Of a DNA stretch of 64,000 nucleotides, positions 1 to 64,000 are shown piece by piece. Numbering within the stretch: the first letter of the stretch is position 1; each line of letters opens with the position of its first letter. A program made the translations under genes and the position numbers. The DNA comes from Clostridiales bacterium (GTDB lineage Bacteria > Bacillota > Limnochordia > Darwinibacteriales > B1SED10-159), in assembly GCA_003559095.1 (NCBI GenBank), contig PWMW01000264.1, positions 29,065-93,064 of the forward strand. Reading direction: 5' to 3'. The notes beneath the pieces were generated by a model. That model made no database searches and had not been told where the DNA came from. It saw only the letters and a list, made by a program, of their open reading frames with translations.

Positions 1-113
1 GTGAACTGCCTATCCAGCGCGTAATTGATCGACCAGGCAACCAGGAGTATGGTGGCTGCTGTGAGCCCGATGAGGTGAAAACTTACCTTCCAACGCAGGT
101 TAAGGCGAGCCAT
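1..113 (-). CDS. sensor histidine kinase, N-terminal part only (runs off window)
   Basis: Minus-strand ATG at 113 overlaps the response regulator 3' end; reads MARLNLRWKVSFHLIGLTAATILLVAWSINYALDRQF, a signal-anchor TM start. Confidence 0.7.
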   Translation of the reverse strand, partial: MARLNLRWKVSFHLIGLTAATILLVAWSINYALDRQF

Positions 114-795
114 GGATCTCATCCTCCCAGCGGTAGCCAATGCCATACACCGTGGCTATACGCTTTCTGCCCTGTCCCGACTCCAATTTTTGGCGGAGGT
201 TCTTCACGTGGACGTAGATGGAATCTTCGTAGCCTTCGTATTCCAGGCCGAAGATTCGATCGGCCAGCTCTTGACGGGAAAAAGCGCGACCTGGATTTCG
301 CGCCAAAATGGCTAACAATTTGAACTCCGTCGGCGTTAGGTTGACTGCTCTTCCCTGCAGCCAAATGCGATGTTTCTCCCAGTCCACGACCAACTGCCCG
401 TCGGCGCTGCGCAGGGGTTCTGTGCCTAACCGGTGGCTGCGCCGCAGAACCGATTTCACCCGGGCCGTAAGCTCACGGGGGCTAAACGGCTTGGTGACGT
501 AATCGTCTGCCCCGAGTTCTAGGCCATGCACTTTCGCATCTTCCTCTGCGTTCGCCGTCAGCATAACGATGGGAGTGTCGCCCTGTTGCCGGACATATTG
601 ACAGATTTCCTCACCCGAAACTCCAGGCAGCATAAGATCCAATATGATCAAATCCGGCACCGTGGTTCCCAAGTATTCCATGGCAGCGTTCCCGTCAGTG
701 ACTAAATCTACCAAAAAACCTTCCCGTGTGAGATACGCAGCCACTAAACTGCCAATCCGTTCTTCATCTTCGACTACGGCAATTCTGATTGCCAT
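100..795 (-). CDS. OmpR/PhoB-family response regulator
   Basis: MAIRIAVVEDEERIGSLVAAYL...DLIILDLMLPGVSGEE...DYVTKPFSPREL plus winged-helix C-terminal domain; start chosen at internal ATG. Confidence 0.93.
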   Translation of the reverse strand: MAIRIAVVEDEERIGSLVAAYLTREGFLVDLVTDGNAAMEYLGTTVPDLIILDLMLPGVSGEEICQYVRQQGDTPIVMLTANAEEDAKVHGLELGADDYVTKPFSPRELTARVKSVLRRSHRLGTEPLRSADGQLVVDWEKHRIWLQGRAVNLTPTEFKLLAILARNPGRAFSRQELADRIFGLEYEGYEDSIYVHVKNLRQKLESGQGRKRIATVYGIGYRWEDEIHGSP

Positions 796-953
796 GCCAT
801 CACCACCCATGCCCATTGTACCGCAAAACTATGAAGAGATCTTTAAGAAAGCGAGCCGCTTCGTAGGAAGCAGCCCGCAGGGATGTGCTGGAATGGCTGC
901 TGGGAGCTGCAGCGGGCAGAAGCTCGTCTGTGCTGTCCCAGTCATTGGTTGGT

Positions 954-2300
954 TTAGTGCAGGAAGATGAAGTACAGTACGAAAACAACAGCGATGGAGT
1001 TAACGATCCAGTTGGTCTTCTGGCGGCGGCCGATGATAACGTTCAACAGTGCGTACGAGACAAATCCCAAAGCGATCCCGTCAGAGATGCTGTAGGAGAA
1101 CGGCATCATGACCATGGTCAAGAAGGCTGGTAGAGCATCACTGAAGTCGTCCCAGTTGATCTTCGTCACGCTCTTCATCATTAGAATGCCCACGATGATC
1201 AGCGCCGGAGCTGTGGCAGCAGCAGGAACGATGCCCACTAGCGGCATGATGAAAAGGGACAGCACGAACAGTACGGCCACAGTCAGTCCGGTAAGACCGG
1301 TCCGGCCACCCTCAGAGACGCCAGCAGCGCTTTCAATGTAGGTTGTGGTGGTACTGGTACCGAGCAGCGCACCACTGGTGGTGGCGATGGCGTCTGACAA
1401 CAGCGCTTTGTCAGCTTTTGGCAAATTACCGTCTTTGTCTAGATAGCCGGCCTGCGTCGCCACGCCCACCAACGTACCGGCTGTGTCGAACAGATCAACG
1501 ATCAGCAGCGAAAGCATAACGCCGATCAGACCAAGGTTCAAAGCGCCGGCAATATCCAGCTGGAATGCAACAGAGGTGAAATCACCCATGCTGGGAACGG
1601 CAAAGATTCCGTTGAAGCTTCCGGTGACTCCGATGTTGGGAAACATGCCGAACAAAGTGGCTGCAATAATACTCCAAAGCAGCGCACCTTTGACCTGCAG
1701 GGCGTAGAGAACACCAGCCACCAAGAGTCCGAACAATGTTACCAGCACTTCCGGGCTTGTCAACGAACCTAGGCTGACGATCGTAGCGGGATATGCCTCA
1801 ACGATCCCAGAATTCTGAAAGCCAATAAATGCAATGAACAATCCGATACCGGCACTAATGGCCGCCTTCAACGACATCGGGATACTGTTCACCAGAGCCG
1901 TTCGAAAATTGGTCAGGCTGAGCACGATAAAGAGCAGACCTTCGATGAACACCAGACCCAAAGCAACCTGCCAGGAAACACCCATGCCCAGTACAATACT
2001 GAAGGCAAAAAAGGCGTTAAGGCCCATACCGGGAGCTAAGGCAAAGGGATAGTTAGTGGAAAAAGCCATGACCAAGGTACCAATAGCTGAAGCTAGAATC
2101 GTAGCGATGAACACACCATTCCAGTTCATTCCCGCTTCACTGAGGATGCTGGGATTGACGAATATGATGTAAACCATGGTCATAAACGTCGTTAAGCCGG
2201 CGATGACTTCGGTTTTTACGTTGGTGCGGTTCTCCTTTAGCTTAAAGACGCGTTCGAAGAAGCTGCCATCCGCGGTAGTGCCTGCCTGATTCTGGGACAT
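954..2300 (-). CDS. NCS2-family AzgA/PbuG-like purine permease
   Basis: ENRTNVKTEVIAGLTTFMTMVYIIFVNPSILS...ALAPGMGLNAFFAFSIV...DLFDTAGTLVGV, multi-TM. Confidence 0.92.
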   Translation of the reverse strand: MSQNQAGTTADGSFFERVFKLKENRTNVKTEVIAGLTTFMTMVYIIFVNPSILSEAGMNWNGVFIATILASAIGTLVMAFSTNYPFALAPGMGLNAFFAFSIVLGMGVSWQVALGLVFIEGLLFIVLSLTNFRTALVNSIPMSLKAAISAGIGLFIAFIGFQNSGIVEAYPATIVSLGSLTSPEVLVTLFGLLVAGVLYALQVKGALLWSIIAATLFGMFPNIGVTGSFNGIFAVPSMGDFTSVAFQLDIAGALNLGLIGVMLSLLIVDLFDTAGTLVGVATQAGYLDKDGNLPKADKALLSDAIATTSGALLGTSTTTTYIESAAGVSEGGRTGLTGLTVAVLFVLSLFIMPLVGIVPAAATAPALIIVGILMMKSVTKINWDDFSDALPAFLTMVMMPFSYSISDGIALGFVSYALLNVIIGRRQKTNWIVNSIAVVFVLYFIFLH

Positions 2301-2390
2301 ACGATAAGTCCTCCCTTTTCATGTATTATAGAGTATGTTCCGAGGGATAATATTCGCCTTATGTCGTTAGATTCCTTCTCTTAGCGGAAT

Positions 2391-2403
2391 ATTGTTCGGA
2401 TTT
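2391..2403 (-). promoter_or_regulatory. candidate PurR box upstream of purine permease
   Basis: Minus strand AAATCCGAACAAT matches AWWWCCGAACWWT at every position. Confidence 0.5.
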
Positions 2404-2448
2404 TTTTGTGCCTGGGGGAAACGCGGCGGTGCTGGCAGCGCACGTGGC

Positions 2449-3429
2449 TCAAGCTCTCGGTGTGTTGGCGCTTGCAGAGAATGCCGTGGTGTCGTGACCA
2501 TCAGGTACAATGCGGGTACCGCTTGTTCCTGCAAGGGCCGCCACTGCTTGGTCTAGCTTGGCAATGATCCCCACCCCCCCGCGGCGAGCCATGGTAATGG
2601 CCGCCTCGACCTTGGGTCCCATACTGCCCCGCTGAAAGTGCCCCTCGTCCAGATAACGCTGGGCTTGGGTGGCCGTGATAGCTGCTAACGGCTGCTCCTC
2701 TGGCGTCCTGTAATGAAGACAGACCTGTTCCACGTCGGTTAGGATCAAGAGTCCCGCAGCGCCCAAGCCCGAAGCCAGCAGCGACGCCGTCCGGTCCTTG
2801 TCAATGACAGCCTCCACGGGGGCAAGATCGCTATCCTCATGGGCAGCGGGGATGCCGCCACCACCGGCAGCAATGACCAGAAACCCATGATCGACGAGAT
2901 GTTGGATAGCATGAAGATTAACAATGTCTCTGGGCTGTGGTGATGCCACTACGCGCCGCCAGCCCCGGCCCGCGTCTTCCACCCATGTTTCACCGCGGGT
3001 CATATGTTCACGGGCCGTTCCTTCATTCACAAAGCCGCCGATGGGCTTGGAGGGCTGCCGGAAGGCAGGATCTTGCGCGTCAACGGCCACCTGGGTTACC
3101 AACGCCACGGCTTGCGGACGTTCGGCTGAACCGGCCAATAGCCGATTGACGGTGTGCTGCAGCATGTAGCCCAGCATGCCTTGGGTCTGCGCTCCGCAGA
3201 GGTCCAGCGGTAGCGGCGGAATCGCAGGGGCGGCGGTTTCTTGTTGCTTCAAGATGTTCCCCACCTGCGGCCCATTGCCGTGGGTGAGTACGATGGTATG
3301 TCCCATGTTCCTTATCTGTAAAACCTGCTGCACAGCGGCGGTCACATTAGCCCACTGCTCCGAAGCCGTACCTTTTTGCTTTGGCTGCAGGATAGCATTG
3401 CCCCCAAGGGCAACCACCCAAAGACCCAT
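2449..3429 (-). CDS. arcC: carbamate kinase
   Basis: VVALGGNAILQPKQKGTASEQW...VLTHGNGPQVGNIL...MGPKVEAAITMARRGG. Confidence 0.93.
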   Translation of the reverse strand: MGLWVVALGGNAILQPKQKGTASEQWANVTAAVQQVLQIRNMGHTIVLTHGNGPQVGNILKQQETAAPAIPPLPLDLCGAQTQGMLGYMLQHTVNRLLAGSAERPQAVALVTQVAVDAQDPAFRQPSKPIGGFVNEGTAREHMTRGETWVEDAGRGWRRVVASPQPRDIVNLHAIQHLVDHGFLVIAAGGGGIPAAHEDSDLAPVEAVIDKDRTASLLASGLGAAGLLILTDVEQVCLHYRTPEEQPLAAITATQAQRYLDEGHFQRGSMGPKVEAAITMARRGGVGIIAKLDQAVAALAGTSGTRIVPDGHDTTAFSASANTPRA

Positions 3430-3536
3430 TGTTATCGACCCCTTCCCGATTCTCCTTTAAAGGCTCACAATGTAGGGATTTCGTCCAGAAGCAGATTCTC
3501 CCTGCAAAGTGCAGGGAAACATTTTCGTTTTACATA

Positions 3537-3564
3537 TTGACAGCGGACGAAAATCGGATATATT
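3537..3564 (+). promoter_or_regulatory. sigma-A-type promoter of groESL
   Basis: TTGACA (3537-3542), 16-bp spacer, TATATT (3559-3564), just upstream of CIRCE. Confidence 0.75.
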
Positions 3565-3571
3565 TAAATTA

Positions 3572-3598
3572 GTAGCACTCTCAGCACGCGAGTGCTAA
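3572..3598 (+). promoter_or_regulatory. CIRCE operator (HrcA binding site)
   Basis: GTAGCACTC-N9-GAGTGCTAA. Confidence 0.93.
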
Positions 3599-3625
3599 AA
3601 CTAACATATGCAGGAGGTGCGTTCT

Positions 3626-3913
3626 GTGCTTCGGCCGTTGCATGATGGAGTGTTGATTCGCAGAATTGAAGAAGATATGGTAACTTCCAGTGGGTTGGTC
3701 CTGCCAGACACGGCCAAGGAAAAATCGCAGAAAGCGGAAGTTATCGCTGTGGGTGACGGTGCACCGCAGCGGAATGGCGTCGGGCGTTTGCCCATGCGGT
3801 TGACTGCTGGCCAGAGGGTTTTACTGCCAAAATACGGCGGTGTCGATGTGAAAGTGGACGGCGAAACGCTGGTTATGTTCAAGGAAAGCGAGATCTTGGC
3901 AATCATTGAATGA
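3626..3913 (+). CDS. groS: co-chaperonin GroES
   Basis: LRPLHDGVLIRRIEEDMVTSSGLVLPDTAKEKSQKAEVIAVGDG; GTG start after AGGAGGTG; directly before groEL. Confidence 0.95.
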   Translation: MLRPLHDGVLIRRIEEDMVTSSGLVLPDTAKEKSQKAEVIAVGDGAPQRNGVGRLPMRLTAGQRVLLPKYGGVDVKVDGETLVMFKESEILAIIE

Positions 3914-3956
3914 TCAACCGTCGCGAAGAAAACATGATTAGGAGAGGATGATCGTT

Positions 3957-5573
3957 ATGGCAGGAAAACAAATGCGCTACAATGCTTCGGCCCGGCGCAG
4001 TTTGGAGCGGGGTGTTGATACCGTAGCCAACGCTGTGAAAGTGACGCTCGGCCCGAAAGGACGCAATGTGATCTTCCAGCGACCCTATGGGTCCCCTGTG
4101 ATCACTAAGGATGGCGTTACGGTGGCCAAAGAAATCGAAGGCAAAGATCCCTTTGAAAACTTAGGTATCCAACTATGCAAGGAAGTGGCCAGTAAAACCA
4201 ACGACATCACCGGTGATGGCACAACCACAGCCACCGTCTTAGCCCAGGCCATTGTTAAGGAAGGTCTCAAGAATACCGAAGCTGGGGCGAACCCCATTGC
4301 CTTGAAGCGCGGTATTGACAAGGCCGTAGCTGTCGCGGTCCAAGCTCTGCAGGACATGGCCATCCCCGTTAATACACGGGATGATATCGCCCATGTGGCA
4401 GCTATTTCCGCCAACGAAGACGAAATCGGGCAGTTGGTAGCCGAGGCCATGGACAAAGTAGGCAAGGATGGGGTCATTACCATCGAGGAAAGTAAGGGCA
4501 CGGACACCATGGTCGAGGTCGTTGAGGGCATGGAATTTGAGCGCGGTTACATTTCGCCCTACTTCGTTACCAATACCGAAAGCATGGATGCAGAGCTTGA
4601 GGAGCCGTATATTCTATTGTTTGACAAAAAAGTGACGGCCATCAAAGATCTGCTGCCCATTCTCGAACAGGTAGTCCGCACCGGCAAACCGCTGCTTTTG
4701 ATTGCCGAAGACGTCGAAGCTGAAGCCCTAGCAACCTTGGTCGTGAATAAACTTCGGGGGACCCTCCGCATCTGTGCTGTGAAGGCACCGGGCTTTGGCG
4801 ATCGCCGCAAAGCTATGCTGGAAGATCTTGCTGTCTTGACCGGCGCCCAGCTCATATCGGAAGAACTGGGTATGAAACTGGAAAACGCTACCTTGGAGAT
4901 GTTGGGTTCCGCTGGTAAGGTCAACATCAGCAAGGAATCCACTACCATTGTATCGGGCAAAGGTGACGCCCAAAAGGTCAAAGGTCGCGTGGAGCAGCTG
5001 CGCCGTCAAATCGAAGATACAGAGTCTGACTACGATCGGGAAAAACTGCAAGAGCGCTTGGCCAAACTGTCCGGTGGAGTTGCAGTCATTCAAGTGGGTG
5101 CTGCCACCGAGACCGAGTTGAAAGAAAAGAAGCACCGCATCGAAGATGCCGTCAGTGCCACGCGTGCGGCCGTGGAAGAAGGCATTGTCCCGGGCGGTGG
5201 TACAGCGTTTATGAATGTTCTCAGTGTCTTGGATACGGTGACCTGCTCCGACAATGACGAACGACTGGGTGTTCGGATTGTGCGGAGAGCTCTGTCCGAA
5301 CCTCTGCGCCAGATCGCGTCCAACAGTGGTCTCGAGGGCTCGGTGGTAGCGGAACACCTCAAGGATTTGGAACCCGGCATCGGTTTTGACGCCCTATCCG
5401 AAACCTATGTGGATATGGTGGAAGCCGGTATCGTTGACCCTGTGAAGGTGACCCGATCAGCTCTGCAAAACGCAGCATCGATTGCCGGCATGCTTCTTAC
5501 AACCGAGGTTTTGGTCGTCGATAAGCCAGAAAAAGCAAAGCCCGCCGGTCCAGCTATGGACGACGAGTTCTAA
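3957..5573 (+). CDS. groL: chaperonin GroEL
   Basis: [41 protein letters not shown]...[18 protein letters not shown] 3957 preceded by AGGAGAGG. Confidence 0.98.
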
Positions 5574-5590
5574 ACAGTATCTTGGACACG

Positions 5591-5625
5591 AACCCCTGAA
5601 TGATCTAGATTCAGGGGTTCTTCCC
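5591..5625 (+). terminator. intrinsic terminator after groEL
   Basis: AACCCCTGAA-loop-TTCAGGGGTT followed by CTTCCCTGTT. Confidence 0.7.
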
Positions 5626-5655
5626 TGTTATACTGAACACAGGGAGGAATGTCCG

Positions 5656-6522
5656 GTGGCCGCAAAACAAGTACTCCATAACGATGTGGTGCCACAACAG
5701 TGGGTTGGCCAACCTCTGCTCCAATTTCTCAAGAACCATCTGCAGCTGTCCAATCGCCAAATTCAACAGGTTGTGCGGACCCGAGGCCTCTACGTGGATG
5801 GCCGCCGGGCGCATACCAAAGCGGCGTTAACCCAAGGTCAGCGGGTGAAGGTTCTCCTACCCAGGAATGAACCCCTGCGTTTGGAACCCATTGGCATGGA
5901 TCTGGATGTGCTCTGGCAGGATCAGCACATATTGGCCGTGAGCAAACCCACAGGACTGGCCGTTCACCCAACGGGCCAAGCCCAGGAGCCTACTTTGGCG
6001 GCCGGTGTCGCCCAGTATTTGGCAGCAGACCAGGGTCGGACTATCGTACCCCGTCCCGTGCATCGCTTGGATAAAGAAGCGTCTGGCATCGTAGTGTTTG
6101 CCCTTAACAGCCGCGTCCAAACGGAGCTGACTAAGGTCTGGCATACCGCCTGCGTCCATAAGGAATACTGGGCTTTGGTCCATGGCCGCCTGGACGGTGC
6201 ACGGATGTTTGACCAACCCCTGCGGGGCAAGACCGCCCGAACCGATGTGGTTTCCGAGGTGTACTACAAAGAGTTCACCATCGTCAAAGCGGTCATCTTT
6301 ACCGGCCGTACGCACCAGATCCGCCGTCATTTGGCCGCTGCAGGCTATCCCATCGTCGGTGATGACCGTTATGGGGCGGGCTCGACAGCCCAAGCCCATG
6401 TGGCGAAGCGGCTTGCCCTGCACGGGCAACGGCTCAAGCTGCGCTGTCCAGCGCTGGCCTTGGACATTACCTTGGCTGCGGAGCCCCCGCCACTGCGGGA
6501 TATTTTTCTGGAGGAGGCTTAG
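5656..6522 (+). CDS. RluA-family pseudouridine synthase
   Basis: S4-like N-terminus; VPRPVHRLDKEASGIVVFALNS (HRLD motif); FTGRTHQIRRHLAAAGYPIVGDDRYG; GTG start after GGGAGGA. Confidence 0.93.
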   Translation: MAAKQVLHNDVVPQQWVGQPLLQFLKNHLQLSNRQIQQVVRTRGLYVDGRRAHTKAALTQGQRVKVLLPRNEPLRLEPIGMDLDVLWQDQHILAVSKPTGLAVHPTGQAQEPTLAAGVAQYLAADQGRTIVPRPVHRLDKEASGIVVFALNSRVQTELTKVWHTACVHKEYWALVHGRLDGARMFDQPLRGKTARTDVVSEVYYKEFTIVKAVIFTGRTHQIRRHLAAAGYPIVGDDRYGAGSTAQAHVAKRLALHGQRLKLRCPALALDITLAAEPPPLRDIFLEEA

Positions 6523-6526
6523 ATCC

Positions 6527-7741
6527 TTGCGTATCGGAATCTTTACCGACACTTGGACGCCGCAGATCAACGGTGTGGTTACTTCGATCCAACTGATGGA
6601 CAGTATTCTGCGGGCTCATGGACACGAGACCTTTATCTTCACCCTCACCCATCCGGGCAGCCTGCCCCACACCGATCCACCCAATGTGTTCCGGGTCCCA
6701 TCGGTGCGGTTTTATGGCAACAGCGACCACCGTATCGGTGCTATCTACTCCCGCACTGCCATGGAACAGGCCCGCCACCTGCACCTAGACATTATCCATT
6801 CCCACGCCCCGTTCTCACTGGGGGTTTTTGGGCATATCTCTGCTCGCCGTTTGGGTGTGCCAGAGGTGCACACCTACCACACTATGCTCGAAGATTATAC
6901 CCATTATGTATCGCAGCGCCGGGTGGCCAACGAGGCGGCCAAGCGCCTGGCCCGTCGGTACTCGCGAGTCTTCTGCAATTGGTCCACGGCGGTCATCGTG
7001 CCCACACCCAAGGTTAAAGAGACACTCTTAAGTTACGGCGTCACCCGTCCCATCTCTGTACTCCCCACTCCTGTTGATTTGGACCGCTTTCGTCCCATGG
7101 CACCGGAACGTCAGCGGCAGGAGCTGCGTCGGAGTCTAGGTCTTCCCGAAGCGGCTCCACTGCTGTTGTTCGTGGGCCGGTTGGCCAAGGAAAAGAGCAT
7201 TGACGTCTTGATTCGCTGGCATAGGGAGGTACGCAAGCATCTGCCCCACAGTGGCCTGGTGATCGTCGGAGATGGCGATGAGCGGACTCAGCTGGAAGCA
7301 TGTGCCCGCCATCTGGGATTAGGCGCGTCGGTTCACTTTTTGGGGCCCAAACCCTGGAATGAACTGCCGCTTTACTATCAGGCTGCGGATGTGTTCGTCA
7401 CGGCCAGCCGCTCGGAAACCCAAGGGTTGGTGGTTCCAGAGGCTCTGGCCTGCGGCACCCCCGTTGTGGCTGCGGATGACCCGGCCTACCACGATTTTAT
7501 CGTCCCAGGCCGCAACGGATATCTGTTCCAGACGGCCGCCGATTATGTGGCCCAACTGCAGTATCTTTTGACCCTGGATCCCATTGAACTCCAGCGCTGG
7601 ACCCGGGGTTCTGTGGAGCGGCTGTCCATGGAGTCCTTCTATGAACAACTGAACCAAGTGTACGAAACGGCCGCTGCCTTGGGACCTGCCATCTCCCCAA
7701 GCTCCCGATCCCGTGTCCTTGCCCGACTACGACGCCGCTAA
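6527..7741 (+). CDS. GT4-family glycosyltransferase (glycolipid type)
   Basis: LRIGIFTDTWTPQINGVVTSIQLM...SHAPFSLGVFGHISARRLGVPEVHTYHTMLEDYTHY...SRSETQGLVVPEALACGTPVVAAD; TTG start after GGAGGAGG. Confidence 0.92.
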   Translation: MRIGIFTDTWTPQINGVVTSIQLMDSILRAHGHETFIFTLTHPGSLPHTDPPNVFRVPSVRFYGNSDHRIGAIYSRTAMEQARHLHLDIIHSHAPFSLGVFGHISARRLGVPEVHTYHTMLEDYTHYVSQRRVANEAAKRLARRYSRVFCNWSTAVIVPTPKVKETLLSYGVTRPISVLPTPVDLDRFRPMAPERQRQELRRSLGLPEAAPLLLFVGRLAKEKSIDVLIRWHREVRKHLPHSGLVIVGDGDERTQLEACARHLGLGASVHFLGPKPWNELPLYYQAADVFVTASRSETQGLVVPEALACGTPVVAADDPAYHDFIVPGRNGYLFQTAADYVAQLQYLLTLDPIELQRWTRGSVERLSMESFYEQLNQVYETAAALGPAISPSSRSRVLARLRRR

Positions 7742-7742
7742 A

Positions 7743-7784
7743 AACGCCAATCCGCTGGCTGTGCCAGCCGGGGTTGGCGTTTTT
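7743..7784. terminator. convergent intrinsic terminator
   Basis: AACGCCAA...TTGGCGTTTTT between convergent genes. Confidence 0.8.
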
Positions 7785-7796
7785 GCTGGGCTGAGC

Positions 7797-9422
7797 CTAG
7801 GACGTTGACTCCATGCGGCGCAGTTCCTCCAGAACTTGGCGCCACTGCGCGTCCAATTGGCGGCGCTCTTCATCGTCGGATGCAGCTGCCAAGCGTCCGG
7901 CTAACTCCGCCGCTTTGGTCCGCAGGAGCAATTGTTCCGTTTCATCCGGCGCGGTTGGCGCAGGCTTGTGCAGTTGCTCCCATGTGCCTTGGAAAAACCG
8001 AGGCGGCCGGCGGCGGAAATCTAAGACATGATCTGCCAGTGTACCAATGAACTGCCGATCATGGGATGCAAAGATCACCGTTCCTGGGTACGCCTGCAAA
8101 ACTCCAGTTAAACCCTGAATACTGGGAATATCCAGGTAGTTTGTGGGCTCGTCCAGGACCAAAATATTGTGCCGGCCCAGTATTAGCTGCGCAATGGTAG
8201 CCTTCACCCGCTCCCCGCCGCTGAGGACGGATGTGGATGTTGCCATCTGTTCCCGCCGGAAGAGAAGCCGAGCCAGAACGGTCCGAACGAAGCTTTCCGA
8301 CCACGGCGAATCGGCCATCATGGCGTCCAGAAGCGTCGCATCAGGATCCAAGGTGTCTAGCTGCTGGTGAAAAAAGCCAATGCGAGCTGCTCCTGGGATA
8401 TTCAAGCCCGCTGCCCGCTGTTCAATGGAACGGAGAAATGTACTCTTGCCGCTCCCGTTCGGTCCCACTACCGCCAGTCGACCGCCCCGCGGCAGTTGAA
8501 GCCGCAGTGCGTCATACACTTCGTGGCTGCCAATACGGCCGACAGCGTCATCAGCAACCAAAGCCCAACGATTTCCCAAGGTTTCATCGGTTCGGAGATC
8601 GAACTGAATGCGCTGTTCTTGGCGGGGCTTGTTCACCGGTTCCAGCTGTTCGAGACGAGATTCTAAGGCTTTAGCCGCTTGGTTCAGTTTGGCCTGTTTC
8701 GTGCCCACTGCACGTTTGTGCAGGCGCGCCTCGGAGTTTCCCATCCGTTTTGGTGTTTTGCGCATGCTCTGTGATTGCGTGTGTCTGCGGGCAACGGCAT
8801 GTTCGAGCCGTTGGCGTTCTTGGACATACTGCTCATAGTCTCGCTGCTCTGACAGGGCCTCTCGGTCCTTTTGCCGACGATACTTGCTGTAGTTTCCTTG
8901 ATACTCCGTTATGGTCCCATCATCCAGATCCCAAATGTGGGTACAGACTCGGTCCAAGACGGCTTGGTCATGACTGATAAGAACCACTGCGCCTTCATGT
9001 TCCATGATCATCGTTTCCACTTGCGCGATGCCGTCCATGTCCAGGTTGGATGTAGGTTCATCCAACAAGAGCACGTGGGCATGACAGCTGGCTGCCGAGG
9101 CCAGCTGGGCTCGGGTTTGCTCGCCCCCGCTGCGGCCGCTGTGCTTGGGCACCCGCCAAAACCTGTCCATTCCATCTGTGCTTGGCGGCAGCTGGGGTTC
9201 GTGGGCCAGCTGTTGGACCATGGCCAGAGAGCCGAAGCGGCGGATTTGGCCCTGATCGGGCACTTCGTCACCGCGTATCAGACGCAGCAGCGTGGTCTTC
9301 CCTGTACCGTTGCGGCCGACGAGGCCGATGCGCTGACCGGACGCGATCTGCAGCCGCGGTATCTCGAACAAAAATACCTGGTCAAACGATTTGCGCACTG
9401 CGCTGATATCTACTAAAACCAT
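7797..9422 (-). CDS. ABC-F family ATPase, ribosomal-protection (Vga/VmlR/CplR-like) type
   Basis: Two ABC domains, no TM; GRNGTGKTTLLR, SGGEQTRAQLASAAS, very short arm region in ABC1, linker MRKTPKRMGNSEARLHKRAVGTKQAKLNQAAKALESRLEQLE. Confidence 0.88.
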   Translation of the reverse strand: MVLVDISAVRKSFDQVFLFEIPRLQIASGQRIGLVGRNGTGKTTLLRLIRGDEVPDQGQIRRFGSLAMVQQLAHEPQLPPSTDGMDRFWRVPKHSGRSGGEQTRAQLASAASCHAHVLLLDEPTSNLDMDGIAQVETMIMEHEGAVVLISHDQAVLDRVCTHIWDLDDGTITEYQGNYSKYRRQKDREALSEQRDYEQYVQERQRLEHAVARRHTQSQSMRKTPKRMGNSEARLHKRAVGTKQAKLNQAAKALESRLEQLEPVNKPRQEQRIQFDLRTDETLGNRWALVADDAVGRIGSHEVYDALRLQLPRGGRLAVVGPNGSGKSTFLRSIEQRAAGLNIPGAARIGFFHQQLDTLDPDATLLDAMMADSPWSESFVRTVLARLLFRREQMATSTSVLSGGERVKATIAQLILGRHNILVLDEPTNYLDIPSIQGLTGVLQAYPGTVIFASHDRQFIGTLADHVLDFRRRPPRFFQGTWEQLHKPAPTAPDETEQLLLRTKAAELAGRLAAASDDEERRQLDAQWRQVLEELRRMESTS

Positions 9423-9423
9423 C

Positions 9424-9450
9424 AAAAAAACCTCCCCGGTCTCGGAGAGG
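9424..9450 (-). terminator. intrinsic terminator/attenuator whose 3' arm contains the ABC-F Shine-Dalgarno
   Basis: Minus strand CCTCTCC-GAGACC-GGGGAGG-TTTTTTT then G-ATG; GGGGAGG lies 8 nt from ATG. Confidence 0.85.
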
Positions 9451-9573
9451 CATGGTGACCCAAGAACATACTGCCCACAGCAAAACAGGCACAGTGCCGC
9501 TGTGGGACGCGCCGGGGCGGGCTATCGGCGGGACGTCCCGCAAACCCAACCACGGAAAAATGGGCATACCAAT

Positions 9574-9584
9574 CCTATCCGAGA
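9574..9584 (-). promoter_or_regulatory. candidate anti-terminator strand in ABC-F leader
   Basis: TCTCGGATAGG pairs 10/11 with terminator 5' arm CCTCTCCGAGA (plus-strand 9440-9450). Confidence 0.6.
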
Positions 9585-9722
9585 ATCAAATCGTTCACAT
9601 TCTGTATGCACGCCGGAGTTGACCCGACGTTGCATGACGATGTTGATTTGGTCATTGTGGATAGGTTAGCGCCTCATAGATCCCGTAGATTCCCCTTTCG
9701 CGGATCGCGTAATTCTATCTGC

Positions 9723-9751
9723 AGTATACCAGAATCCGATCCCTTTGTATA
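9723..9751 (-). promoter_or_regulatory. promoter of ABC-F leader transcript
   Basis: TATACA-17 bp-TATACT with extended -10 TGG. Confidence 0.6.
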
Positions 9752-9779
9752 CAACGCCCTGGTCTTGTGCAACTAACCA

Positions 9780-11072
9780 TCAGCGCCCTCGGCGCTGGCC
9801 GGTCCGTCCCGGAGTAGACCGCTTCTGTTCATACAGGAAAAATGTGCAAAGCCAGCCCACGACATTAAAGGCCAGCAGGATACCGAAGGCAGTACGATAA
9901 CTGCTGAGATCATACACCGGTGAGCTGCCCACGATGGTACCATCCCAAGTTCGATCCAAGGCTGCCCCCATGAGCAGGCTGATCAAGGCTGAGATCAAAA
10001 AGGCACCGAAGTTCACGACACTAGTGGCGATGCCAGAGTATGCCAGCGGATTGGCTTCTTTGGTGCTGGTGAAACAGAGGATAAATGTAATGGCAGAAAG
10101 TCCCAAGATCAAAAAGGTTACACTCCACAGCCAGGTTGGCATGGTGGGAGCCCACCACAGCAGAACATAGATAACCAGTGCAATGGTGGAACCACCGCTG
10201 ATCAGCGGCCGCACGCGGCCCATGCGGCCTGCAGCATAGCCCACCAGCGGTGATCCTAACAGCAGTCCTAGGGTCATCCAAAGCATCAGGCCCGCTGCGG
10301 TCTCGCGGCTGAAACCATGGACATGCGATAGATACGATACACCCCAGACCCCACCCACGGCCATGTTCGCTCCCATCAGCCCAGCAAAGCCAAAGAGGGC
10401 AAACCAGGTGAAGCGGTTCTTCACTACCTGCTGCAGTCCATTCAACAGCGATTGCCGGTCCGCCTTTTTGTAGGGATGGATAGGCGTGAATTGCTTGGAT
10501 TCGGGACGGTCATGCACCAACAGGGCAATAGCCGCAGCGGCGCCCAGCGAGATTAAGCCCAAACCCATGAACACCGTCCGCCAGCCCCACGCCGCAGCGG
10601 CTGCTGCCAACGGTGCTTGGGCTAACACACCGCCGAGATTGCCCACTGAGGACAGAAGTCCCGCCAACAGCGAAAAATAGCGCGCTTCAAACCACACCGA
10701 TTGGATCTTGAGAGCCGAAAGAAAGATCCCGGATACGCCGACGGTGACTAAGATACGCCCCATCAGGGCCATTGCGTACCCCGGAGCCGCAGCGAAGAGG
10801 AACGAACCGACAGCCGCCAAGACCATACCGACCAAGGTCAACCGTCGCGGACCAAAACCATCGATGAAGAAGCCAACGGGCAGCTGTAGGAGGCCGTAAA
10901 CGTAGAAATACGCTGCTCCTAGGTTACTGAGCATCGCGGCACTGAGCACCAGCTCGCTCTGCAGGTCTTCGGCCACGACGCCGATGGCAAAGCGGTGAAA
11001 AAAACTAATGAGCAGCGCCATACTCAGCGTCACCATCATACTCCAACGAACTTGCTGAAACGATAGCTGCAC
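9780..11072 (-). CDS. MFS transporter
   Basis: 12-TM hydrophobicity; LLQLPVGFFIDGFGPRRLTLVGMVLAAVGSFLFAAAPG. Confidence 0.9.
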   Translation of the reverse strand: MQLSFQQVRWSMMVTLSMALLISFFHRFAIGVVAEDLQSELVLSAAMLSNLGAAYFYVYGLLQLPVGFFIDGFGPRRLTLVGMVLAAVGSFLFAAAPGYAMALMGRILVTVGVSGIFLSALKIQSVWFEARYFSLLAGLLSSVGNLGGVLAQAPLAAAAAAWGWRTVFMGLGLISLGAAAAIALLVHDRPESKQFTPIHPYKKADRQSLLNGLQQVVKNRFTWFALFGFAGLMGANMAVGGVWGVSYLSHVHGFSRETAAGLMLWMTLGLLLGSPLVGYAAGRMGRVRPLISGGSTIALVIYVLLWWAPTMPTWLWSVTFLILGLSAITFILCFTSTKEANPLAYSGIATSVVNFGAFLISALISLLMGAALDRTWDGTIVGSSPVYDLSSYRTAFGILLAFNVVGWLCTFFLYEQKRSTPGRTGQRRGR

Positions 11073-11154
11073 TCTATACTCTCCTTTTAACTACCCATTC
11101 AGATAACGCCGCGGGGCCGGGTATCACCAACCTGCGCGGCGTTAGGTTTGCCTG

Positions 11155-12348
11155 TCAGCTGTTGTTTTCCAGATACGTTAATCCCCGGCTGATTTCCGCA
11201 AAGCCTTCTTCCACCAGCGAGCGGGGTGCTGCAATGTTGACACGTACAAAGCCTTCGCCACCGGTCCCGAACTTTGAGCCCATATGCACGCCAGCTCGGG
11301 CCTTCTCATAGAACGCCTCCGTTAGCTGCGGCTCGGTGACACTCAAGTACCGCAGATCAAGCCAGAGCAAGTATGTGGCTTCGGGTTCTATCCAACCCAC
11401 TCTGGGATGACGTCTGCGCAGAAAATCCTTGGCCCATGCCACATTGCGTTCTAGGTACAGCAAGAGCTCCTGCAGCCAGGGTTCACCGTGGTCAAAGGCA
11501 GCCTGCATAGCCGTCATGCCCAAAATATTGCCCAGGCCCAGATCCTGCGTAGCAATGGCCTGCTGGTAGCGTCTCATCTTAGCCGCATCTGCAATGATCA
11601 CAGACGATGTGGTCAAGCCAGCCAGGTTGAACGTCTTGCTCGGTGCTACGCAGGTCATTGTATTGGCGGCAGCCTCTGGGTTGAGGTCTGCGACGCAGAT
11701 ATGTTCTGCACCGGGGAAAACCAAGTCCGCCCAGATTTCGTCGGCCACCAGCAGCGTGCCATGTTGAATGCAGAGATGGGATAGTTTTTCTAACTCCCAG
11801 CGTTCCCAAACGCGACCCACGGGATTGTGCGGACTGCAGAGGATGAGCATAGATGCTCCCTTCTGCAGCTGCTGTTCTAACTGCTGAAAATCCATCACAT
11901 AACGACGGCCATCCCACTGCAGAGGGTTTTCCAGGATTTTTCTGCCGTTTTCTTTGATAACCTTGAAGAACGGGTAATACACCGGCGGCTGCACAATGAT
12001 ATTGTCTCCAGGGTTAGAAAACACATCCACAGCCAAGCGCAGCGCCGCCACGACGCCCGGCATATTGGCGATCCAGTCATCTTTTACACTCCAGCCATGC
12101 CGACGTTGGAGCCAGTTGCGCACGGCAGCGTAATAGCCAGGACCTTTGGCCGTATAACCGAACACGCCATGGTTCACCCGCTGGTGCAGCGCAGCCAATA
12201 CGGGCTCTGGACTGACGAAGTCCATGTCGGCCACCCACATGGGCAGCACATCCGGGGCACCCAACATTTTGTCCGTGTAGTCCCATTTGTAGCTTTCCGT
12301 ACCCCGGCGTGGGATTACTGTATCAAAGTCAAATGTAGATTGGCGCAT
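11155..12348 (-). CDS. MalY/PatB-family PLP aminotransferase / C-S lyase
   Basis: MRQSTFDFDTVIPRRGTESYKWD...LPMWVADMDFVSPEPVLAAL...SPHNPVGRVW...ADEIWADLVFPG...SKTFNLAGL; ATG 12348 avoids overlap with the ABC gene. Confidence 0.93.
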   Translation of the reverse strand: MRQSTFDFDTVIPRRGTESYKWDYTDKMLGAPDVLPMWVADMDFVSPEPVLAALHQRVNHGVFGYTAKGPGYYAAVRNWLQRRHGWSVKDDWIANMPGVVAALRLAVDVFSNPGDNIIVQPPVYYPFFKVIKENGRKILENPLQWDGRRYVMDFQQLEQQLQKGASMLILCSPHNPVGRVWERWELEKLSHLCIQHGTLLVADEIWADLVFPGAEHICVADLNPEAAANTMTCVAPSKTFNLAGLTTSSVIIADAAKMRRYQQAIATQDLGLGNILGMTAMQAAFDHGEPWLQELLLYLERNVAWAKDFLRRRHPRVGWIEPEATYLLWLDLRYLSVTEPQLTEAFYEKARAGVHMGSKFGTGGEGFVRVNIAAPRSLVEEGFAEISRGLTYLENNS

Positions 12349-12367
12349 CTGCCATTCCTCCCTAGTT

Positions 12368-14440
12368 TCACGAAGCGAAATCTTCTTTGTACTGCAGTCG
12401 GTAGAGGTTGTAATAGAGACCGCGCTGGTGCAGCAGATCCTGGTGACTGCCATGTTCTCTGATCTTGCCCTTGTGCAGGACAATAATGGTATCCGCATCC
12501 TGGATGGTGGAGAGACGATGGGCAACCACGATGCTGGTCCGTCCTGCCATGAGCCGCGGCAGTGCGTCCTGGATCAGGGCCTCTGTCTCCGTGTCAATGT
12601 TAGCCGTCGCTTCGTCGAGAATCAGGACCGCCGGATCGAAAGCCAGGGCACGGGCGAAGGCCAACAACTGCCGCTGGCCGGCGGAGAGAGTGGCGCCCCG
12701 TTCCATGACAGGCTCTTCATACTTCTGGGGAAGCCGTTCGATGAAATGGTGGGCATTGACATGTTGGGCCGTATCTACGATGCGTTCATCACTGATGGCG
12801 GTATTGTTGAGACGAATATTGTCTTTGATGGTTCCTGTGAACAAGAACACATCCTGCATAACCAGCCCGATATTCTGCCGCAGCGTCTCTTTACGAAGTT
12901 GGCGAATGTCAACACCGTCCAAGAGGATTTGACCCCGTTGAATATCGTAGAAGCGCGTAATCAGGTTCATGATCGTACTCTTACCAGCGCCGGTGGCACC
13001 CACGAAGGCGCATGTTTGGCCCGGCTCAATGACGAAGCTGACATCCCGCAGGACCCATTCCTCGTCCACATAGGCGAACCAGACGTTCTTGAACTCAATG
13101 CGACCCTGCACAGCCGGCAGCTCCATTGGCTTTGCGGGATCAGGAATGGTGGTTTCCGTGTCCATGATCATGAAGATCCGTTCCGAGGAGGCCATGGCCG
13201 ACTGCAGAATGTTGTACTTTTCCGTCATATCATTGATGGGCCGGAAAAACTGCTCCATATAATTAACGAAGGCATACAGCACACCAAACTCCAGCGTTCC
13301 CCGGAGGACATCGCCGCCACCGAACCAAATCAACAGTGCCAAGCCAAAGGAGTACAGCAGTTCCATGGATGGCCGGAAGACGGCAAATACCCGCAGTTCT
13401 CGCATGGAAGCACGAAAATGATCTTCGTTGATCCCGTGAAACTCGCGGAATTTCCGACGATGCTGATTGAAGATGTGCACGATCCGCATGCCGTTGATGT
13501 TCTCTGCAATATTGGCGTTGATCCGGGCCAACTTGACGCGCACCTCGCGGTACGCCTGGCGTGCCTTAATGCGAAACACGGCCGTGACCACAACGATCAG
13601 CGGCAGCACGGCAAAACTCAACAAGGCCAGCCGCCAATTGAGCTGCAGCATGATGACAATAATACCTAAAAGCATAAAGATATCTTTGAACAGATTCACC
13701 AACACGGCTGTGTACATCTCGTGCAGCTGCTGGGTATCATTGGCGACCCTCGTGACCAACCGGCCCACGGGGTTACCATCGAAAAAAGATATGGTCAGAC
13801 GTTCCATGTGTTCAAACAACTGCTGCCGGATATCAAAGACGATCTTTTGACCGGTCAACTGCAGAAGATACACCTGGACGTAGTTGAGCCCAAAGCCCGC
13901 ACTGACAATCAACAAGAAAAGCAGGCCTAAGCGGACCAGAGAGTCCACATCATACCGACGAAAATCGCGCAGACGCTCTTGCGGTACCATGACGGCCTCG
14001 AATGTCTGATTGGCCACGGTGACCCGATAGCCATCCTGCAGCGGCTCAACCAAAACGTCCTCCAACCGTTCCACAGCGCCCTCCATCAGATAGTAGGTTC
14101 TATCATGGCGGACTAATTGGTGGCGAGGGCCTACGGGCTCCTGATCTGGGGGGAACTGGTCTTCCCGCAGCAGCCTGTAATCTCGAAAATCCACGGAGCC
14201 GTCCCAAGTGCCGGGCACGGCAGCCACATTGCGGTAAGGAGTGTCATAGGCCAGTATGTGATTGTCAATGGCAATTTTGATCACATAGGGACGAGCTAGT
14301 TCCGTGGCACTGATCAACAGCAGCATGATAATGGATACGAGAATCCATTTCCAATATGGTTTGGCGTAGGCCAACAGGCGCCGCATGAGGCGGGCGTCAT
14401 AGGCTTTTCCTAACGATTCTTCTTCATGGAAGTAATCCAA
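12368..14440 (-). CDS. ABC exporter, fused permease/ATP-binding
   Basis: GATGAGKSTIMNLITRFYD, TLSAGQRQLLAFARALAFDPAVLILDEATANID; TM domain with large extracytoplasmic insert. Confidence 0.93.
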   Translation of the reverse strand: MDYFHEEESLGKAYDARLMRRLLAYAKPYWKWILVSIIMLLLISATELARPYVIKIAIDNHILAYDTPYRNVAAVPGTWDGSVDFRDYRLLREDQFPPDQEPVGPRHQLVRHDRTYYLMEGAVERLEDVLVEPLQDGYRVTVANQTFEAVMVPQERLRDFRRYDVDSLVRLGLLFLLIVSAGFGLNYVQVYLLQLTGQKIVFDIRQQLFEHMERLTISFFDGNPVGRLVTRVANDTQQLHEMYTAVLVNLFKDIFMLLGIIVIMLQLNWRLALLSFAVLPLIVVVTAVFRIKARQAYREVRVKLARINANIAENINGMRIVHIFNQHRRKFREFHGINEDHFRASMRELRVFAVFRPSMELLYSFGLALLIWFGGGDVLRGTLEFGVLYAFVNYMEQFFRPINDMTEKYNILQSAMASSERIFMIMDTETTIPDPAKPMELPAVQGRIEFKNVWFAYVDEEWVLRDVSFVIEPGQTCAFVGATGAGKSTIMNLITRFYDIQRGQILLDGVDIRQLRKETLRQNIGLVMQDVFLFTGTIKDNIRLNNTAISDERIVDTAQHVNAHHFIERLPQKYEEPVMERGATLSAGQRQLLAFARALAFDPAVLILDEATANIDTETEALIQDALPRLMAGRTSIVVAHRLSTIQDADTIIVLHKGKIREHGSHQDLLHQRGLYYNLYRLQYKEDFAS

Positions 14441-14452
14441 GCTCTATCCCCC

Positions 14453-16204
14453 CTAACCGGCACTTTCGATTTCTTCTTCGAGCAGCTGTTTCTCGTAAAG
14501 TTCCTTGTATAAGCCAGGCTCCGCAATAAGCTGTTCGTGGGTGCCCTGCTGGATCACAGATCCTTCATCGATGACCACAATTTGATCTGCCTGCTTCAGT
14601 GTGGAAATTCGATGGGCAATAAGGATGGTAGTGCGAGCCGCCATTACCCCTTTGAGGTTATTTAGGATGGCCTCTTCCGTCTCGGTATCCACGGCGGAGA
14701 GACTATCATCCATGATGAGAATGCTGGGCTCCTTGACCAACGCCCGGGCAATGGACAGTCTTTGCTTTTGACCGCCGGACAGCGTCACACCCCGCTCACC
14801 CACCAAGGTGTCAAACTTCTTCGGAAACTCCGCGATGTTGTCGTAGACCTGTGCCAGTTTGGTATATTCCTCGATGTCTTCGGGGGCGCGTTTGGTATCG
14901 GCAAAGTCAACGTTGCTGCGAATAGTAGTGGAGAATAGGAAATTATCCTGCGGCACATATCCTACCTGTTCCCGCAGAGTTTCCAGGGGTATCTTGCGGA
15001 TATCGACGCCGTCGATGAAGACTGTACCCCGCGGCGCATTGAAGAGGCGCAGGAGCAGATTGACAAGGGTTGTTTTGCCAGAACCAGTCCGCCCGAGAAT
15101 ACCCAGCGTATGACCGGCTGGTACGCTGAAGCTGATGTCCTTCAGTGCCGCTTCGTCCGAACCTGGGTAGGTGAAGTTCAGATGCCGAAACTCCACTTCA
15201 CCCTGGAGCTTTTCGATGGGCAGAACATCCTCCTCATCATAGATTTCCGGGCGTTCGTCAAATAACGCGTTGAGGCGGTCCATCGATGCTTTTCCCCGTT
15301 GAATCATATTCATCACCCAGCCGATGGCCAGCATGGGCCAGGTGAGCATCGCCAGATAGCTGTTGAAGGCCACAAAGTCACCCAAGGTTATGGTCCCGTC
15401 AATGACCATGATACCGCCATAGCCCAAGGCAATAATGAAACTTAAGGCCGACAGAAACTGGACAAGGGGCATGAACAATCCCCAAACCCTCACCAAATGC
15501 ATGTTCTTGTCAACGTTGGTTTGGTTTACGGCGCGAAAGCGGTCCATCTCAGCAGCTTCTTGGGCAAAGCCTTTAACCACGCGAATGCCCGAAAAATTCT
15601 CTTGGGCGCGATCAGAAAGCGAGGAAAACGCTTCCTGTACCAGTTTAAAACGACGGTGGATGACGCGGCCAAAACCGGTGACAACAGCCACCATAAAAGG
15701 CAGCGGCATCAGCGCTAACACCGTCAGGCGCAAATCGATGGTTCGGACCATCATAATAATGATGATTGTTGATAAAAAGATTGCATCTGTGCTGAGAACG
15801 ATACCGGGCCCTAAGGCCATGCGGACAGCTTGGATATCGTTGGTGGCGTGAGCCATTAGATCACCGGTCTTGTGCCGGTTGAAAAAGCTTGTGGACAAGG
15901 ACTACAGATGCTGAAACAGCATGTTGCGCAGTGTAAATTCCAGTTTGCGGGCATTGCCCATAACGAAGATACGCCACAAAAAACGCGTCAAAGCAATCCC
16001 AATACTGATGCCGACGATCAGAGCAATGTAGCGCAGCAGATCCATCGTGGTCAGTTGGAACCCAGCCAAACCGTCGGTTAGCTGTCCCAGCAGCCGTGGA
16101 ATGAACAACTGCAGAATATTTGTACCGATAAGTGAAAGAATACCAAGGATATAGTATAGCTTATTGTCACGGATAAATGGCTTAAGGCGAAAGAAACTAT
16201 TCAC
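14453..16204 (-). pseudogene. ABC exporter partner subunit interrupted by one in-frame TAG
   Basis: ORFs 15902-16204 (...LEFTLRNMLFQHL*) and 14453-15898 (SLSTSFFNRHKTGDLMAHATNDIQAV...) share a frame and are separated only by TAG at 15902-15904. Confidence 0.8.
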
Positions 16205-16326
16205 CCTGTATCAGCTCCTCTTCAAAGGGCACTTGCCGCATGGCGACCCCATCCAACCGTGGTCCGATAGCCCAGGGTACCGAAACCATGGTCGTGTATT
16301 TGCTTCGCCTGGCTAACTATTTGGGC

Positions 16327-16354
16327 AAAAGGAAAGCCCCCTGCGGAGCTTTCC
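16327..16354 (-). terminator. intrinsic terminator downstream of Gfo/Idh operon
   Basis: Minus strand GGAAAGC-loop-GCTTTCC-TTTT. Confidence 0.6.
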
Positions 16355-16502
16355 CAGCAGCACCGGGTTGAGCGGGCCACTGAACGGAATGATTGCCAGC
16401 CGCGCCAAAGCCAGTGGTACGTCTGCAGGGTACCGTCGGATCTGGAGATCCCGCGACGTGTTAGGAAGCCGTGTTGCCAGACGGCCTCCGGGAACACCGC
16501 GC

Positions 16503-17486
16503 TTACTTGGCTACGGATACAACCTTCTGCTGGCGAGCAGATTCATAGGCGGCCAAGGCAGCTCGCATGGCCTGGAGGCCATCATACCCACTGACAGACG
16601 GTGGTGCGTCGGTCTCGATGCTGTGCAGAAAATCGGCAATGAGCAGCATGTCCATGTCTTCCGCCCAGGAATGCTGGACCACTTGCCGTTCCTGGTCATC
16701 GAAGACAGTGAGGCCTTGGGCGAAGGCATCGACACGCAGGATACCTTCCGTTCCTACGATATCCAAAAGAACATCTCCCCAGGTGGGAAACGTCCGCGGC
16801 CGTGACCAGCTGGGATCTTGGGTGGCAAAGATGCCCCCTTCCAGTTCCATGGACAGCATCCCGCAATCATCAATATCCACATCATACAGCATGGTGTCTA
16901 CTTCAGCATACATAGACACCACTTCTTTGCCCAGGAACCAGCGGATCAGATCCACAACGTGAACTGTGTGGTCCATCACCGCGCCGCCGCCGGATAACTC
17001 TTGATCCACAAACCAGCCACCGGGCATCTGCCCATGGTTCGTTCCTTTGATGCAGAGAATGTCGCCAATGGCGTTGGCATCTAACAATTCCTTCGCTCGC
17101 TGCATAGGAGCGGCAAACCGCACAGGGAACGCTATCTGCAGTTTGACACCGGCTTGATCGCAGGCAGCAATCATCCGCAGCGCGTCTTCTTCATTGGTGG
17201 CGATGGGTTTTTCACAGAGAACATGGCAGCCAGCCGCGGCCGACGCCAGTGTGTACTCCATGTGCAGACTGTTCTCGCTGCAGATGATGACAGCATCTGC
17301 CTTGGACAACAACCCCTGCAGATCCCCGAAGTACTGGGAGCCGAACTGCTCAGCAGCCTTCTGGCCCCGCTCGGGATCGGGATCAAACACACCGGCAATA
17401 CGCGCCCGTTCGTCCATGGTCAGCAATGCCCGAGCATAGCTGTAGGCATGCATATGAGCCATACTGATTAAACCGATTCGGATCAT
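16503..17486 (-). CDS. Gfo/Idh/MocA-family oxidoreductase
   Basis: MIRIGLISMAHMHAYSYARALLTMDERARIAGVFD...CEKPIATNEEDALRMI; ATG 17486 overlaps preceding stop. Confidence 0.92.
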   Translation of the reverse strand: MIRIGLISMAHMHAYSYARALLTMDERARIAGVFDPDPERGQKAAEQFGSQYFGDLQGLLSKADAVIICSENSLHMEYTLASAAAGCHVLCEKPIATNEEDALRMIAACDQAGVKLQIAFPVRFAAPMQRAKELLDANAIGDILCIKGTNHGQMPGGWFVDQELSGGGAVMDHTVHVVDLIRWFLGKEVVSMYAEVDTMLYDVDIDDCGMLSMELEGGIFATQDPSWSRPRTFPTWGDVLLDIVGTEGILRVDAFAQGLTVFDDQERQVVQHSWAEDMDMLLIADFLHSIETDAPPSVSGYDGLQAMRAALAAYESARQQKVVSVAK

Positions 17487-18454
17487 GCCTGCACCTCCCC
17501 TTGAACCAACACCATTTCGCTTGACGTTACAGATTGCAGCGCGGCATCCACTGCGGCCATCAGCGCTATCTCGCTGTGCTCGTCCCAGCAGTTGTCTAAG
17601 GCGTTCAGGCACTGCAGCACAGCCTCCAAGTGTCTGATGTAGGCATTCTTCATGAGCAGCCAGGAGTCGGGGCCGGCCAACGATTTGTCCAAAGCTCGAC
17701 CATCCAGTGCTAAGCCCTGGGAAGCACGGCTGTCATGGACGATCATTCCGCTGCGGCAGCTGATCTCCAAGGCCCAACGGGGTTCTTGAACATGACTAGA
17801 CCATCCTGCTTCCAGATGAACGATAACGCCATTGGCCATGCGCATGGTCAGCAGTGCATGTTCGCCAGCCTCATGACGACGACCTTGCGTAGACCTAGCC
17901 ATAACCCGCTGCACCGGTCCGAAGCACCACACAAGGAAGTCCATGTCTTTGATCATCTCTCCCCGGATAATGCTGCGGTCTCCGCTGAGTTCGTCGGGAA
18001 TGGGAAGCACTCGTTCGGTTCGCACCACAGCCGGTGTTCCGAGACTGCCACCATCCAGCCGTTCTTTGGCTGCTGCGTACTCCGGACCGAAGCGATTGAC
18101 CCGAGCCGGCAGCAGTCGTACATTATGTTCTGCGGCCATGGCCAGCAGTTGCTGGGCAGCGGAGGCCGATGGGGCCAACGGCACTTCACAGACAACATGA
18201 ACGCCATGGGTTAGCGCTTCGGCGGCCAGGACCATCTGGGAGGCCGGATCCGCTGCAATATGCACCATATCCAAAGCACATTCGGCCAACATATCCCCTA
18301 GGGATGCTGCCGGCTGACAGTTAAGTTCCTCACACATCCAAGCGGCCGGCTGATTCTGCCAATCAGCCGCAGCGGTGACCGTAACGCCCAAGGCTTTGTA
18401 GGCCTCCACATGAGGTTGAAGCAGGGCTTTGGACCCAACAAGACCGATCTTCAT
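17483..18454 (-). CDS. Gfo/Idh/MocA-family oxidoreductase
   Basis: MKIGLVGSKALLQPHVEAYKALGVTVTAAAD...VVCEVPLAPSASAAQQLL. Confidence 0.85.
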   Translation of the reverse strand: MKIGLVGSKALLQPHVEAYKALGVTVTAAADWQNQPAAWMCEELNCQPAASLGDMLAECALDMVHIAADPASQMVLAAEALTHGVHVVCEVPLAPSASAAQQLLAMAAEHNVRLLPARVNRFGPEYAAAKERLDGGSLGTPAVVRTERVLPIPDELSGDRSIIRGEMIKDMDFLVWCFGPVQRVMARSTQGRRHEAGEHALLTMRMANGVIVHLEAGWSSHVQEPRWALEISCRSGMIVHDSRASQGLALDGRALDKSLAGPDSWLLMKNAYIRHLEAVLQCLNALDNCWDEHSEIALMAAVDAALQSVTSSEMVLVQGEVQA

Positions 18455-18522
18455 GGTTAACTTCACCTGCTTTGTTTGGGAATTTTAGTTTTCTGTCAAC
18501 ATAGACAATGGGACAACAAACC

Positions 18523-18539
18523 ATATCCGTTATGGATAT
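18523..18539. promoter_or_regulatory. inverted repeat upstream of Gfo/Idh operon, possible operator
   Basis: ATATCC-GTTAT-GGATAT. Confidence 0.35.
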
Positions 18540-18594
18540 TCGAGACCCAGGCCATATTCCCTGCAACTACCGACACACCCTAACCGAATGTATC

Positions 18595-19326
18595 TCAGGC
18601 AACCAAGAGATATACCCAGATCCCAGCAGCAGCAGCAGCCAGGAACGGGCCAAAGGGTATGGGTGTTTTGCGGCCCTGTTTGGTCTTGACCAAGTATGCG
18701 ATGCCAATGATGCTGCCGAACAGTGATGCTCCGAACAAGGTATATAAAACGGCCAACGGACCCAAAAAGCCTCCGATCATGCCCATCATCTTGACATCGC
18801 CCATACCCATCCCACCGCGACTGACCACATGGATTAAGAGCATCACACCTAAGCCTAGCAGAAGGCCTAATGCCGAATCTCGCAGGGGAATGGTCCAGCC
18901 CAAGGCAGCGAAGAACAGAGCTGCTCCCATGCCTGGGACCACGTATACGTTGGGGATCCGTTTTGTATAGAGATCGGTGACAAAGCACAGCAGCAACAGT
19001 GACAAAAACAAAGCGTAGGCAGCACTCTGCCATATGTTGCCACCCAACCAACACGCCGCAAAAAACAGTCCGCCTGACGCAGCTTCCACCACAGGATACT
19101 GAGGTGAGATGGCGGCTTGGCATTGGCGACAGCGGCCCTTCAGGAGCAAGTAACTGATGACTGGAACCAAGTCCCGAGCCGTCAGTACATAACCACAGTG
19201 GGGGCAGCGGGAACCGGGATGCACAATAGACTCTCCAGCGGGGATCCGGTAGATCAGAACGTTAAAAAAGCTGCCGAATACCAGGCCAAAGAGTGCCCAC
19301 AATAGGCATGAAACAATCAAAGTGAC
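18595..19326 (-). CDS. A24-family prepilin peptidase
   Basis: ALFGLVFGSFFNVLIYRIPAGESIVHPGSRCPHCGYVLTARDLVPVISYLLLKGRCRQCQAAISPQYPVVE; GMGDVKMMGMIGGFLG. Confidence 0.93.
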   Translation of the reverse strand, partial: VTLIVSCLLWALFGLVFGSFFNVLIYRIPAGESIVHPGSRCPHCGYVLTARDLVPVISYLLLKGRCRQCQAAISPQYPVVEAASGGLFFAACWLGGNIWQSAAYALFLSLLLLCFVTDLYTKRIPNVYVVPGMGAALFFAALGWTIPLRDSALGLLLGLGVMLLIHVVSRGGMGMGDVKMMGMIGGFLGPLAVLYTLFGASLFGSIIGIAYLVKTKQGRKTPIPFGPFLAAAAAGIWVYLLVA

Positions 19327-19567
19327 CTCACCTCTCTTAACGGCAATGGGTGATGCATACCCGAGAGACCACATAGCCAGCACAGGACCAAATCAGTGGA
19401 CAGAGAAGCCCGGAGAATTGTCCAATCTAGAGTTGTGGCTCAATGGTGAACCGGAACAACAATGCCCGCTACCTGGGATGGGCTCTGGCCCTTGTTTCCG
19501 GCCCGCCCATCCGGTCCGTGACCTCTGCTCAATCCTTGTTTCGCTGCCCGAATCAAAGAATCCTTGC

Positions 19568-19607
19568 AAAAAGAAAAGGACTTCGTTTGCAGAAGGCCTT
19601 TTTCTTT
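19568..19607 (-). terminator. terminator downstream of SCIFF maturase gene
   Basis: Minus AAGAAAAAGGCCTTC-loop-GAAGTCCTTTTCTTTTTG. Confidence 0.6.
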
Positions 19608-19621
19608 CCGGTTCGTTCCAG

Positions 19622-20989
19622 CTACGAAAGATGCCTCGCTGCATGCAGGTAAATGCTGCACTCCAACCGCTTTTTTTCCATGGTGCACGCTGCAGAATAG
19701 GGTTCAAGTAAGGACTCATTAAAGGCCAGGTTGTTCGCATGGCAGCCGCCACTGCAGTAATATTTGGCCCAGCACCCCTGGCAGGTGGGCTTGTTCAGTA
19801 CATGACTATCTTGGAAGGTATGAACGAGGTCCAGATTGTCCACCCCACTGCTTACGTGTCCCAAGCGGTATTGCGGCTGCCCCACGAACTGGTGGCAGGG
19901 GAACAACGAACCATCAGGATCCACGGCCAGATACTCTCCGCCCGCTCCACAGCCAGAGATACGTTTGTAGAGGCAGGGCCCCTTTTTCAACTCCATTTGG
20001 AAATGGAAGAAGTTGAACTCCGAATCTGTTCCCTGGCGGGCCAGCATGGCAGCGGCCAAACGATCATACTCCTGTAAAATGTGAGGCAGCTGCTTTGTGG
20101 TTAAGGCCCACTCTGCAGACTCTGGGCCCACCACGGGTTCCATGGACACTTGGTCAAACCCCAAATCGGCCATGTGCAGGATATCATCTACGAAGTCCAC
20201 GTTCCAACCCGTGAATGTACCGCGCACGTAATAGCTCTTGCCTGCCCGCTCTTGGACGAAACGCTGGTAGTTCGGGACAATGGTATCATAGACAGAACCG
20301 CGCCCGTTCAGTGTGGACCGGGCAAAGTCGTTGACGGTGCGCCGTCCATCGAGACTCAAGACAACATTGTACATGTGCTCATTAAGGAACGCGCCTACTT
20401 CTGGGGTCAGTAGAACACCGTTGGTGGTGAGAGTGAAGCGTAGGTCTTTGCCCATTTGGGCGGCCCGTCTTTGGCCATACTTAACAGTTTCTTGGACCAC
20501 ATGCCAGTTCAATAGCGGCTCACCGCCGAAAAAGTCTACTTCACACTGCCGCCGCGATCCAGAGGCGGCCAGGAGAAAGTCAATGGCTTGACGGGCTACC
20601 TCCAGCGACATCAATTGGCGTTCACCGCCAAAATCGCCAGTCTCAGCAAAGCAGTATTTGCAGCGGAGATTGCAGTCGTGGGCCACATTGAGACAGAGAG
20701 CCTTAACCACATGGGGCGGACGGTCAGGAACGGCGGTCAGGTCCGGGGAAAACAGCAGGCCTTCCTGGATCAACTGCTGAATATCCTGCCCAGCGCTGAG
20801 CAGGTCACGTTCGTCGTACGGCAAATCCAGAGAACGGATGTCGTCGTCGTGAAACATTTCTCCACGATCTTTCAGGGCATCTATGAGAGCGGCCGCGGGG
20901 GCATCCACCACGTGAATTGCTCCCGAATTACCGTCCACAACAAAATGGTGGTTGTCTTTAGCGAAACTATGGACACAGCGGACATTCAT
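19622..20989 (-). CDS. radical SAM/SPASM SCIFF peptide maturase (thioether cross-linking)
   Basis: ALCLNVAHDCNLRCKYCFAETGDFGGERQLM (CxxxCxxC), CGAGGEYLAVDPDGSLFPCHQFVGQ, CQGCWAKYYCSGGCHANN; adjacent to SCIFF precursor. Confidence 0.95.
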   Translation of the reverse strand: MNVRCVHSFAKDNHHFVVDGNSGAIHVVDAPAAALIDALKDRGEMFHDDDIRSLDLPYDERDLLSAGQDIQQLIQEGLLFSPDLTAVPDRPPHVVKALCLNVAHDCNLRCKYCFAETGDFGGERQLMSLEVARQAIDFLLAASGSRRQCEVDFFGGEPLLNWHVVQETVKYGQRRAAQMGKDLRFTLTTNGVLLTPEVGAFLNEHMYNVVLSLDGRRTVNDFARSTLNGRGSVYDTIVPNYQRFVQERAGKSYYVRGTFTGWNVDFVDDILHMADLGFDQVSMEPVVGPESAEWALTTKQLPHILQEYDRLAAAMLARQGTDSEFNFFHFQMELKKGPCLYKRISGCGAGGEYLAVDPDGSLFPCHQFVGQPQYRLGHVSSGVDNLDLVHTFQDSHVLNKPTCQGCWAKYYCSGGCHANNLAFNESLLEPYSAACTMEKKRLECSIYLHAARHLS

Positions 20990-21024
20990 GGATTCTTGGC
21001 CTCCAGATCACCTTCGATTTGGTC

Positions 21025-21051
21025 AAAAAAAGCAACCTCAGACGAGGTTGC
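21025..21051 (-). terminator. intrinsic terminator between SCIFF precursor and maturase
   Basis: Minus GCAACCTC-GTCT-GAGGTTGC-TTTTTTT. Confidence 0.85.
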
Positions 21052-21059
21052 GGCCACAG

Positions 21060-21200
21060 TTACTGCTGCTCGCATGCTTGATTCCCGACAGTACAAGAAG
21101 TCTTACATGCTGATTGGCAGGATGTTTGGCATTCTCCACAGCCGCCGCTTTGTACGGTGTCTGCCAGGGAAAAGCCGGTCAATGTTTGGATATGTTTCAA
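21060..21200 (-). CDS. SCIFF six-cysteine RiPP (ranthipeptide) precursor
   Basis: TTG start after GAGGTGGAG; MKHIQTLTGFSLADTVQSGGCGECQTSCQSACKTSCTVGNQACEQQ, 46 aa, six Cys, canonical SCIFF pattern. Confidence 0.95.
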   Translation of the reverse strand: MKHIQTLTGFSLADTVQSGGCGECQTSCQSACKTSCTVGNQACEQQ

Positions 21201-21385
21201 CGTCTCCACCTCGCTTATTGAAGCATTGAACTGTTGGCTTTTTTGATTATACCATATGTTGACTGCTGCGGTAAAGTAGCTGGACCAGCCCTCTCCCCTG
21301 GCCCGTCGCCACTGACCAGTCCCCATCATGACCACAGGGCCGGAACAGGCCGAATCCTGCGTGGGATCCGGCCTGCTTGTTGGTT

Positions 21386-21748
21386 TTACATGTTGCGGGT
21401 CGTGACAAGATTAGCGCCCGTATCGAGAATGTTCTCGATGACGACGTCACCCATTTTCACCGGTGCTGTTAAGCGAACTTGGGCCGTCAGCTTCATGGCA
21501 TCATGCAGCAGAGGTTTGGGAATTGGCCGATCTGTACGTACAGGGACCAGCGGATGAATTCCTCCGGTGATGGGCACGGTCGTGGTCAGGGTTCGTTCGG
21601 GGGCGATGAACTCCTTAATGGCATAGTCTTTACCCTTGGGGCAGCGGTTGTAGCTGACCTTCTTCACATCCTGCGTGTTGGGATCAATGTCCAACTGAAC
21701 TTCGCAGCTCAATGGACATACGGTACAAATCACGTGAAATTTATCCAA
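21386..21748 (-). CDS. DUF1667 protein
   Basis: FHVICTVCPLSCEVQLDI...NRCPKGKDYAIKEFIAPERTLTTTVPI; next to FAD oxidoreductase. Confidence 0.9.
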   Translation of the reverse strand: MDKFHVICTVCPLSCEVQLDIDPNTQDVKKVSYNRCPKGKDYAIKEFIAPERTLTTTVPITGGIHPLVPVRTDRPIPKPLLHDAMKLTAQVRLTAPVKMGDVVIENILDTGANLVTTRNM

Positions 21749-23000
21749 CTGCCTTCACCTCCTGCTGAATGGAGATCGTCAGCGTGTTGCCGTCAAGTTT
21801 ATCCATGATCTTTTTCGACAGTTTCACCTGGATCATTTCGCTGGGCCTGACACTGCGCTGTTTTAGCTGGAAGAGCCCACCCACATCCAAAACGACATTA
21901 TCCTGCGGCTGCCGCACCCGGAGGAATAGACGGGCATCGCCCTGCCGATCCACTTTATGCGGGACAACGTAACGCACACCCTCACCGGCCTTGACGGTAA
22001 CGTCGGCTTGGCGAGATGCCGAGCGGCTTAGGAGCCACTGGGCGGCGGCTCGTCCTGCCAACTCTGCCTCTTGGGACACATAATCTACCACGTCATGCAC
22101 GTGCAGCACATTGCCGCAGGCGAAGACGCCTTCGATGTTTGTCATCAGCCGATGGTCCACCTTTGGGCCGCTGGTCACCGGGTCCATGATCACACCAGCC
22201 TGCAGCGACAGTTCGTTCTCAGGGATCAAGCCCACTGATAAAAGCAGGGTATCGCAGGATAGATACTGTTCGGTGCCGGCGATGGGCGTCCAGGAATCAT
22301 CCACTTGAGCAATGGTTACGCCTTCCAGGCGATCGCGACCATGGATGTTCACCACAGTAGAACTCAGATGCAGCGGAATGTTGAAGTCATGCAGGCACTG
22401 CACCACATTGCGTGTTAGACCAGCGGCGTACGGCATGATCTCCACAACGGCGTTCACTTTGGCGCCTTCGAGGGTAAAACGGCGGGCCATGATGAGGCCG
22501 ATATCGCCAGAACCAAGGATGACCACTTCTTTGCCCGGAACGTATCCGTCAATATTGACGAAGCGCTGTGCTGCTCCTGCCGTCAAAACGCCAGCAGGTC
22601 GCTGGCCGGGTATCCGCAGGGCTCCCCGGGTGCGTTCTCGGCAGCCCATACCTAGAATCACAGCACCGGCTTGAATCCGCATCATCCCCTCTTGGGAGTT
22701 CATTGCATACACAATGCGTTCTTGGGTTATTTCCAGAACCATGGTCTCCAATTGAACGTCAATATCTGCAGCTTCTACCTCGTCGATGAAGCGCTGAGCA
22801 TACTCCGGACCCGTCAGTTCTTCACGATATCGATGCAGGCCGAAGCCGTGGTGAATGCACTGCTGCAAAATACCGCCTAACTCCACGTTGCGTTCCAGGA
22901 TTATGACAGACTCCACACCGGCTTCCTTGGCAGCTAGGGCCGCTGCCAACCCAGCAGGGCCGCCGCCGATGACAACAACATCTGCACTGATGGTTTTCAT
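21741..23000 (-). CDS. NAD(P)/FAD-dependent oxidoreductase (GlpA/DUF1667-associated)
   Basis: MKTISADVVVIGGGPAGLAAALAAKEAGVESVIILERN; overlaps neighbours. Confidence 0.92.
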   Translation of the reverse strand: MKTISADVVVIGGGPAGLAAALAAKEAGVESVIILERNVELGGILQQCIHHGFGLHRYREELTGPEYAQRFIDEVEAADIDVQLETMVLEITQERIVYAMNSQEGMMRIQAGAVILGMGCRERTRGALRIPGQRPAGVLTAGAAQRFVNIDGYVPGKEVVILGSGDIGLIMARRFTLEGAKVNAVVEIMPYAAGLTRNVVQCLHDFNIPLHLSSTVVNIHGRDRLEGVTIAQVDDSWTPIAGTEQYLSCDTLLLSVGLIPENELSLQAGVIMDPVTSGPKVDHRLMTNIEGVFACGNVLHVHDVVDYVSQEAELAGRAAAQWLLSRSASRQADVTVKAGEGVRYVVPHKVDRQGDARLFLRVRQPQDNVVLDVGGLFQLKQRSVRPSEMIQVKLSKKIMDKLDGNTLTISIQQEVKAVG

Positions 23001-24469
23001 TGCACAACCTCCTCGAGCAAGTAATCTTTGGCCTTTGCCTTGATTTGGTACGTCTTGCCGCCTCGTTTGGTAACAGATTGCACGGGAATGTCGAGCTCCC
23101 GGGCGAGAATTTGAATTACCAAGGGCATGCAGAATCCTCCCTGGCATCGTCCTGCCCCAGCTCGTACCCGGAACTTGATTCCGTCTAGTGTTCGCGCACC
23201 TCGGTGGATGGCGTCGACGATTTCGGCCTCGGTTACCGTTTCACAGCGGCAGATGATCCGCCCGAAGCGGGGATCCTTTGCCACCAGTTCCGCTTGTTCT
23301 TCTCGGGAAAGCATGTGGAATCGTACTAAGGGTTTTCGTTTGGACTGGAAGCTTTCTTTGGGTGCCAGTTCCAAACCTGCTTCTTCCAGAAGCTTAACTG
23401 CATCTAGGGCAATGGCCGGCGCCGCGGTAAGACCCGGGCTTTCCATGCCGGCCACGTGAACCAGCTTGTTGTTCACCGGTGACGGTTCCAAAATGAAGTC
23501 GCCGCGATCCGACGCGGCCCGCACTCCAGCGAAGGGTGCTATGACTTTGGAAGGGTCAATGCCGTCTACAAGGGATTTCACCCCGCTGAAAATACGCTGG
23601 AAGCCATCCATGGTGGTGGCCAGATCATCCCGCTCTTCAATATTATCGCCCGTAGGGCCGATCATAAGATTGCCGTCCACCGTCGGGATGACTAGGATAC
23701 CCTTCGTCAGTTTGTTCGGTACGGGAAAAATTGTCCGGGAAACCACGGAGCCAGCGGTCTTGTCCATCAGGTATTCTTCGCCTTTGCGGGGAGCAATGAC
23801 AAAGGATGTGTCGTCCACCATTTGGGCGATCTTGTCAGCGAACAATCCGGCAGCATTCACAACATAGTGGGCTTGAACCGTTCCGCTGGTAGTGCTAATT
23901 TGGAACTTGGAGCCGTCCCAATGGATGTCCTGAACAGCGGCTTCCGTCAGCAACTGGGCGCCGTTATCCAGTGCGTTTTCCATTAACGCGGCTGCCAATT
24001 CGAATGGTGCCACAACACCACCGCTGGGCGCCTCGAGGGCAGCTTTCGTGTCCGGCGACAAATTTGGTTCCAACGCGAGCGCCTCTTCGCGGCTGAGCAG
24101 TCGAACTCCGGGAACATTGTTTTCTTCACCGCGGCGCAGGTATTCTTCAAGAATCGCCACTTCCTCTTCATCGCGAGCGACCATAAAAATGCCGTTTTGC
24201 CGAAAGTTTACGTCCAGCTCAGCGCAAAGCTGCGGGTAAAGGCCGTTGCCGGCCACACAGTATTTCGCCTTTTTGCTGCCTGGTTGGTCGTGAAATCCTG
24301 CATGCACAATACCGCTGTTGGCCTTGGTCGTCCCCCAACCCACTTCCGCTTCCTTTTCAATCAAGAGCGACGAGAGCTTATAGCGGGACAACTCGCGGAT
24401 CACAGCAGTCCCCATGATTCCACCGCCAATGACGGCAACATCCACTACATAGTTGTTTTCCATGTTCAT
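22997..24469 (-). CDS. FAD-dependent glycerol-3-phosphate dehydrogenase-like protein with BFD-type [2Fe-2S] C-terminus
   Basis: VDVAVIGGGIMGTAVIRELSRYKLSSLLIEKEAEVGWGTTKANSGIVHAGFH; C-terminal RIICRCETVTEAEIVDAIHR...GRCQGGFC. Confidence 0.9.
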   Translation of the reverse strand: MNMENNYVVDVAVIGGGIMGTAVIRELSRYKLSSLLIEKEAEVGWGTTKANSGIVHAGFHDQPGSKKAKYCVAGNGLYPQLCAELDVNFRQNGIFMVARDEEEVAILEEYLRRGEENNVPGVRLLSREEALALEPNLSPDTKAALEAPSGGVVAPFELAAALMENALDNGAQLLTEAAVQDIHWDGSKFQISTTSGTVQAHYVVNAAGLFADKIAQMVDDTSFVIAPRKGEEYLMDKTAGSVVSRTIFPVPNKLTKGILVIPTVDGNLMIGPTGDNIEERDDLATTMDGFQRIFSGVKSLVDGIDPSKVIAPFAGVRAASDRGDFILEPSPVNNKLVHVAGMESPGLTAAPAIALDAVKLLEEAGLELAPKESFQSKRKPLVRFHMLSREEQAELVAKDPRFGRIICRCETVTEAEIVDAIHRGARTLDGIKFRVRAGAGRCQGGFCMPLVIQILARELDIPVQSVTKRGGKTYQIKAKAKDYLLEEVVQ

Positions 24470-24497
24470 TCCCTCCAGTCAAAGTATCGGTGACACA

Positions 24498-24547
24498 AAA
24501 AGAGCCCTATTCGAGGGTGTAGAAAACACACCTTCCGAATAGGACTC
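24498..24547 (-). terminator. long terminator hairpin in leader of the GlpA-like operon
   Basis: Minus GAGTCCTATTCGGAAGGTGT-GTTTTCT-ACACCCTCGAATAGGGCTC-TTTTT. Confidence 0.7.
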
Positions 24548-24675
24548 CTCTCAGGTCTCTTGCCCTTTCAGAAAATCGGTCATCAAGATGATGGATTTTG
24601 CTGCTTAAGCAGCGGATCGCTGCGAAATGATGTGTTCCACCCTGCCACTCTGGTGGACCAGGTCATGCAAAATTC

Positions 24676-25686
24676 CTACGCTGGCTTTTCACCATTCTTA
24701 CCGGTGAGCAGATGACAAGCCGCATAGTGATTGTCAGCTACCTCCAGCCACGCTGGTTCCTTAACTTTACAGATATCCATGGCTTTCGGACAGCGGGTGT
24801 GGAAGCGACAGCCAGCCGGTGGATTGATGGGACTGGGAACATCACCTTTGAGGATGACGCGTTCCTTTTTCACTGTGGGATCGGCCACCGGAATCGCCGA
24901 CAACAGTGCCTGCGTGTATGGATGCTGTGGTGAATCATAGAGGTCCTTCTTATGCGCCAACTCCATGATCTTGCCCAAATACATAACCGCCACACGGTCG
25001 GAAATGTGCTTGACAACACTCAGGTCATGGGCGATGAACAGATAGGTCAAATCAAACTCTGCCTGCAGGTCCTGCAGAAGGTTGACCACCTGAGCCTGAA
25101 TAGATACGTCCAGAGCTGACACCGGTTCATCACAAACAATAAGCTTTGGGTTTACGGCCAGAGCCCGGGCAACGCCGATGCGCTGCCGTTGGCCCCCAGA
25201 GAATTCGTGGGGGAACCGGCGAGCGTGAAAGGCACTCAAACCTACAACTTCCAGCAGTTCCCGTACCCGCTTTTCCCGGTCTTTGCCTTTGGCCAGTTTG
25301 TGGATGTACAGGGGTTCGCCGATTATGTCACCTACGGTCATGCGGGGATTCAGTGATGCATAGGGGTCCTGGAAGATGATCTGGATGTCCTTACGCAGTT
25401 CCCGCATCTGGTCCTTGCCCAACTCAAGAATGTTGCGGTTCTCAAAGTTGATCACACCGGATGTGGCATCAATAAGGCGCAGAATCATCCGGCCGGTGGT
25501 GGATTTCCCGCAGCCGCTCTCGCCCACGAGGCCTAAGGTCTCACCACGATGAACATCGAAGTTGATTCCGTCCACGGCCTGCACCGCGCCTACCTGCTTG
25601 GAGAAGATAATACCCTTGGTGATTGGGAAGTGTTTGACTAGGTCCCTAACTTCCAAAAGCTTTTCGGATTTGCGTGCTGCACTCAC
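24676..25686 (-). CDS. oligopeptide/dipeptide ABC transporter ATP-binding protein (OppF-like)
   Basis: [68 protein letters not shown]-terminal Cys motif. Confidence 0.94.
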
Positions 25687-26685
25687 CTAGCCCACCTCCT
25701 TTTGGTTCTCTTGGTAATCCACCGCTCGCCAGCAGGCAGAGTAGTGGTTCTTACCGACCTCAAAGAGAGGCGGTTTCTTTGCTTCACACAATTCCTTGGC
25801 GTACGGACAGCGTGGATGAAAGCCACAACCCTCGGGGAAGTTGCCCGGCGTCGGTACAGAACCAGGAATGGCCTGCAGACGCTCTTGGTCACCATCCAAA
25901 CGGGGAATGGATCCTAGAAGACCCAGCGTATATGGGTGCTGAGGATCAGCAAATACGGTCTCCGTATCGGCATACTCGACAATCTTGCCGGTGTACATGA
26001 CAGCTACATTTTCCACCAACTCAGCGATGACACCCAAGTCATGGGTAATTAACATGATGGCCGTATCAAACTCTTCCCGCAGATTCCGCATCAGATCCAG
26101 GATCTGCGCCTGAATGGTCACGTCCAATGCTGTGGTTGGTTCGTCAGCAATCAGAAGCTTTGGATTACAGGACAAAGCCATGGCAATCATGACACGCTGG
26201 CGCATTCCACCGGACAGCTGATGGGGATATTCATCCACACGCTGTTCTGGCGATGGGATGCCCACCAATGTCAGCATATCGATGGCTTTTTTCTTGGCTG
26301 CTCTACGGTCCAACTTCTGATGCAGGATGATGGCCTCCATGATCTGATCTCCGATAGTAAATACGGGATTCAGAGACGTCATGGGCTCCTGGAAGATCAT
26401 GGAGATGTCATTGCCGCGAATTTTTCGCATCTCACCCTCGGAAAGCTTCGTGAGGTCCTTTCCCTCGAAGGTAATTGAACCTTCTACGATCTTCCCGGGA
26501 GGTGTTGGAATAAGACGCATAACGGACAGGGAGGTTACACTCTTACCTGAACCAGATTCCCCTACGATTCCGATCGTTCCACCTTTTTCCAATTCGAAGC
26601 TGATCCCATCCACAGCGGGAACCACTCCGTCCTCCGTATAAAAGTAAGTCTTGAGGCCTTTGACAGACAACAATGGTTGTGCCAT
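25687..26685 (-). CDS. oligopeptide/dipeptide ABC transporter ATP-binding protein (OppD-like)
   Basis: [55 protein letters not shown]. Confidence 0.94.
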
Positions 26686-26779
26686 AGTACCCCTCCCTCC
26701 CTTTGCTACCTTTTTCGAGAACTACATCATAGAAGTATTCTCGTTTTCCCCATAATTCCCTGCAAAAAAGGTTATAAAT

Positions 26780-26966
26780 AAAACGTTATCTTAAGCCCGC
26801 TCCAGCAAAGTCAGCGCTGTAAGGACTGATGGCTGTTTCGCGCCGGCTGCGCTGGGACCCCTTATACATACTTTCGCTGCCGAGAACTCGGGTTGAGGGT
26901 ACCGCGTTCGACGCTATGCCCAAGGCCTATGACGCTCGGGCTAGGAATACGATTTCTCCCAGACCT
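26780..26966 (-). ncRNA. candidate structured RNA or 5' leader upstream of oppD
   Basis: Minus TATAAT -10 at plus 26972-26977; no credible ORF; CCGAG-TT-CTCGG and GCGC-AGCCG-GCGC hairpins; possible CTGGGA/TCCCAG long-range pairing. Confidence 0.3.
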
Positions 26967-27073
26967 GCTTTATTATACAACAAAATCCGCAGTAAGAAAA
27001 GGAAAGAATGAGTGAAAACACCAATCAGCCCCATCCTCCAGATTGCGGAACATCTATCGGTGGCCGTCTTCTG

Positions 27074-28108
27074 TCAAAGCCGTTGTTTTAAGCCTGGCGA
27101 CGGTGTGATGCCGGGAATTCTTCCCCGCTTGGCCACGGGGCGGCCTTCAACTTCCTTAATGTCCATGGTCATATCAATGGGAGAGGCAGCGGAGATGAAA
27201 CTTCCTACCCCAAAAGCATCGGCTCCGGCTTCGCTCAGTTCAGTGACGCGCTGCGGATCCAAGCCGCCGGATGCGAAAATCCGAACATGGGAGTAACCAG
27301 CTAGATCCAACTTGGCCCGCAGTTCACGGACCAGGCCCGGGGTGACACCGCCCCGTTCGCCCGGCGTATCCACGCGAATCCCCCGCAGATCGTCACCTAA
27401 GGCCTCGGCAACTCGCAGGGACTCCTCTACTTCATCTTTGAACGTATCGATGAGGATGGTGCGGGGAGTGGAGGCAGGCATTATCCGGTTGTAGACCTTG
27501 GCGGCCTGTACCGTGTCACCGGCGATCATAAACAAGGCATGGGGAACGGTTCCCACGGGCTCTTTCCCTGCCAGTTTCGCTCCGAGGATGCACGCTGCCC
27601 CGTCGGCGCCCCCGATGATAGCTGCTCGTTCCATCACTGGGGCCACAGCGGGATGGACATGGCGTGCTCCAAAGGCAAAGACAGGTTTTCCTTGGGCCGA
27701 CTGCTTGATGGTCCGGGCCGCGGTGGCCCAGCCGCTGGAACTGGCCAGAATACCCAAAATAGCGGTCTCGTAAATGCCAAAGTCACCATAGGCCCCTTTG
27801 ATGCGAAGTACGCATTGTTTGGCCTGAAACGGCTCGCCTTCGTCCAGCGCCCATACCTCCAAGTTTTGGTCCTGCAGCAGTCGGACAACCTCTTCTGTGC
27901 CTGCAAAGATGCCATCTTTGCGTCCAAATATCTCGGCAGTTACAACCGTCTTGTCTAAATCCATTTCGTGAAGAACTTCATTGGTGTTCACAAAGTAGAC
28001 ATCTGTGGTTAATCCGGCTCGAATCTCTTCTGCGGACGCCGAGAACATGACCCTAGGGCCTACTTTGAAATCCGCAGCATCTTGGGCGGTTTGCATCTTT
28101 TTGATCAA
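27074..28108 (-). CDS. nicotinate phosphoribosyltransferase
   Basis: TDVYFVNTNEVLHE...FGARHVHPAVAPVMERAAIIGGADGAACILGAKLAGKEPVGTVPHALFMIAGD; TTG start after GAGAGGAG. Confidence 0.9.
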   Translation of the reverse strand: MIKKMQTAQDAADFKVGPRVMFSASAEEIRAGLTTDVYFVNTNEVLHEMDLDKTVVTAEIFGRKDGIFAGTEEVVRLLQDQNLEVWALDEGEPFQAKQCVLRIKGAYGDFGIYETAILGILASSSGWATAARTIKQSAQGKPVFAFGARHVHPAVAPVMERAAIIGGADGAACILGAKLAGKEPVGTVPHALFMIAGDTVQAAKVYNRIMPASTPRTILIDTFKDEVEESLRVAEALGDDLRGIRVDTPGERGGVTPGLVRELRAKLDLAGYSHVRIFASGGLDPQRVTELSEAGADAFGVGSFISAASPIDMTMDIKEVEGRPVAKRGRIPGITPSPGLKQRL

Positions 28109-28129
28109 TGAACTTGCTCCTCTCAAGGT

Positions 28130-28705
28130 TCACCATGTTTCAGGGTAGATACTTTGGTAGAACTCCCATGTGTAAAACACGCGGCGCAGGTAGCGACGGG
28201 TCTCCGCGTAGGGAATCTCCTGCAGCGAGGCCATAGTCCCATCCCACGTTCCGTTCTCCAACCAACGGCGCACATTGCCTTGACCTGCATTGTACGCGGC
28301 CAGCCAACTGGCCGCTGTGGGAAGCTGGGTCCGCAGGTAATGAAGATACCACGTGCCCAAGGCAATGTTCACTGCAGGATCGAACACGTCGTCATGTTCT
28401 ATGGGGTGGTGCAGCTGGGTGGCTACCCAATCTGCCGTCTGCGGCATCAACTGCATCAGACCTTGGGCTCCGCGAGGTGAGACGGCGTCAGGCCGGAAAC
28501 TGCTTTCCACAGCGATCACAGCTGTAACGAGATATGGATCCAACGCCCAGAGATTGGCGTGATATCCGATTAGGTCTTCATAATACAACGGGAATGCTCG
28601 TTGGAGCAAGGGCTGCATACTGCAGCCGGTGGCTGTAACTAGGAGAAGAATGCCGAGGACGAACCTCTGCAGATAGGTGGCCATCACCCCCTTCACTCCC
28701 CTCAA
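28130..28705 (-). CDS. SLT-domain lytic transglycosylase lipoprotein
   Basis: Lipobox [63 protein letters not shown]; exact start uncertain. Confidence 0.92.
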
Positions 28706-29073
28706 CGTCTGGATCGTAGATGCTTGAGAATCAGTTGTCCGCCAGCGACGTTGGTGGCCACTGGAACATTGTGAACATCGCAGACCCGCAGCAGTGCAGT
28801 AATATCCGGTTCGTGAGGCTGGGCTGTCAATGGATCCCGCAGAAAGATCACAGCGGCAATATGCCCGGTGGCCACCTGGGACCCGATCATCTGGTCACCG
28901 CCGTACGGGCCCGACAAAACCCGCTCCACAGCAAGACTCGTAGCTGCGGCAATGCGCGTACCTGTGGTGCCAGTGGCTACCAACTGCCAATTCGCCAAAA
29001 GGCTCTCATGCTCTTGCACGAACTGAACCATGGTGTCTTTTTGCTTATCATGAGCGATTAAGGCGATTTTCAC
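28702..29073 (-). CDS. mgsA: methylglyoxal synthase
   Basis: [23 protein letters not shown]...ATGTTG...[40 protein letters not shown]. Confidence 0.95.
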
Positions 29074-29644
29074 AAATGTCCCTCCAAAGCCCGCGGATTT
29101 GCGCATACGTTCGGTCCAAGGAACCCGAGTTGTCGATGACGGCATCAGCCAGGGCCACCTTCTTATCCAGCGGCCATTGACTGGCAATCCGCCGCTGCGC
29201 CTCTTCTGCTGTCAGCCCATCGCGCTCCCGCAAGCGATGCAGTTGCGTCTGGGGATCCACATACACTACCCAAATCGGCGTTAGAAATGTTTGGCAGCCG
29301 CTCTCAAACAGAAGTGGAACGTCAGCCACAACCGTACAGCCGTGTTTCTCCAACCGTTCTCCGTCATGTTGCAGCTGGGCGATGACCAGTGGATGGATAA
29401 TGGCCTCTAACTGTCCCTTGCGTTCCGCATCGGAGAATATGATGCTCGCAAGTCGTTTGCGGTCTAGGGAATCACCGTCCACCACCTCGGGAAAGGCGGC
29501 GGCCACCTGCTCAAAGCCAGCGGTCCCAGGGGCAATGACAGTCCGGGCGTACGCATCGGCATCCAGCACGCAGGCACCCAGAGAACGCAGGTACTGACTG
29601 ACTGTGGATTTTCCTGTGGCAATGCCGCCTGTTAAGCCGATCAC
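29048..29644 (-). CDS. coaE: dephospho-CoA kinase
   Basis: [40 protein letters not shown]. Confidence 0.95.
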
Positions 29645-29690
29645 GGGATCACATCCCCTTCCGTCTCGTTCAAACTACCGCGGCCCTTGG

Positions 29691-30521
29691 TTAACTGGGC
29701 TGGCAGTTGGGGCAATAGTGACTGCTGCGGCCGGCGATGCTGATCCGTTCAATGGACCCAGAACAGTGTCGGCACTCTTCGCCAGTACGCCCGTACACCT
29801 GAAGGCGCTCTTGAAAGGATCCCGTTTGATCATAGCCTAAGCGAAAGTCCCGGAACGTTGTTCCTTCGTAGGCCAATGCGCTCTGCAGAATGTCTTTAAC
29901 ACACTGGGCTAAGGTGTCACATTCCTCGGCGTCCAGGCTCAGGCCCAAGCGCTGGGGATGAATACCTGCACAGTGCAGGCTCTCATCGGCGTAGATGTTT
30001 CCGATCCCTGCTACCACTGTTTGATTCAACAGCAGAGACTTGATGGGCGCTCGGCGCTGGTGGATCCTTTGGTGCAGAACAGAACCGGTCCACTTGCTGC
30101 TGGTGGGGTCCGGTCCGAGATTCGCCAATCCAGGTATCTCGGAAAGAAGCTGTTGATCGCCCACATAGATGGTCCCAAACCGCCGTGTATCTTGGAAGCA
30201 GAGACCCTGGCCGTTATCCAGTTGGAACCACGCTGAGCAGCGTTCCCCTGCTGGAGGGCCCAGCCCATCCACTACGAAGAGTCTTCCCGTCATGCGCAGG
30301 TGAACGATGATCATTCCCTGCGCACTCAACCAAAACACCAGATACTTACCTCGACGGGTGATATCATGGATGGTTCTTCCTATCAGTATCTGGCTGGCCG
30401 CCGCTGCTTCCATCAACGGCAGAACCCTGTGATCCAAGAACCTTGCGGTTACGATGCGTCGGTCAACAATCCTGGGCAGGAGGTATTGCCTTACGGTTTC
30501 AACTTCGGGCAACTCAGGCAT
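29691..30521 (-). CDS. mutM: formamidopyrimidine-DNA glycosylase
   Basis: MPELPEVETVRQYLLPRI...GIGNIYADESL...VYGRTGEECRHCSGSIERISIAGRSSHYCPNCQ. Confidence 0.96.
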   Translation of the reverse strand: MPELPEVETVRQYLLPRIVDRRIVTARFLDHRVLPLMEAAAASQILIGRTIHDITRRGKYLVFWLSAQGMIIVHLRMTGRLFVVDGLGPPAGERCSAWFQLDNGQGLCFQDTRRFGTIYVGDQQLLSEIPGLANLGPDPTSSKWTGSVLHQRIHQRRAPIKSLLLNQTVVAGIGNIYADESLHCAGIHPQRLGLSLDAEECDTLAQCVKDILQSALAYEGTTFRDFRLGYDQTGSFQERLQVYGRTGEECRHCSGSIERISIAGRSSHYCPNCQPS

Positions 30522-30535
30522 AGTGGCAACGTCCT

Positions 30536-33160
30536 TCAGTAAATTTCAATATGCTCCATCTCTTTCCAATTATCTCCTGCCTGTACATCCACATCTAGGG
30601 GTACGGATAGTTCCACAGCTGACCCCATCTCTTCCACCAGGATCTTTGCACACTGCTTCACCTCGGCCTCAGGAACTTCCAGAACTAGCTCGTCGTGCAC
30701 CTGCAACAGCAGCAGCGCCTCCGAGTTTTCGTCTTGCAGACGCTTGTGCACCCGCAGCATGGCCAACTTAATGATGTCTGCGGCGCTGCCCTGAATGGGC
30801 GAGTTCATGGCCGTTCTTTCGGCGAAACTGCGTTGGCTGTAGTTACGGGCCTTGATATCTGGCAGGTATCGCCGCCGATGAAGAATCGTGGTCACATAAC
30901 CTTGTTGGCGGGCTTCTTTTACCGTGCGATCCATATATTCCTTGATCTTGGGATAGCGCTGGAAATACTGGTCGATGTAGTTTTGTGCCTTTTCCTGGGT
31001 GATCTTTGTGTTGCGAGCCAAGCCAAAGGCGGAGATGCCGTAGACGATACCAAAGTTGATGGCTTTCGCCGCACCTCGCTGCTCCTTGGTCACGTCCTCG
31101 GGAGCGACATTGAGGATTTCGGCGGCGGTTTGGGTATGGATATCCCTGCCATCGCTAAAGGCCTGCAGCATCTTTTCATCTTGGGCGATATGAGCCAACA
31201 CACGCAGTTCAATCTGGGAATAATCGGCAGCTAACAATTTGCGCCCTGCGGGCGCCACAAAGGCCTTGCGCAGATCCCTACCAGCCTCGGTGCGCACAGG
31301 AATGTTCTGGAGGTTGGGATTGGTGCTGCTGAGGCGCCCGGTGGCGGTGACCGTCTGGTTGAACGTGGTGTGGATACGCTGGGTATCCTTGTGTATTAGT
31401 TGTCCTAATGCATCGGCATACGTTGATTTCAACTTGGATATCTGCCGAAACTCAAGAATCTTGGCCACAATGGGGTGATCCTGCAGTTCCTCTAGGACTT
31501 CTGCACTGGTGGAAGGTCCGGTCTTGGTCCGCTTAATGACGGGAAGCTCTAACTTTTCGAATAGAATCTTGCCCAGTTGCTTCGGGGAGTTAATATTGAA
31601 TGTTTCGCCGGCCATCTCATGGATTTCGTCGGTTAACTTGTCCAAACGCTTGGCCATAGTCTGGGAAAGATCCTCGAGATGCTTGGGATCTACGGCGATA
31701 CCGTGGTATTCCATTTCACTGAGAATCCTTGCCAAGGGCAATTCCACATCATGGTAGAGCTCCCAAAGCTCATCGGTCCTCAGCGACTCTTCGAGTATGG
31801 ATGCCAGTTCCTCCATACGAACGGCTTGGGCCGCCAAGGCTTCCGGTTCCGAACCAGCCGCCACCGGGGGCCGACCACCAAAGCGCTGGCTGAGGCTGTC
31901 GAGATCGGTGGGCGCGGCGGGGTCAAGAACGTACGCTGCCAACACACCGTCCACGTGCAGGCAGCAGGGAACGTCCAAGGTCACCGTGGAACGCAGCCAC
32001 TCCTTGGCGTCCGGGCACACGAGACGCACATCCGCGGAGGCTGCCTTGAACAACCTCTGCCAGCCCTCGGCCGGTGTATCTCCGTCGAGATACCATGCCT
32101 TACCGCTGGCGACCACCATGACGCTCTCCATGCCGCAGTCCGGTGCATGTCCAGTTACGTTGGGCGCACAGGATATGAGGTCTTGCTGGGCCAGGAACTC
32201 TTGGAATTCGGCCAGTGATTCCTCGCTGACCTTGATCCAGGTGCCCGCAGTGGTCTCTGCCGCGCTGTTGGTCTCAGTGTCCCTTTGCTCCCAGCCGAAG
32301 ATCTCCGGAAGCTTGGGGAGCAGTGAGCGAAATTCCAGGCGCACAAACATCTGCTCCAGTTCGCCCCGCTGCGGCTCGATGGACCGCTGCATATCCATGT
32401 CCAAGGGTACATCCCGTCGGATTTGTGCCAGCGAACGGCTCATGAATGCTTGGTCCTTATTGTCCACCAAGCGCTCCTTGAGCTTGCCTTTCTGGTCTTC
32501 AATGTGCTCGTAGAGTTCTTCGAGATTGGCATATTGAGCCAGCAGTTTCATGGCTGTTTTTTCACCAACACCACGGACACCGGGGATATTATCGGAGCTG
32601 TCACCCATAAGGCCTTTCAGTTCCGGAACTTGCTCCGGATCCAGGCTATAGCCCTCCCGAAGACGCTGGAGGTCCACCATGTCAACATCCTTCTTGCCTG
32701 GTCTGGTCAGCATGACAGTCACGTGCTGGGATACTAACTGCAGGGCATCCCGATCACTGGTGACAATGACTGCTTCATTCCCTTGTTGTTCGGCAAGGTA
32801 AGCAGCGGTTCCGATGATGTCGTCGGCTTCATAACCTTCCAGTTCCAGGCGGGGAATGCCAAAACGATCCAGCAGTTCCTTGAGCAGCCCCACTTGGGGG
32901 CGCAGTTCCTCGGGCATTTTTTCACGAGTGGCTTTGTATTCCTCGTACGCCTCATGACGGAAGGTTGGTGCTGAAACGTCAAATGCCACATAAAGACTGT
33001 CCGGTTTGTACTCTTCAAGAAGACGGAACAGCGTTACCGTAAAGCCATACACCGCATTGGTGTATTCCCCTTGGGTGGTGGTCAGGACAGGCAGCGCATG
33101 GAAGGCACGATGAAGTAAGCTGTGGCCATCGAGCAGAAATATTCGTTTACTCACAGTCAT
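30536..33160 (-). CDS. polA: DNA polymerase I
   Basis: MTVSKRIFLLDGHSLLHRAFHALPVL...YSQIELRVLAHIAQDEKML...RRYLPDIKARNYSQRSFAERTAMNSPIQGSAADIIKLAM. Confidence 0.97.
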   Translation of the reverse strand: MTVSKRIFLLDGHSLLHRAFHALPVLTTTQGEYTNAVYGFTVTLFRLLEEYKPDSLYVAFDVSAPTFRHEAYEEYKATREKMPEELRPQVGLLKELLDRFGIPRLELEGYEADDIIGTAAYLAEQQGNEAVIVTSDRDALQLVSQHVTVMLTRPGKKDVDMVDLQRLREGYSLDPEQVPELKGLMGDSSDNIPGVRGVGEKTAMKLLAQYANLEELYEHIEDQKGKLKERLVDNKDQAFMSRSLAQIRRDVPLDMDMQRSIEPQRGELEQMFVRLEFRSLLPKLPEIFGWEQRDTETNSAAETTAGTWIKVSEESLAEFQEFLAQQDLISCAPNVTGHAPDCGMESVMVVASGKAWYLDGDTPAEGWQRLFKAASADVRLVCPDAKEWLRSTVTLDVPCCLHVDGVLAAYVLDPAAPTDLDSLSQRFGGRPPVAAGSEPEALAAQAVRMEELASILEESLRTDELWELYHDVELPLARILSEMEYHGIAVDPKHLEDLSQTMAKRLDKLTDEIHEMAGETFNINSPKQLGKILFEKLELPVIKRTKTGPSTSAEVLEELQDHPIVAKILEFRQISKLKSTYADALGQLIHKDTQRIHTTFNQTVTATGRLSSTNPNLQNIPVRTEAGRDLRKAFVAPAGRKLLAADYSQIELRVLAHIAQDEKMLQAFSDGRDIHTQTAAEILNVAPEDVTKEQRGAAKAINFGIVYGISAFGLARNTKITQEKAQNYIDQYFQRYPKIKEYMDRTVKEARQQGYVTTILHRRRYLPDIKARNYSQRSFAERTAMNSPIQGSAADIIKLAMLRVHKRLQDENSEALLLLQVHDELVLEVPEAEVKQCAKILVEEMGSAVELSVPLDVDVQAGDNWKEMEHIEIY

Positions 33161-33223
33161 CCCTCGTTTCTCTCCTTCTAATTCCACGCCGTCCCGCAAA
33201 AACCTGCAAGTGGCAATGTTACA

Positions 33224-33256
33224 GGAAAGGACCCCCGCCTGCGTGGCCGGGGGCCC
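33224..33256 (-). terminator. terminator downstream of nrdJ tail ORF
   Basis: Minus GGGCCCCCG-loop-CGGGGGTCC-TTTCCT. Confidence 0.65.
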
Positions 33257-33265
33257 ACATTGTGT

Positions 33266-33376
33266 TTAGCCGCAGCGGCTGAAGCCGCAGTCTAGGCAGG
33301 TGTCACAGCCGTTCTCATGTTTGAGACGGCTGCCGCCGCATTCAGGGCAGGCGGCACTTCCACTGAACAGGTCCAT
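33266..33376 (-). CDS. zinc-ribbon C-terminal segment of NrdJ as separate 36-aa ORF
   Basis: MDLFSGSAACPECGGSRLKHENGCDTCLDCGFSRCG; same frame as upstream nrdJ after its TAA; preceded by ACAGG. Confidence 0.65.
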   Translation of the reverse strand: MDLFSGSAACPECGGSRLKHENGCDTCLDCGFSRCG

Positions 33377-33388
33377 GGAAGCGGCCTG

Positions 33389-35557
33389 TTAAACGTGGAC
33401 GGGATCCGCTGGTGCGCTGGGGATCACTTCCGAATCCAAGAACGGAAGCGGCGGCTGCGCGCTGCGTTCTTGAATGTAGCGGTCGATGACATTGGCGATG
33501 GCATCAGGACAAGAAAGGATCAGCTTCCCGTCCTGCCACATAGGATGCGGGCAGCGGATTCCCCGCATTTGGCGGGCGATTTGGCTCGGTTCCACGCCAG
33601 AACGCAGGGACAACGACATGAGGCGGGCAGTGGCTTCTGAGAATGCTGCTGCACAGCCCCCGGCTTTGCCGATGGTGGTAAAGATTTCACAGATTCCCTC
33701 TTCATCTTCGTTGATGGTCACATAGAGGGTTCCGCAGCCGGTCTTGACTCGCTCCGTCTGTCCTCGGGTAACCCGGGGCCGCCGCCGGGGGTTGTGGGTT
33801 CCGGCGCGCTCCGGCTTGCCATTGACGGAGATCTGTGCGTCCTTTTGCTCCTTTTTCGTGCCGACTGTAAGCACTTCACCTTCACGGGAGCCGGAGCGAT
33901 AGACGGTTACACCCTTGCATCCAAGCTCATACGCCAGCTGGTATACCTGCTTAATATCTTCGCGCGTGGCTGTGGCCGGGAAGTTAACCGTCTTGGAAAC
34001 AGCATTGTCTGTGAAATCCTGGAACGCTGCCTGCATTCGAATGTGCCACTCGGGAGTAATGTCGTGGGCTGTGACAAAGACGCGCTGCAGATCCTCAGGA
34101 ATGGCATCCATGCCTTGGATGCTGCCGCGTTGGGCCACCTCTTCCATGAGCTCTTCGCTGTAGAGATCGCGCTCTTTCATAATGGCCTCAAACAGCGGGT
34201 TGACCTCAAGGAGCCGGTCATTGTCCATCACGTTGCGAGTAAAGGCCAGAGCGAACAAAGGCTCCACGCCGCTGGACGCCCCAGCGATAATGGAAATGGT
34301 TCCCGTGGGGGCAATGGTGGTGACGGTGGAATTGCGCAGGGCAATACCTTTTGCCTCCCAGGCGCTGCCGGGATGGTTGGGAAATACGCCTCGTTCTTCC
34401 GCCAACTCCTGCGATGCCTCATGGGCCTTTATCTGGATGAACTCCATGACCTGACGGCCGAAGGCCACACCTTCCTCGCTGTTATATGCCAAGCCTTTGC
34501 GGATCAAGGCATCGGCAAAGCCCATGACACCCAAACCGATCTTACGGTTGCCTTTTGTCATGGTCTCGATGGCCTTGACAGGATAATTGTTAGCGTCCAC
34601 AACATTGTCCAAAAAGCGCACAGCTATCCGCGTAACTTCCGTGAGGCGATCCCAATCCAGATCCCACGTGTCACCGGACTTCACCATAAAGTTGGCCAAG
34701 TTTAACGATCCAAGGTTGCAGCTTTCATTAGGAAGCAGGGGCTGTTCACCGCAGGGATTTGTGGCTTCGATGTCTCCGATATGTGGTGTGGGATTGGCTT
34801 TGTTGATGCGATCCAAGAAAACAATGCCCGGCTCACCATTTTTCCATGCCATATCAACAATAAGTTCAAAAACATCGCGGGCATTGAGGTACTCCACGAC
34901 TTCATTGGATCTCGGGTTGACCAGCGGGTATTCTGCCCCAGCTTCAACCGCCTTCATGAAGTCTTCCGTGATGGCTACGGAAATGTTAAAGTTGGTAATC
35001 TCTTGGTTATCGGCCTTGCATTGGATAAATTCCATAATATCTGGATGATCCACGCGCAGAATTCCCATGTTGGCTCCCCGCCGCGTCCCACCCTGCTTAA
35101 CCGCCTCAGTGGCAGCGTTATAGCACTTAAGAAACGAAATAGGTCCACTGGCCACGCCGCCAGTACTGCGCACCCGGTCGCTTTTTGGACGCAGGCGCGA
35201 AAAGCTGAACCCAGTGCCGCCTCCGGACTTTTGGATCAGTGCCGTATCCTTCAATGTTTGAAAGATGCTGTCCATGGAGTCTTCTACGGGCAGAACAAAA
35301 CAGGCGGCCAACTGCTGCAGATCGCGGCCTGCATTCATCAACGTTGGGCTGTTCGGGACAAACTCGAGGGCATCCATGACCTGCCGGAACTGCTCTTGGA
35401 TTTCCTCCTGCTTTTCCGGTCCATACAAAGCTTCTACACTGGCCAAATTCTCGGCCACGCGGGCAATCATATCCTCCGGTGATTCTATGACTTGTCCATC
35501 TTTCTTCTTCAAGTACCGCCGTTCCAAGACGGTCCTTGCATTGTCGGAAACTCGCAT
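33389..35557 (-). CDS. nrdJ: adenosylcobalamin-dependent (class II) ribonucleotide reductase, catalytic part
   Basis: NSPTLMNAGRDLQQLAACFVLPVEDSMDSI...TNPCGEQPLLPNESCNLGSLNLANF...CKGVTVYRSGSREGEVL. Confidence 0.95.
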   Translation of the reverse strand: MRVSDNARTVLERRYLKKKDGQVIESPEDMIARVAENLASVEALYGPEKQEEIQEQFRQVMDALEFVPNSPTLMNAGRDLQQLAACFVLPVEDSMDSIFQTLKDTALIQKSGGGTGFSFSRLRPKSDRVRSTGGVASGPISFLKCYNAATEAVKQGGTRRGANMGILRVDHPDIMEFIQCKADNQEITNFNISVAITEDFMKAVEAGAEYPLVNPRSNEVVEYLNARDVFELIVDMAWKNGEPGIVFLDRINKANPTPHIGDIEATNPCGEQPLLPNESCNLGSLNLANFMVKSGDTWDLDWDRLTEVTRIAVRFLDNVVDANNYPVKAIETMTKGNRKIGLGVMGFADALIRKGLAYNSEEGVAFGRQVMEFIQIKAHEASQELAEERGVFPNHPGSAWEAKGIALRNSTVTTIAPTGTISIIAGASSGVEPLFALAFTRNVMDNDRLLEVNPLFEAIMKERDLYSEELMEEVAQRGSIQGMDAIPEDLQRVFVTAHDITPEWHIRMQAAFQDFTDNAVSKTVNFPATATREDIKQVYQLAYELGCKGVTVYRSGSREGEVLTVGTKKEQKDAQISVNGKPERAGTHNPRRRPRVTRGQTERVKTGCGTLYVTINEDEEGICEIFTTIGKAGGCAAAFSEATARLMSLSLRSGVEPSQIARQMRGIRCPHPMWQDGKLILSCPDAIANVIDRYIQERSAQPPLPFLDSEVIPSAPADPVHV

Positions 35558-35983
35558 CAAACTGCCCCTTCCTACTAGATATACATCACTTGCAATAACT
35601 ATATACTATATGTTGCGTGATGATTCCTGCTAGTTCCCGAAAGATTTCTGAGTTTTTTCCAGAAGCGCGGCGTGGCTCTGGCACGCGCGGTGTCCCAAAG
35701 GCCACTGCAAACATGGCATGAGAACGCCAAACAGAAATCGGGCAATCCCGTTAGTTAGATTTCCGTTACCACGGACTTCCAAGATTGCTCTGCGACGAGA
35801 GTTGTAGACTGGACACCAAGATGCGTCTCCACTGGCTCCGGCGACCTGCCCAGGGCCAACACTGTGTAATGCTGCGAACCGCCGTGTGAACCATCGGCGG
35901 CTGGAGCGCAGGTCCAAAACCTGCCTCTTGCACGACCATTTTGCAGCGCATGCGGAAAAGTGCCTGGGTAACCGGAGCGTCCA

Positions 35984-36697
35984 TTAGCCCATATCCACAG
36001 GTAGTGCTGTGATCCCGTGAATGCCTTGCTCGTTTAGGACAGCCTTCAGGGCAAGCAACTGGACGCCAGCCCGGGCGGCAGCCCCGATAGCTTCGGCAAA
36101 TGGTGGATCCCTGCGGGCATTAGGTGCAAAAGCCTCGGCTTCTTGGTGCTGGGCTACAAAGATGATCACACAGCGCCAGCCCGCCTCAGCCGCCTCCACC
36201 AGTTCCAGAACGTGCTTTGTACCGCGCGTTGTGGGTGAATCGGGGAACAAGGCCAGCGAGTCACGGACTAGGGTTACCGACTTAACTTCCACCAAGACCC
36301 TTTCCTCTATGGATGCAAAGTCCAAACGACTCCGCCCAAAGGACACTTCCCGTCGCAGAGCTTTGACGGCATGTAGCGCCGGGAGACTGCGGTCCTGCCA
36401 GAGCTTCCATACCAGACGGTTGGGCATCAGCGAGTCCACACAGACCAGCGTGCCGCTGGGCGTCTTTGCCAATAGCAGTTGGCCTACGGTTTTGCGGCCG
36501 CCAGCACCGTCTGTGAATGGACGCCAGGCTACTGGGGCGCCCACGTAAAATAGCTCGCGCATTCTTCCCGAAGTGGGGACATGAATGGCGAGCTCTTTTT
36601 GGCGCCAAAGAATAGTAGCAGAAAAGCGATCATTGCGTTCCACAAAGGTTCCCCACTCTAACGGTGGGAAGGCAATTAGTGGTTCATTACTGGACAT
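35984..36697 (-). CDS. sfsA: SfsA family DNA/RNA nuclease-like protein
   Basis: RNDRFSATILWRQKELAIHVPTSGRMRELFYVGAPV...FDSPTTRGTKHVLELVEAAEAG...IFVAQHQEAEAFAPN. Confidence 0.93.
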   Translation of the reverse strand: MSSNEPLIAFPPLEWGTFVERNDRFSATILWRQKELAIHVPTSGRMRELFYVGAPVAWRPFTDGAGGRKTVGQLLLAKTPSGTLVCVDSLMPNRLVWKLWQDRSLPALHAVKALRREVSFGRSRLDFASIEERVLVEVKSVTLVRDSLALFPDSPTTRGTKHVLELVEAAEAGWRCVIIFVAQHQEAEAFAPNARRDPPFAEAIGAAARAGVQLLALKAVLNEQGIHGITALPVDMG

Positions 36698-36707
36698 AAT
36701 AACCGGG

Positions 36708-37109
36708 CTATTTCTTGGCTCGACAGTGATTGCAGATGCCGTAAAACTCGAGGCGATGATGGGTTATCTCAGCGCCGATACTATCGCCCACAGAGTTCTC
36801 TAACGAGTCCTGCACGGGCAGTTCTAGGTCAGTCACATCGCCGCACTCTTCACAGACAAAGTGATAATGATTGTCTGCATGGCCATCGAACCGGCTGTAC
36901 GTACTTCCATACGACAGTTCCAAAGCCTCTCCCATCTCTGTGAGCGTCTTGAGGTTGCGGTAAATTGTGCCCAAACTCACGTTGGGCATCTCTTTGCGCA
37001 CCTCTTGGTAGACCCAATCCGCTGTGGGGTGAGTCCGAGTACTGCGAAGCACGTTGAGAATGACCTCACGCTGCTTGGTTTTCCTAATAAATCCCTTTTT
37101 TTCCGCCAC
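36708..37109 (-). CDS. Fur-family regulator (PerR/Fur-like)
   Basis: KTKQREVILNVLRSTRTHPTADWVYQEVRKEMPNVSLGTIYRNLKTLTEMG...DNHYHFVCEECGDVTDLE...CNHC; GTG start after GGAGCGG. Confidence 0.93.
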   Translation of the reverse strand: MAEKKGFIRKTKQREVILNVLRSTRTHPTADWVYQEVRKEMPNVSLGTIYRNLKTLTEMGEALELSYGSTYSRFDGHADNHYHFVCEECGDVTDLELPVQDSLENSVGDSIGAEITHHRLEFYGICNHCRAKK

Positions 37110-37301
37110 AATGTCCGCTCCTTTAACAAAAAACATTCCTACTAATAGTAGTATAGATTCAACCAGTGTCTTTGTCAAGAATATCACTGAAAACCACAAC
37201 AATACACAGACAAGTTTAAAAAATCCACAGTTTGAGTCGCAGCCAAAATAAGGGTTGAATTTGCCCCATTTCCGTGGTAACATAATCATTGTTACAACTG
37301 C

Positions 37302-37387
37302 GCCGAAGTGGTGGAATTGGCAGACACGCACGACTCAAAATCGTGTGGGATTATCCCGTGAGGGTTCGACTCCCTCCTTCGGCACCA
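37302..37387 (+). tRNA. tRNA-Leu (anticodon CAA), CCA encoded
   Basis: Acceptor GCCGAAG/CTTCGGC-A-CCA; anticodon stem CACGA/TCGTG with loop CTCAAAA; GGTTCGACTCC T-arm; long variable arm. Confidence 0.95.
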
Positions 37388-37398
37388 CCGCACCATGC

Positions 37399-37420
37399 AA
37401 CCCCTTGATGAGGGGTTTTT
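37399..37420 (+). terminator. terminator after tRNA-Leu
   Basis: AACCCC-TTGATG-GGGGTTTTT. Confidence 0.8.
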
Positions 37421-37470
37421 CTTCGGCAAAGATCCAGACAGGCAACGCTACTTCACGCAGTTCGTAGAAC

Positions 37471-37506
37471 AGCCACCCCAACAAGGGGTGGCTGTTTGTT
37501 TTTTCG
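37471..37506. terminator. strong terminator hairpin between convergent transcripts
   Basis: AGCCACCCC-AACAA-GGGGTGGCT-GTTTGTTTTTT. Confidence 0.75.
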
Positions 37507-37526
37507 GGGCGATACTCCACGACCTG

Positions 37527-40500
37527 CTACTGTACGGGGATTCTAACTGGCAGCTTGCCGCCTTCGACACCATCTGGCCCGATGACGCTCACATAATAGA
37601 ACAGATCACCACTGCCAGGTGCCACTCGGAGACTGGCGTTAAAGCTCTCGCCTGTACCTCTGCGGTTGAAACTGCCGTCGGTGCGGCGTTCGTACCAGAC
37701 AATTTCCCCTTCGCCTTGGGTGAGACTAGCCTTAAGGGAGACGCTCACCGACACCGAACTGAACCCAGTTGGTCCCTCAATGGGCTCAACAGGCTCTACG
37801 TCCAGATAATAGTTGGGGTCGAGGATTCTGGTCGGATCGTACATAGCTACATATTTGGAAACAATGGGAGCAGCATGCGTTGCATTCCCGTTGACTCCAA
37901 CATGGTCGAAGAAACCGGCAAACCAGATCTCGTCCCCGCGCACGGCATGAACGACCTCTGAGCCAATGACATGGGCTTGGCCTACCCGCAGCAGACCCCC
38001 GCCTATGGCACTGAGCTCACCCGTTTCGATGTCTAGGATCGCCGCATTGTGCAGCTGGTTCCATTCTTCGTCATAGACGAAACTGCCCGTGAGAAGCAGC
38101 CGCCGTTCGTCCAGCCAGGTCATCTCGTTAACATCTCTCGAGACGCCCCCGGTGGTGTTGGCTTGGCCCCAGGTATCGGTCTTTGCATCATAGCGAGCGA
38201 TGCCGTAGGTCTCCACCGCATGACGAGACAGAATATCGGGGTCACGCGTGACAATACCCAGAGTACCACCAGCATACAGGTTGCCGTCTTTGTCCAACGC
38301 CAGCGAAAGGATGCGGGGAAATCCTTCCTGCAGGAAACCGGCATAGTTGTTATAACTCGGTTCGAAGGTCTTGGCCGGCAGTCCCGGGAGTCCGTGGGGA
38401 TAATACCCTTCATCCAGCGGACTCAGGTGTGTATAGTTTCCATGCCCCACTGGTCGCCAGTCATTTTCTTCATAATCCCAGCGTGCGACGTTGTAGACCA
38501 TGCGCGCGTGTGTCGTCGGGACAGGACCGTAAAAGTTGAACGTGCCTGCCACATATATGACCGGTGGTGTCTGCGATGTATCCAGAACGATACTGTAGAT
38601 ACCCTTTACAGGCCTATTGGGATCTTCTGCCTTCAGATCGTGGCCCATAATGTGGTACTCGCCGTTGGCATCAATGCGCAGGGCTGCGGCTATATCCAGC
38701 GGAAACTCGAAATCGGGCATTTCCAATGTGGGTCCCCAGTTCCCGACGATGTACAGGTCGCCCGTGTTCTCGTCAAAGGCGATGTCATTCACAACGCCGG
38801 TACCATCGCGGCCGGAGTTGCCCACCACGTTCTGGCCGCGGTACGTGCCTGTGATTTTGGACCAAGTTCCATCGGCAGGGTCATAGACACCGATACCGCT
38901 GTGACTGCTGATAGCACCATAGGCGTACAGCTTGCCTTGTATGGCTTTGACTCCTTCTGGTGGGCTCTGGATACCTTCACCGCGCGCCCAAGCTACAGGC
39001 TCGTAGCCCCTTTCTGGATGTAGACTCCAAACATACCAGCGGGAACCGCGTTCTGCTTCCCAGTTACCTCCAAAATACAGGGTGTCATCGATCCAAGCGA
39101 TGCCCCGGATATTGGGAGTATCGATGCCATCGTTCATACCGGTGACAGGGCGAGTTTCGTTGCGCTCCGGTGCCACGAACGCTCGTGACCAATGCTCAGA
39201 ACCTTCTGGTGCTCCTGTGGTAGGCACATGTTCTACGTAAGGAGCATTGGTAGCTTCTACTTGTGGAGGATCCGCCAAAAAGTCGATAGTTGGGTTCCAA
39301 CGCGCAATGTAGTGGGATTGCGTCTCGGCTGGCGTATTGTTCCCGAAATTTTCGGGGCCGATATGGTTGAAGTCTCCACCGACATAGACGTCGTAACCAT
39401 TCGTGGCCAAACGAACCTCAGGCATAACTCTTGACGAAAGCCCAGAGCCCAGCGTGTGCCATGTATCCGTAGAGGGATCATAAGCGACCACGGCGTGAGC
39501 AGGATCCCCGTTCAAGAATCCGTCATAGAACTCATTCACTCCGCGGCGCCCGCCAAAGGCTCCGGAGAAGTAGATGCGGCCGTCGGCAGCCTTTTCGATA
39601 CTGAAGACGTCACGGCCGACACCGCCCGCACCCGTTGGATCGGTCCAGATGTTCAGCTCGTGATCCCAGCGCGCGATACCGCGCAGTGGTTCATTTCCCA
39701 AACCTTCGGAAAAGGCACCAACGATCCAGATGTCATCACCATCCACAAGAAAATCGCGTACGACCACGGAATCGAAGGCGATGAAGTCGGCAGCCCGCTG
39801 CAGAATACCGTCGCCTTTTCCGTACGTTCCGTCACGGGGGAAGTCAGGTGGGAACGGCATCCAACCTTCGTCTTCGCTCCAAGCAGCAAACCCGCGAGAG
39901 TAACTTGCTGTGGATAGACTATTCTCGGGGTTTAACCCGTTTCCACCTACATAACTCCAGGTGCCGCCGATATAGATGGTCGAGGGATTGGTGGATGTAT
40001 CCACGAAGATACGCCGCACACGCGGAACTTCGCCTCCAGGTCCCGACGGGATGACTTCGTAGGTTCCCGTATCAAAACTGAAACGGTGAAAGGCATTACT
40101 GCGCAGGGGAAGTTCCAGCGGCGCGCCCACAAAGGAGCCGCCTATGTAAAGGTGATTTCCCTGTGGATCATAATCCAAGGACTGAATGGACCCACCGGGA
40201 CTGATGGTGCCATTATACTGCACTCGGCCGAGCGGACGCCATTGGTCCGGACCTGGCTCCGAAGGGTCGAAAATGGCCAAAGCGTTAACTCGGTGGTAAC
40301 GATTGCCGCTTGGGTTATCGATCCGAGTGAACTCCCCGCCCACAACCAGGCGGCCATCGGGAAGAAACACGAAGTCATTGATGACTCCCGTAGGGCCCAC
40401 ACCACCCTGCGTTGAGTGGAAGAAGGCCACTACTTCATAACCGTCTTCGGGTGACCATGTCCACAGATGCCAAGATTGATTGGTCAATCTTGAAGAAAAA

Positions 40501-40796
40501 TCGCGAGCGTCAATACCTGCCTCCCAAACGCCGGCGATCCAAAGCTTGCCGTCATGCCATTTCATCCTTCGGATGGAAGGAGCACCAACACCGTCAGCCA
40601 TTCCCGTGGCAGCGGACATGGCTGATGTTTGCGCCGGTGCCGGGAATTGCCGAGACCAATGCTCGTCTCCCGGTGCCGCCAACGCAGTGGGCATGGTCGC
40701 CCACATTAGGATGAAGATCAAAAGGCATCCAGCCAAAGATCGGCCTAAATATTCTGTGAACCCAATTTTCATACTCCTGTTCACTGTGTGTTCCAA
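37527..40796 (-). CDS. large secreted beta-propeller/kelch-like repeat protein with internal duplication
   Basis: Signal peptide ...LLIFILMWATMPTALAAPGDEHWS; repeats such as VVGGEFTRIDN, YIGGSFVGAP, YVGGDFNHIG, YVAGTFNFYG; halves start GDEHWSRQFPAPA and GSEHWSRAFVAPE. Confidence 0.85.
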   Translation of the reverse strand: MEHTVNRSMKIGFTEYLGRSLAGCLLIFILMWATMPTALAAPGDEHWSRQFPAPAQTSAMSAATGMADGVGAPSIRRMKWHDGKLWIAGVWEAGIDARDFSSRLTNQSWHLWTWSPEDGYEVVAFFHSTQGGVGPTGVINDFVFLPDGRLVVGGEFTRIDNPSGNRYHRVNALAIFDPSEPGPDQWRPLGRVQYNGTISPGGSIQSLDYDPQGNHLYIGGSFVGAPLELPLRSNAFHRFSFDTGTYEVIPSGPGGEVPRVRRIFVDTSTNPSTIYIGGTWSYVGGNGLNPENSLSTASYSRGFAAWSEDEGWMPFPPDFPRDGTYGKGDGILQRAADFIAFDSVVVRDFLVDGDDIWIVGAFSEGLGNEPLRGIARWDHELNIWTDPTGAGGVGRDVFSIEKAADGRIYFSGAFGGRRGVNEFYDGFLNGDPAHAVVAYDPSTDTWHTLGSGLSSRVMPEVRLATNGYDVYVGGDFNHIGPENFGNNTPAETQSHYIARWNPTIDFLADPPQVEATNAPYVEHVPTTGAPEGSEHWSRAFVAPERNETRPVTGMNDGIDTPNIRGIAWIDDTLYFGGNWEAERGSRWYVWSLHPERGYEPVAWARGEGIQSPPEGVKAIQGKLYAYGAISSHSGIGVYDPADGTWSKITGTYRGQNVVGNSGRDGTGVVNDIAFDENTGDLYIVGNWGPTLEMPDFEFPLDIAAALRIDANGEYHIMGHDLKAEDPNRPVKGIYSIVLDTSQTPPVIYVAGTFNFYGPVPTTHARMVYNVARWDYEENDWRPVGHGNYTHLSPLDEGYYPHGLPGLPAKTFEPSYNNYAGFLQEGFPRILSLALDKDGNLYAGGTLGIVTRDPDILSRHAVETYGIARYDAKTDTWGQANTTGGVSRDVNEMTWLDERRLLLTGSFVYDEEWNQLHNAAILDIETGELSAIGGGLLRVGQAHVIGSEVVHAVRGDEIWFAGFFDHVGVNGNATHAAPIVSKYVAMYDPTRILDPNYYLDVEPVEPIEGPTGFSSVSVSVSLKASLTQGEGEIVWYERRTDGSFNRRGTGESFNASLRVAPGSGDLFYYVSVIGPDGVEGGKLPVRIPVQ

Positions 40797-41003
40797 TACA
40801 ATCCCTCCTCAGATTCTGACTCGAAATCAAAACACAGAGTACTGAACGTTGGTCTGGGTTCTCCCTCCTTTCGGACGAAACAGATGCTTTCCTAAAGTGT
40901 CAAAATAAAGAAAAAGTAACGCTAGCAATTACTTCATTCTGCTTCAACCATATTTTACCTTTGTAGAAGTGTTAATTTTCGAATAAAAATAAGTTGGCTG
41001 ACA

Positions 41004-41300
41004 TTAGAGAGTGTAGCCCAAAGCGTGCAGGCGCGTAACACTGCGATTGACGACTTGGGTGCGTTTGAGCTCATCGAAAAAGTTCTCTCCGAGTTCCTGG
41101 TACGAGACGCCGTCTCGGATAATATGATAGGCAATGATGAGGATCGAATGTGCGACAGCGAGAACGGCTTTCATGTGACCGCGACGAGCTTGAATACGGT
41201 GAAACTAAGCGCCCAGATAGGTTTGGGTATGTCCTGCGAAGGGCGCGCCAAAAAAGCCGCGCTTCACGAACAACGCACGGCCTACGCTTACGTTGGGAAG
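41004..41300 (-). mobile_element. IS110-type transposase C-terminal remnant (degenerate)
   Basis: HTQTYLGA*FHRIQARRGHMKAVLAVAHSILIIAYHIIRDGVSYQELGENFFDELKRTQVVNRSVTRLHALGYTL*; in-frame TAG at 41205-41207; no intact upstream ORF. Confidence 0.7.
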
Positions 41301-41316
41301 CAGCCTCACTCCACAC

Positions 41317-41356
41317 CCTCCATTTCCCAGGCGGTACCCATGACGAAGCCGGTTCT
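41317..41356. repeat. copy A of 40-bp repeat (flavin reductase 3' end remnant)
   Basis: 38/40 identical to 42972-43011. Confidence 0.85.
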
Positions 41357-41442
41357 AGAGGTCTGAAGGGCGGCAATGTGAGCGCAGCCTTCTCTAATGA
41401 GGCACCGAAAGCCTAGCCAGTGTGTTCTGTCGGCCACACTGT

Positions 41443-42618
41443 CTACTCTTTGAAGCTTCCGGGTTCACTGTTGGTCAAGGTTAAAGCTCGTTTCACTAAA
41501 ACCGGTCCAATGATTTCGAACACGACAACGGCGCCTAGGATCAGGGTGGTAATCGTTCCTGGTGGGAAGGGCAGTTTCTGTTCAGCGATGATGGAGAGTC
41601 CTATCGCCACTCCGGCCTGAGGAGTCAGTGCCATGCCGATATTGTGTCGCCAAGACCGAGGCATGTCAGTGAAGTGGGCTCCGATACGGCTTCCCAAAGC
41701 TTTGCCTGCGAAACGAGCGATTATGTATCCCAGGCCCAATAGGCCAACGGAAGGCAATACTGCGAAATCTAGCTTAATGCCAGCCAACGTCAAAAACGCG
41801 ACTAGTATCGGCGGTTCTACGGTTTCCAGAGACCGCAGCAGACGCTGCGGCGACGGGGACGCATTGATCAAGAAACTTCCGGCCACCATCGCTGCCAACA
41901 GCGCGGGAATGTCCGTGGTGGCCGCGAGCCCCACCGTGACCATGATTGCGCCTAACGTGGTGACCAAGATAATCGATGCATTCTGTGTCTTTATGGATAC
42001 GACTGTCAAGAACATGCCGGTCAGCGCACCCAAGACGGCAGCCAGCAGGAGACTGCGCAACAGGAGCCAGATGAAACTCAAGGCGCCCACAGAAGCGATG
42101 GGACCAATCTGCAGTAGACTCACCGCAATTCCGAAGGCTGCGATGGCCATCAAGTTGTCCAAGGCTACCGTGGTCAGAAGTACCCTACAAAAGGTTCCGC
42201 GGCTGGGTACTTCCCGAACACAGGACATAATCGCACCGGGAGCGGTGGCGATACCGAGGACCGCTAATATCAAGGCAAGGCTAAAGGGCGCTCCGAGAAT
42301 CATGGTGGCGGACAAAATGAAAATGAACGTGGTACCTGCTTCCACCAGAAAAACACGACCGATGTTCGACCCCAAACGTTTGAGCGTACCTATTCGCAGT
42401 TCAGCACCTATGGTGAGGGCGATGACGCCCAGTGCCAGTTGATTAATGGATTCCAGTTGATAGAGCACATCCGTGGGTACCAGTCCTAGTACCGATGGGC
42501 CCACAAGAATGCCGCCAACAAGATAACCGGTTACCGAGGGCAGATTGACTCGTTTGGCCAAAAACCCTCCGCCGACCCCAACGAGCAGGACAATACCCAA
42601 GGCCAAGACTTCATTCAT
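41443..42618 (-). CDS. CPA-type cation:proton antiporter, membrane domain
   Basis: LPSVTGYLVGGILVGPSVLGLV...ALGVIALTIGAELRI, about 12 TMs. Confidence 0.9.
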   Translation of the reverse strand: MNEVLALGIVLLVGVGGGFLAKRVNLPSVTGYLVGGILVGPSVLGLVPTDVLYQLESINQLALGVIALTIGAELRIGTLKRLGSNIGRVFLVEAGTTFIFILSATMILGAPFSLALILAVLGIATAPGAIMSCVREVPSRGTFCRVLLTTVALDNLMAIAAFGIAVSLLQIGPIASVGALSFIWLLLRSLLLAAVLGALTGMFLTVVSIKTQNASIILVTTLGAIMVTVGLAATTDIPALLAAMVAGSFLINASPSPQRLLRSLETVEPPILVAFLTLAGIKLDFAVLPSVGLLGLGYIIARFAGKALGSRIGAHFTDMPRSWRHNIGMALTPQAGVAIGLSIIAEQKLPFPPGTITTLILGAVVVFEIIGPVLVKRALTLTNSEPGSFKE

Positions 42619-42964
42619 CGCGCCCGGCTCCTGGGTTCAAAATCCCCAAGCAGCGCTCCACAGGCAGGATGAAAACTAGGCCCGAGTCAGGTTTCTCCAA
42701 CCCGCCCAAGGCCGTATCGATGACCTTAATGGCCTGTTCGAGTTTACTCTCGTCGTACATCAACGAAAAGAGGGTGCGGCTGTTCCCTGCATTTTCCAGG
42801 CCCATTTCAGCAAAGCGTGTAAAGAACGGCACATGGTCGGCTATGATGCGAGCCATTCCTGAACTTTCTAGTACGGTGGCACCGCGCACATCAATGTCTA
42901 GAAAGCCGTCAAGTATGTCGACGACCTTGTCAGGGTCGTTGATCACAGCTACTAGTAACTTCAT
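42611..42964 (-). CDS. PII-like small protein linked to antiporter
   Basis: MKLLVAVINDPDKVVDILDGFLDIDVRGATVLESSGMARIIADHVPFF...FILPVERCLGIL; ferredoxin-like PII pattern; overlaps antiporter start by 8 bp. Confidence 0.65.
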   Translation of the reverse strand: MKLLVAVINDPDKVVDILDGFLDIDVRGATVLESSGMARIIADHVPFFTRFAEMGLENAGNSRTLFSLMYDESKLEQAIKVIDTALGGLEKPDSGLVFILPVERCLGILNPGAGRDE

Positions 42965-43485
42965 CGCTTATCCTCCATTTCCCAGGCTGTACCCATGACG
43001 AAGCCGGTTTTGAGCGTAAACAACCGAGGACGTGCCAGATCTTCATGCATATGCGCAGCCACCACCTCGCCCACGAAGAGCATGTGATCACCGGTCTCCA
43101 GCTGGGAGTGCAATCGGCATTCAAAGTTCGCCACCGCGTTCTTGATCAGGATCGTGTTTACTTGAGTGGCGGGCATCACTTCTAAAGGGCGTTCAGCGAA
43201 TTTGTTAACGTCGCGGCCCGAATGTGTGCCATAATACAGGCACTCTGCAGCCATATCGGCACTGGGAAAGGCCAACACGAACTCCTTGGCCTCTTCAACC
43301 AACGTCCGCGAATGGTGTGTGAGTGCCACGGCCATGGCCAATAACGGTGGCTTCTGTGATGTGATCATAGTCCAACCTAGTGTGATGGGGTTATCCACCC
43401 CGTTGGCATCACGGACAATGGCCAAGGCCACACCTTCGGGGTACTTTCTGGCTATGGCTTTGCTGTACGACACGGTTTTCTGCAC
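42961..43485 (-). CDS. flavin reductase-like (FMN-binding split barrel) protein
   Basis: PEGVALAIVRDANGVDNPITLGWTMITSQKPPLLAMAVALTHHSRTLVEEAKEFVLAFPS. Confidence 0.9.
   Translation of the reverse strand: MQKTVSYSKAIARKYPEGVALAIVRDANGVDNPITLGWTMITSQKPPLLAMAVALTHHSRTLVEEAKEFVLAFPSADMAAECLYYGTHSGRDVNKFAERPLEVMPATQVNTILIKNAVANFECRLHSQLETGDHMLFVGEVVAAHMHEDLARPRLFTLKTGFVMGTAWEMEDKR
42972..43011. repeat. copy B of 40-bp repeat (intact flavin reductase 3' end)
   Basis: 38/40 identical to 41317-41356. Confidence 0.85.
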
Positions 43486-43504
43486 ATTGATTCCTCCCTA
43501 AGGC

Positions 43505-43526
43505 AAAAGGAGAGCTTGCGCTCTCC
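43505..43526 (-). terminator. terminator of AIR-synthase-like gene
   Basis: Minus GGAGAGC-GCAA-GCTCTCC-TTTT. Confidence 0.8.
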
Positions 43527-43553
43527 TGCATCATGGTTGTTGCGATAAGAATA

Positions 43554-44537
43554 TCAGCGCTCGGCGAGAAAGCGCCACAATTCGTCTTCGATACTGTCCC
43601 CAATGGCTTCTTGGGAGCCATCAGGCCGTTTTAGTGTAACTCCCGAACCTTCCCCCTCTGCCCACCCTACCACTGCAGCGGCCATTCCGAGAGCTTCGAG
43701 GTGAAGTACCAACTCCCTGCCGCGCGGGGTCGCGATAAGCATGGCTCCTGAGGACAAAAGCCTCAATGGATCTAACTGTAGTCTGCGGCAGATACGCTCT
43801 GTCAAAGGCAGAACAGGAACAGAAGCCGCTTCAACCACTAGTTGAACCTGGGATGCCGTAGACATCTCCCAGGCTGCTCCCAGAACACCTGCTTCCGTTA
43901 CATCATGCATGGCATGGACGCCAAAGGCGGCTGCAGCCATTCCTTCCGGGATCACACTGAGCTGCGAACGCAGATAGGCCGCATCAGCATCCGTCACGAA
44001 GTTAAGTTCGTCAGCGAAGTCCTGCGCCAAAACCAAGGAGCCCTCAATACCAGCTGCTTTCGTAAGCACCAATTGATCGCCAGACTGCACCCCTGCCGTT
44101 GTCACATAAGCAGATTTTTTGGCTCGCCCCACGGCAGTCAAAGATATTACCGGATCCAAGACTCGTGATGTGACTTCGGTGTGGCCGCCAAGCACTTCAA
44201 TCCTCAAGGACTGTGCTTCGCCCGTGATCTCATCCATGATAGCCGCGACCATCGAGGCTGAATGGGTCTCTGGAACCAAAAGCAGGACCTGCACCCCAAT
44301 GGGGGCAGCGCCGCTGGCGGCGATATCGTTGCAGGCTACGTGAACGGCCAGCTGACCTGCACCCTGAAATGCTCCCGTGATGGGATCAGTGGACAGGACA
44401 CAGACTTCATCGCCAAAATCGATGACGGCACAATCCTCGCCCAAACCAGCATGAACCAATACATCCGGTCGGTGATATCCGACTTTGTTCAACACCAGCT
44501 CCTGCAGCTGGTGAGCTGTTAGCTTTCCGACTTTCAA
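43554..44537 (-). CDS. AIR synthase-related (PurM/HypE-like fold) protein
   Basis: LGEDCAVIDFGDEVCVLSTDPITGAFQGAGQLAVHVACNDIAASGAAPIGVQVLLLVPE; TTG start inferred. Confidence 0.85.
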   Translation of the reverse strand: MKVGKLTAHQLQELVLNKVGYHRPDVLVHAGLGEDCAVIDFGDEVCVLSTDPITGAFQGAGQLAVHVACNDIAASGAAPIGVQVLLLVPETHSASMVAAIMDEITGEAQSLRIEVLGGHTEVTSRVLDPVISLTAVGRAKKSAYVTTAGVQSGDQLVLTKAAGIEGSLVLAQDFADELNFVTDADAAYLRSQLSVIPEGMAAAAFGVHAMHDVTEAGVLGAAWEMSTASQVQLVVEAASVPVLPLTERICRRLQLDPLRLLSSGAMLIATPRGRELVLHLEALGMAAAVVGWAEGEGSGVTLKRPDGSQEAIGDSIEDELWRFLAER

Positions 44538-44575
44538 ATGCTTCCACACCTTCCGTGCATTACCTTGCAAGAATG

Positions 44576-44968
44576 CTATCTGCGATATATGAATACACTG
44601 CCAGTGGTCATGTAGTGACGCAGTCGTTCCACCAAAAACCGTAGCCACAGTCGGCGCGTTCCCGGCAGGAGAAGGGATAGGCCCACGATATCCGTCAAAA
44701 AGCCAGGCGTCAGCAGTGTTAAGCCGCCCACAAGGATCATGACTCCATCCAACAGTGCATCACCAGGGAGCTGGCCGCTGTTCGTCTCCATCTGCAGCCG
44801 ACGCAGCACAACAAAGCCCTGCATTTTGGCCAACCAGGCGCCCACGGTCCCCGTGATCAAGACCAAGGCAACAGTGGCCAGGCCGCCGATGCGGCTGCCG
44901 ATCTCGATGAGAACAAACAGTTCGATCACAGGCACCAAGGTGAACAACAGCAACAGCTTCCAAAACAT
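44576..44968 (-). CDS. FxsA family membrane protein
   Basis: LFTLVPVIELFVLIEIGSRIGGLATVALVLITGTVGAWLAKMQGFVVLRRLQ...LLLPGTRRL. Confidence 0.92.
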   Translation of the reverse strand: MFWKLLLLFTLVPVIELFVLIEIGSRIGGLATVALVLITGTVGAWLAKMQGFVVLRRLQMETNSGQLPGDALLDGVMILVGGLTLLTPGFLTDIVGLSLLLPGTRRLWLRFLVERLRHYMTTGSVFIYRR

Positions 44969-44990
44969 GCAATCCCGTCCTATCCGTTAA

Positions 44991-46415
44991 TCAAAGGTCT
45001 TCATCTATCCGATGTACCTGCAGCAGATTGGTGTTACCCGGGACACCCGATTTGACACCGGCTGTGATCGTCACAATGTCGCCTTTGTGAACCAAGTTCC
45101 ACTTTTTCGCGGCGGCTACAGACACATCGATCATCTCGTCAATGCTGCGCGGCGCTTTGGCCACCACTGGGTACACGCCCCAGACAGCCGACAGCTGGCG
45201 CGCCACATGTTCCTCCGGACAAACAGCCAAGACCGGCGCCTCGGGGCGAAACCGTGAAATGAACTTGGCGGTAGCGCCGGACTGCGTCCGGACCAAGATG
45301 GCCTTGACGCCCAAATCCTGGGCGGTTTGGCACGTGGCCAAGGAAATAGCATCGGCAATGCTGCGCGGACCTACCTTGCGCTTCTCATCCAGCATCTGGC
45401 GGTAGTCCATGGAACGTTCCATACGGAAGGCAATGCGCCCCATCATCTTGACCGCCTGTACAGGATAGGCACCCACGGCCGTCTCACCGGAAAGCATGAC
45501 GCAATCGGTGCCATCGAAAATAGCGTTGGCCACGTCGGTTACTTCGGCGCGAGTGGGTCGGGGATTGCGCGCCATGGAGTCCAGCATTTGGGTAGCGGTA
45601 ATGACTGGGATGCCAGCATCATTGCACTTCTTGATCATCATTTTCTGGGCTAATGGCACCTCTTCTGGGGGAATCTCCACACCCAAATCTCCCCGCGCCA
45701 CCATGATACCATCGGCGATCTCGATGATCTCATCAATATTCCGCAGACCTTCATCACTTTCGATTTTGGCAATGACCGGCAGGCACGTTCCCACTTCGGC
45801 CATAATATCTTTAACTTCTTGGATATGGGCACCACGGCGCACAAAAGATGCTGCGATGAAATCCACACCGTGTTCAACACCAAAACGAATATGTTCTACA
45901 TCCTCAGGGGTGATGGCCGGCAGATCCACATCCACCCCAGGCAGTGTCACACCTTTACGGGAGCCGCATTCACCGCCGACCACAACCGTGGTGATCACTT
46001 CGTTGCCTTCCACACGCTGTACTTCCAGTTCCAAAAGACCATCGTCAATGTAGATAATACGGCCCGGTTTCATATCCCGGGGCAGTGAAGGATAGCCCAC
46101 AAAGGAACGGGTGGCATCTCCCTCTATGGGGTCCGTCGTCAGTGTAAAGGTCTCGCCAGCTTTCAGCATAACCTTGCGATCTTTGAAGTGGCCAAGACGG
46201 ATTTTGGGTCCCTGGATATCCAAAAGCACACCAAGATTCCGGCCCATCTCAGCACTGGCTGCCCGCAGGTTGTGCAGTCGCTGCAGGTGTTCTTCGTTGG
46301 TTCCGTGGGAAAAGTTCAAGCGCGCAATATCCATGCCTGCGGTCAGCAGCTGCCGGATTCGTTCGGGGCTTTCGCTGGCCGGACCAATGGTGCAAACAAT
46401 CTTTGTTTTACGCAT
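44991..46415 (-). CDS. pyk: pyruvate kinase
   Basis: MRKTKIVCTIGPASESPERIRQLLTAGMDIARLNFSHG...MVARGDLGVEIPPEEVPLAQKMMIKKC. Confidence 0.97.
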   Translation of the reverse strand: MRKTKIVCTIGPASESPERIRQLLTAGMDIARLNFSHGTNEEHLQRLHNLRAASAEMGRNLGVLLDIQGPKIRLGHFKDRKVMLKAGETFTLTTDPIEGDATRSFVGYPSLPRDMKPGRIIYIDDGLLELEVQRVEGNEVITTVVVGGECGSRKGVTLPGVDVDLPAITPEDVEHIRFGVEHGVDFIAASFVRRGAHIQEVKDIMAEVGTCLPVIAKIESDEGLRNIDEIIEIADGIMVARGDLGVEIPPEEVPLAQKMMIKKCNDAGIPVITATQMLDSMARNPRPTRAEVTDVANAIFDGTDCVMLSGETAVGAYPVQAVKMMGRIAFRMERSMDYRQMLDEKRKVGPRSIADAISLATCQTAQDLGVKAILVRTQSGATAKFISRFRPEAPVLAVCPEEHVARQLSAVWGVYPVVAKAPRSIDEMIDVSVAAAKKWNLVHKGDIVTITAGVKSGVPGNTNLLQVHRIDEDL

Positions 46416-46441
46416 ACCGAAATCCCTCCGCTCTTGGGAAA

Positions 46442-47443
46442 CTAGATCGACGCCAGGATGTTCGCCAAATGGTAATACTCGAGGTCCAATTGCTTTTCTT
46501 GTGCCAAAGCATAGTCAAGGTTCCACGATTTGATCTTATGGTCTGCTTCCCCAACCATCTTGCCTGTTTTGCCCTGATGGAGCAGTTCCATGGCATGGTA
46601 TGCCAAGCGGCTGGCGAGGAGACGGTCATTGACGGTGGGTGCGCCGCCCCGCTGGATATGCCCCAGGATCGTCATCCGGGTCTCGTAACCAGTCTTTTCC
46701 TGCACATAATTGGCCACCTGCACAGAAGGGCTGTCGCTGGGAAGCCGGCCCGCCTCAGGGTCACCGGCCGCTCCCTCGGCCACCATGATAATGCTGTGAG
46801 TCTTGCCCTTGGCGTTAGCTTCTTCCAGTTTGGTACAAACCTCATCGAGACGGTACGGTACCTCGGGAATTAGGATCGCATCAGCGCCGCCGGCCAAGCC
46901 GGAGTACAGTGCTATATAGCCGGAATGTCGGCCCATAACTTCGATCACGTACACACGCTCATGGGAACTGGCCGTATCGCGGATCTTGTTGACCGCATCC
47001 AAGGCGGTGTTCACTGCTGTATCGAATCCGATGCAATAATCGGTACAGGCAATGTCGTTATCAATGGTACCGGGGATACCGATAATTTTGATTCCCAGTT
47101 TGTCCAGTTCCAACGCTCCGCGAAAGGACCCGTCGCCGCCGATCACCACCACAGCATCGATGGCGTGCTCTTTCAGCTGCTCCACGGCCTTGGCGCGGCC
47201 TTCAGGAGTCATGAAGGACTGCGAGCGGGCACTTTTCAGTACCGTGCCGCCGCGCTGAATAATTCCAGATACCGAACGACTGCTCATGGGCTCAATTTCC
47301 CCGCGGATCATGCCGTGATATCCGCGATAGATCGCATAGGGTTCGATACCGAAGTGAATGGCTGTCCGGACTACCGTCCGTATGGCCGCATTCATTCCAG
47401 GGGCATCGCCTCCGCTGGTCAAGACACCGATACGTCTAATCAT
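46442..47443 (-). CDS. pfkA: 6-phosphofructokinase
   Basis: MIRRIGVLTSGGDAPGMNAAIRTVVRTAIHFG...GGDGSFRGALEL...GIPGTIDNDIACTDYCIGFDTA. Confidence 0.97.
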   Translation of the reverse strand: MIRRIGVLTSGGDAPGMNAAIRTVVRTAIHFGIEPYAIYRGYHGMIRGEIEPMSSRSVSGIIQRGGTVLKSARSQSFMTPEGRAKAVEQLKEHAIDAVVVIGGDGSFRGALELDKLGIKIIGIPGTIDNDIACTDYCIGFDTAVNTALDAVNKIRDTASSHERVYVIEVMGRHSGYIALYSGLAGGADAILIPEVPYRLDEVCTKLEEANAKGKTHSIIMVAEGAAGDPEAGRLPSDSPSVQVANYVQEKTGYETRMTILGHIQRGGAPTVNDRLLASRLAYHAMELLHQGKTGKMVGEADHKIKSWNLDYALAQEKQLDLEYYHLANILASI

Positions 47444-48563
47444 GGTTGCGCTCACCGCCTTTCCCTTGGTCTTGTGTGTTGTCTTCTTTGCCCGACTCCT
47501 CCGGTGCAGATTCTGCAGCGGACGTGGCCTCGTCCGCTGCGGCACCGGCGGCATCATCGTCTGGTTCTGCGGGCTCAAGGGGAGCAGCTGGTTCAAAACC
47601 TGTTTCGTGGAATTCTCCGATGGAACGGAACCGCTGCAGACGTTGTTCGACCAACTGGTCTGGGCTCAAACGGCGCAGTTCAGCCAGGTGGCGTTTGAGA
47701 AAGGACTTCAACTGGCGGCCCATGGCTTCGTGATCGCGGTGGGCACCGCCAAGAGGTTCGGTGACAATGTCATCCACAATCCCAAAACGCATAAGATCCG
47801 TGGCCGTCAATTTGAGCATCTCGGCGGCCTCGGAGGCACGGCTGGAGTCCTTCCAAAGAATATTGGCACACATCTCGGGCGAAATCACGGAATACCATGC
47901 ATGTTCCAGCATGAGGATTCGGTTGCCTACACCGATGGCCAAAGCACCGCCACTGCCGCCTTCGCCAGTGATGGCACAGACGATGGGCACTCGTAAAAAG
48001 GACATCTGTTCAATACACTCGGCGATAACCAAACCTTGGCCGCGCTCTTCTGCAGCCAAACCCGGATACGCACCCACCACGTCAATCAAGGAGATGATTG
48101 GCCGACCAAACTTCTCGGCCTGCTTCATCAAGCGCAGGGCTTTGCGATAGCCTTCGGGATGCGGCAGACCAAAGTTACGGGCTACGTTCTCTTTGGTGTC
48201 TCGTCCCTTCTGAGGGCCCACAACTGTCACGGGTTCGCCGTCTAGGAGGGCAATGCCGCCGACAATGGCTCCGTCATCGCGCATGGTTCGGTCGCCATGC
48301 AGTTCCAGAAACTCGTCGAAGACCAGTTTCGTGTAGTCAAGCATGGTTGGCCGTTTGGGATGTCGCGCCATCATGACGCGCTGCCAAGGCGTCAGACGCT
48401 CATAAATTTCTTTGCGCTGCCGCTCAGCTTTCCGTTCCAATTCGGTTAGTTCCTGCGAAAAATCAATGCCTTGTTCCTGGATGAACTGCCGCAGTTCTTT
48501 GATGCGATTTTCCAGTTCCTCCAAAGGCTTCTCCCATTCAAATACAGTGTACACGTTCTTCAA
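47436..48563 (-). CDS. accA: acetyl-CoA carboxylase carboxyltransferase alpha subunit
   Basis: LEELENRIKELRQFIQEQGIDFSQELTELERKAERQRKEIYERLTPWQRVMMARHPKRPTMLDYTKLVFDEFLELHGDR; acidic C-terminal tail. Confidence 0.96.
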   Translation of the reverse strand: MKNVYTVFEWEKPLEELENRIKELRQFIQEQGIDFSQELTELERKAERQRKEIYERLTPWQRVMMARHPKRPTMLDYTKLVFDEFLELHGDRTMRDDGAIVGGIALLDGEPVTVVGPQKGRDTKENVARNFGLPHPEGYRKALRLMKQAEKFGRPIISLIDVVGAYPGLAAEERGQGLVIAECIEQMSFLRVPIVCAITGEGGSGGALAIGVGNRILMLEHAWYSVISPEMCANILWKDSSRASEAAEMLKLTATDLMRFGIVDDIVTEPLGGAHRDHEAMGRQLKSFLKRHLAELRRLSPDQLVEQRLQRFRSIGEFHETGFEPAAPLEPAEPDDDAAGAAADEATSAAESAPEESGKEDNTQDQGKGGERNHD

Positions 48564-48566
48564 CTC

Positions 48567-49415
48567 CTACACATGATAGCTCAACAGCATGGCCACGGTG
48601 CTGCGCATCTCGGCCCGTGGGACGATGGCGTCGAGCATACCGTGTTCCAACGCAAATTCCGCTGTCTGGAAATCCTCGGGCAATTTTTGGCGAGTAGTTT
48701 CTGCCACAATCCGCGGTCCCGCAAATCCAATCAAAGCGCCGGGTTCCGCCATAATGATATCACCCAAGGATGCGAAACTGGCATAGATGCCCCCCATGGT
48801 GGGATGCGTCAGGACGGAAAGGTACAGCTGGCCGCAGCGGCGGAATCGCCCCACCGCTTGTGAAGTCTTTGCCATCTGCATGAGACTAAAGATCCCTTCA
48901 TGCATCCGGGCACCACCGCCACCTCCGGAAAAGACAACAATGGGTAGTTCACGGCTGCAGGCCAGATCAAAGCCCCGTGTCAGCTGCTCGCCGACAACGC
49001 TGCCCATGCTGCCGCCAATGAAGCCGAAGTCGATGAGGGCCAGAACCAGCGGAATTCCGTCAATACGGGCTGTTCCTATCTTGATAGCATCATCGAGTCC
49101 TGTCCGTTCCCGGGCCTGCTGCAGTTTTTCTTCATAGTTGGGAAAACCCAACGGGTTTCCAGCTTGCAGGGGCTGCAGGGGCTGAAAAGTATCAGGGTCC
49201 ACCAGGTGCGCTGTCCGCTGATGTACGGATATCCGAAAATGATATCCACATTTGCCGCAGACGTGCATAGTCTTGTCCAACTCTTTGCGGTAGATCATGG
49301 CCTGGCAGCGTTCACACTGCACCCAGAGATTATCGGGAACTTCCTTGCGCACCGGCTGTTCGGCCTTGGGTCGAACCGTAACATACTTAGGTTTGCTGCG
49401 AAATACGCGTAACAT
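48567..49415 (-). CDS. accD: acetyl-CoA carboxylase carboxyltransferase beta subunit
   Basis: VQCERCQAMIYRKELDKTMHVCGKCGYHFRISVHQR; GGGGGARMHEGIFSLMQMAKTS. Confidence 0.96.
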   Translation of the reverse strand: MLRVFRSKPKYVTVRPKAEQPVRKEVPDNLWVQCERCQAMIYRKELDKTMHVCGKCGYHFRISVHQRTAHLVDPDTFQPLQPLQAGNPLGFPNYEEKLQQARERTGLDDAIKIGTARIDGIPLVLALIDFGFIGGSMGSVVGEQLTRGFDLACSRELPIVVFSGGGGGARMHEGIFSLMQMAKTSQAVGRFRRCGQLYLSVLTHPTMGGIYASFASLGDIIMAEPGALIGFAGPRIVAETTRQKLPEDFQTAEFALEHGMLDAIVPRAEMRSTVAMLLSYHV

Positions 49416-49432
49416 GAGTCACCTTCCTTAAC

Positions 49433-49633
49433 TTACCGGCCAAATGAATTGGAAAGAATCTCATGAGCTTCTTCCACTTCAGACTCCGGTACCAAAAGCT
49501 CGACGCTGCCGGACGCCCCGAGGTGCGGCGCTCCGATGGGTCGCTGCATCACGAGGATTCCTTCTTCTTCCAGCAGCTCCTTTAACATATCAGCAATGGG
49601 ATGATTGGGAGCGATATAAACCACAGTCCACAC
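49433..49633 (-). CDS. DUF2007-like putative signal-transducing protein
   Basis: VWTVVYIAPNHPIADMLKELLEEEGILVMQRPIGAPHLGASGSVELLVPESEVEEAHEIL. Confidence 0.75.
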   Translation of the reverse strand: MWTVVYIAPNHPIADMLKELLEEEGILVMQRPIGAPHLGASGSVELLVPESEVEEAHEILSNSFGR

Positions 49634-49752
49634 GGAGCGTGATCCCCCTTCAACGAATTTAGCTTGGCTTGGACAGCACGGCATTGGCCAGTGATGGATC
49701 CGAGAACCGGAATCCAGTTTGCAGGGCCATGCGGCTGCAGGCCCCCGCGCAT

Positions 49753-50010
49753 CTACGAGGTTTGCGGTGGGCTCTGCCGTCCTTCGGTTTCACAGACGCC
49801 CAGTTTGGTAAACACCTGGGCGCGCCCGCGGATTTTGATCGCCGACGTGTGGTCGGTGAACTGGGCCACCATCACTTCGCCCTTATCCAGTTTTTCACTG
49901 TGATGGAACTTGGTATCGTGGCCGCGGGTCAAGCCGATGATGGTCACACCATTCTCCAAGGCCTTGATCATAATGTAATCGCAGTTGACAGCCTGATTCA
50001 GTTCTGCCAT
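49753..50010 (-). CDS. mtrB: trp RNA-binding attenuation protein (TRAP)
   Basis: [52 protein letters not shown], near-signature match to MtrB. Confidence 0.93.
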
Positions 50011-50088
50011 GATGGTGAGCCCTCCTTTTCTTTTCCATGAACCAGTTGGTTCTAAATTCTGTTCTGCGGCAGCAATCTCCTTTTTCTC

Positions 50089-53000
50089 CTAGGAAGTTTC
50101 ATCCCGGAACTGGCCGTACGGATCGATGAAGCGGTGCGCAATATGCGCGTCGATCAGCGCTTGGCGCAGTTCGGCGCTGCCGTCAACCCAGAGTTGGTTG
50201 TCAGCTAGATGAAGAATATCATCCGCAAAAGCCAGGATGACAGGGACGGGACCGCGATGCCGCTGAGCGATGCCGGCAGCCTGTGCCACTTGTTCCGCCG
50301 TAGGTGATAACACCAGCCACTGCGTTAAGGGAAGCTGTGACTCCACCATGAACGCACCGCTCTGGTCTTGGCCGAGTACAGCCCACCATTGATGGAGCTG
50401 CATCCCAGGGGGGCGTTCGCTGCAGACGAATATAGCGATGCCCTGCTGTGTGTAGAGCTGACCACGCCAACTGCCATCTCGTCGCTGCAGGCTCAAAACC
50501 ATTCCCGCCTCCACCCGGTCAAAGGCATGGCGCAGGGGCTCTAGATGCTCCCGCCACAGTTGTGCCGGGTGATGAACCAGATGGAAGCCAAAGGCCTCCT
50601 GCTCCCACTGGGCCCATTGGGCTGCTGTCGGCAAGGTTCGATCCGCTTTGGCCAGCAGTCCCTGCAGGCTGCTCCATATCTGCGACCGTTCTCCTAGAAA
50701 ATCCAAAGCGCCTGTCTTGATCAGTGCCAGCAGCGTCTCTTCCGGAACCCGCATCTGCTGAACCAAACTGGCCAAGCTCAATGATTCCCCGTCAGATACG
50801 GAGGTCTGCAGTCTGTCCAGAAGCTGCCGGTTCATTCCGCGGACTACGCCTAATCCCAAACGCAGCTCATGGACCCCCAGTGGTTCTGCTTCCCATTGGC
50901 CGCTGCGCAGATCTGGAGGCAGGATCTTGACGCGGCTGCGCAGTGCCTGGAGCAGAACATCCCGCAGCCCTCGGCGATCCCCCTCCTGCAGCACAGCAGC
51001 GAAGAACGCTGCGGGATAATGCCGCTTCAAAAAGGCGCACTGGAATGTAATGCGAGCGTAGGATGCGCTGTGGGACTTATTGAAGGCATAGCCGCCAAAG
51101 CGCTCCATGTGAGCAAACAATGTCTGAGCTTCCGCAGCACTCATACCCTGCTGTTGGGCCCCTGTTACAAATCGCTTTCGATACTGTTGGATCAGCCGTG
51201 GCTGCTTCTTGCTCATGGCGGAGCGCAGTTCGTCTGCTTCTGCCAACGAGAGCCCACCAATACTATGGGCGGCGCGCATCACCTGTTCTTGATAGATCAA
51301 AAGACCATGGGTTTCGGTGGCGATGGCAGCAAGCATTGGATGCACAGATTCGGAATCCGTTTCGCCACGACGACGCCTGGCCAGAGACGGGACAAACTGC
51401 AGAGGACCAGGCCGTCCCACAGCCAACAGGGCGGTAAGATCAGCAAAATCCCGCGGCTGCAGCTGCCGGATAACATCCTGAAAAAGAGAACTTTCCAACT
51501 GAAAGACACCAAAGGTATCGCCGCTGCAAATGGTATCGTATACCGCGGAATCGTTGAGATCAAGGGCGCGTAAGCTAAAGGCTGGATCGTGCTTGCGGAC
51601 CCACTGTTCAGCGCGGTGGAGGATAGTCAACGTTCGCAGACCTAAGACATCGATCTTCAACAAGCCCATATTCTGCAGGGATTCCATGTCCATGTGAGTA
51701 ACGCCCAACCCTTCAGCAGTATAACGCATGCTGGTATAGCTGAGCAATGGTTGTTTGGCCAAGACAATCCCCGCAGCGTGGATGCTCAGGGAACGTTTGC
51801 GCCCAAAAAGGCCCTGTGCTGCTCGCAGCAGCATTTCGGCCTCGGGCACGGCGTGCAATAAGGAGTCCCAACGGGGCGCCTCGCGCATGGTATCGGCTAG
51901 TTTCAGACATCGTTCAAGGATGTCGTCGCTCACATTCAGCACTTTGGCAGCATCACGGAGGGCTGCCCGGACACCGAAGGTTCCATAGGTTCCAATCTGG
52001 GCAGCATACTCCCGGCCATAGCGCCTGAGAACATACTGCACAACCGCATCGCGTCGCTGCGCGCAGAAGTCCAGGTCGATATCCGGTGGCGACTGGCGAT
52101 TGGGATTCAAGAAACGCTCAAACAAGAGGTCGTACTCTAGAGGATCCACATCAGTGATCCCCAAAGCATAGGCCGTTAGACTGCCGGCAGCGCTGCCCCG
52201 TCCAGGTCCCACAGGCACACCTTGGCTGCGGGCGTAGCGAACAATGTCAGCAACGATAAAAAAATACTCCGCAAATCCTAAGCGTTCAATGACGTCACAC
52301 TCGTTCTCCAGTCGCTGCACATACTGCGGCCCAGAGGTAGGTAGACGCTGCTCCAGAGCCCTGCGAGCTTCGCTGAAGAGACTGTCATGGTCCGACAGCG
52401 AAGGCAGCTGCGTGCCGGAGAATGTCAGTTCCACTCGACAGCGTTGCGCGATGGCTGCGGTGTTGCTCACCGCACCGGTGAATCCGGAAAATCGCTGCAC
52501 CATCAAGTCCGGCTTCGCTAAAGGTCGCCAACTCCGGCCCAATGGGCGGGGTTGTTCACTGCCCGATTTGGTCGGGTGATTCTGCAGACTGTGCATGCAG
52601 CGCAGAGCTATTTCCTGGTGGGCGTGAAGCAGACAGCCTTCTTGACTGCCGGCAAACTCGGCGCCATGGGCCTCCAGGCAGTTATACAGCTGTTCGCTGC
52701 TCTGCCGCTTTTCGGCAGCGTCCACTTCCAACTGTACAAACCAAGCCCCAGGTCCGAAAATGTCCAATCCTACTTGGTACAGTTCGCGGATGGCCCGTTT
52801 GTCCCCCGCTGCCAACGCGTCATTGAACCAACCGCAGCCGGTGCTGCCTGTCAAGGCAAGGAGACCCTTTCGAAACTGCGTCAAATCAGCAGCGGTCGGT
52901 GTCTGTTCCTGAGAGGCCAGACGCAGCAGGTTCTGATATCCTGCGTTATTCTCCGCCAATAGCACGAGACGGCGCTGGTTGGGCCCATGTTGTACCGAAA

Positions 53001-53196
53001 GCTCCAATCCGTAAATGGGCCGGATCCCCGCTTGGCGGCAGGCTGTGGTGAACTCCACCGCACCCGCCATGGTATCGATGTCCACCAGGGCCAGCTCAGC
53101 AATCCCAGACGCGGCAGCGGTACGAGTCAACTCAGGAATGGTAATGCAGCTGTACAGCAGTGAGTAATCGCTGTGCACATGAAGATGAACGAACAT
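50089..53196 (-). CDS. dnaE: DNA polymerase III subunit alpha
   Basis: MFVHLHVHSDYSLLYS (PHP); GPGRGSAAGSLTAYALGITDVDPLEYDLLFERFLNPNRQSPPDIDLDF. Confidence 0.96.
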   Translation of the reverse strand: MFVHLHVHSDYSLLYSCITIPELTRTAAASGIAELALVDIDTMAGAVEFTTACRQAGIRPIYGLELSVQHGPNQRRLVLLAENNAGYQNLLRLASQEQTPTAADLTQFRKGLLALTGSTGCGWFNDALAAGDKRAIRELYQVGLDIFGPGAWFVQLEVDAAEKRQSSEQLYNCLEAHGAEFAGSQEGCLLHAHQEIALRCMHSLQNHPTKSGSEQPRPLGRSWRPLAKPDLMVQRFSGFTGAVSNTAAIAQRCRVELTFSGTQLPSLSDHDSLFSEARRALEQRLPTSGPQYVQRLENECDVIERLGFAEYFFIVADIVRYARSQGVPVGPGRGSAAGSLTAYALGITDVDPLEYDLLFERFLNPNRQSPPDIDLDFCAQRRDAVVQYVLRRYGREYAAQIGTYGTFGVRAALRDAAKVLNVSDDILERCLKLADTMREAPRWDSLLHAVPEAEMLLRAAQGLFGRKRSLSIHAAGIVLAKQPLLSYTSMRYTAEGLGVTHMDMESLQNMGLLKIDVLGLRTLTILHRAEQWVRKHDPAFSLRALDLNDSAVYDTICSGDTFGVFQLESSLFQDVIRQLQPRDFADLTALLAVGRPGPLQFVPSLARRRRGETDSESVHPMLAAIATETHGLLIYQEQVMRAAHSIGGLSLAEADELRSAMSKKQPRLIQQYRKRFVTGAQQQGMSAAEAQTLFAHMERFGGYAFNKSHSASYARITFQCAFLKRHYPAAFFAAVLQEGDRRGLRDVLLQALRSRVKILPPDLRSGQWEAEPLGVHELRLGLGVVRGMNRQLLDRLQTSVSDGESLSLASLVQQMRVPEETLLALIKTGALDFLGERSQIWSSLQGLLAKADRTLPTAAQWAQWEQEAFGFHLVHHPAQLWREHLEPLRHAFDRVEAGMVLSLQRRDGSWRGQLYTQQGIAIFVCSERPPGMQLHQWWAVLGQDQSGAFMVESQLPLTQWLVLSPTAEQVAQAAGIAQRHRGPVPVILAFADDILHLADNQLWVDGSAELRQALIDAHIAHRFIDPYGQFRDETS

Positions 53197-53215
53197 GAAC
53201 CGCAGCCACCTTTCC

Positions 53216-53243
53216 AAAAAAAAGCTGGAGGAGACCTCCAGCT
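53216..53243 (-). terminator. terminator of murA operon, overlapping murA stop codon
   Basis: Minus AGCTGGAGG-TCT-CCTCCAGCT-TTTTTTT; stem starts within the TAG of murA. Confidence 0.85.
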
Positions 53244-54555
53244 AGGCGTTGAGTTCCTGCATATGGGAGAATAAGTCCGTCACTTCCGTGGTGTGTTCCC
53301 GAATAATCTTGCCTCCGAGACCTGTGATCTTGTGTTCAAAATGTTCGTAGCCACGGTCAATGACATCGATCCCATAGATTTCGGTACGGCCTTCCGCTGC
53401 CAGCGCCGCGATGGCCAAAGCTGCTCCGGCCCGCAGATCGGTTACCTCTACCGGAGCGCCGGTAAGCTGTGGCACTCCCCGGATAATGGCGGTTTCCCGT
53501 TCTACCTTGACGTCAGCTCCCATCCGTCGCAGCTCATCTACGTAGCGAAACCGATCAAAGATAGTTTCGCGAATAACACTGGTTCCATCGGCCAAACAGA
53601 GGGCTGCCACCAAAGGCTGCTGCAGGTCCGTGGGATATCCTGGGTACGGTGAAGTTTCGACATCAATGGCATGCAGACCATTCGGGGCTGAGACAGTGAC
53701 TTCATTGACGCCCTTTTCGATCATCATGCCCATCTCTTCAAACTTAATCATAGGTGAGCGCAGGTGCTCCAAAACGATATTCTTCACCGTGATCTTACCG
53801 CCCGTGATGGCGGCGGCCAGCATGTATGTCCCCGCCTCGATGCGATCAGAAATCACTGCATACTCGGTACCGTGGAGTGCCTCAACGCCGTCGATGCGGA
53901 TAACATCTGTGCCTGCGCCGCGAATTCTCGCACCCATTCCATTGAGGAAAATGGCCAAATCCACAACCTCTGGTTCCTTGGCAGCATTCTCCAGGGTGGT
54001 GACACCCTCTCCCAACGACGCTGCCAGCATAAGGTTCACGGTGGTACCCACGCTGGAGCGATTTATGTAAATTTTGGCACCCTGCAGCCGCTGGCAGCTG
54101 GCCTTCATAAAGCCATGTTCAATGGCTACGTCAGCGCCCATCTGAGAGAACCCGCGAATATGATAATCCACTGGACGGGAACCGATGGCGCAGCCTCCTG
54201 GCAGCGGGACCTCCGCCCGGCCTAAGCGGGCCAACAACACACCAGCGGTGTAAAACGAAGCCCGCATTTTGCGTACTAGATCGTAAGGTGCTTGATGTTT
54301 GTTGAGGGTGCGACCATCCACGTGCAGCCGGCCCTGACCATCAAAATAAAGCTCAACACCCAAACGACGCAAAATCAGGCAGATGGTAGCAACATCGGTA
54401 TCCTGGGGTACATTTTCCAAAATACTTACACCTTCCGATGCCAACGCTGCTCCGGCAATAATTGCCAAAGCACTATTCTTGGCACCGCTGACCTGCACGG
54501 CACCCTGCAGAGGACGCCCGCCATCAATAACAAATCGTGTCGACAAATGATTCAC
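53242..54555 (-). CDS. murA: UDP-N-acetylglucosamine 1-carboxyvinyltransferase
   Basis: FVIDGGRPLQGAVQVSGAKNSALAIIAGAAL...VLLARLGRAEVPLPGGCAIGSRPVDYHIRGFSQMGADV. Confidence 0.97.
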   Translation of the reverse strand: MNHLSTRFVIDGGRPLQGAVQVSGAKNSALAIIAGAALASEGVSILENVPQDTDVATICLILRRLGVELYFDGQGRLHVDGRTLNKHQAPYDLVRKMRASFYTAGVLLARLGRAEVPLPGGCAIGSRPVDYHIRGFSQMGADVAIEHGFMKASCQRLQGAKIYINRSSVGTTVNLMLAASLGEGVTTLENAAKEPEVVDLAIFLNGMGARIRGAGTDVIRIDGVEALHGTEYAVISDRIEAGTYMLAAAITGGKITVKNIVLEHLRSPMIKFEEMGMMIEKGVNEVTVSAPNGLHAIDVETSPYPGYPTDLQQPLVAALCLADGTSVIRETIFDRFRYVDELRRMGADVKVERETAIIRGVPQLTGAPVEVTDLRAGAALAIAALAAEGRTEIYGIDVIDRGYEHFEHKITGLGGKIIREHTTEVTDLFSHMQELNA

Positions 54556-54821
54556 CTCGTTTCGTTGTCCAGATGATCTAAGTAGAATTGAACCACTTCT
54601 TCCAGTACATCATCGCGTTCTAGTTGGCTCAAGAGCGTGCGGGCATTACGGTGTGAAGTAATATACGATGGATCACCGGAAACCAAAAAACCCACAAGTT
54701 GATCCATGGGTTCATAGCCCTTCTCCACCAGAGCAGCACTGACTTCTTTGAGAATGGAGCCAATATCAGGTGTACTGGATTCTGCCGAACTAAACATCCT
54801 AGTGTGATTCGCTTTGTCCAT
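54552..54821 (-). CDS. IreB-family (UPF0297) regulatory protein
   Basis: MDKANHTRMFSSAESSTPDIGSILKEVSAALVEKGYEPMDQLVGFLVSGDPSYITSHRNARTLLSQLERDDVLEEVVQFYL. Confidence 0.92.
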   Translation of the reverse strand: MDKANHTRMFSSAESSTPDIGSILKEVSAALVEKGYEPMDQLVGFLVSGDPSYITSHRNARTLLSQLERDDVLEEVVQFYLDHLDNETR

Positions 54822-55246
54822 TGCCAAACCTCCTACAAACAAACGCCCTGCGTACTGATGCCCAAGAAGCCCATCATAGTCACGAGCAGATTCGCTCCAG
54901 CCCACGAGCGGGCCGGCCATTGACGCTTCGCCGAAGGGTTCTTCGGACCTTGACTGTATGGGCCAATCTAGGGGTTCCCCATCGCTGCCCATCGCAGTGC
55001 TTATCAGCCAACTAACTATTTCAGCGCCTTAACCTGCAAATCCTGCACGTCTAGAAAATTCGCCTCTGGGTCTGATTTGTTGATGGTTCGATGGAGCAAT
55101 CCGGAGGCTATGGGCCGCTGGAATGGCAGAGTCCAACCTGATAGTCGGCTGACTGCGGCGAAACGGTAGAGGATTTGGTCGGAGGATAGAGAATACATAT
55201 GATGGATCGTCAGAGTCTATTCAGTACGAAACCAGGAGGAATGACA

Positions 55247-55864
55247 ATGACTAAAAAACGCTTGTATTTGTCGCGTAAGAACCGCATGATTGGCGGCGTA
55301 GCTGGTGGGATTGCCGAGTATTTCGATGTTGATCCTACCATTGTGCGCATTGTCCTGCTGCTTCTCCTACTGCCGGGCGGAGCGGGACTGTTCGCCTATA
55401 TCGCTGCCATGATCATCATTCCCGAAGCACCGAAGGAACCCAGGAGAGTCAAGCCCTATGACCCCGCTGACTGGGAAGATGCGCCCTTGGAGACCTCAGG
55501 ACAGGCTGCACCTGCGGATCAAGAAGAGCAGGAAGCCATTGATGAGCTCAAGCGCGCTGCCCGGGAGTTGGCTGACGCTGGTGGTGATGTGGCCCAGGAT
55601 GTGGCAGCTCGTGTTCGACGCTCCATTGATCGCCTCTCTGACAAGCAGCGCAGCGATTTCGATGACGATCGGCCTCGCCCAGTTCGCGACGATGATGAGG
55701 ACCAGGATTCCAGCAAACTGCTGGGTCTGATCCTGGTTGCCATTGGACTGTTCTTTTTGCTGCGCATTGTTCTTCCGTGGTTTCCATGGAACTCGCTGTG
55801 GCCTGTGGCCTTAATCGCAGTGGGTGCTGTGATGCTCTTCAAAGGTATGGGTGATCGTTCATGA
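55247..55864 (+). CDS. PspC domain protein
   Basis: KRLYLSRKNRMIGGVAGGIAEYFDVDPTIVRIVLLLLLLPGGAGLFAYIAAMIIIPE; AGGAGG upstream. Confidence 0.92.
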   Translation: MTKKRLYLSRKNRMIGGVAGGIAEYFDVDPTIVRIVLLLLLLPGGAGLFAYIAAMIIIPEAPKEPRRVKPYDPADWEDAPLETSGQAAPADQEEQEAIDELKRAARELADAGGDVAQDVAARVRRSIDRLSDKQRSDFDDDRPRPVRDDDEDQDSSKLLGLILVAIGLFFLLRIVLPWFPWNSLWPVALIAVGAVMLFKGMGDRS

Positions 55865-56760
55865 AGAGTGAGAACCTCGTTACGGGTACCATCCTCGTTT
55901 TGCTCGGTTTGGCTTTTCTCGGCCGTAATCTCGGGATTTTGCCTGGGATCCCTTGGAGCAATCTCTGGCGGTTGTGGCCAGTGTTTTTGATTGTCGTCGG
56001 GCTTCAGGTTCTTTTCCCCAAGGGCAAGCTAAGTGTGCTTGCGCCCACAGTTCTCATTATCGCTGTCATCATTGCACTATTCGGCCTCGGACCCTTCCAG
56101 CGCAGCACCGTTGATTACGGTCAGCAACTGCAGAGTATTCCCGTTGCGGAGAGGGCAGATGTGGTCGGTCTCACTTTACGCAACGTGGGTGTGGCCGACC
56201 TGCGCGTGGCAGGCCGGGAACTTGATGGTACCGACGCTGTTCAATACAAAGCGGAGCGAGCGGTGATTGACCGCAGTGAAGTGGACGTTTCCCCCACGAT
56301 AACCACCTACTATCTCTACGGGAACTCCAGCGCGGGTTCCCGCTGGTTTGGTTCCACGACGGCACCCAAGGTGGACATCGCGTTGGATTCCAACCTCTTA
56401 TGGCACCTGGACCTTGGTATCGGCGTCGGGGTCATTCAGGCTAACTTGATAGACGTGGACTGGGAGAAGCTGCGGGTCGACACCGGTGTTGGTCAGCTGA
56501 CAGTTCGCGTCGCTCCGGCATCCTGGGGCCGCAGCATGTCTGTCCATAATGGTGTGGGCAGCATCCGTCTAGAACTTCCCGCCGGCGCTCCTGTGTCCCT
56601 GCAACTCAACACGCCATCCTTTATGCATAATCTGGAACGGATGGGCCTGCAGCGCCAAGGCGATCGCTATGTCTCAACGGCCTTTGAAGGTTCTGATACT
56701 CCTTTGGAGATTCGGGTGGACGGCGGCCTCAGCCACGTGGCGGTGCATTGGGTACAATAA
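55861..56760 (+). CDS. LiaF/toast-rack-like envelope-stress membrane protein
   Basis: N-terminal TM block with GLAFLGRNLGILPGIPWSNLWRLWPVFLIVVGLQVLF; C-terminal beta-rich region; overlaps PspC stop. Confidence 0.8.
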   Translation: MKSENLVTGTILVLLGLAFLGRNLGILPGIPWSNLWRLWPVFLIVVGLQVLFPKGKLSVLAPTVLIIAVIIALFGLGPFQRSTVDYGQQLQSIPVAERADVVGLTLRNVGVADLRVAGRELDGTDAVQYKAERAVIDRSEVDVSPTITTYYLYGNSSAGSRWFGSTTAPKVDIALDSNLLWHLDLGIGVGVIQANLIDVDWEKLRVDTGVGQLTVRVAPASWGRSMSVHNGVGSIRLELPAGAPVSLQLNTPSFMHNLERMGLQRQGDRYVSTAFEGSDTPLEIRVDGGLSHVAVHWVQ

Positions 56761-56779
56761 CCGAAAGCGAGTGATAGAT

Positions 56780-57580
56780 ATGCAGGCCCAACGCCTTGCG
56801 GCTGCGGCTGGACAAAGGTACTCCTGCCGGAGTTACACTGCAGACGTTCCGCCGAACCTAGATCAACTGGCCCCGTTCCTGACAGATGGTTTCGAACCAT
56901 TTCCTCATAATTCTGAGGTGCGATTTCATATCCTTGACAAACCAGCGGTGATTCAACAGATCCTCAAAGGACCTTGGGGCCCCGTAAGTAGACTGCTGCT
57001 GATGGCGGTGCGCAGCGATCAGCCCCATTATCTGGAGGCCTTAGGGTATGCTGGTCAGCAGCTGATCTTGGAAGCGACAGCCCTTGATATCCAGACCTGC
57101 TGGGTAGCAGGAATGTGTGATCTGAAGCAGGCAGCACGACACTTTCCCGGTTTGGACTCGCCCTGGAGTGTGCAGGCTGTGTCGCCATTGGGCTGCGGCA
57201 CGTCTGGTTCAAAAACGGGTATGAAACAGAAGTTGTTTAAGTTTCTTTCGGCCCAGCGCGGGCAGCGCCATGGTTTGGATGTTCTCATGCACCCTACAGA
57301 ATTGGCCAGCCTGCCGCCGGTCCTGGTGAATGCCATCCAGGCCGCGGCCAAGGCGCCCTCGGCCCTGAACCGGCAGCCCTGGCGCTATGCCCTGCGAGGT
57401 ACGGAACTGATCGTATCTTCCACGCAAACAGCGCCGCAGCGCACCCACCCGTCCCGGTTGGACCTGGGCATAGCTATGCTGGAGTTCACCGCAGCCGTGC
57501 GGGCACAGGGTCAAGACGGCCATTGGCAACCTCGCCAAGCTGATGCCAACCCTGTGGCAGCCTTTGTCTTGAGCGCATGA
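56780..57580 (+). CDS. nitroreductase family protein
   Basis: RYSCRSYTADVPP...YLEALGYAGQQLILEATALDIQTCWVAGM...AAKAPSALNRQPWRYAL. Confidence 0.82.
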   Translation: MQAQRLAAAAGQRYSCRSYTADVPPNLDQLAPFLTDGFEPFPHNSEVRFHILDKPAVIQQILKGPWGPVSRLLLMAVRSDQPHYLEALGYAGQQLILEATALDIQTCWVAGMCDLKQAARHFPGLDSPWSVQAVSPLGCGTSGSKTGMKQKLFKFLSAQRGQRHGLDVLMHPTELASLPPVLVNAIQAAAKAPSALNRQPWRYALRGTELIVSSTQTAPQRTHPSRLDLGIAMLEFTAAVRAQGQDGHWQPRQADANPVAAFVLSA

Positions 57581-57963
57581 CGGCGCAGCTGCTCCGTTTG
57601 ATGCTGGATACGAACGTTTTTGACGCCCTTTACGCCAGCGGTTTATGGCGTGACATCCACCGCCTCCATGGCCAAACAGTCCAGTGGCTGACCACCACAG
57701 TCCAGGAACAAGAATTGCAGGCAAGCCCCAACGGTGACCTGCGGACTCTGCCCCGGGATGTTTGGCCACCGGCCGATCAGGGCCATTGTATAGAACCGGA
57801 TCAACTGCTGGCAAGGACTGCCTTGGCGGCCGGAGCTGTCTTGGTCACCGATGACAAGGCCCTGCAGCGATGGTGTTGCCAATGTCTTCCCCGATTGCAG
57901 GTTCTCTCGTCCGCCCAGTTAATTTCCCGTCTGCGGCGGCTGATAGTCGATGATCGGCTGTGA
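57577..57963 (+). CDS. PIN-domain protein
   Basis: LLRLMLDTNVFDALYASGLWRDI...LARTALAAGAVLVTDDKALQRW; 4-bp ATGA overlap with nitroreductase. Confidence 0.75.
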   Translation: MTAQLLRLMLDTNVFDALYASGLWRDIHRLHGQTVQWLTTTVQEQELQASPNGDLRTLPRDVWPPADQGHCIEPDQLLARTALAAGAVLVTDDKALQRWCCQCLPRLQVLSSAQLISRLRRLIVDDRL

Positions 57964-57985
57964 ACGCAGGCAGATGGCATCAACA

Positions 57986-58022
57986 GCAAAAGACCGAGGC
58001 CAAGGGCCTCGGTCTTTCCTTT
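57986..58022. terminator. bidirectional terminator between convergent operons
   Basis: GACCGAGGCC-AAG-GGCCTCGGTC-TTTCCTTTT. Confidence 0.88.
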
Positions 58023-58051
58023 TCCTATGATGCACGGTTATCCAACGCTGA

Positions 58052-58948
58052 TTACCTCAACAGACCAAAGTCCTCCAGCATCTTAACGGCTACGGTATCA
58101 TAGTCCATACCATCAACGTCAACCAGCTGGTTGTAGTAGGAAATCGTTGCTTCATCGATAGCGCCGATTAACGGAGCTATGATGTCATGGATTTCAGGAT
58201 GGGCGTTGATGAACGCATTGGTTGCTACGAGCGAAGCGTCATACGGTGGGAAGAACGCCAGGTCGTCCTCGAGAATGACCAAGTCCATGGCAGGGATGCG
58301 GCCGTCCGTGGAGTATGCAACCGCGGCATCCACGTCACCTTGGGCCACTGAACGGTACATCAAACCATAGTCCATCGCAGCCACCCGCTGGAAGCGGTCG
58401 ATATCATATACCGCCAGCATATCATGGTATCCGTCGCCTTCCCGTTCCCGGAAGGTAATATCCATGGCAATTATCATATCAGCAGCCAATGGTCTCAGAT
58501 CCGACATCGTGCTGAGGTTGTGCTCTTCGGCAAAGTCTCGCCGAACAGCAATGGCATAGGTGTTGTTAAAACCAAAGGGATCGAACCAGAAGGCATCGTA
58601 ACGGGAGTCAAATTCCTGTTGGACAAATTCCAAGACCCGTTCACGGTCTTTCCATTCGTCAGTAACTTCCATACCCAAAGGCCCAGTAAACTGGGTGCCT
58701 GTCCAGGAAACGTACATCTGCACATCATTGGACATCATCGCGGTATGGAGCAGATGGGAACCCTGGAAGTTGCGTACGTGGTTGATTACCAGATCGGTAT
58801 CCTGTTCAATCAGCAGTCTGACTGCTTCCGCCAAGATCTGTGGTTCGGCAAAGTTACCCGATGCAATGGTTGCATCCTGGGCTAACGCCGGGCCACTCAA
58901 GGTACCTACCAAAAGGGCAATTACGACAAACGACATAAGTTTCTTCAC
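58052..58948 (-). CDS. osmoprotectant (glycine betaine/choline) ABC substrate-binding protein
   Basis: Signal peptide; ATIASGNFAEPQILAEAVRLLIEQDTDLVINHVRNFQGSHLLHTAMMSNDVQMYVSWTGTQF. Confidence 0.88.
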   Translation of the reverse strand: MKKLMSFVVIALLVGTLSGPALAQDATIASGNFAEPQILAEAVRLLIEQDTDLVINHVRNFQGSHLLHTAMMSNDVQMYVSWTGTQFTGPLGMEVTDEWKDRERVLEFVQQEFDSRYDAFWFDPFGFNNTYAIAVRRDFAEEHNLSTMSDLRPLAADMIIAMDITFREREGDGYHDMLAVYDIDRFQRVAAMDYGLMYRSVAQGDVDAAVAYSTDGRIPAMDLVILEDDLAFFPPYDASLVATNAFINAHPEIHDIIAPLIGAIDEATISYYNQLVDVDGMDYDTVAVKMLEDFGLLR

Positions 58949-58974
58949 AACACTCTCTCCTTTTTTGATCTTTT

Positions 58975-59640
58975 TTATTTCTCACGGGCGATGCGTAATC
59001 CCCGTGGTGTTACAAAATATTCGACCTTACCTAAGACAAAGTCCGCCAACAGTGCCAGCAGAGCCGCGGGAACTGCTCCGAGCAAAATCAGTTCGTCCCG
59101 CACCATGCCCAAACCGGTAATGATAAAATCACCGAGACCTCCGCCACCAATCAAAGCAGCTAGGGTAGCTGTTCCGATGATGATGACTGTGGCCGTACGG
59201 ATACCGCCGATGATAACAGGGACCGCAATGGGCAGTTCCACCATGTAAAGGCGTTGGAAGTAGGTCATCCCCATGCCGGTGGCTGCTTCCTTGATCCCTT
59301 CATCCACTGATCGAATACCGATATAGGTATTGCGCAGGATCGGCAGCAGTGAATAGAGGAACAGTGCAATCATGGCCGGTCGTTGTCCAATCCCGAACCC
59401 TAAGGGGATCATCAGAGCCAAAAGTGCCAAACTTGGTATGGTCTGCAGAACATTGGCAAGGGCCATGACGGGTAGTTCTATGATCCGGTAGCGACTGGCC
59501 AGAATACCCAAGGGAACTGTCACAAGGGTGGCTAAACCCACGGGTATGAAAACCAATAGCAGATGTTCTCGCAGTGCGATTAAGACTTCCGTCTGTCGCT
59601 GCATCAAAAGGTTAAAAAAGCTCTCAAACATACGGTGCAC
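58975..59640 (-). CDS. osmoprotectant ABC transporter permease
   Basis: LANVLQTIPSLALLALMIPLGFGIGQRPAMIALFLYSLLPILRNTYIGIRSVDEGIKEAATGMGMT. Confidence 0.92.
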   Translation of the reverse strand: MHRMFESFFNLLMQRQTEVLIALREHLLLVFIPVGLATLVTVPLGILASRYRIIELPVMALANVLQTIPSLALLALMIPLGFGIGQRPAMIALFLYSLLPILRNTYIGIRSVDEGIKEAATGMGMTYFQRLYMVELPIAVPVIIGGIRTATVIIIGTATLAALIGGGGLGDFIITGLGMVRDELILLGAVPAALLALLADFVLGKVEYFVTPRGLRIAREK

Positions 59641-59645
59641 CTCCT

Positions 59646-60782
59646 TTAGTCGCTGCTGCTTTCATCCCAGAGCTCCACAAGGCTCTGCAGCAGCCAAGCC
59701 CGTGTCACGAGACCAACTGGTCGGTTCTGCCGATCAACCACTACTAGAATCCGCGTGTCCGATGCTAGACTGGCAGCGGCATCGCGCACAGTGGTATTCC
59801 CCCGCACCGTGACTACGGTCTCGGTCACCAGCTCTTCTACGGAGCTAGCTTTGCCCTGCTGGGACTGAATGCGGTTAGCCGTAACGTAACCATATACCCG
59901 CCGGCCGCTGCCCTTGGTCACGACAGCGATGTCTGTGCTGCTTTTCTTCATTCGACCAAGAACATCCCGGGGTTTGTCTTTGGCTTCTACGACCATGGGG
60001 TTGGTCACCATGATATCTGAAACCGGTGTGATATCCGGCTGTGGGGCCAAGCGATCTTCACCGATAAACTCCCTCACAAACTCGTTGGCGGGATTTCGCA
60101 GCATCTCTTCCGGCGAAGCTGCCTGCACAATGTGGCCATCCTTCATTAACACAATCACGTCGGCCATGGCAAGGGCTTCGTCCATATCGTGGGTTACAAA
60201 AACGATGGTTTTGTTCAATCGCTGTTGGAGATCCTTCATCTCCTCCTGCAGCTGATCACGTGTGATAGGGTCCAGAGCTCCAAAGGGCTCATCCATCAAG
60301 ATCAGATCCGGTTCTGCGGCCAGGGCACGCAGTACGCCCACACGCTGCTGCTGTCCGCCACTGAGTTCGGCCGGATAGCGCTCGGCATAGATGTCGGGAT
60401 CCAACCCCACCAAGTCCATCAGCTCATAGGTCCGCTTGCGCCGGTCTTCCTTAGGTACTTTTTTCAGTTTCGGCACGATCTCTACGTTGTTAGCAATGTT
60501 TAAGTGTGGAAAGAGGCCGATACTCTGAATCACATACCCAATATCTCGGCGCAGCTCCACCACGTCCAGGTTTGACGTGGATTTGCCGTTAATGATAATA
60601 TCCCCCGAGGTTTTCTTCACTAGATGGTTGATCATTTTAAGGGTTGTGGTTTTTCCACATCCCGAAGGCCCAATGAGTACGACGAACTGGCCCTTTTCGA
60701 CCGTTAGGTTGATGTTGTCCACGGCCACGAATGTGTCGTCACCGCTTCCAAACACCTTGGTTAGTTCCTTGAGTTCTAACAA
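59646..60782 (-). CDS. osmoprotectant ABC transporter ATP-binding protein with CBS domains
   Basis: [63 protein letters not shown]-terminal CBS pair. Confidence 0.94.
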
Positions 60783-60783
60783 G

Positions 60784-61167
60784 CTAATCCCTCCTTATCA
60801 ATGAAGCCAATACCCGCAGGCCCTGCTCCATGTCTTCCGTGACCTTTTTCTGATTTTTGATAGCCTGTTCCAGCCGTTCAATGATTTCATCGGCTTCTCG
60901 ACTCTGGCGTTGGGATTGCATGTACTCCTCGGCCTTGCCTTGTGAGAGAACCTGAACACCAGAACCATGCTTAACGTCAACCACTCCGTGCTGATGGAGC
61001 AGCGCCATGGCTTTCCGGATCGTTTCTGGAGATACTTTATAGAGGCTGGCCAAGGTGGACCGGCCATGTAGACGATAACCAGGCGGGTATCGTCCCTGGA
61101 CAATCTGGGATGCAATATTCAACGCCACAGATTCATACTTGGGAATCCGTTCAGCATGGATAGCCAT
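60784..61167 (-). CDS. GntR-family regulator (YtrA-like, short C-terminus)
   Basis: IPKYESVALNIASQIVQGRYPPGYRLHGRSTLASLYKVSPETIRKAMALLHQHGVVDVKHGSGVQVLS. Confidence 0.88.
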   Translation of the reverse strand: MAIHAERIPKYESVALNIASQIVQGRYPPGYRLHGRSTLASLYKVSPETIRKAMALLHQHGVVDVKHGSGVQVLSQGKAEEYMQSQRQSREADEIIERLEQAIKNQKKVTEDMEQGLRVLASLIRRD

Positions 61168-61203
61168 AACGTCGCTTCCTTTCTTTGGCAACATCGTGTC
61201 GCA

Positions 61204-61237
61204 GTGACAACTTATTATAACCACTATGGGTTGTCAC
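61204..61237 (-). promoter_or_regulatory. perfect 8-bp inverted repeat over predicted GntR operon promoter
   Basis: GTGACAAC-N18-GTTGTCAC; minus-strand TTGCAT-18-TATAAT promoter lies across it. Confidence 0.7.
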
Positions 61238-61380
61238 ATGCAAGTGGCTTCAGCGGCCCTCAGCGCTCGTAAGGTTGTCTAACCCGGGTTTACTCTAGGT
61301 TCAGCCCATTGATCCTTATATATACTCACCGAGACAATCCATTTCTAAAGAAGGGGTTGCCTCTCAGGCAAAGAAGAAAG

Positions 61381-61403
61381 GGAGGCTTGTGCCCCCCTTG
61401 GTA
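61381..61403 (-). terminator. terminator of GNAT/ATR transcript
   Basis: Minus GGGGGGCACAAGCCTCCC-TTTCTTCTTT. Confidence 0.55.
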
Positions 61404-61408
61404 CTGGT

Positions 61409-61894
61409 CTAAAGTCGTTTTTGGTATAGTGCCAGTGGGTCGCCATCGGCCCAAAAGTCTGGTACTTCCGCCACCATGGTATAGCCCACCGCTTCGTAGA
61501 ATGCCCGTGTACTGTCGCAGTACGAAGCCGTTGTTGTTTCGGTGTACATCATGCGGCCGTCTCTGGCAGCCAGTTCGCCTTCGAGGGACTCCAACAGGCG
61601 GCGTCCGATACCGCCACCCCGCTGGCCCTTCTTAACGGCAAAGGATGCCAAAAAATACACTCCGTCGGCGTCTTGGCGTTTAGTTGCGCCGACAACGCCT
61701 AGCAATTGGTCACCGCTGCGAGCCACCAAGAACAGATCATCGTCCTTGTGGCCGCTGACGAACTCACGGTAGTTCGCCTCCGCTTTAACAAAATCTCGCT
61801 CATAAAAGAACTCCGGAAGACTGCGAATGGTCTCCACAGCCCCGTCCAGTGTTGCTTCCGTCAATCGTTCAACTTGAATATCCATCGACGTCAT
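61409..61894 (-). CDS. GNAT family N-acetyltransferase
   Basis: FAVKKGQRGGGIGRRLLESLEGEL...TRAFYEAVGYTMVAEVPDFWADGDPLALYQKRL. Confidence 0.9.
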   Translation of the reverse strand: MTSMDIQVERLTEATLDGAVETIRSLPEFFYERDFVKAEANYREFVSGHKDDDLFLVARSGDQLLGVVGATKRQDADGVYFLASFAVKKGQRGGGIGRRLLESLEGELAARDGRMMYTETTTASYCDSTRAFYEAVGYTMVAEVPDFWADGDPLALYQKRL

Positions 61895-62451
61895 CAGCTC
61901 CTATCCAATTGATCACTGCGTTCATGCACGCGGGCCAAGACAAACAAGTAATCACTAATTCGGTTCAAAAATGGCAGAGCCAGCGCTGCCTGCTCCAGGC
62001 CCTCTTCATGGCAGCGTACAGCCAGCCGTTCGGCTCGGCGGGCAATGGCCCGGGCCGCGTGAAGGTAGGCATTGGCCTTATTGCTGCCTGGAATGACAAA
62101 ACTGCGCAGGGGCGGCAGCTGGCGTTTGCGGGAAGCGGTCCACTCTTCTAACTGTCCCACTGCCTGCTGTAGCTCCAAGAGGGCGGCGTCATCCAACGCT
62201 AATCCAGCCATGCAAGCCGCCGCCGCTAAGAGCTGCTCTTGAACCCAGTACAACTCGTGGGCAGCCGCTTTTCCTAGATACTGCCGGGCTACGCCTAAAA
62301 AGGCTGAAAGCTCATCCACAGTTCCATATGCATCCACCTGCAGAGCAGCCTTGGAGATCCTCTGCCCCGCTGCATTACGGGTGAAACCGGCATCGCCTGG
62401 ACGCGGCGTTCCTCCGCTCACGGTCCTATCTCCTCTCCCCACATCCGTCAT
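61894..62451 (-). CDS. PduO-type cob(I)alamin adenosyltransferase
   Basis: VDAYGTVDELSAFLGVAR...FVIPGSNKANAYLHAARAIARRAERLAVRC...FLNRISDYLFVLAR. Confidence 0.92.
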   Translation of the reverse strand: MTDVGRGDRTVSGGTPRPGDAGFTRNAAGQRISKAALQVDAYGTVDELSAFLGVARQYLGKAAAHELYWVQEQLLAAAACMAGLALDDAALLELQQAVGQLEEWTASRKRQLPPLRSFVIPGSNKANAYLHAARAIARRAERLAVRCHEEGLEQAALALPFLNRISDYLFVLARVHERSDQLDRS

Positions 62452-62502
62452 GCACCTGTTGGCCTTTATGAAACAAGGCCGCTAGGACGCTGTGCACCAC
62501 CG

Positions 62503-63396
62503 TTAGAACAAGCGGCTTTCGCGAATGCGGACTTCCTGCAGCAGCCGCTGTTCCGCCAATTTCACGTAGTTGGCATCAATGTCATAGCCCACATAGTGGC
62601 GTCCTTGGGCAGCCGCGGCCACACAAGTAGTTCCCGAACCGCAGAACGGATCCAGCACCGTATCCTCTACAAACGTGTACAACTCAATAAGTCGACGGGG
62701 CAGTTCCACCGGAAAGGGTGCCGGGTGGCCGATCTTGCGCGCTGACTCCGTGGGAAACTCCCAAACACTCTTGGTAAAGGACAAAAACTCGTCCCGCTCA
62801 ATGGTACTGTTGTCCTTGCTTCCCTCCCGCTTGTACGCGCCTTTGGAAAACACCAGAATATACTCGTGTACGTCCCGCAGGGTGGGATTGGAAGCACTCA
62901 TCCAGCTTCCCCAAGCACAGGAGCCTCCGGAACTGGCCGCCTTGTTCCAGATGATCTCGCCCCGCATCAAGTAGCCCAGTTCCAGCAGATCATGGGTAAT
63001 GTACGAGTGCAGCGGGATGTACGGCTTGCGCCCCAGATTGGCAACATTCACTGCCAAGCGTCCCCCGGGTTCGAGAACGCGCAGGGTTTCGGCAAAGACG
63101 TCCTTCAGCAGCTGCAGGTAATCTGGAAGCGAAAGATCATCATCATACTGTTTCCCTACATTATATGGTGGTGATGTCACCGCCAATGCAATACAGTTAT
63201 CTGGCAGTTCCTTCATCTGACGACTATCGCCAAGGACCACCGAATCACGCACGCTGTCGGGGACAGCTGTTTTTTGTTGGTCTGCTGTCTGCGCAGCAGA
63301 TTGAGCGTACAGCTGGCGCTGGTAGAAATAACTTGAGTCGTGACCTTCGCGCTGCGATACCCCAAAGTCCGCAGTTTTTGTCTTTTTTCGAGCCAT
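62503..63396 (-). CDS. beta-class DNA methyltransferase (SPPY type, likely N4-cytosine)
   Basis: VVLGDSRQMKELPDNCIALAVTSPPYNVGKQYDDDL...DPFCGSGTTCVAAAAQGRHYVGYDID. Confidence 0.9.
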   Translation of the reverse strand: MARKKTKTADFGVSQREGHDSSYFYQRQLYAQSAAQTADQQKTAVPDSVRDSVVLGDSRQMKELPDNCIALAVTSPPYNVGKQYDDDLSLPDYLQLLKDVFAETLRVLEPGGRLAVNVANLGRKPYIPLHSYITHDLLELGYLMRGEIIWNKAASSGGSCAWGSWMSASNPTLRDVHEYILVFSKGAYKREGSKDNSTIERDEFLSFTKSVWEFPTESARKIGHPAPFPVELPRRLIELYTFVEDTVLDPFCGSGTTCVAAAAQGRHYVGYDIDANYVKLAEQRLLQEVRIRESRLF

Positions 63397-63421
63397 GAGA
63401 GCCTCCCCACTTCAACTTGGA

Positions 63422-63832
63422 TTACGCAACAACAACCTTCCAGTGAATCTCAGCAGTTTGGGACACCATTCCCGCAACGGAACAGTATTTGTCCATGGAC
63501 AACTGGACAGCCTGTTCCAACGCTTTTTCGCTGAGATCGTTTCCGGAAAAATGGAAAATCACGGTGACCCGGGAGAACACCTTGGGATGTGTCTCCTTGC
63601 GTTCGGCCTCAATATCAATGCGCATAGCATCCAACGCAATGCGCTTTTTCTGCAGGATATGAAGAACGTCAATCCCGGAACAGCCAGCCAAACCCAGAAG
63701 AACCATTTCCATGGGGCCCGCAGCACTGTCCAGCCCGCCATTGGCGGCACTAGTATCCATGACCACGGCGTGCCCGCTGCCAGAGGTGCCCAAGAATCGC
63801 ATAGCTCCCGCCCATTGTACAGATACATTCAT
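63422..63832 (-). CDS. OsmC family protein
   Basis: GPMEMVLLGLAGCSGIDVLHILQKKR...VTVIFHFSGNDLSEKALEQAVQLSMDKYCSVAGMV. Confidence 0.93.
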   Translation of the reverse strand: MNVSVQWAGAMRFLGTSGSGHAVVMDTSAANGGLDSAAGPMEMVLLGLAGCSGIDVLHILQKKRIALDAMRIDIEAERKETHPKVFSRVTVIFHFSGNDLSEKALEQAVQLSMDKYCSVAGMVSQTAEIHWKVVVA

Positions 63833-64000
63833 TCTAGATCCCCTCCTGGGAGCAACATGGAGGTTGCGACCCCCACGAAACGCCAAAGCGTTAGCCATAG
63901 TGCGCCAGTGCTGGGCGATCGAGGGCCTTTAATTAACGCTCGACGGGGGCTGCTTAAGCCGAAGCGATACTGTATTGATACCCGTCAAAGCGCTGAAGGA

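Follow-up and report, generated by a model that had tools for sequence, protein, structure and literature searches.

The closest known system to the leader considered here is that of cplR in Clostridioides difficile, where an upstream open reading frame (uORF) encoding Met-Arg-Ile and a terminator hairpin that sequesters the Shine-Dalgarno (SD) sequence control the induction by retapamulin and lincomycin, and where the transcript ends at the start codon when no drug is present (PMC10201436). In Bacillus subtilis, the uORF (Met-Ile-Asn), anti-anti-terminator, anti-terminator, and terminator of vmlR have been dissected, and the SD sequence lies in a separate hairpin (PMC9226507). A third gene, lmo0919 (VgaL) of Listeria monocytogenes, is a Vga-type ABC-F gene induced by lincomycin (PMC6310831, PMC10201436), and its leader has been aligned with that of cplR in the uORF and anti-SD elements (PMC10201436).

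Here we describe the leader of an ABC-F gene within a stretch of 64,000 nucleotides, called the window below. Like cplR, the leader contains a three-codon uORF held in a 5′ hairpin, an alternative anti-terminator, and a 3′ terminator hairpin that also sequesters the SD sequence of the ABC-F gene (PMC10201436). It differs from cplR in the bacterial lineage, in the uORF, which reads Met-Arg-Arg, and in the encoded protein, which scored 400.6 bits against the CplR model (NF043038) and did not pass its cut-off of 780. Induction by retapamulin and lincomycin was measured in cplR and is predicted for the present leader. With vmlR it shares the three-codon uORF, the anti-anti-terminator, the anti-terminator, and an intrinsic terminator before the ABC-F gene (PMC9226507); vmlR divides the two tasks between a terminator (SL-3) and a hairpin that sequesters the SD (SL-4), whereas a single hairpin serves for both here. 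As with lmo0919, a cplR-like leader precedes a Vga-type ABC-F gene, a likeness drawn through the published alignment (PMC10201436). The type of switch is already known from cplR, and this leader is a clear new example of it. We put at about 90% the probability that the leader controls this ribosomal-protection gene of the ABC-F family by ribosome-mediated attenuation of the vmlR/lmo0919/cplR kind.

Results

The ABC-F Protein and the Neighboring Gene

The protein passed the NCBIfam model for ribosomal protection-like ABC-F proteins (NF000355; 440.4 bits, cut-off 380) and did not pass that for the Vga family (NF000170; 494.6 bits, cut-off 725), making it Vga-related and not filed as Vga. Its best solved relative was a lincosamide-streptogramin A resistance protein (7nhl, 365 bits), followed by a macrolide-resistance ABC-F protein (5zlu) and Lmo0919, and its interdomain region could be aligned nearly gap-free with those of VgaA (7nhl) and Lmo0919. 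An MFS transporter gene (9780–11072) lies directly upstream on the same strand. This position is kept in a same-genus relative (77% over 424 aa) and a same-family relative (58% over the last 81 aa), and a linked efflux role of the transporter is possible.

Elements of the Leader

The leader extends over about 290 nt of the minus strand from promoter to terminator (Table 1). A scan of the leader returned one promoter-like site, with TG ahead of the −10, which is the promoter named in the original prediction. At the other end, CCTCTCC (9450–9444), GAGACC, GGGGAGG (9437–9431), seven T residues (9430–9424), G, and ATG (9422) were read base for base as had been claimed, and a terminator scan also returned the hairpin and T-tract, with a stem of 9 pairs. 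GGGGAGG is both the 3′ arm of this hairpin and an SD sequence 8 nt from the ATG. An intrinsic terminator, predicted from its sequence features, immediately precedes the ABC-F start. The leader tail folded with −24.1 kcal/mol, and the full leader was more stably folded than its shuffles (z = −3.4).

Table 1. Positions of the leader elements and the ABC-F gene in the window.
Feature	Position	Strand	Remarks
Promoter TATACA-17 nt-TATACT, extended −10 (TGG)	9723..9751	-	sequence reading and promoter scan; −10 TATACT also in L002 and L111
SD of uORF, AAAGGGG	9692..9698	-	14 nt from uORF ATG; GAAAGGGGAATC identical in all three close relatives
uORF ATG AGG CGC TAA (Met-Arg-Arg-stop), three codons	9666..9677	-	proposed sensor; MRR in L002, MRG in L111
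Segment 1, CCTATCC	9659..9665	-	anti-anti-terminator 5′ arm; +13 to +19 from uORF AUG
Segment 2, TCTCGGATAGG	9574..9584	-	anti-terminator; partner of segment 1 or segment 3
Conserved stretch around TGCCCATTTTT	9554..9568	-	immediately downstream of segment 2; in the repressed fold its TGCCCAT end folds back onto the uORF and pairs there
Segment 3, CCTCTCCGAGA	9440..9450	-	terminator 5′ arm and loop; partner of anti-terminator
Segment 4, GGGGAGG	9431..9437	-	terminator 3′ arm and SD of ABC-F gene
T7 tract of intrinsic terminator	9424..9430	-	sequence reading and terminator scan
ABC-F ribosomal-protection protein, Vga/CplR-like, 541 aa	7797..9422	-	both nucleotide-binding domains intact

Segments 2 and 3 pair at 10 of 11 positions, which confirmed in the sequence the proposed upstream partner of the terminator 5′ arm. 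For this 11-mer, 0.94 equally good matches are expected in the whole 64 kb, counting both strands, and about 0.001 within the leader. The attenuation reading of the original prediction was supported and right in outline, but it had missed the uORF sensor and segment 1. The uORF is found upstream in the leader in the context GAAAGGGGAATCTACGGGATCT-ATGAGGCGCTAA-CCTATCC; here CCTATCC follows the stop codon directly, falls within the region that a ribosome stalled at the uORF would cover, and pairs with GGATAGG (9580–9574) of the anti-terminator. Pairing of segments 1 and 2 permits the terminator (3:4), and pairing of segments 2 and 3 blocks it. The leader thus has what is seen in attenuators of the vmlR/cplR kind: a short uORF with an SD sequence, an anti-anti-terminator beside it and under a stalled ribosome, and an anti-terminator exclusive with the terminator in its pairs, its compensatory changes, and its fold switch. 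The 14-nt spacing of the uORF SD is above the usual and counts against the attenuator reading; the distance from the GAAAGGGGAATC block to the uORF ATG is identical in all three close relatives, and the intervening 10 nt have diverged.

Compared with shuffled leaders, neither helix of the window leader alone was individually significant (anti-terminator, p = 0.07; anti-anti-terminator, p = 0.20), and the case rests on the joint placement of the elements and on the relatives. Two additional hairpins named by the original prediction, GCGGGACGTCCCGC and CCCACAGC/GCTGTGGG, are indeed present, but they lack conservation even within the genus. An Rfam scan showed no RNA family over the leader, its sole match in the window being a tRNA at 37302, and plasmid records contained no DNA resembling this leader. 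The pattern GGAGG-N-TTTT-ATG occurs at 13 sites in the genome, and at only one of them, before this ABC-F gene, does GGAGG form the 3′ side of a local hairpin that is both strong and long; an SD sequence and T-tract before ATG as a genome-wide feature was accordingly rejected (1/13). As controls, a stretch upstream of two further, more distant ABC-F genes in this genome was inspected by eye and showed nothing similar.

Conservation and Covariation in Close Relatives

The leader was aligned with those of the same-genus relative (L002), whose ABC-F protein is 72% identical, and the same-family relative (L111), whose ABC-F gene is in two contig pieces (48–52% identity; 48% over the N-terminal part on its contig). 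The same arrangement was present in both. The three leaders have diverged except for islands, namely the −10, GAAAGGGGAATC (AAAGGGGAATC), ATGAGG-GCTAACCTATCC (ATGAGG-GCTAACCTATCCA), CGGATAGGA, TGCCC-TTTTT, and TGCCT--CCG--A-CC-GGGAGGTT; what remains conserved in the two nearest relatives is the −10, the uORF, segments 1–4, and the T-tract. In the three family genomes, ATG-N6-TAACCTATCC occurs once per genome, each time ahead of this ABC-F gene.

The anti-terminator helix covaries, being TCTCGG/CCGAGA in the window, GATTCCGG/CCGGAATC in L002, and GGTTCCGG/CCGGAACC in L111. Three pair positions are changed on both sides. Counted outward from the invariant CGG, pair 1 is T-A in the window as against C-G in L002 and L111, pair 2 is C-G in the window as against T-A in L002 and L111, and pair 4 is A-T in L002 as against G-C in L111. 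Conservation of the two pairing arms, set beforehand as a test that could refute the reading, was thus found, with compensatory changes in the anti-terminator helix, and the arrangement that would couple termination to SD sequestration holds in all three close relatives.

Computed Fold Switch

In the free, full-length window leader, the computed probabilities of both the 1:2 pairing and the terminator were 1.00. When the 32-nt footprint of a ribosome positioned at the uORF AUG was kept unpaired, the probability of the 2:3 pairing was 0.97 and that of the terminator 0.02 (0.02–0.06 with the footprint on the uORF), and the ABC-F SD was unpaired with a probability of 0.63, as against 0.00 in the free leader. 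As the footprint was slid along the leader, the switch occurred only over the uORF/segment 1 region (offsets of about −2 to +16), and the terminator probability was near 1 with the footprint more than about 28 nt downstream or 14 nt upstream. Base pairing in the repressed fold includes the uORF AUG (5% unpaired), one of whose partners is TGCCCAT; this accounts for the conserved island at 9568–9554.

Under the footprint, the equilibrium fold switched in the window leader, L006, L010, L039, and L041, and partly in others; it did not switch in L002 and L111, a point against the attenuator reading, and there the order of folding during transcription must matter. As the footprint fails to switch these two leaders, equilibrium folding alone is an unreliable test, and it was rejected as a universal one.

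Leaders of Other ABC-F Genes

Thirteen members of the class were found at E ≤ 1e-80, and the leader was readable in 12 of them (L012 is cut by a contig end). A uORF of 2–4 codons together with a terminator whose 3′ arm is the SD sequence was present in 11 of these 12. The sole exception, L013, has no SD-containing terminator before its ABC-F gene; a different hairpin with a T-run is located farther upstream there. The uORFs of the class encode MRR, MRG, MRL, MKN, MFN, MFI, MK, and MKNS, and leaders of other Bacillota add MDN, MRI, MYN, MFI, MIL, MRM, MIIG, and others. Equivalent elements are thus present ahead of ABC-F genes throughout this class as well as elsewhere in the Bacillota. In all, 22 of the 26 leaders examined had a 2–4 codon uORF, a count that is not an unbiased frequency, as the 26 were hand-picked for an intact tail.

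Two pairings were assessed in 22 leaders against 500 dinucleotide shuffles each, namely the best match of the uORF-proximal segment to the rest of the leader and that of the terminator 5′ arm to the leader. Both helices beat the shuffled leaders, with combined Fisher p values of about 1e-15 to 2e-15 and of 5e-11, whose significance is overstated, since leaders that are related do not count as independent. In 16 of the 22, the best partner from one test shared at least 5 nt with that from the other.

Variant leaders with four-codon uORFs (MKNS, MRIG, and MIIG) were seen in L010, L037, and L056, which have a longer terminator with the SD inside a 3′ arm such as GGAAGGAGAGAT. In L034 and L075, metagenome-assembled genomes that bear the labels Bacillus coagulans and Lysinibacillus, ATTTTATTAGTC follows directly on the T-tract of the terminator at base 1501; no ATG, GTG, or TTG stands at the usual place, and the ABC-F gene may start at ATT.

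Discussion

Without drug, the three-codon uORF would be translated and the ribosomes would depart, segment 1 would take segment 2 to form the anti-anti-terminator, and segment 3 would be left free for segment 4, so that transcription would terminate within the T7 tract, immediately ahead of the start of the ABC-F gene. In any read-through RNA, the SD sequence would be locked within that same hairpin. A peptidyl-transferase inhibitor of the pleuromutilin, lincosamide, or streptogramin A kind would hold a ribosome at the uORF start, covering segment 1 at least partly; segment 2 would then pair with segment 3, no terminator would form, RNA polymerase would read through, and the SD would be free. 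The ABC-F protein would then presumably protect the ribosome. As the uORF stops after three codons and its codons vary among relatives, stalling at or just after initiation, as with these three drug groups, fits best.

The codons themselves bear on a related reading, that the same switch is tuned to macrolides through the nascent Arg-Arg instead of to initiation-stage inhibitors. In favor of it, macrolides are known to stall ribosomes at Arg/Lys motifs; the peptide encoded here is Met-Arg-Arg, and uORFs with MR are common among the relatives. The uORF has three codons only, however, and MFN, MFI, MDN, MIL, and MK stand at the same place in relatives, which suggests that stalling occurs at initiation or close to it, whatever the sequence. 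The protein itself also comes closest to Vga, with an interdomain region that can be aligned to VgaA and Lmo0919 as described above. We regard tuning to macrolides as improbable.

Slightly less probable still is a purely translational control, in which the hairpin hides the SD, the T-tract is of no consequence, and a ribosome stalled at the uORF does no more than open the ribosome-binding site. The position of the SD as the 3′ arm agrees with this, as does cplR, where a reporter with its poly-U mutated remained repressed in the absence of drug and could still be induced with retapamulin (PMC10201436). Against it, the stem is followed by T7 in the window and the hairpin by T-runs in all relatives examined, as for a working terminator, and the cplR transcript without drug ends at the start codon (PMC10201436).

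It is very unlikely that the sensor is, instead of the three-codon uORF, a longer ORF of 61 codons (9567–9382, starting MPIFPWLG), which has an ATG and a weak purine stretch upstream and reads across the terminator as far as the ABC-F gene. In L111 this ATG is replaced by CTG, the sequence after TTTTT is not conserved as protein, no Pfam family matched, and the conserved part is the nucleotide sequence TGCCC-TTTTT, explained by pairing in the repressed fold; as a leader peptide it was rejected, its start codon not being kept in relatives. This ORF extends past the ABC-F start in another frame. That the hairpin is the ordinary terminator of the MFS gene upstream, with fortuitous pairing, we consider the least credible reading of all: the gene is on the same strand and its place is kept in both relatives, but the hairpin lies about 330 nt past its stop and adjoins the ABC-F start, a conserved promoter −10 precedes it, the anti-terminator covaries, and the hairpin also stands before ABC-F genes in distant genomes.

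Returning to attenuation by a stalled ribosome, a broader and tentative proposal, which we think rather less probable than its opposite, is that the leaders of the class carry a sequence-independent "start-stop" sensor and are homologous to those of Bacilli and Clostridia, descending from one ancestral switch. Selection would then keep only a uORF of 2–4 codons whose stop codon begins the anti-anti-terminator, and any drug blocking the first peptide bonds would induce the gene, whatever the codons.

The leader extends the uORF-controlled attenuation of ABC-F genes, described in C. difficile and B. subtilis, to a class known from mostly draft genomes. The set of leaders separates features that appear constrained (the length of the uORF, the stop codon beside segment 1, and one hairpin as terminator and SD lock) from those that appear free (the loops and the codons of the uORF). 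From the presence of such a leader, one would predict that these bacteria encounter peptidyl-transferase inhibitors, and its features offer a way to recognize inducible resistance ABC-F genes in metagenomes.
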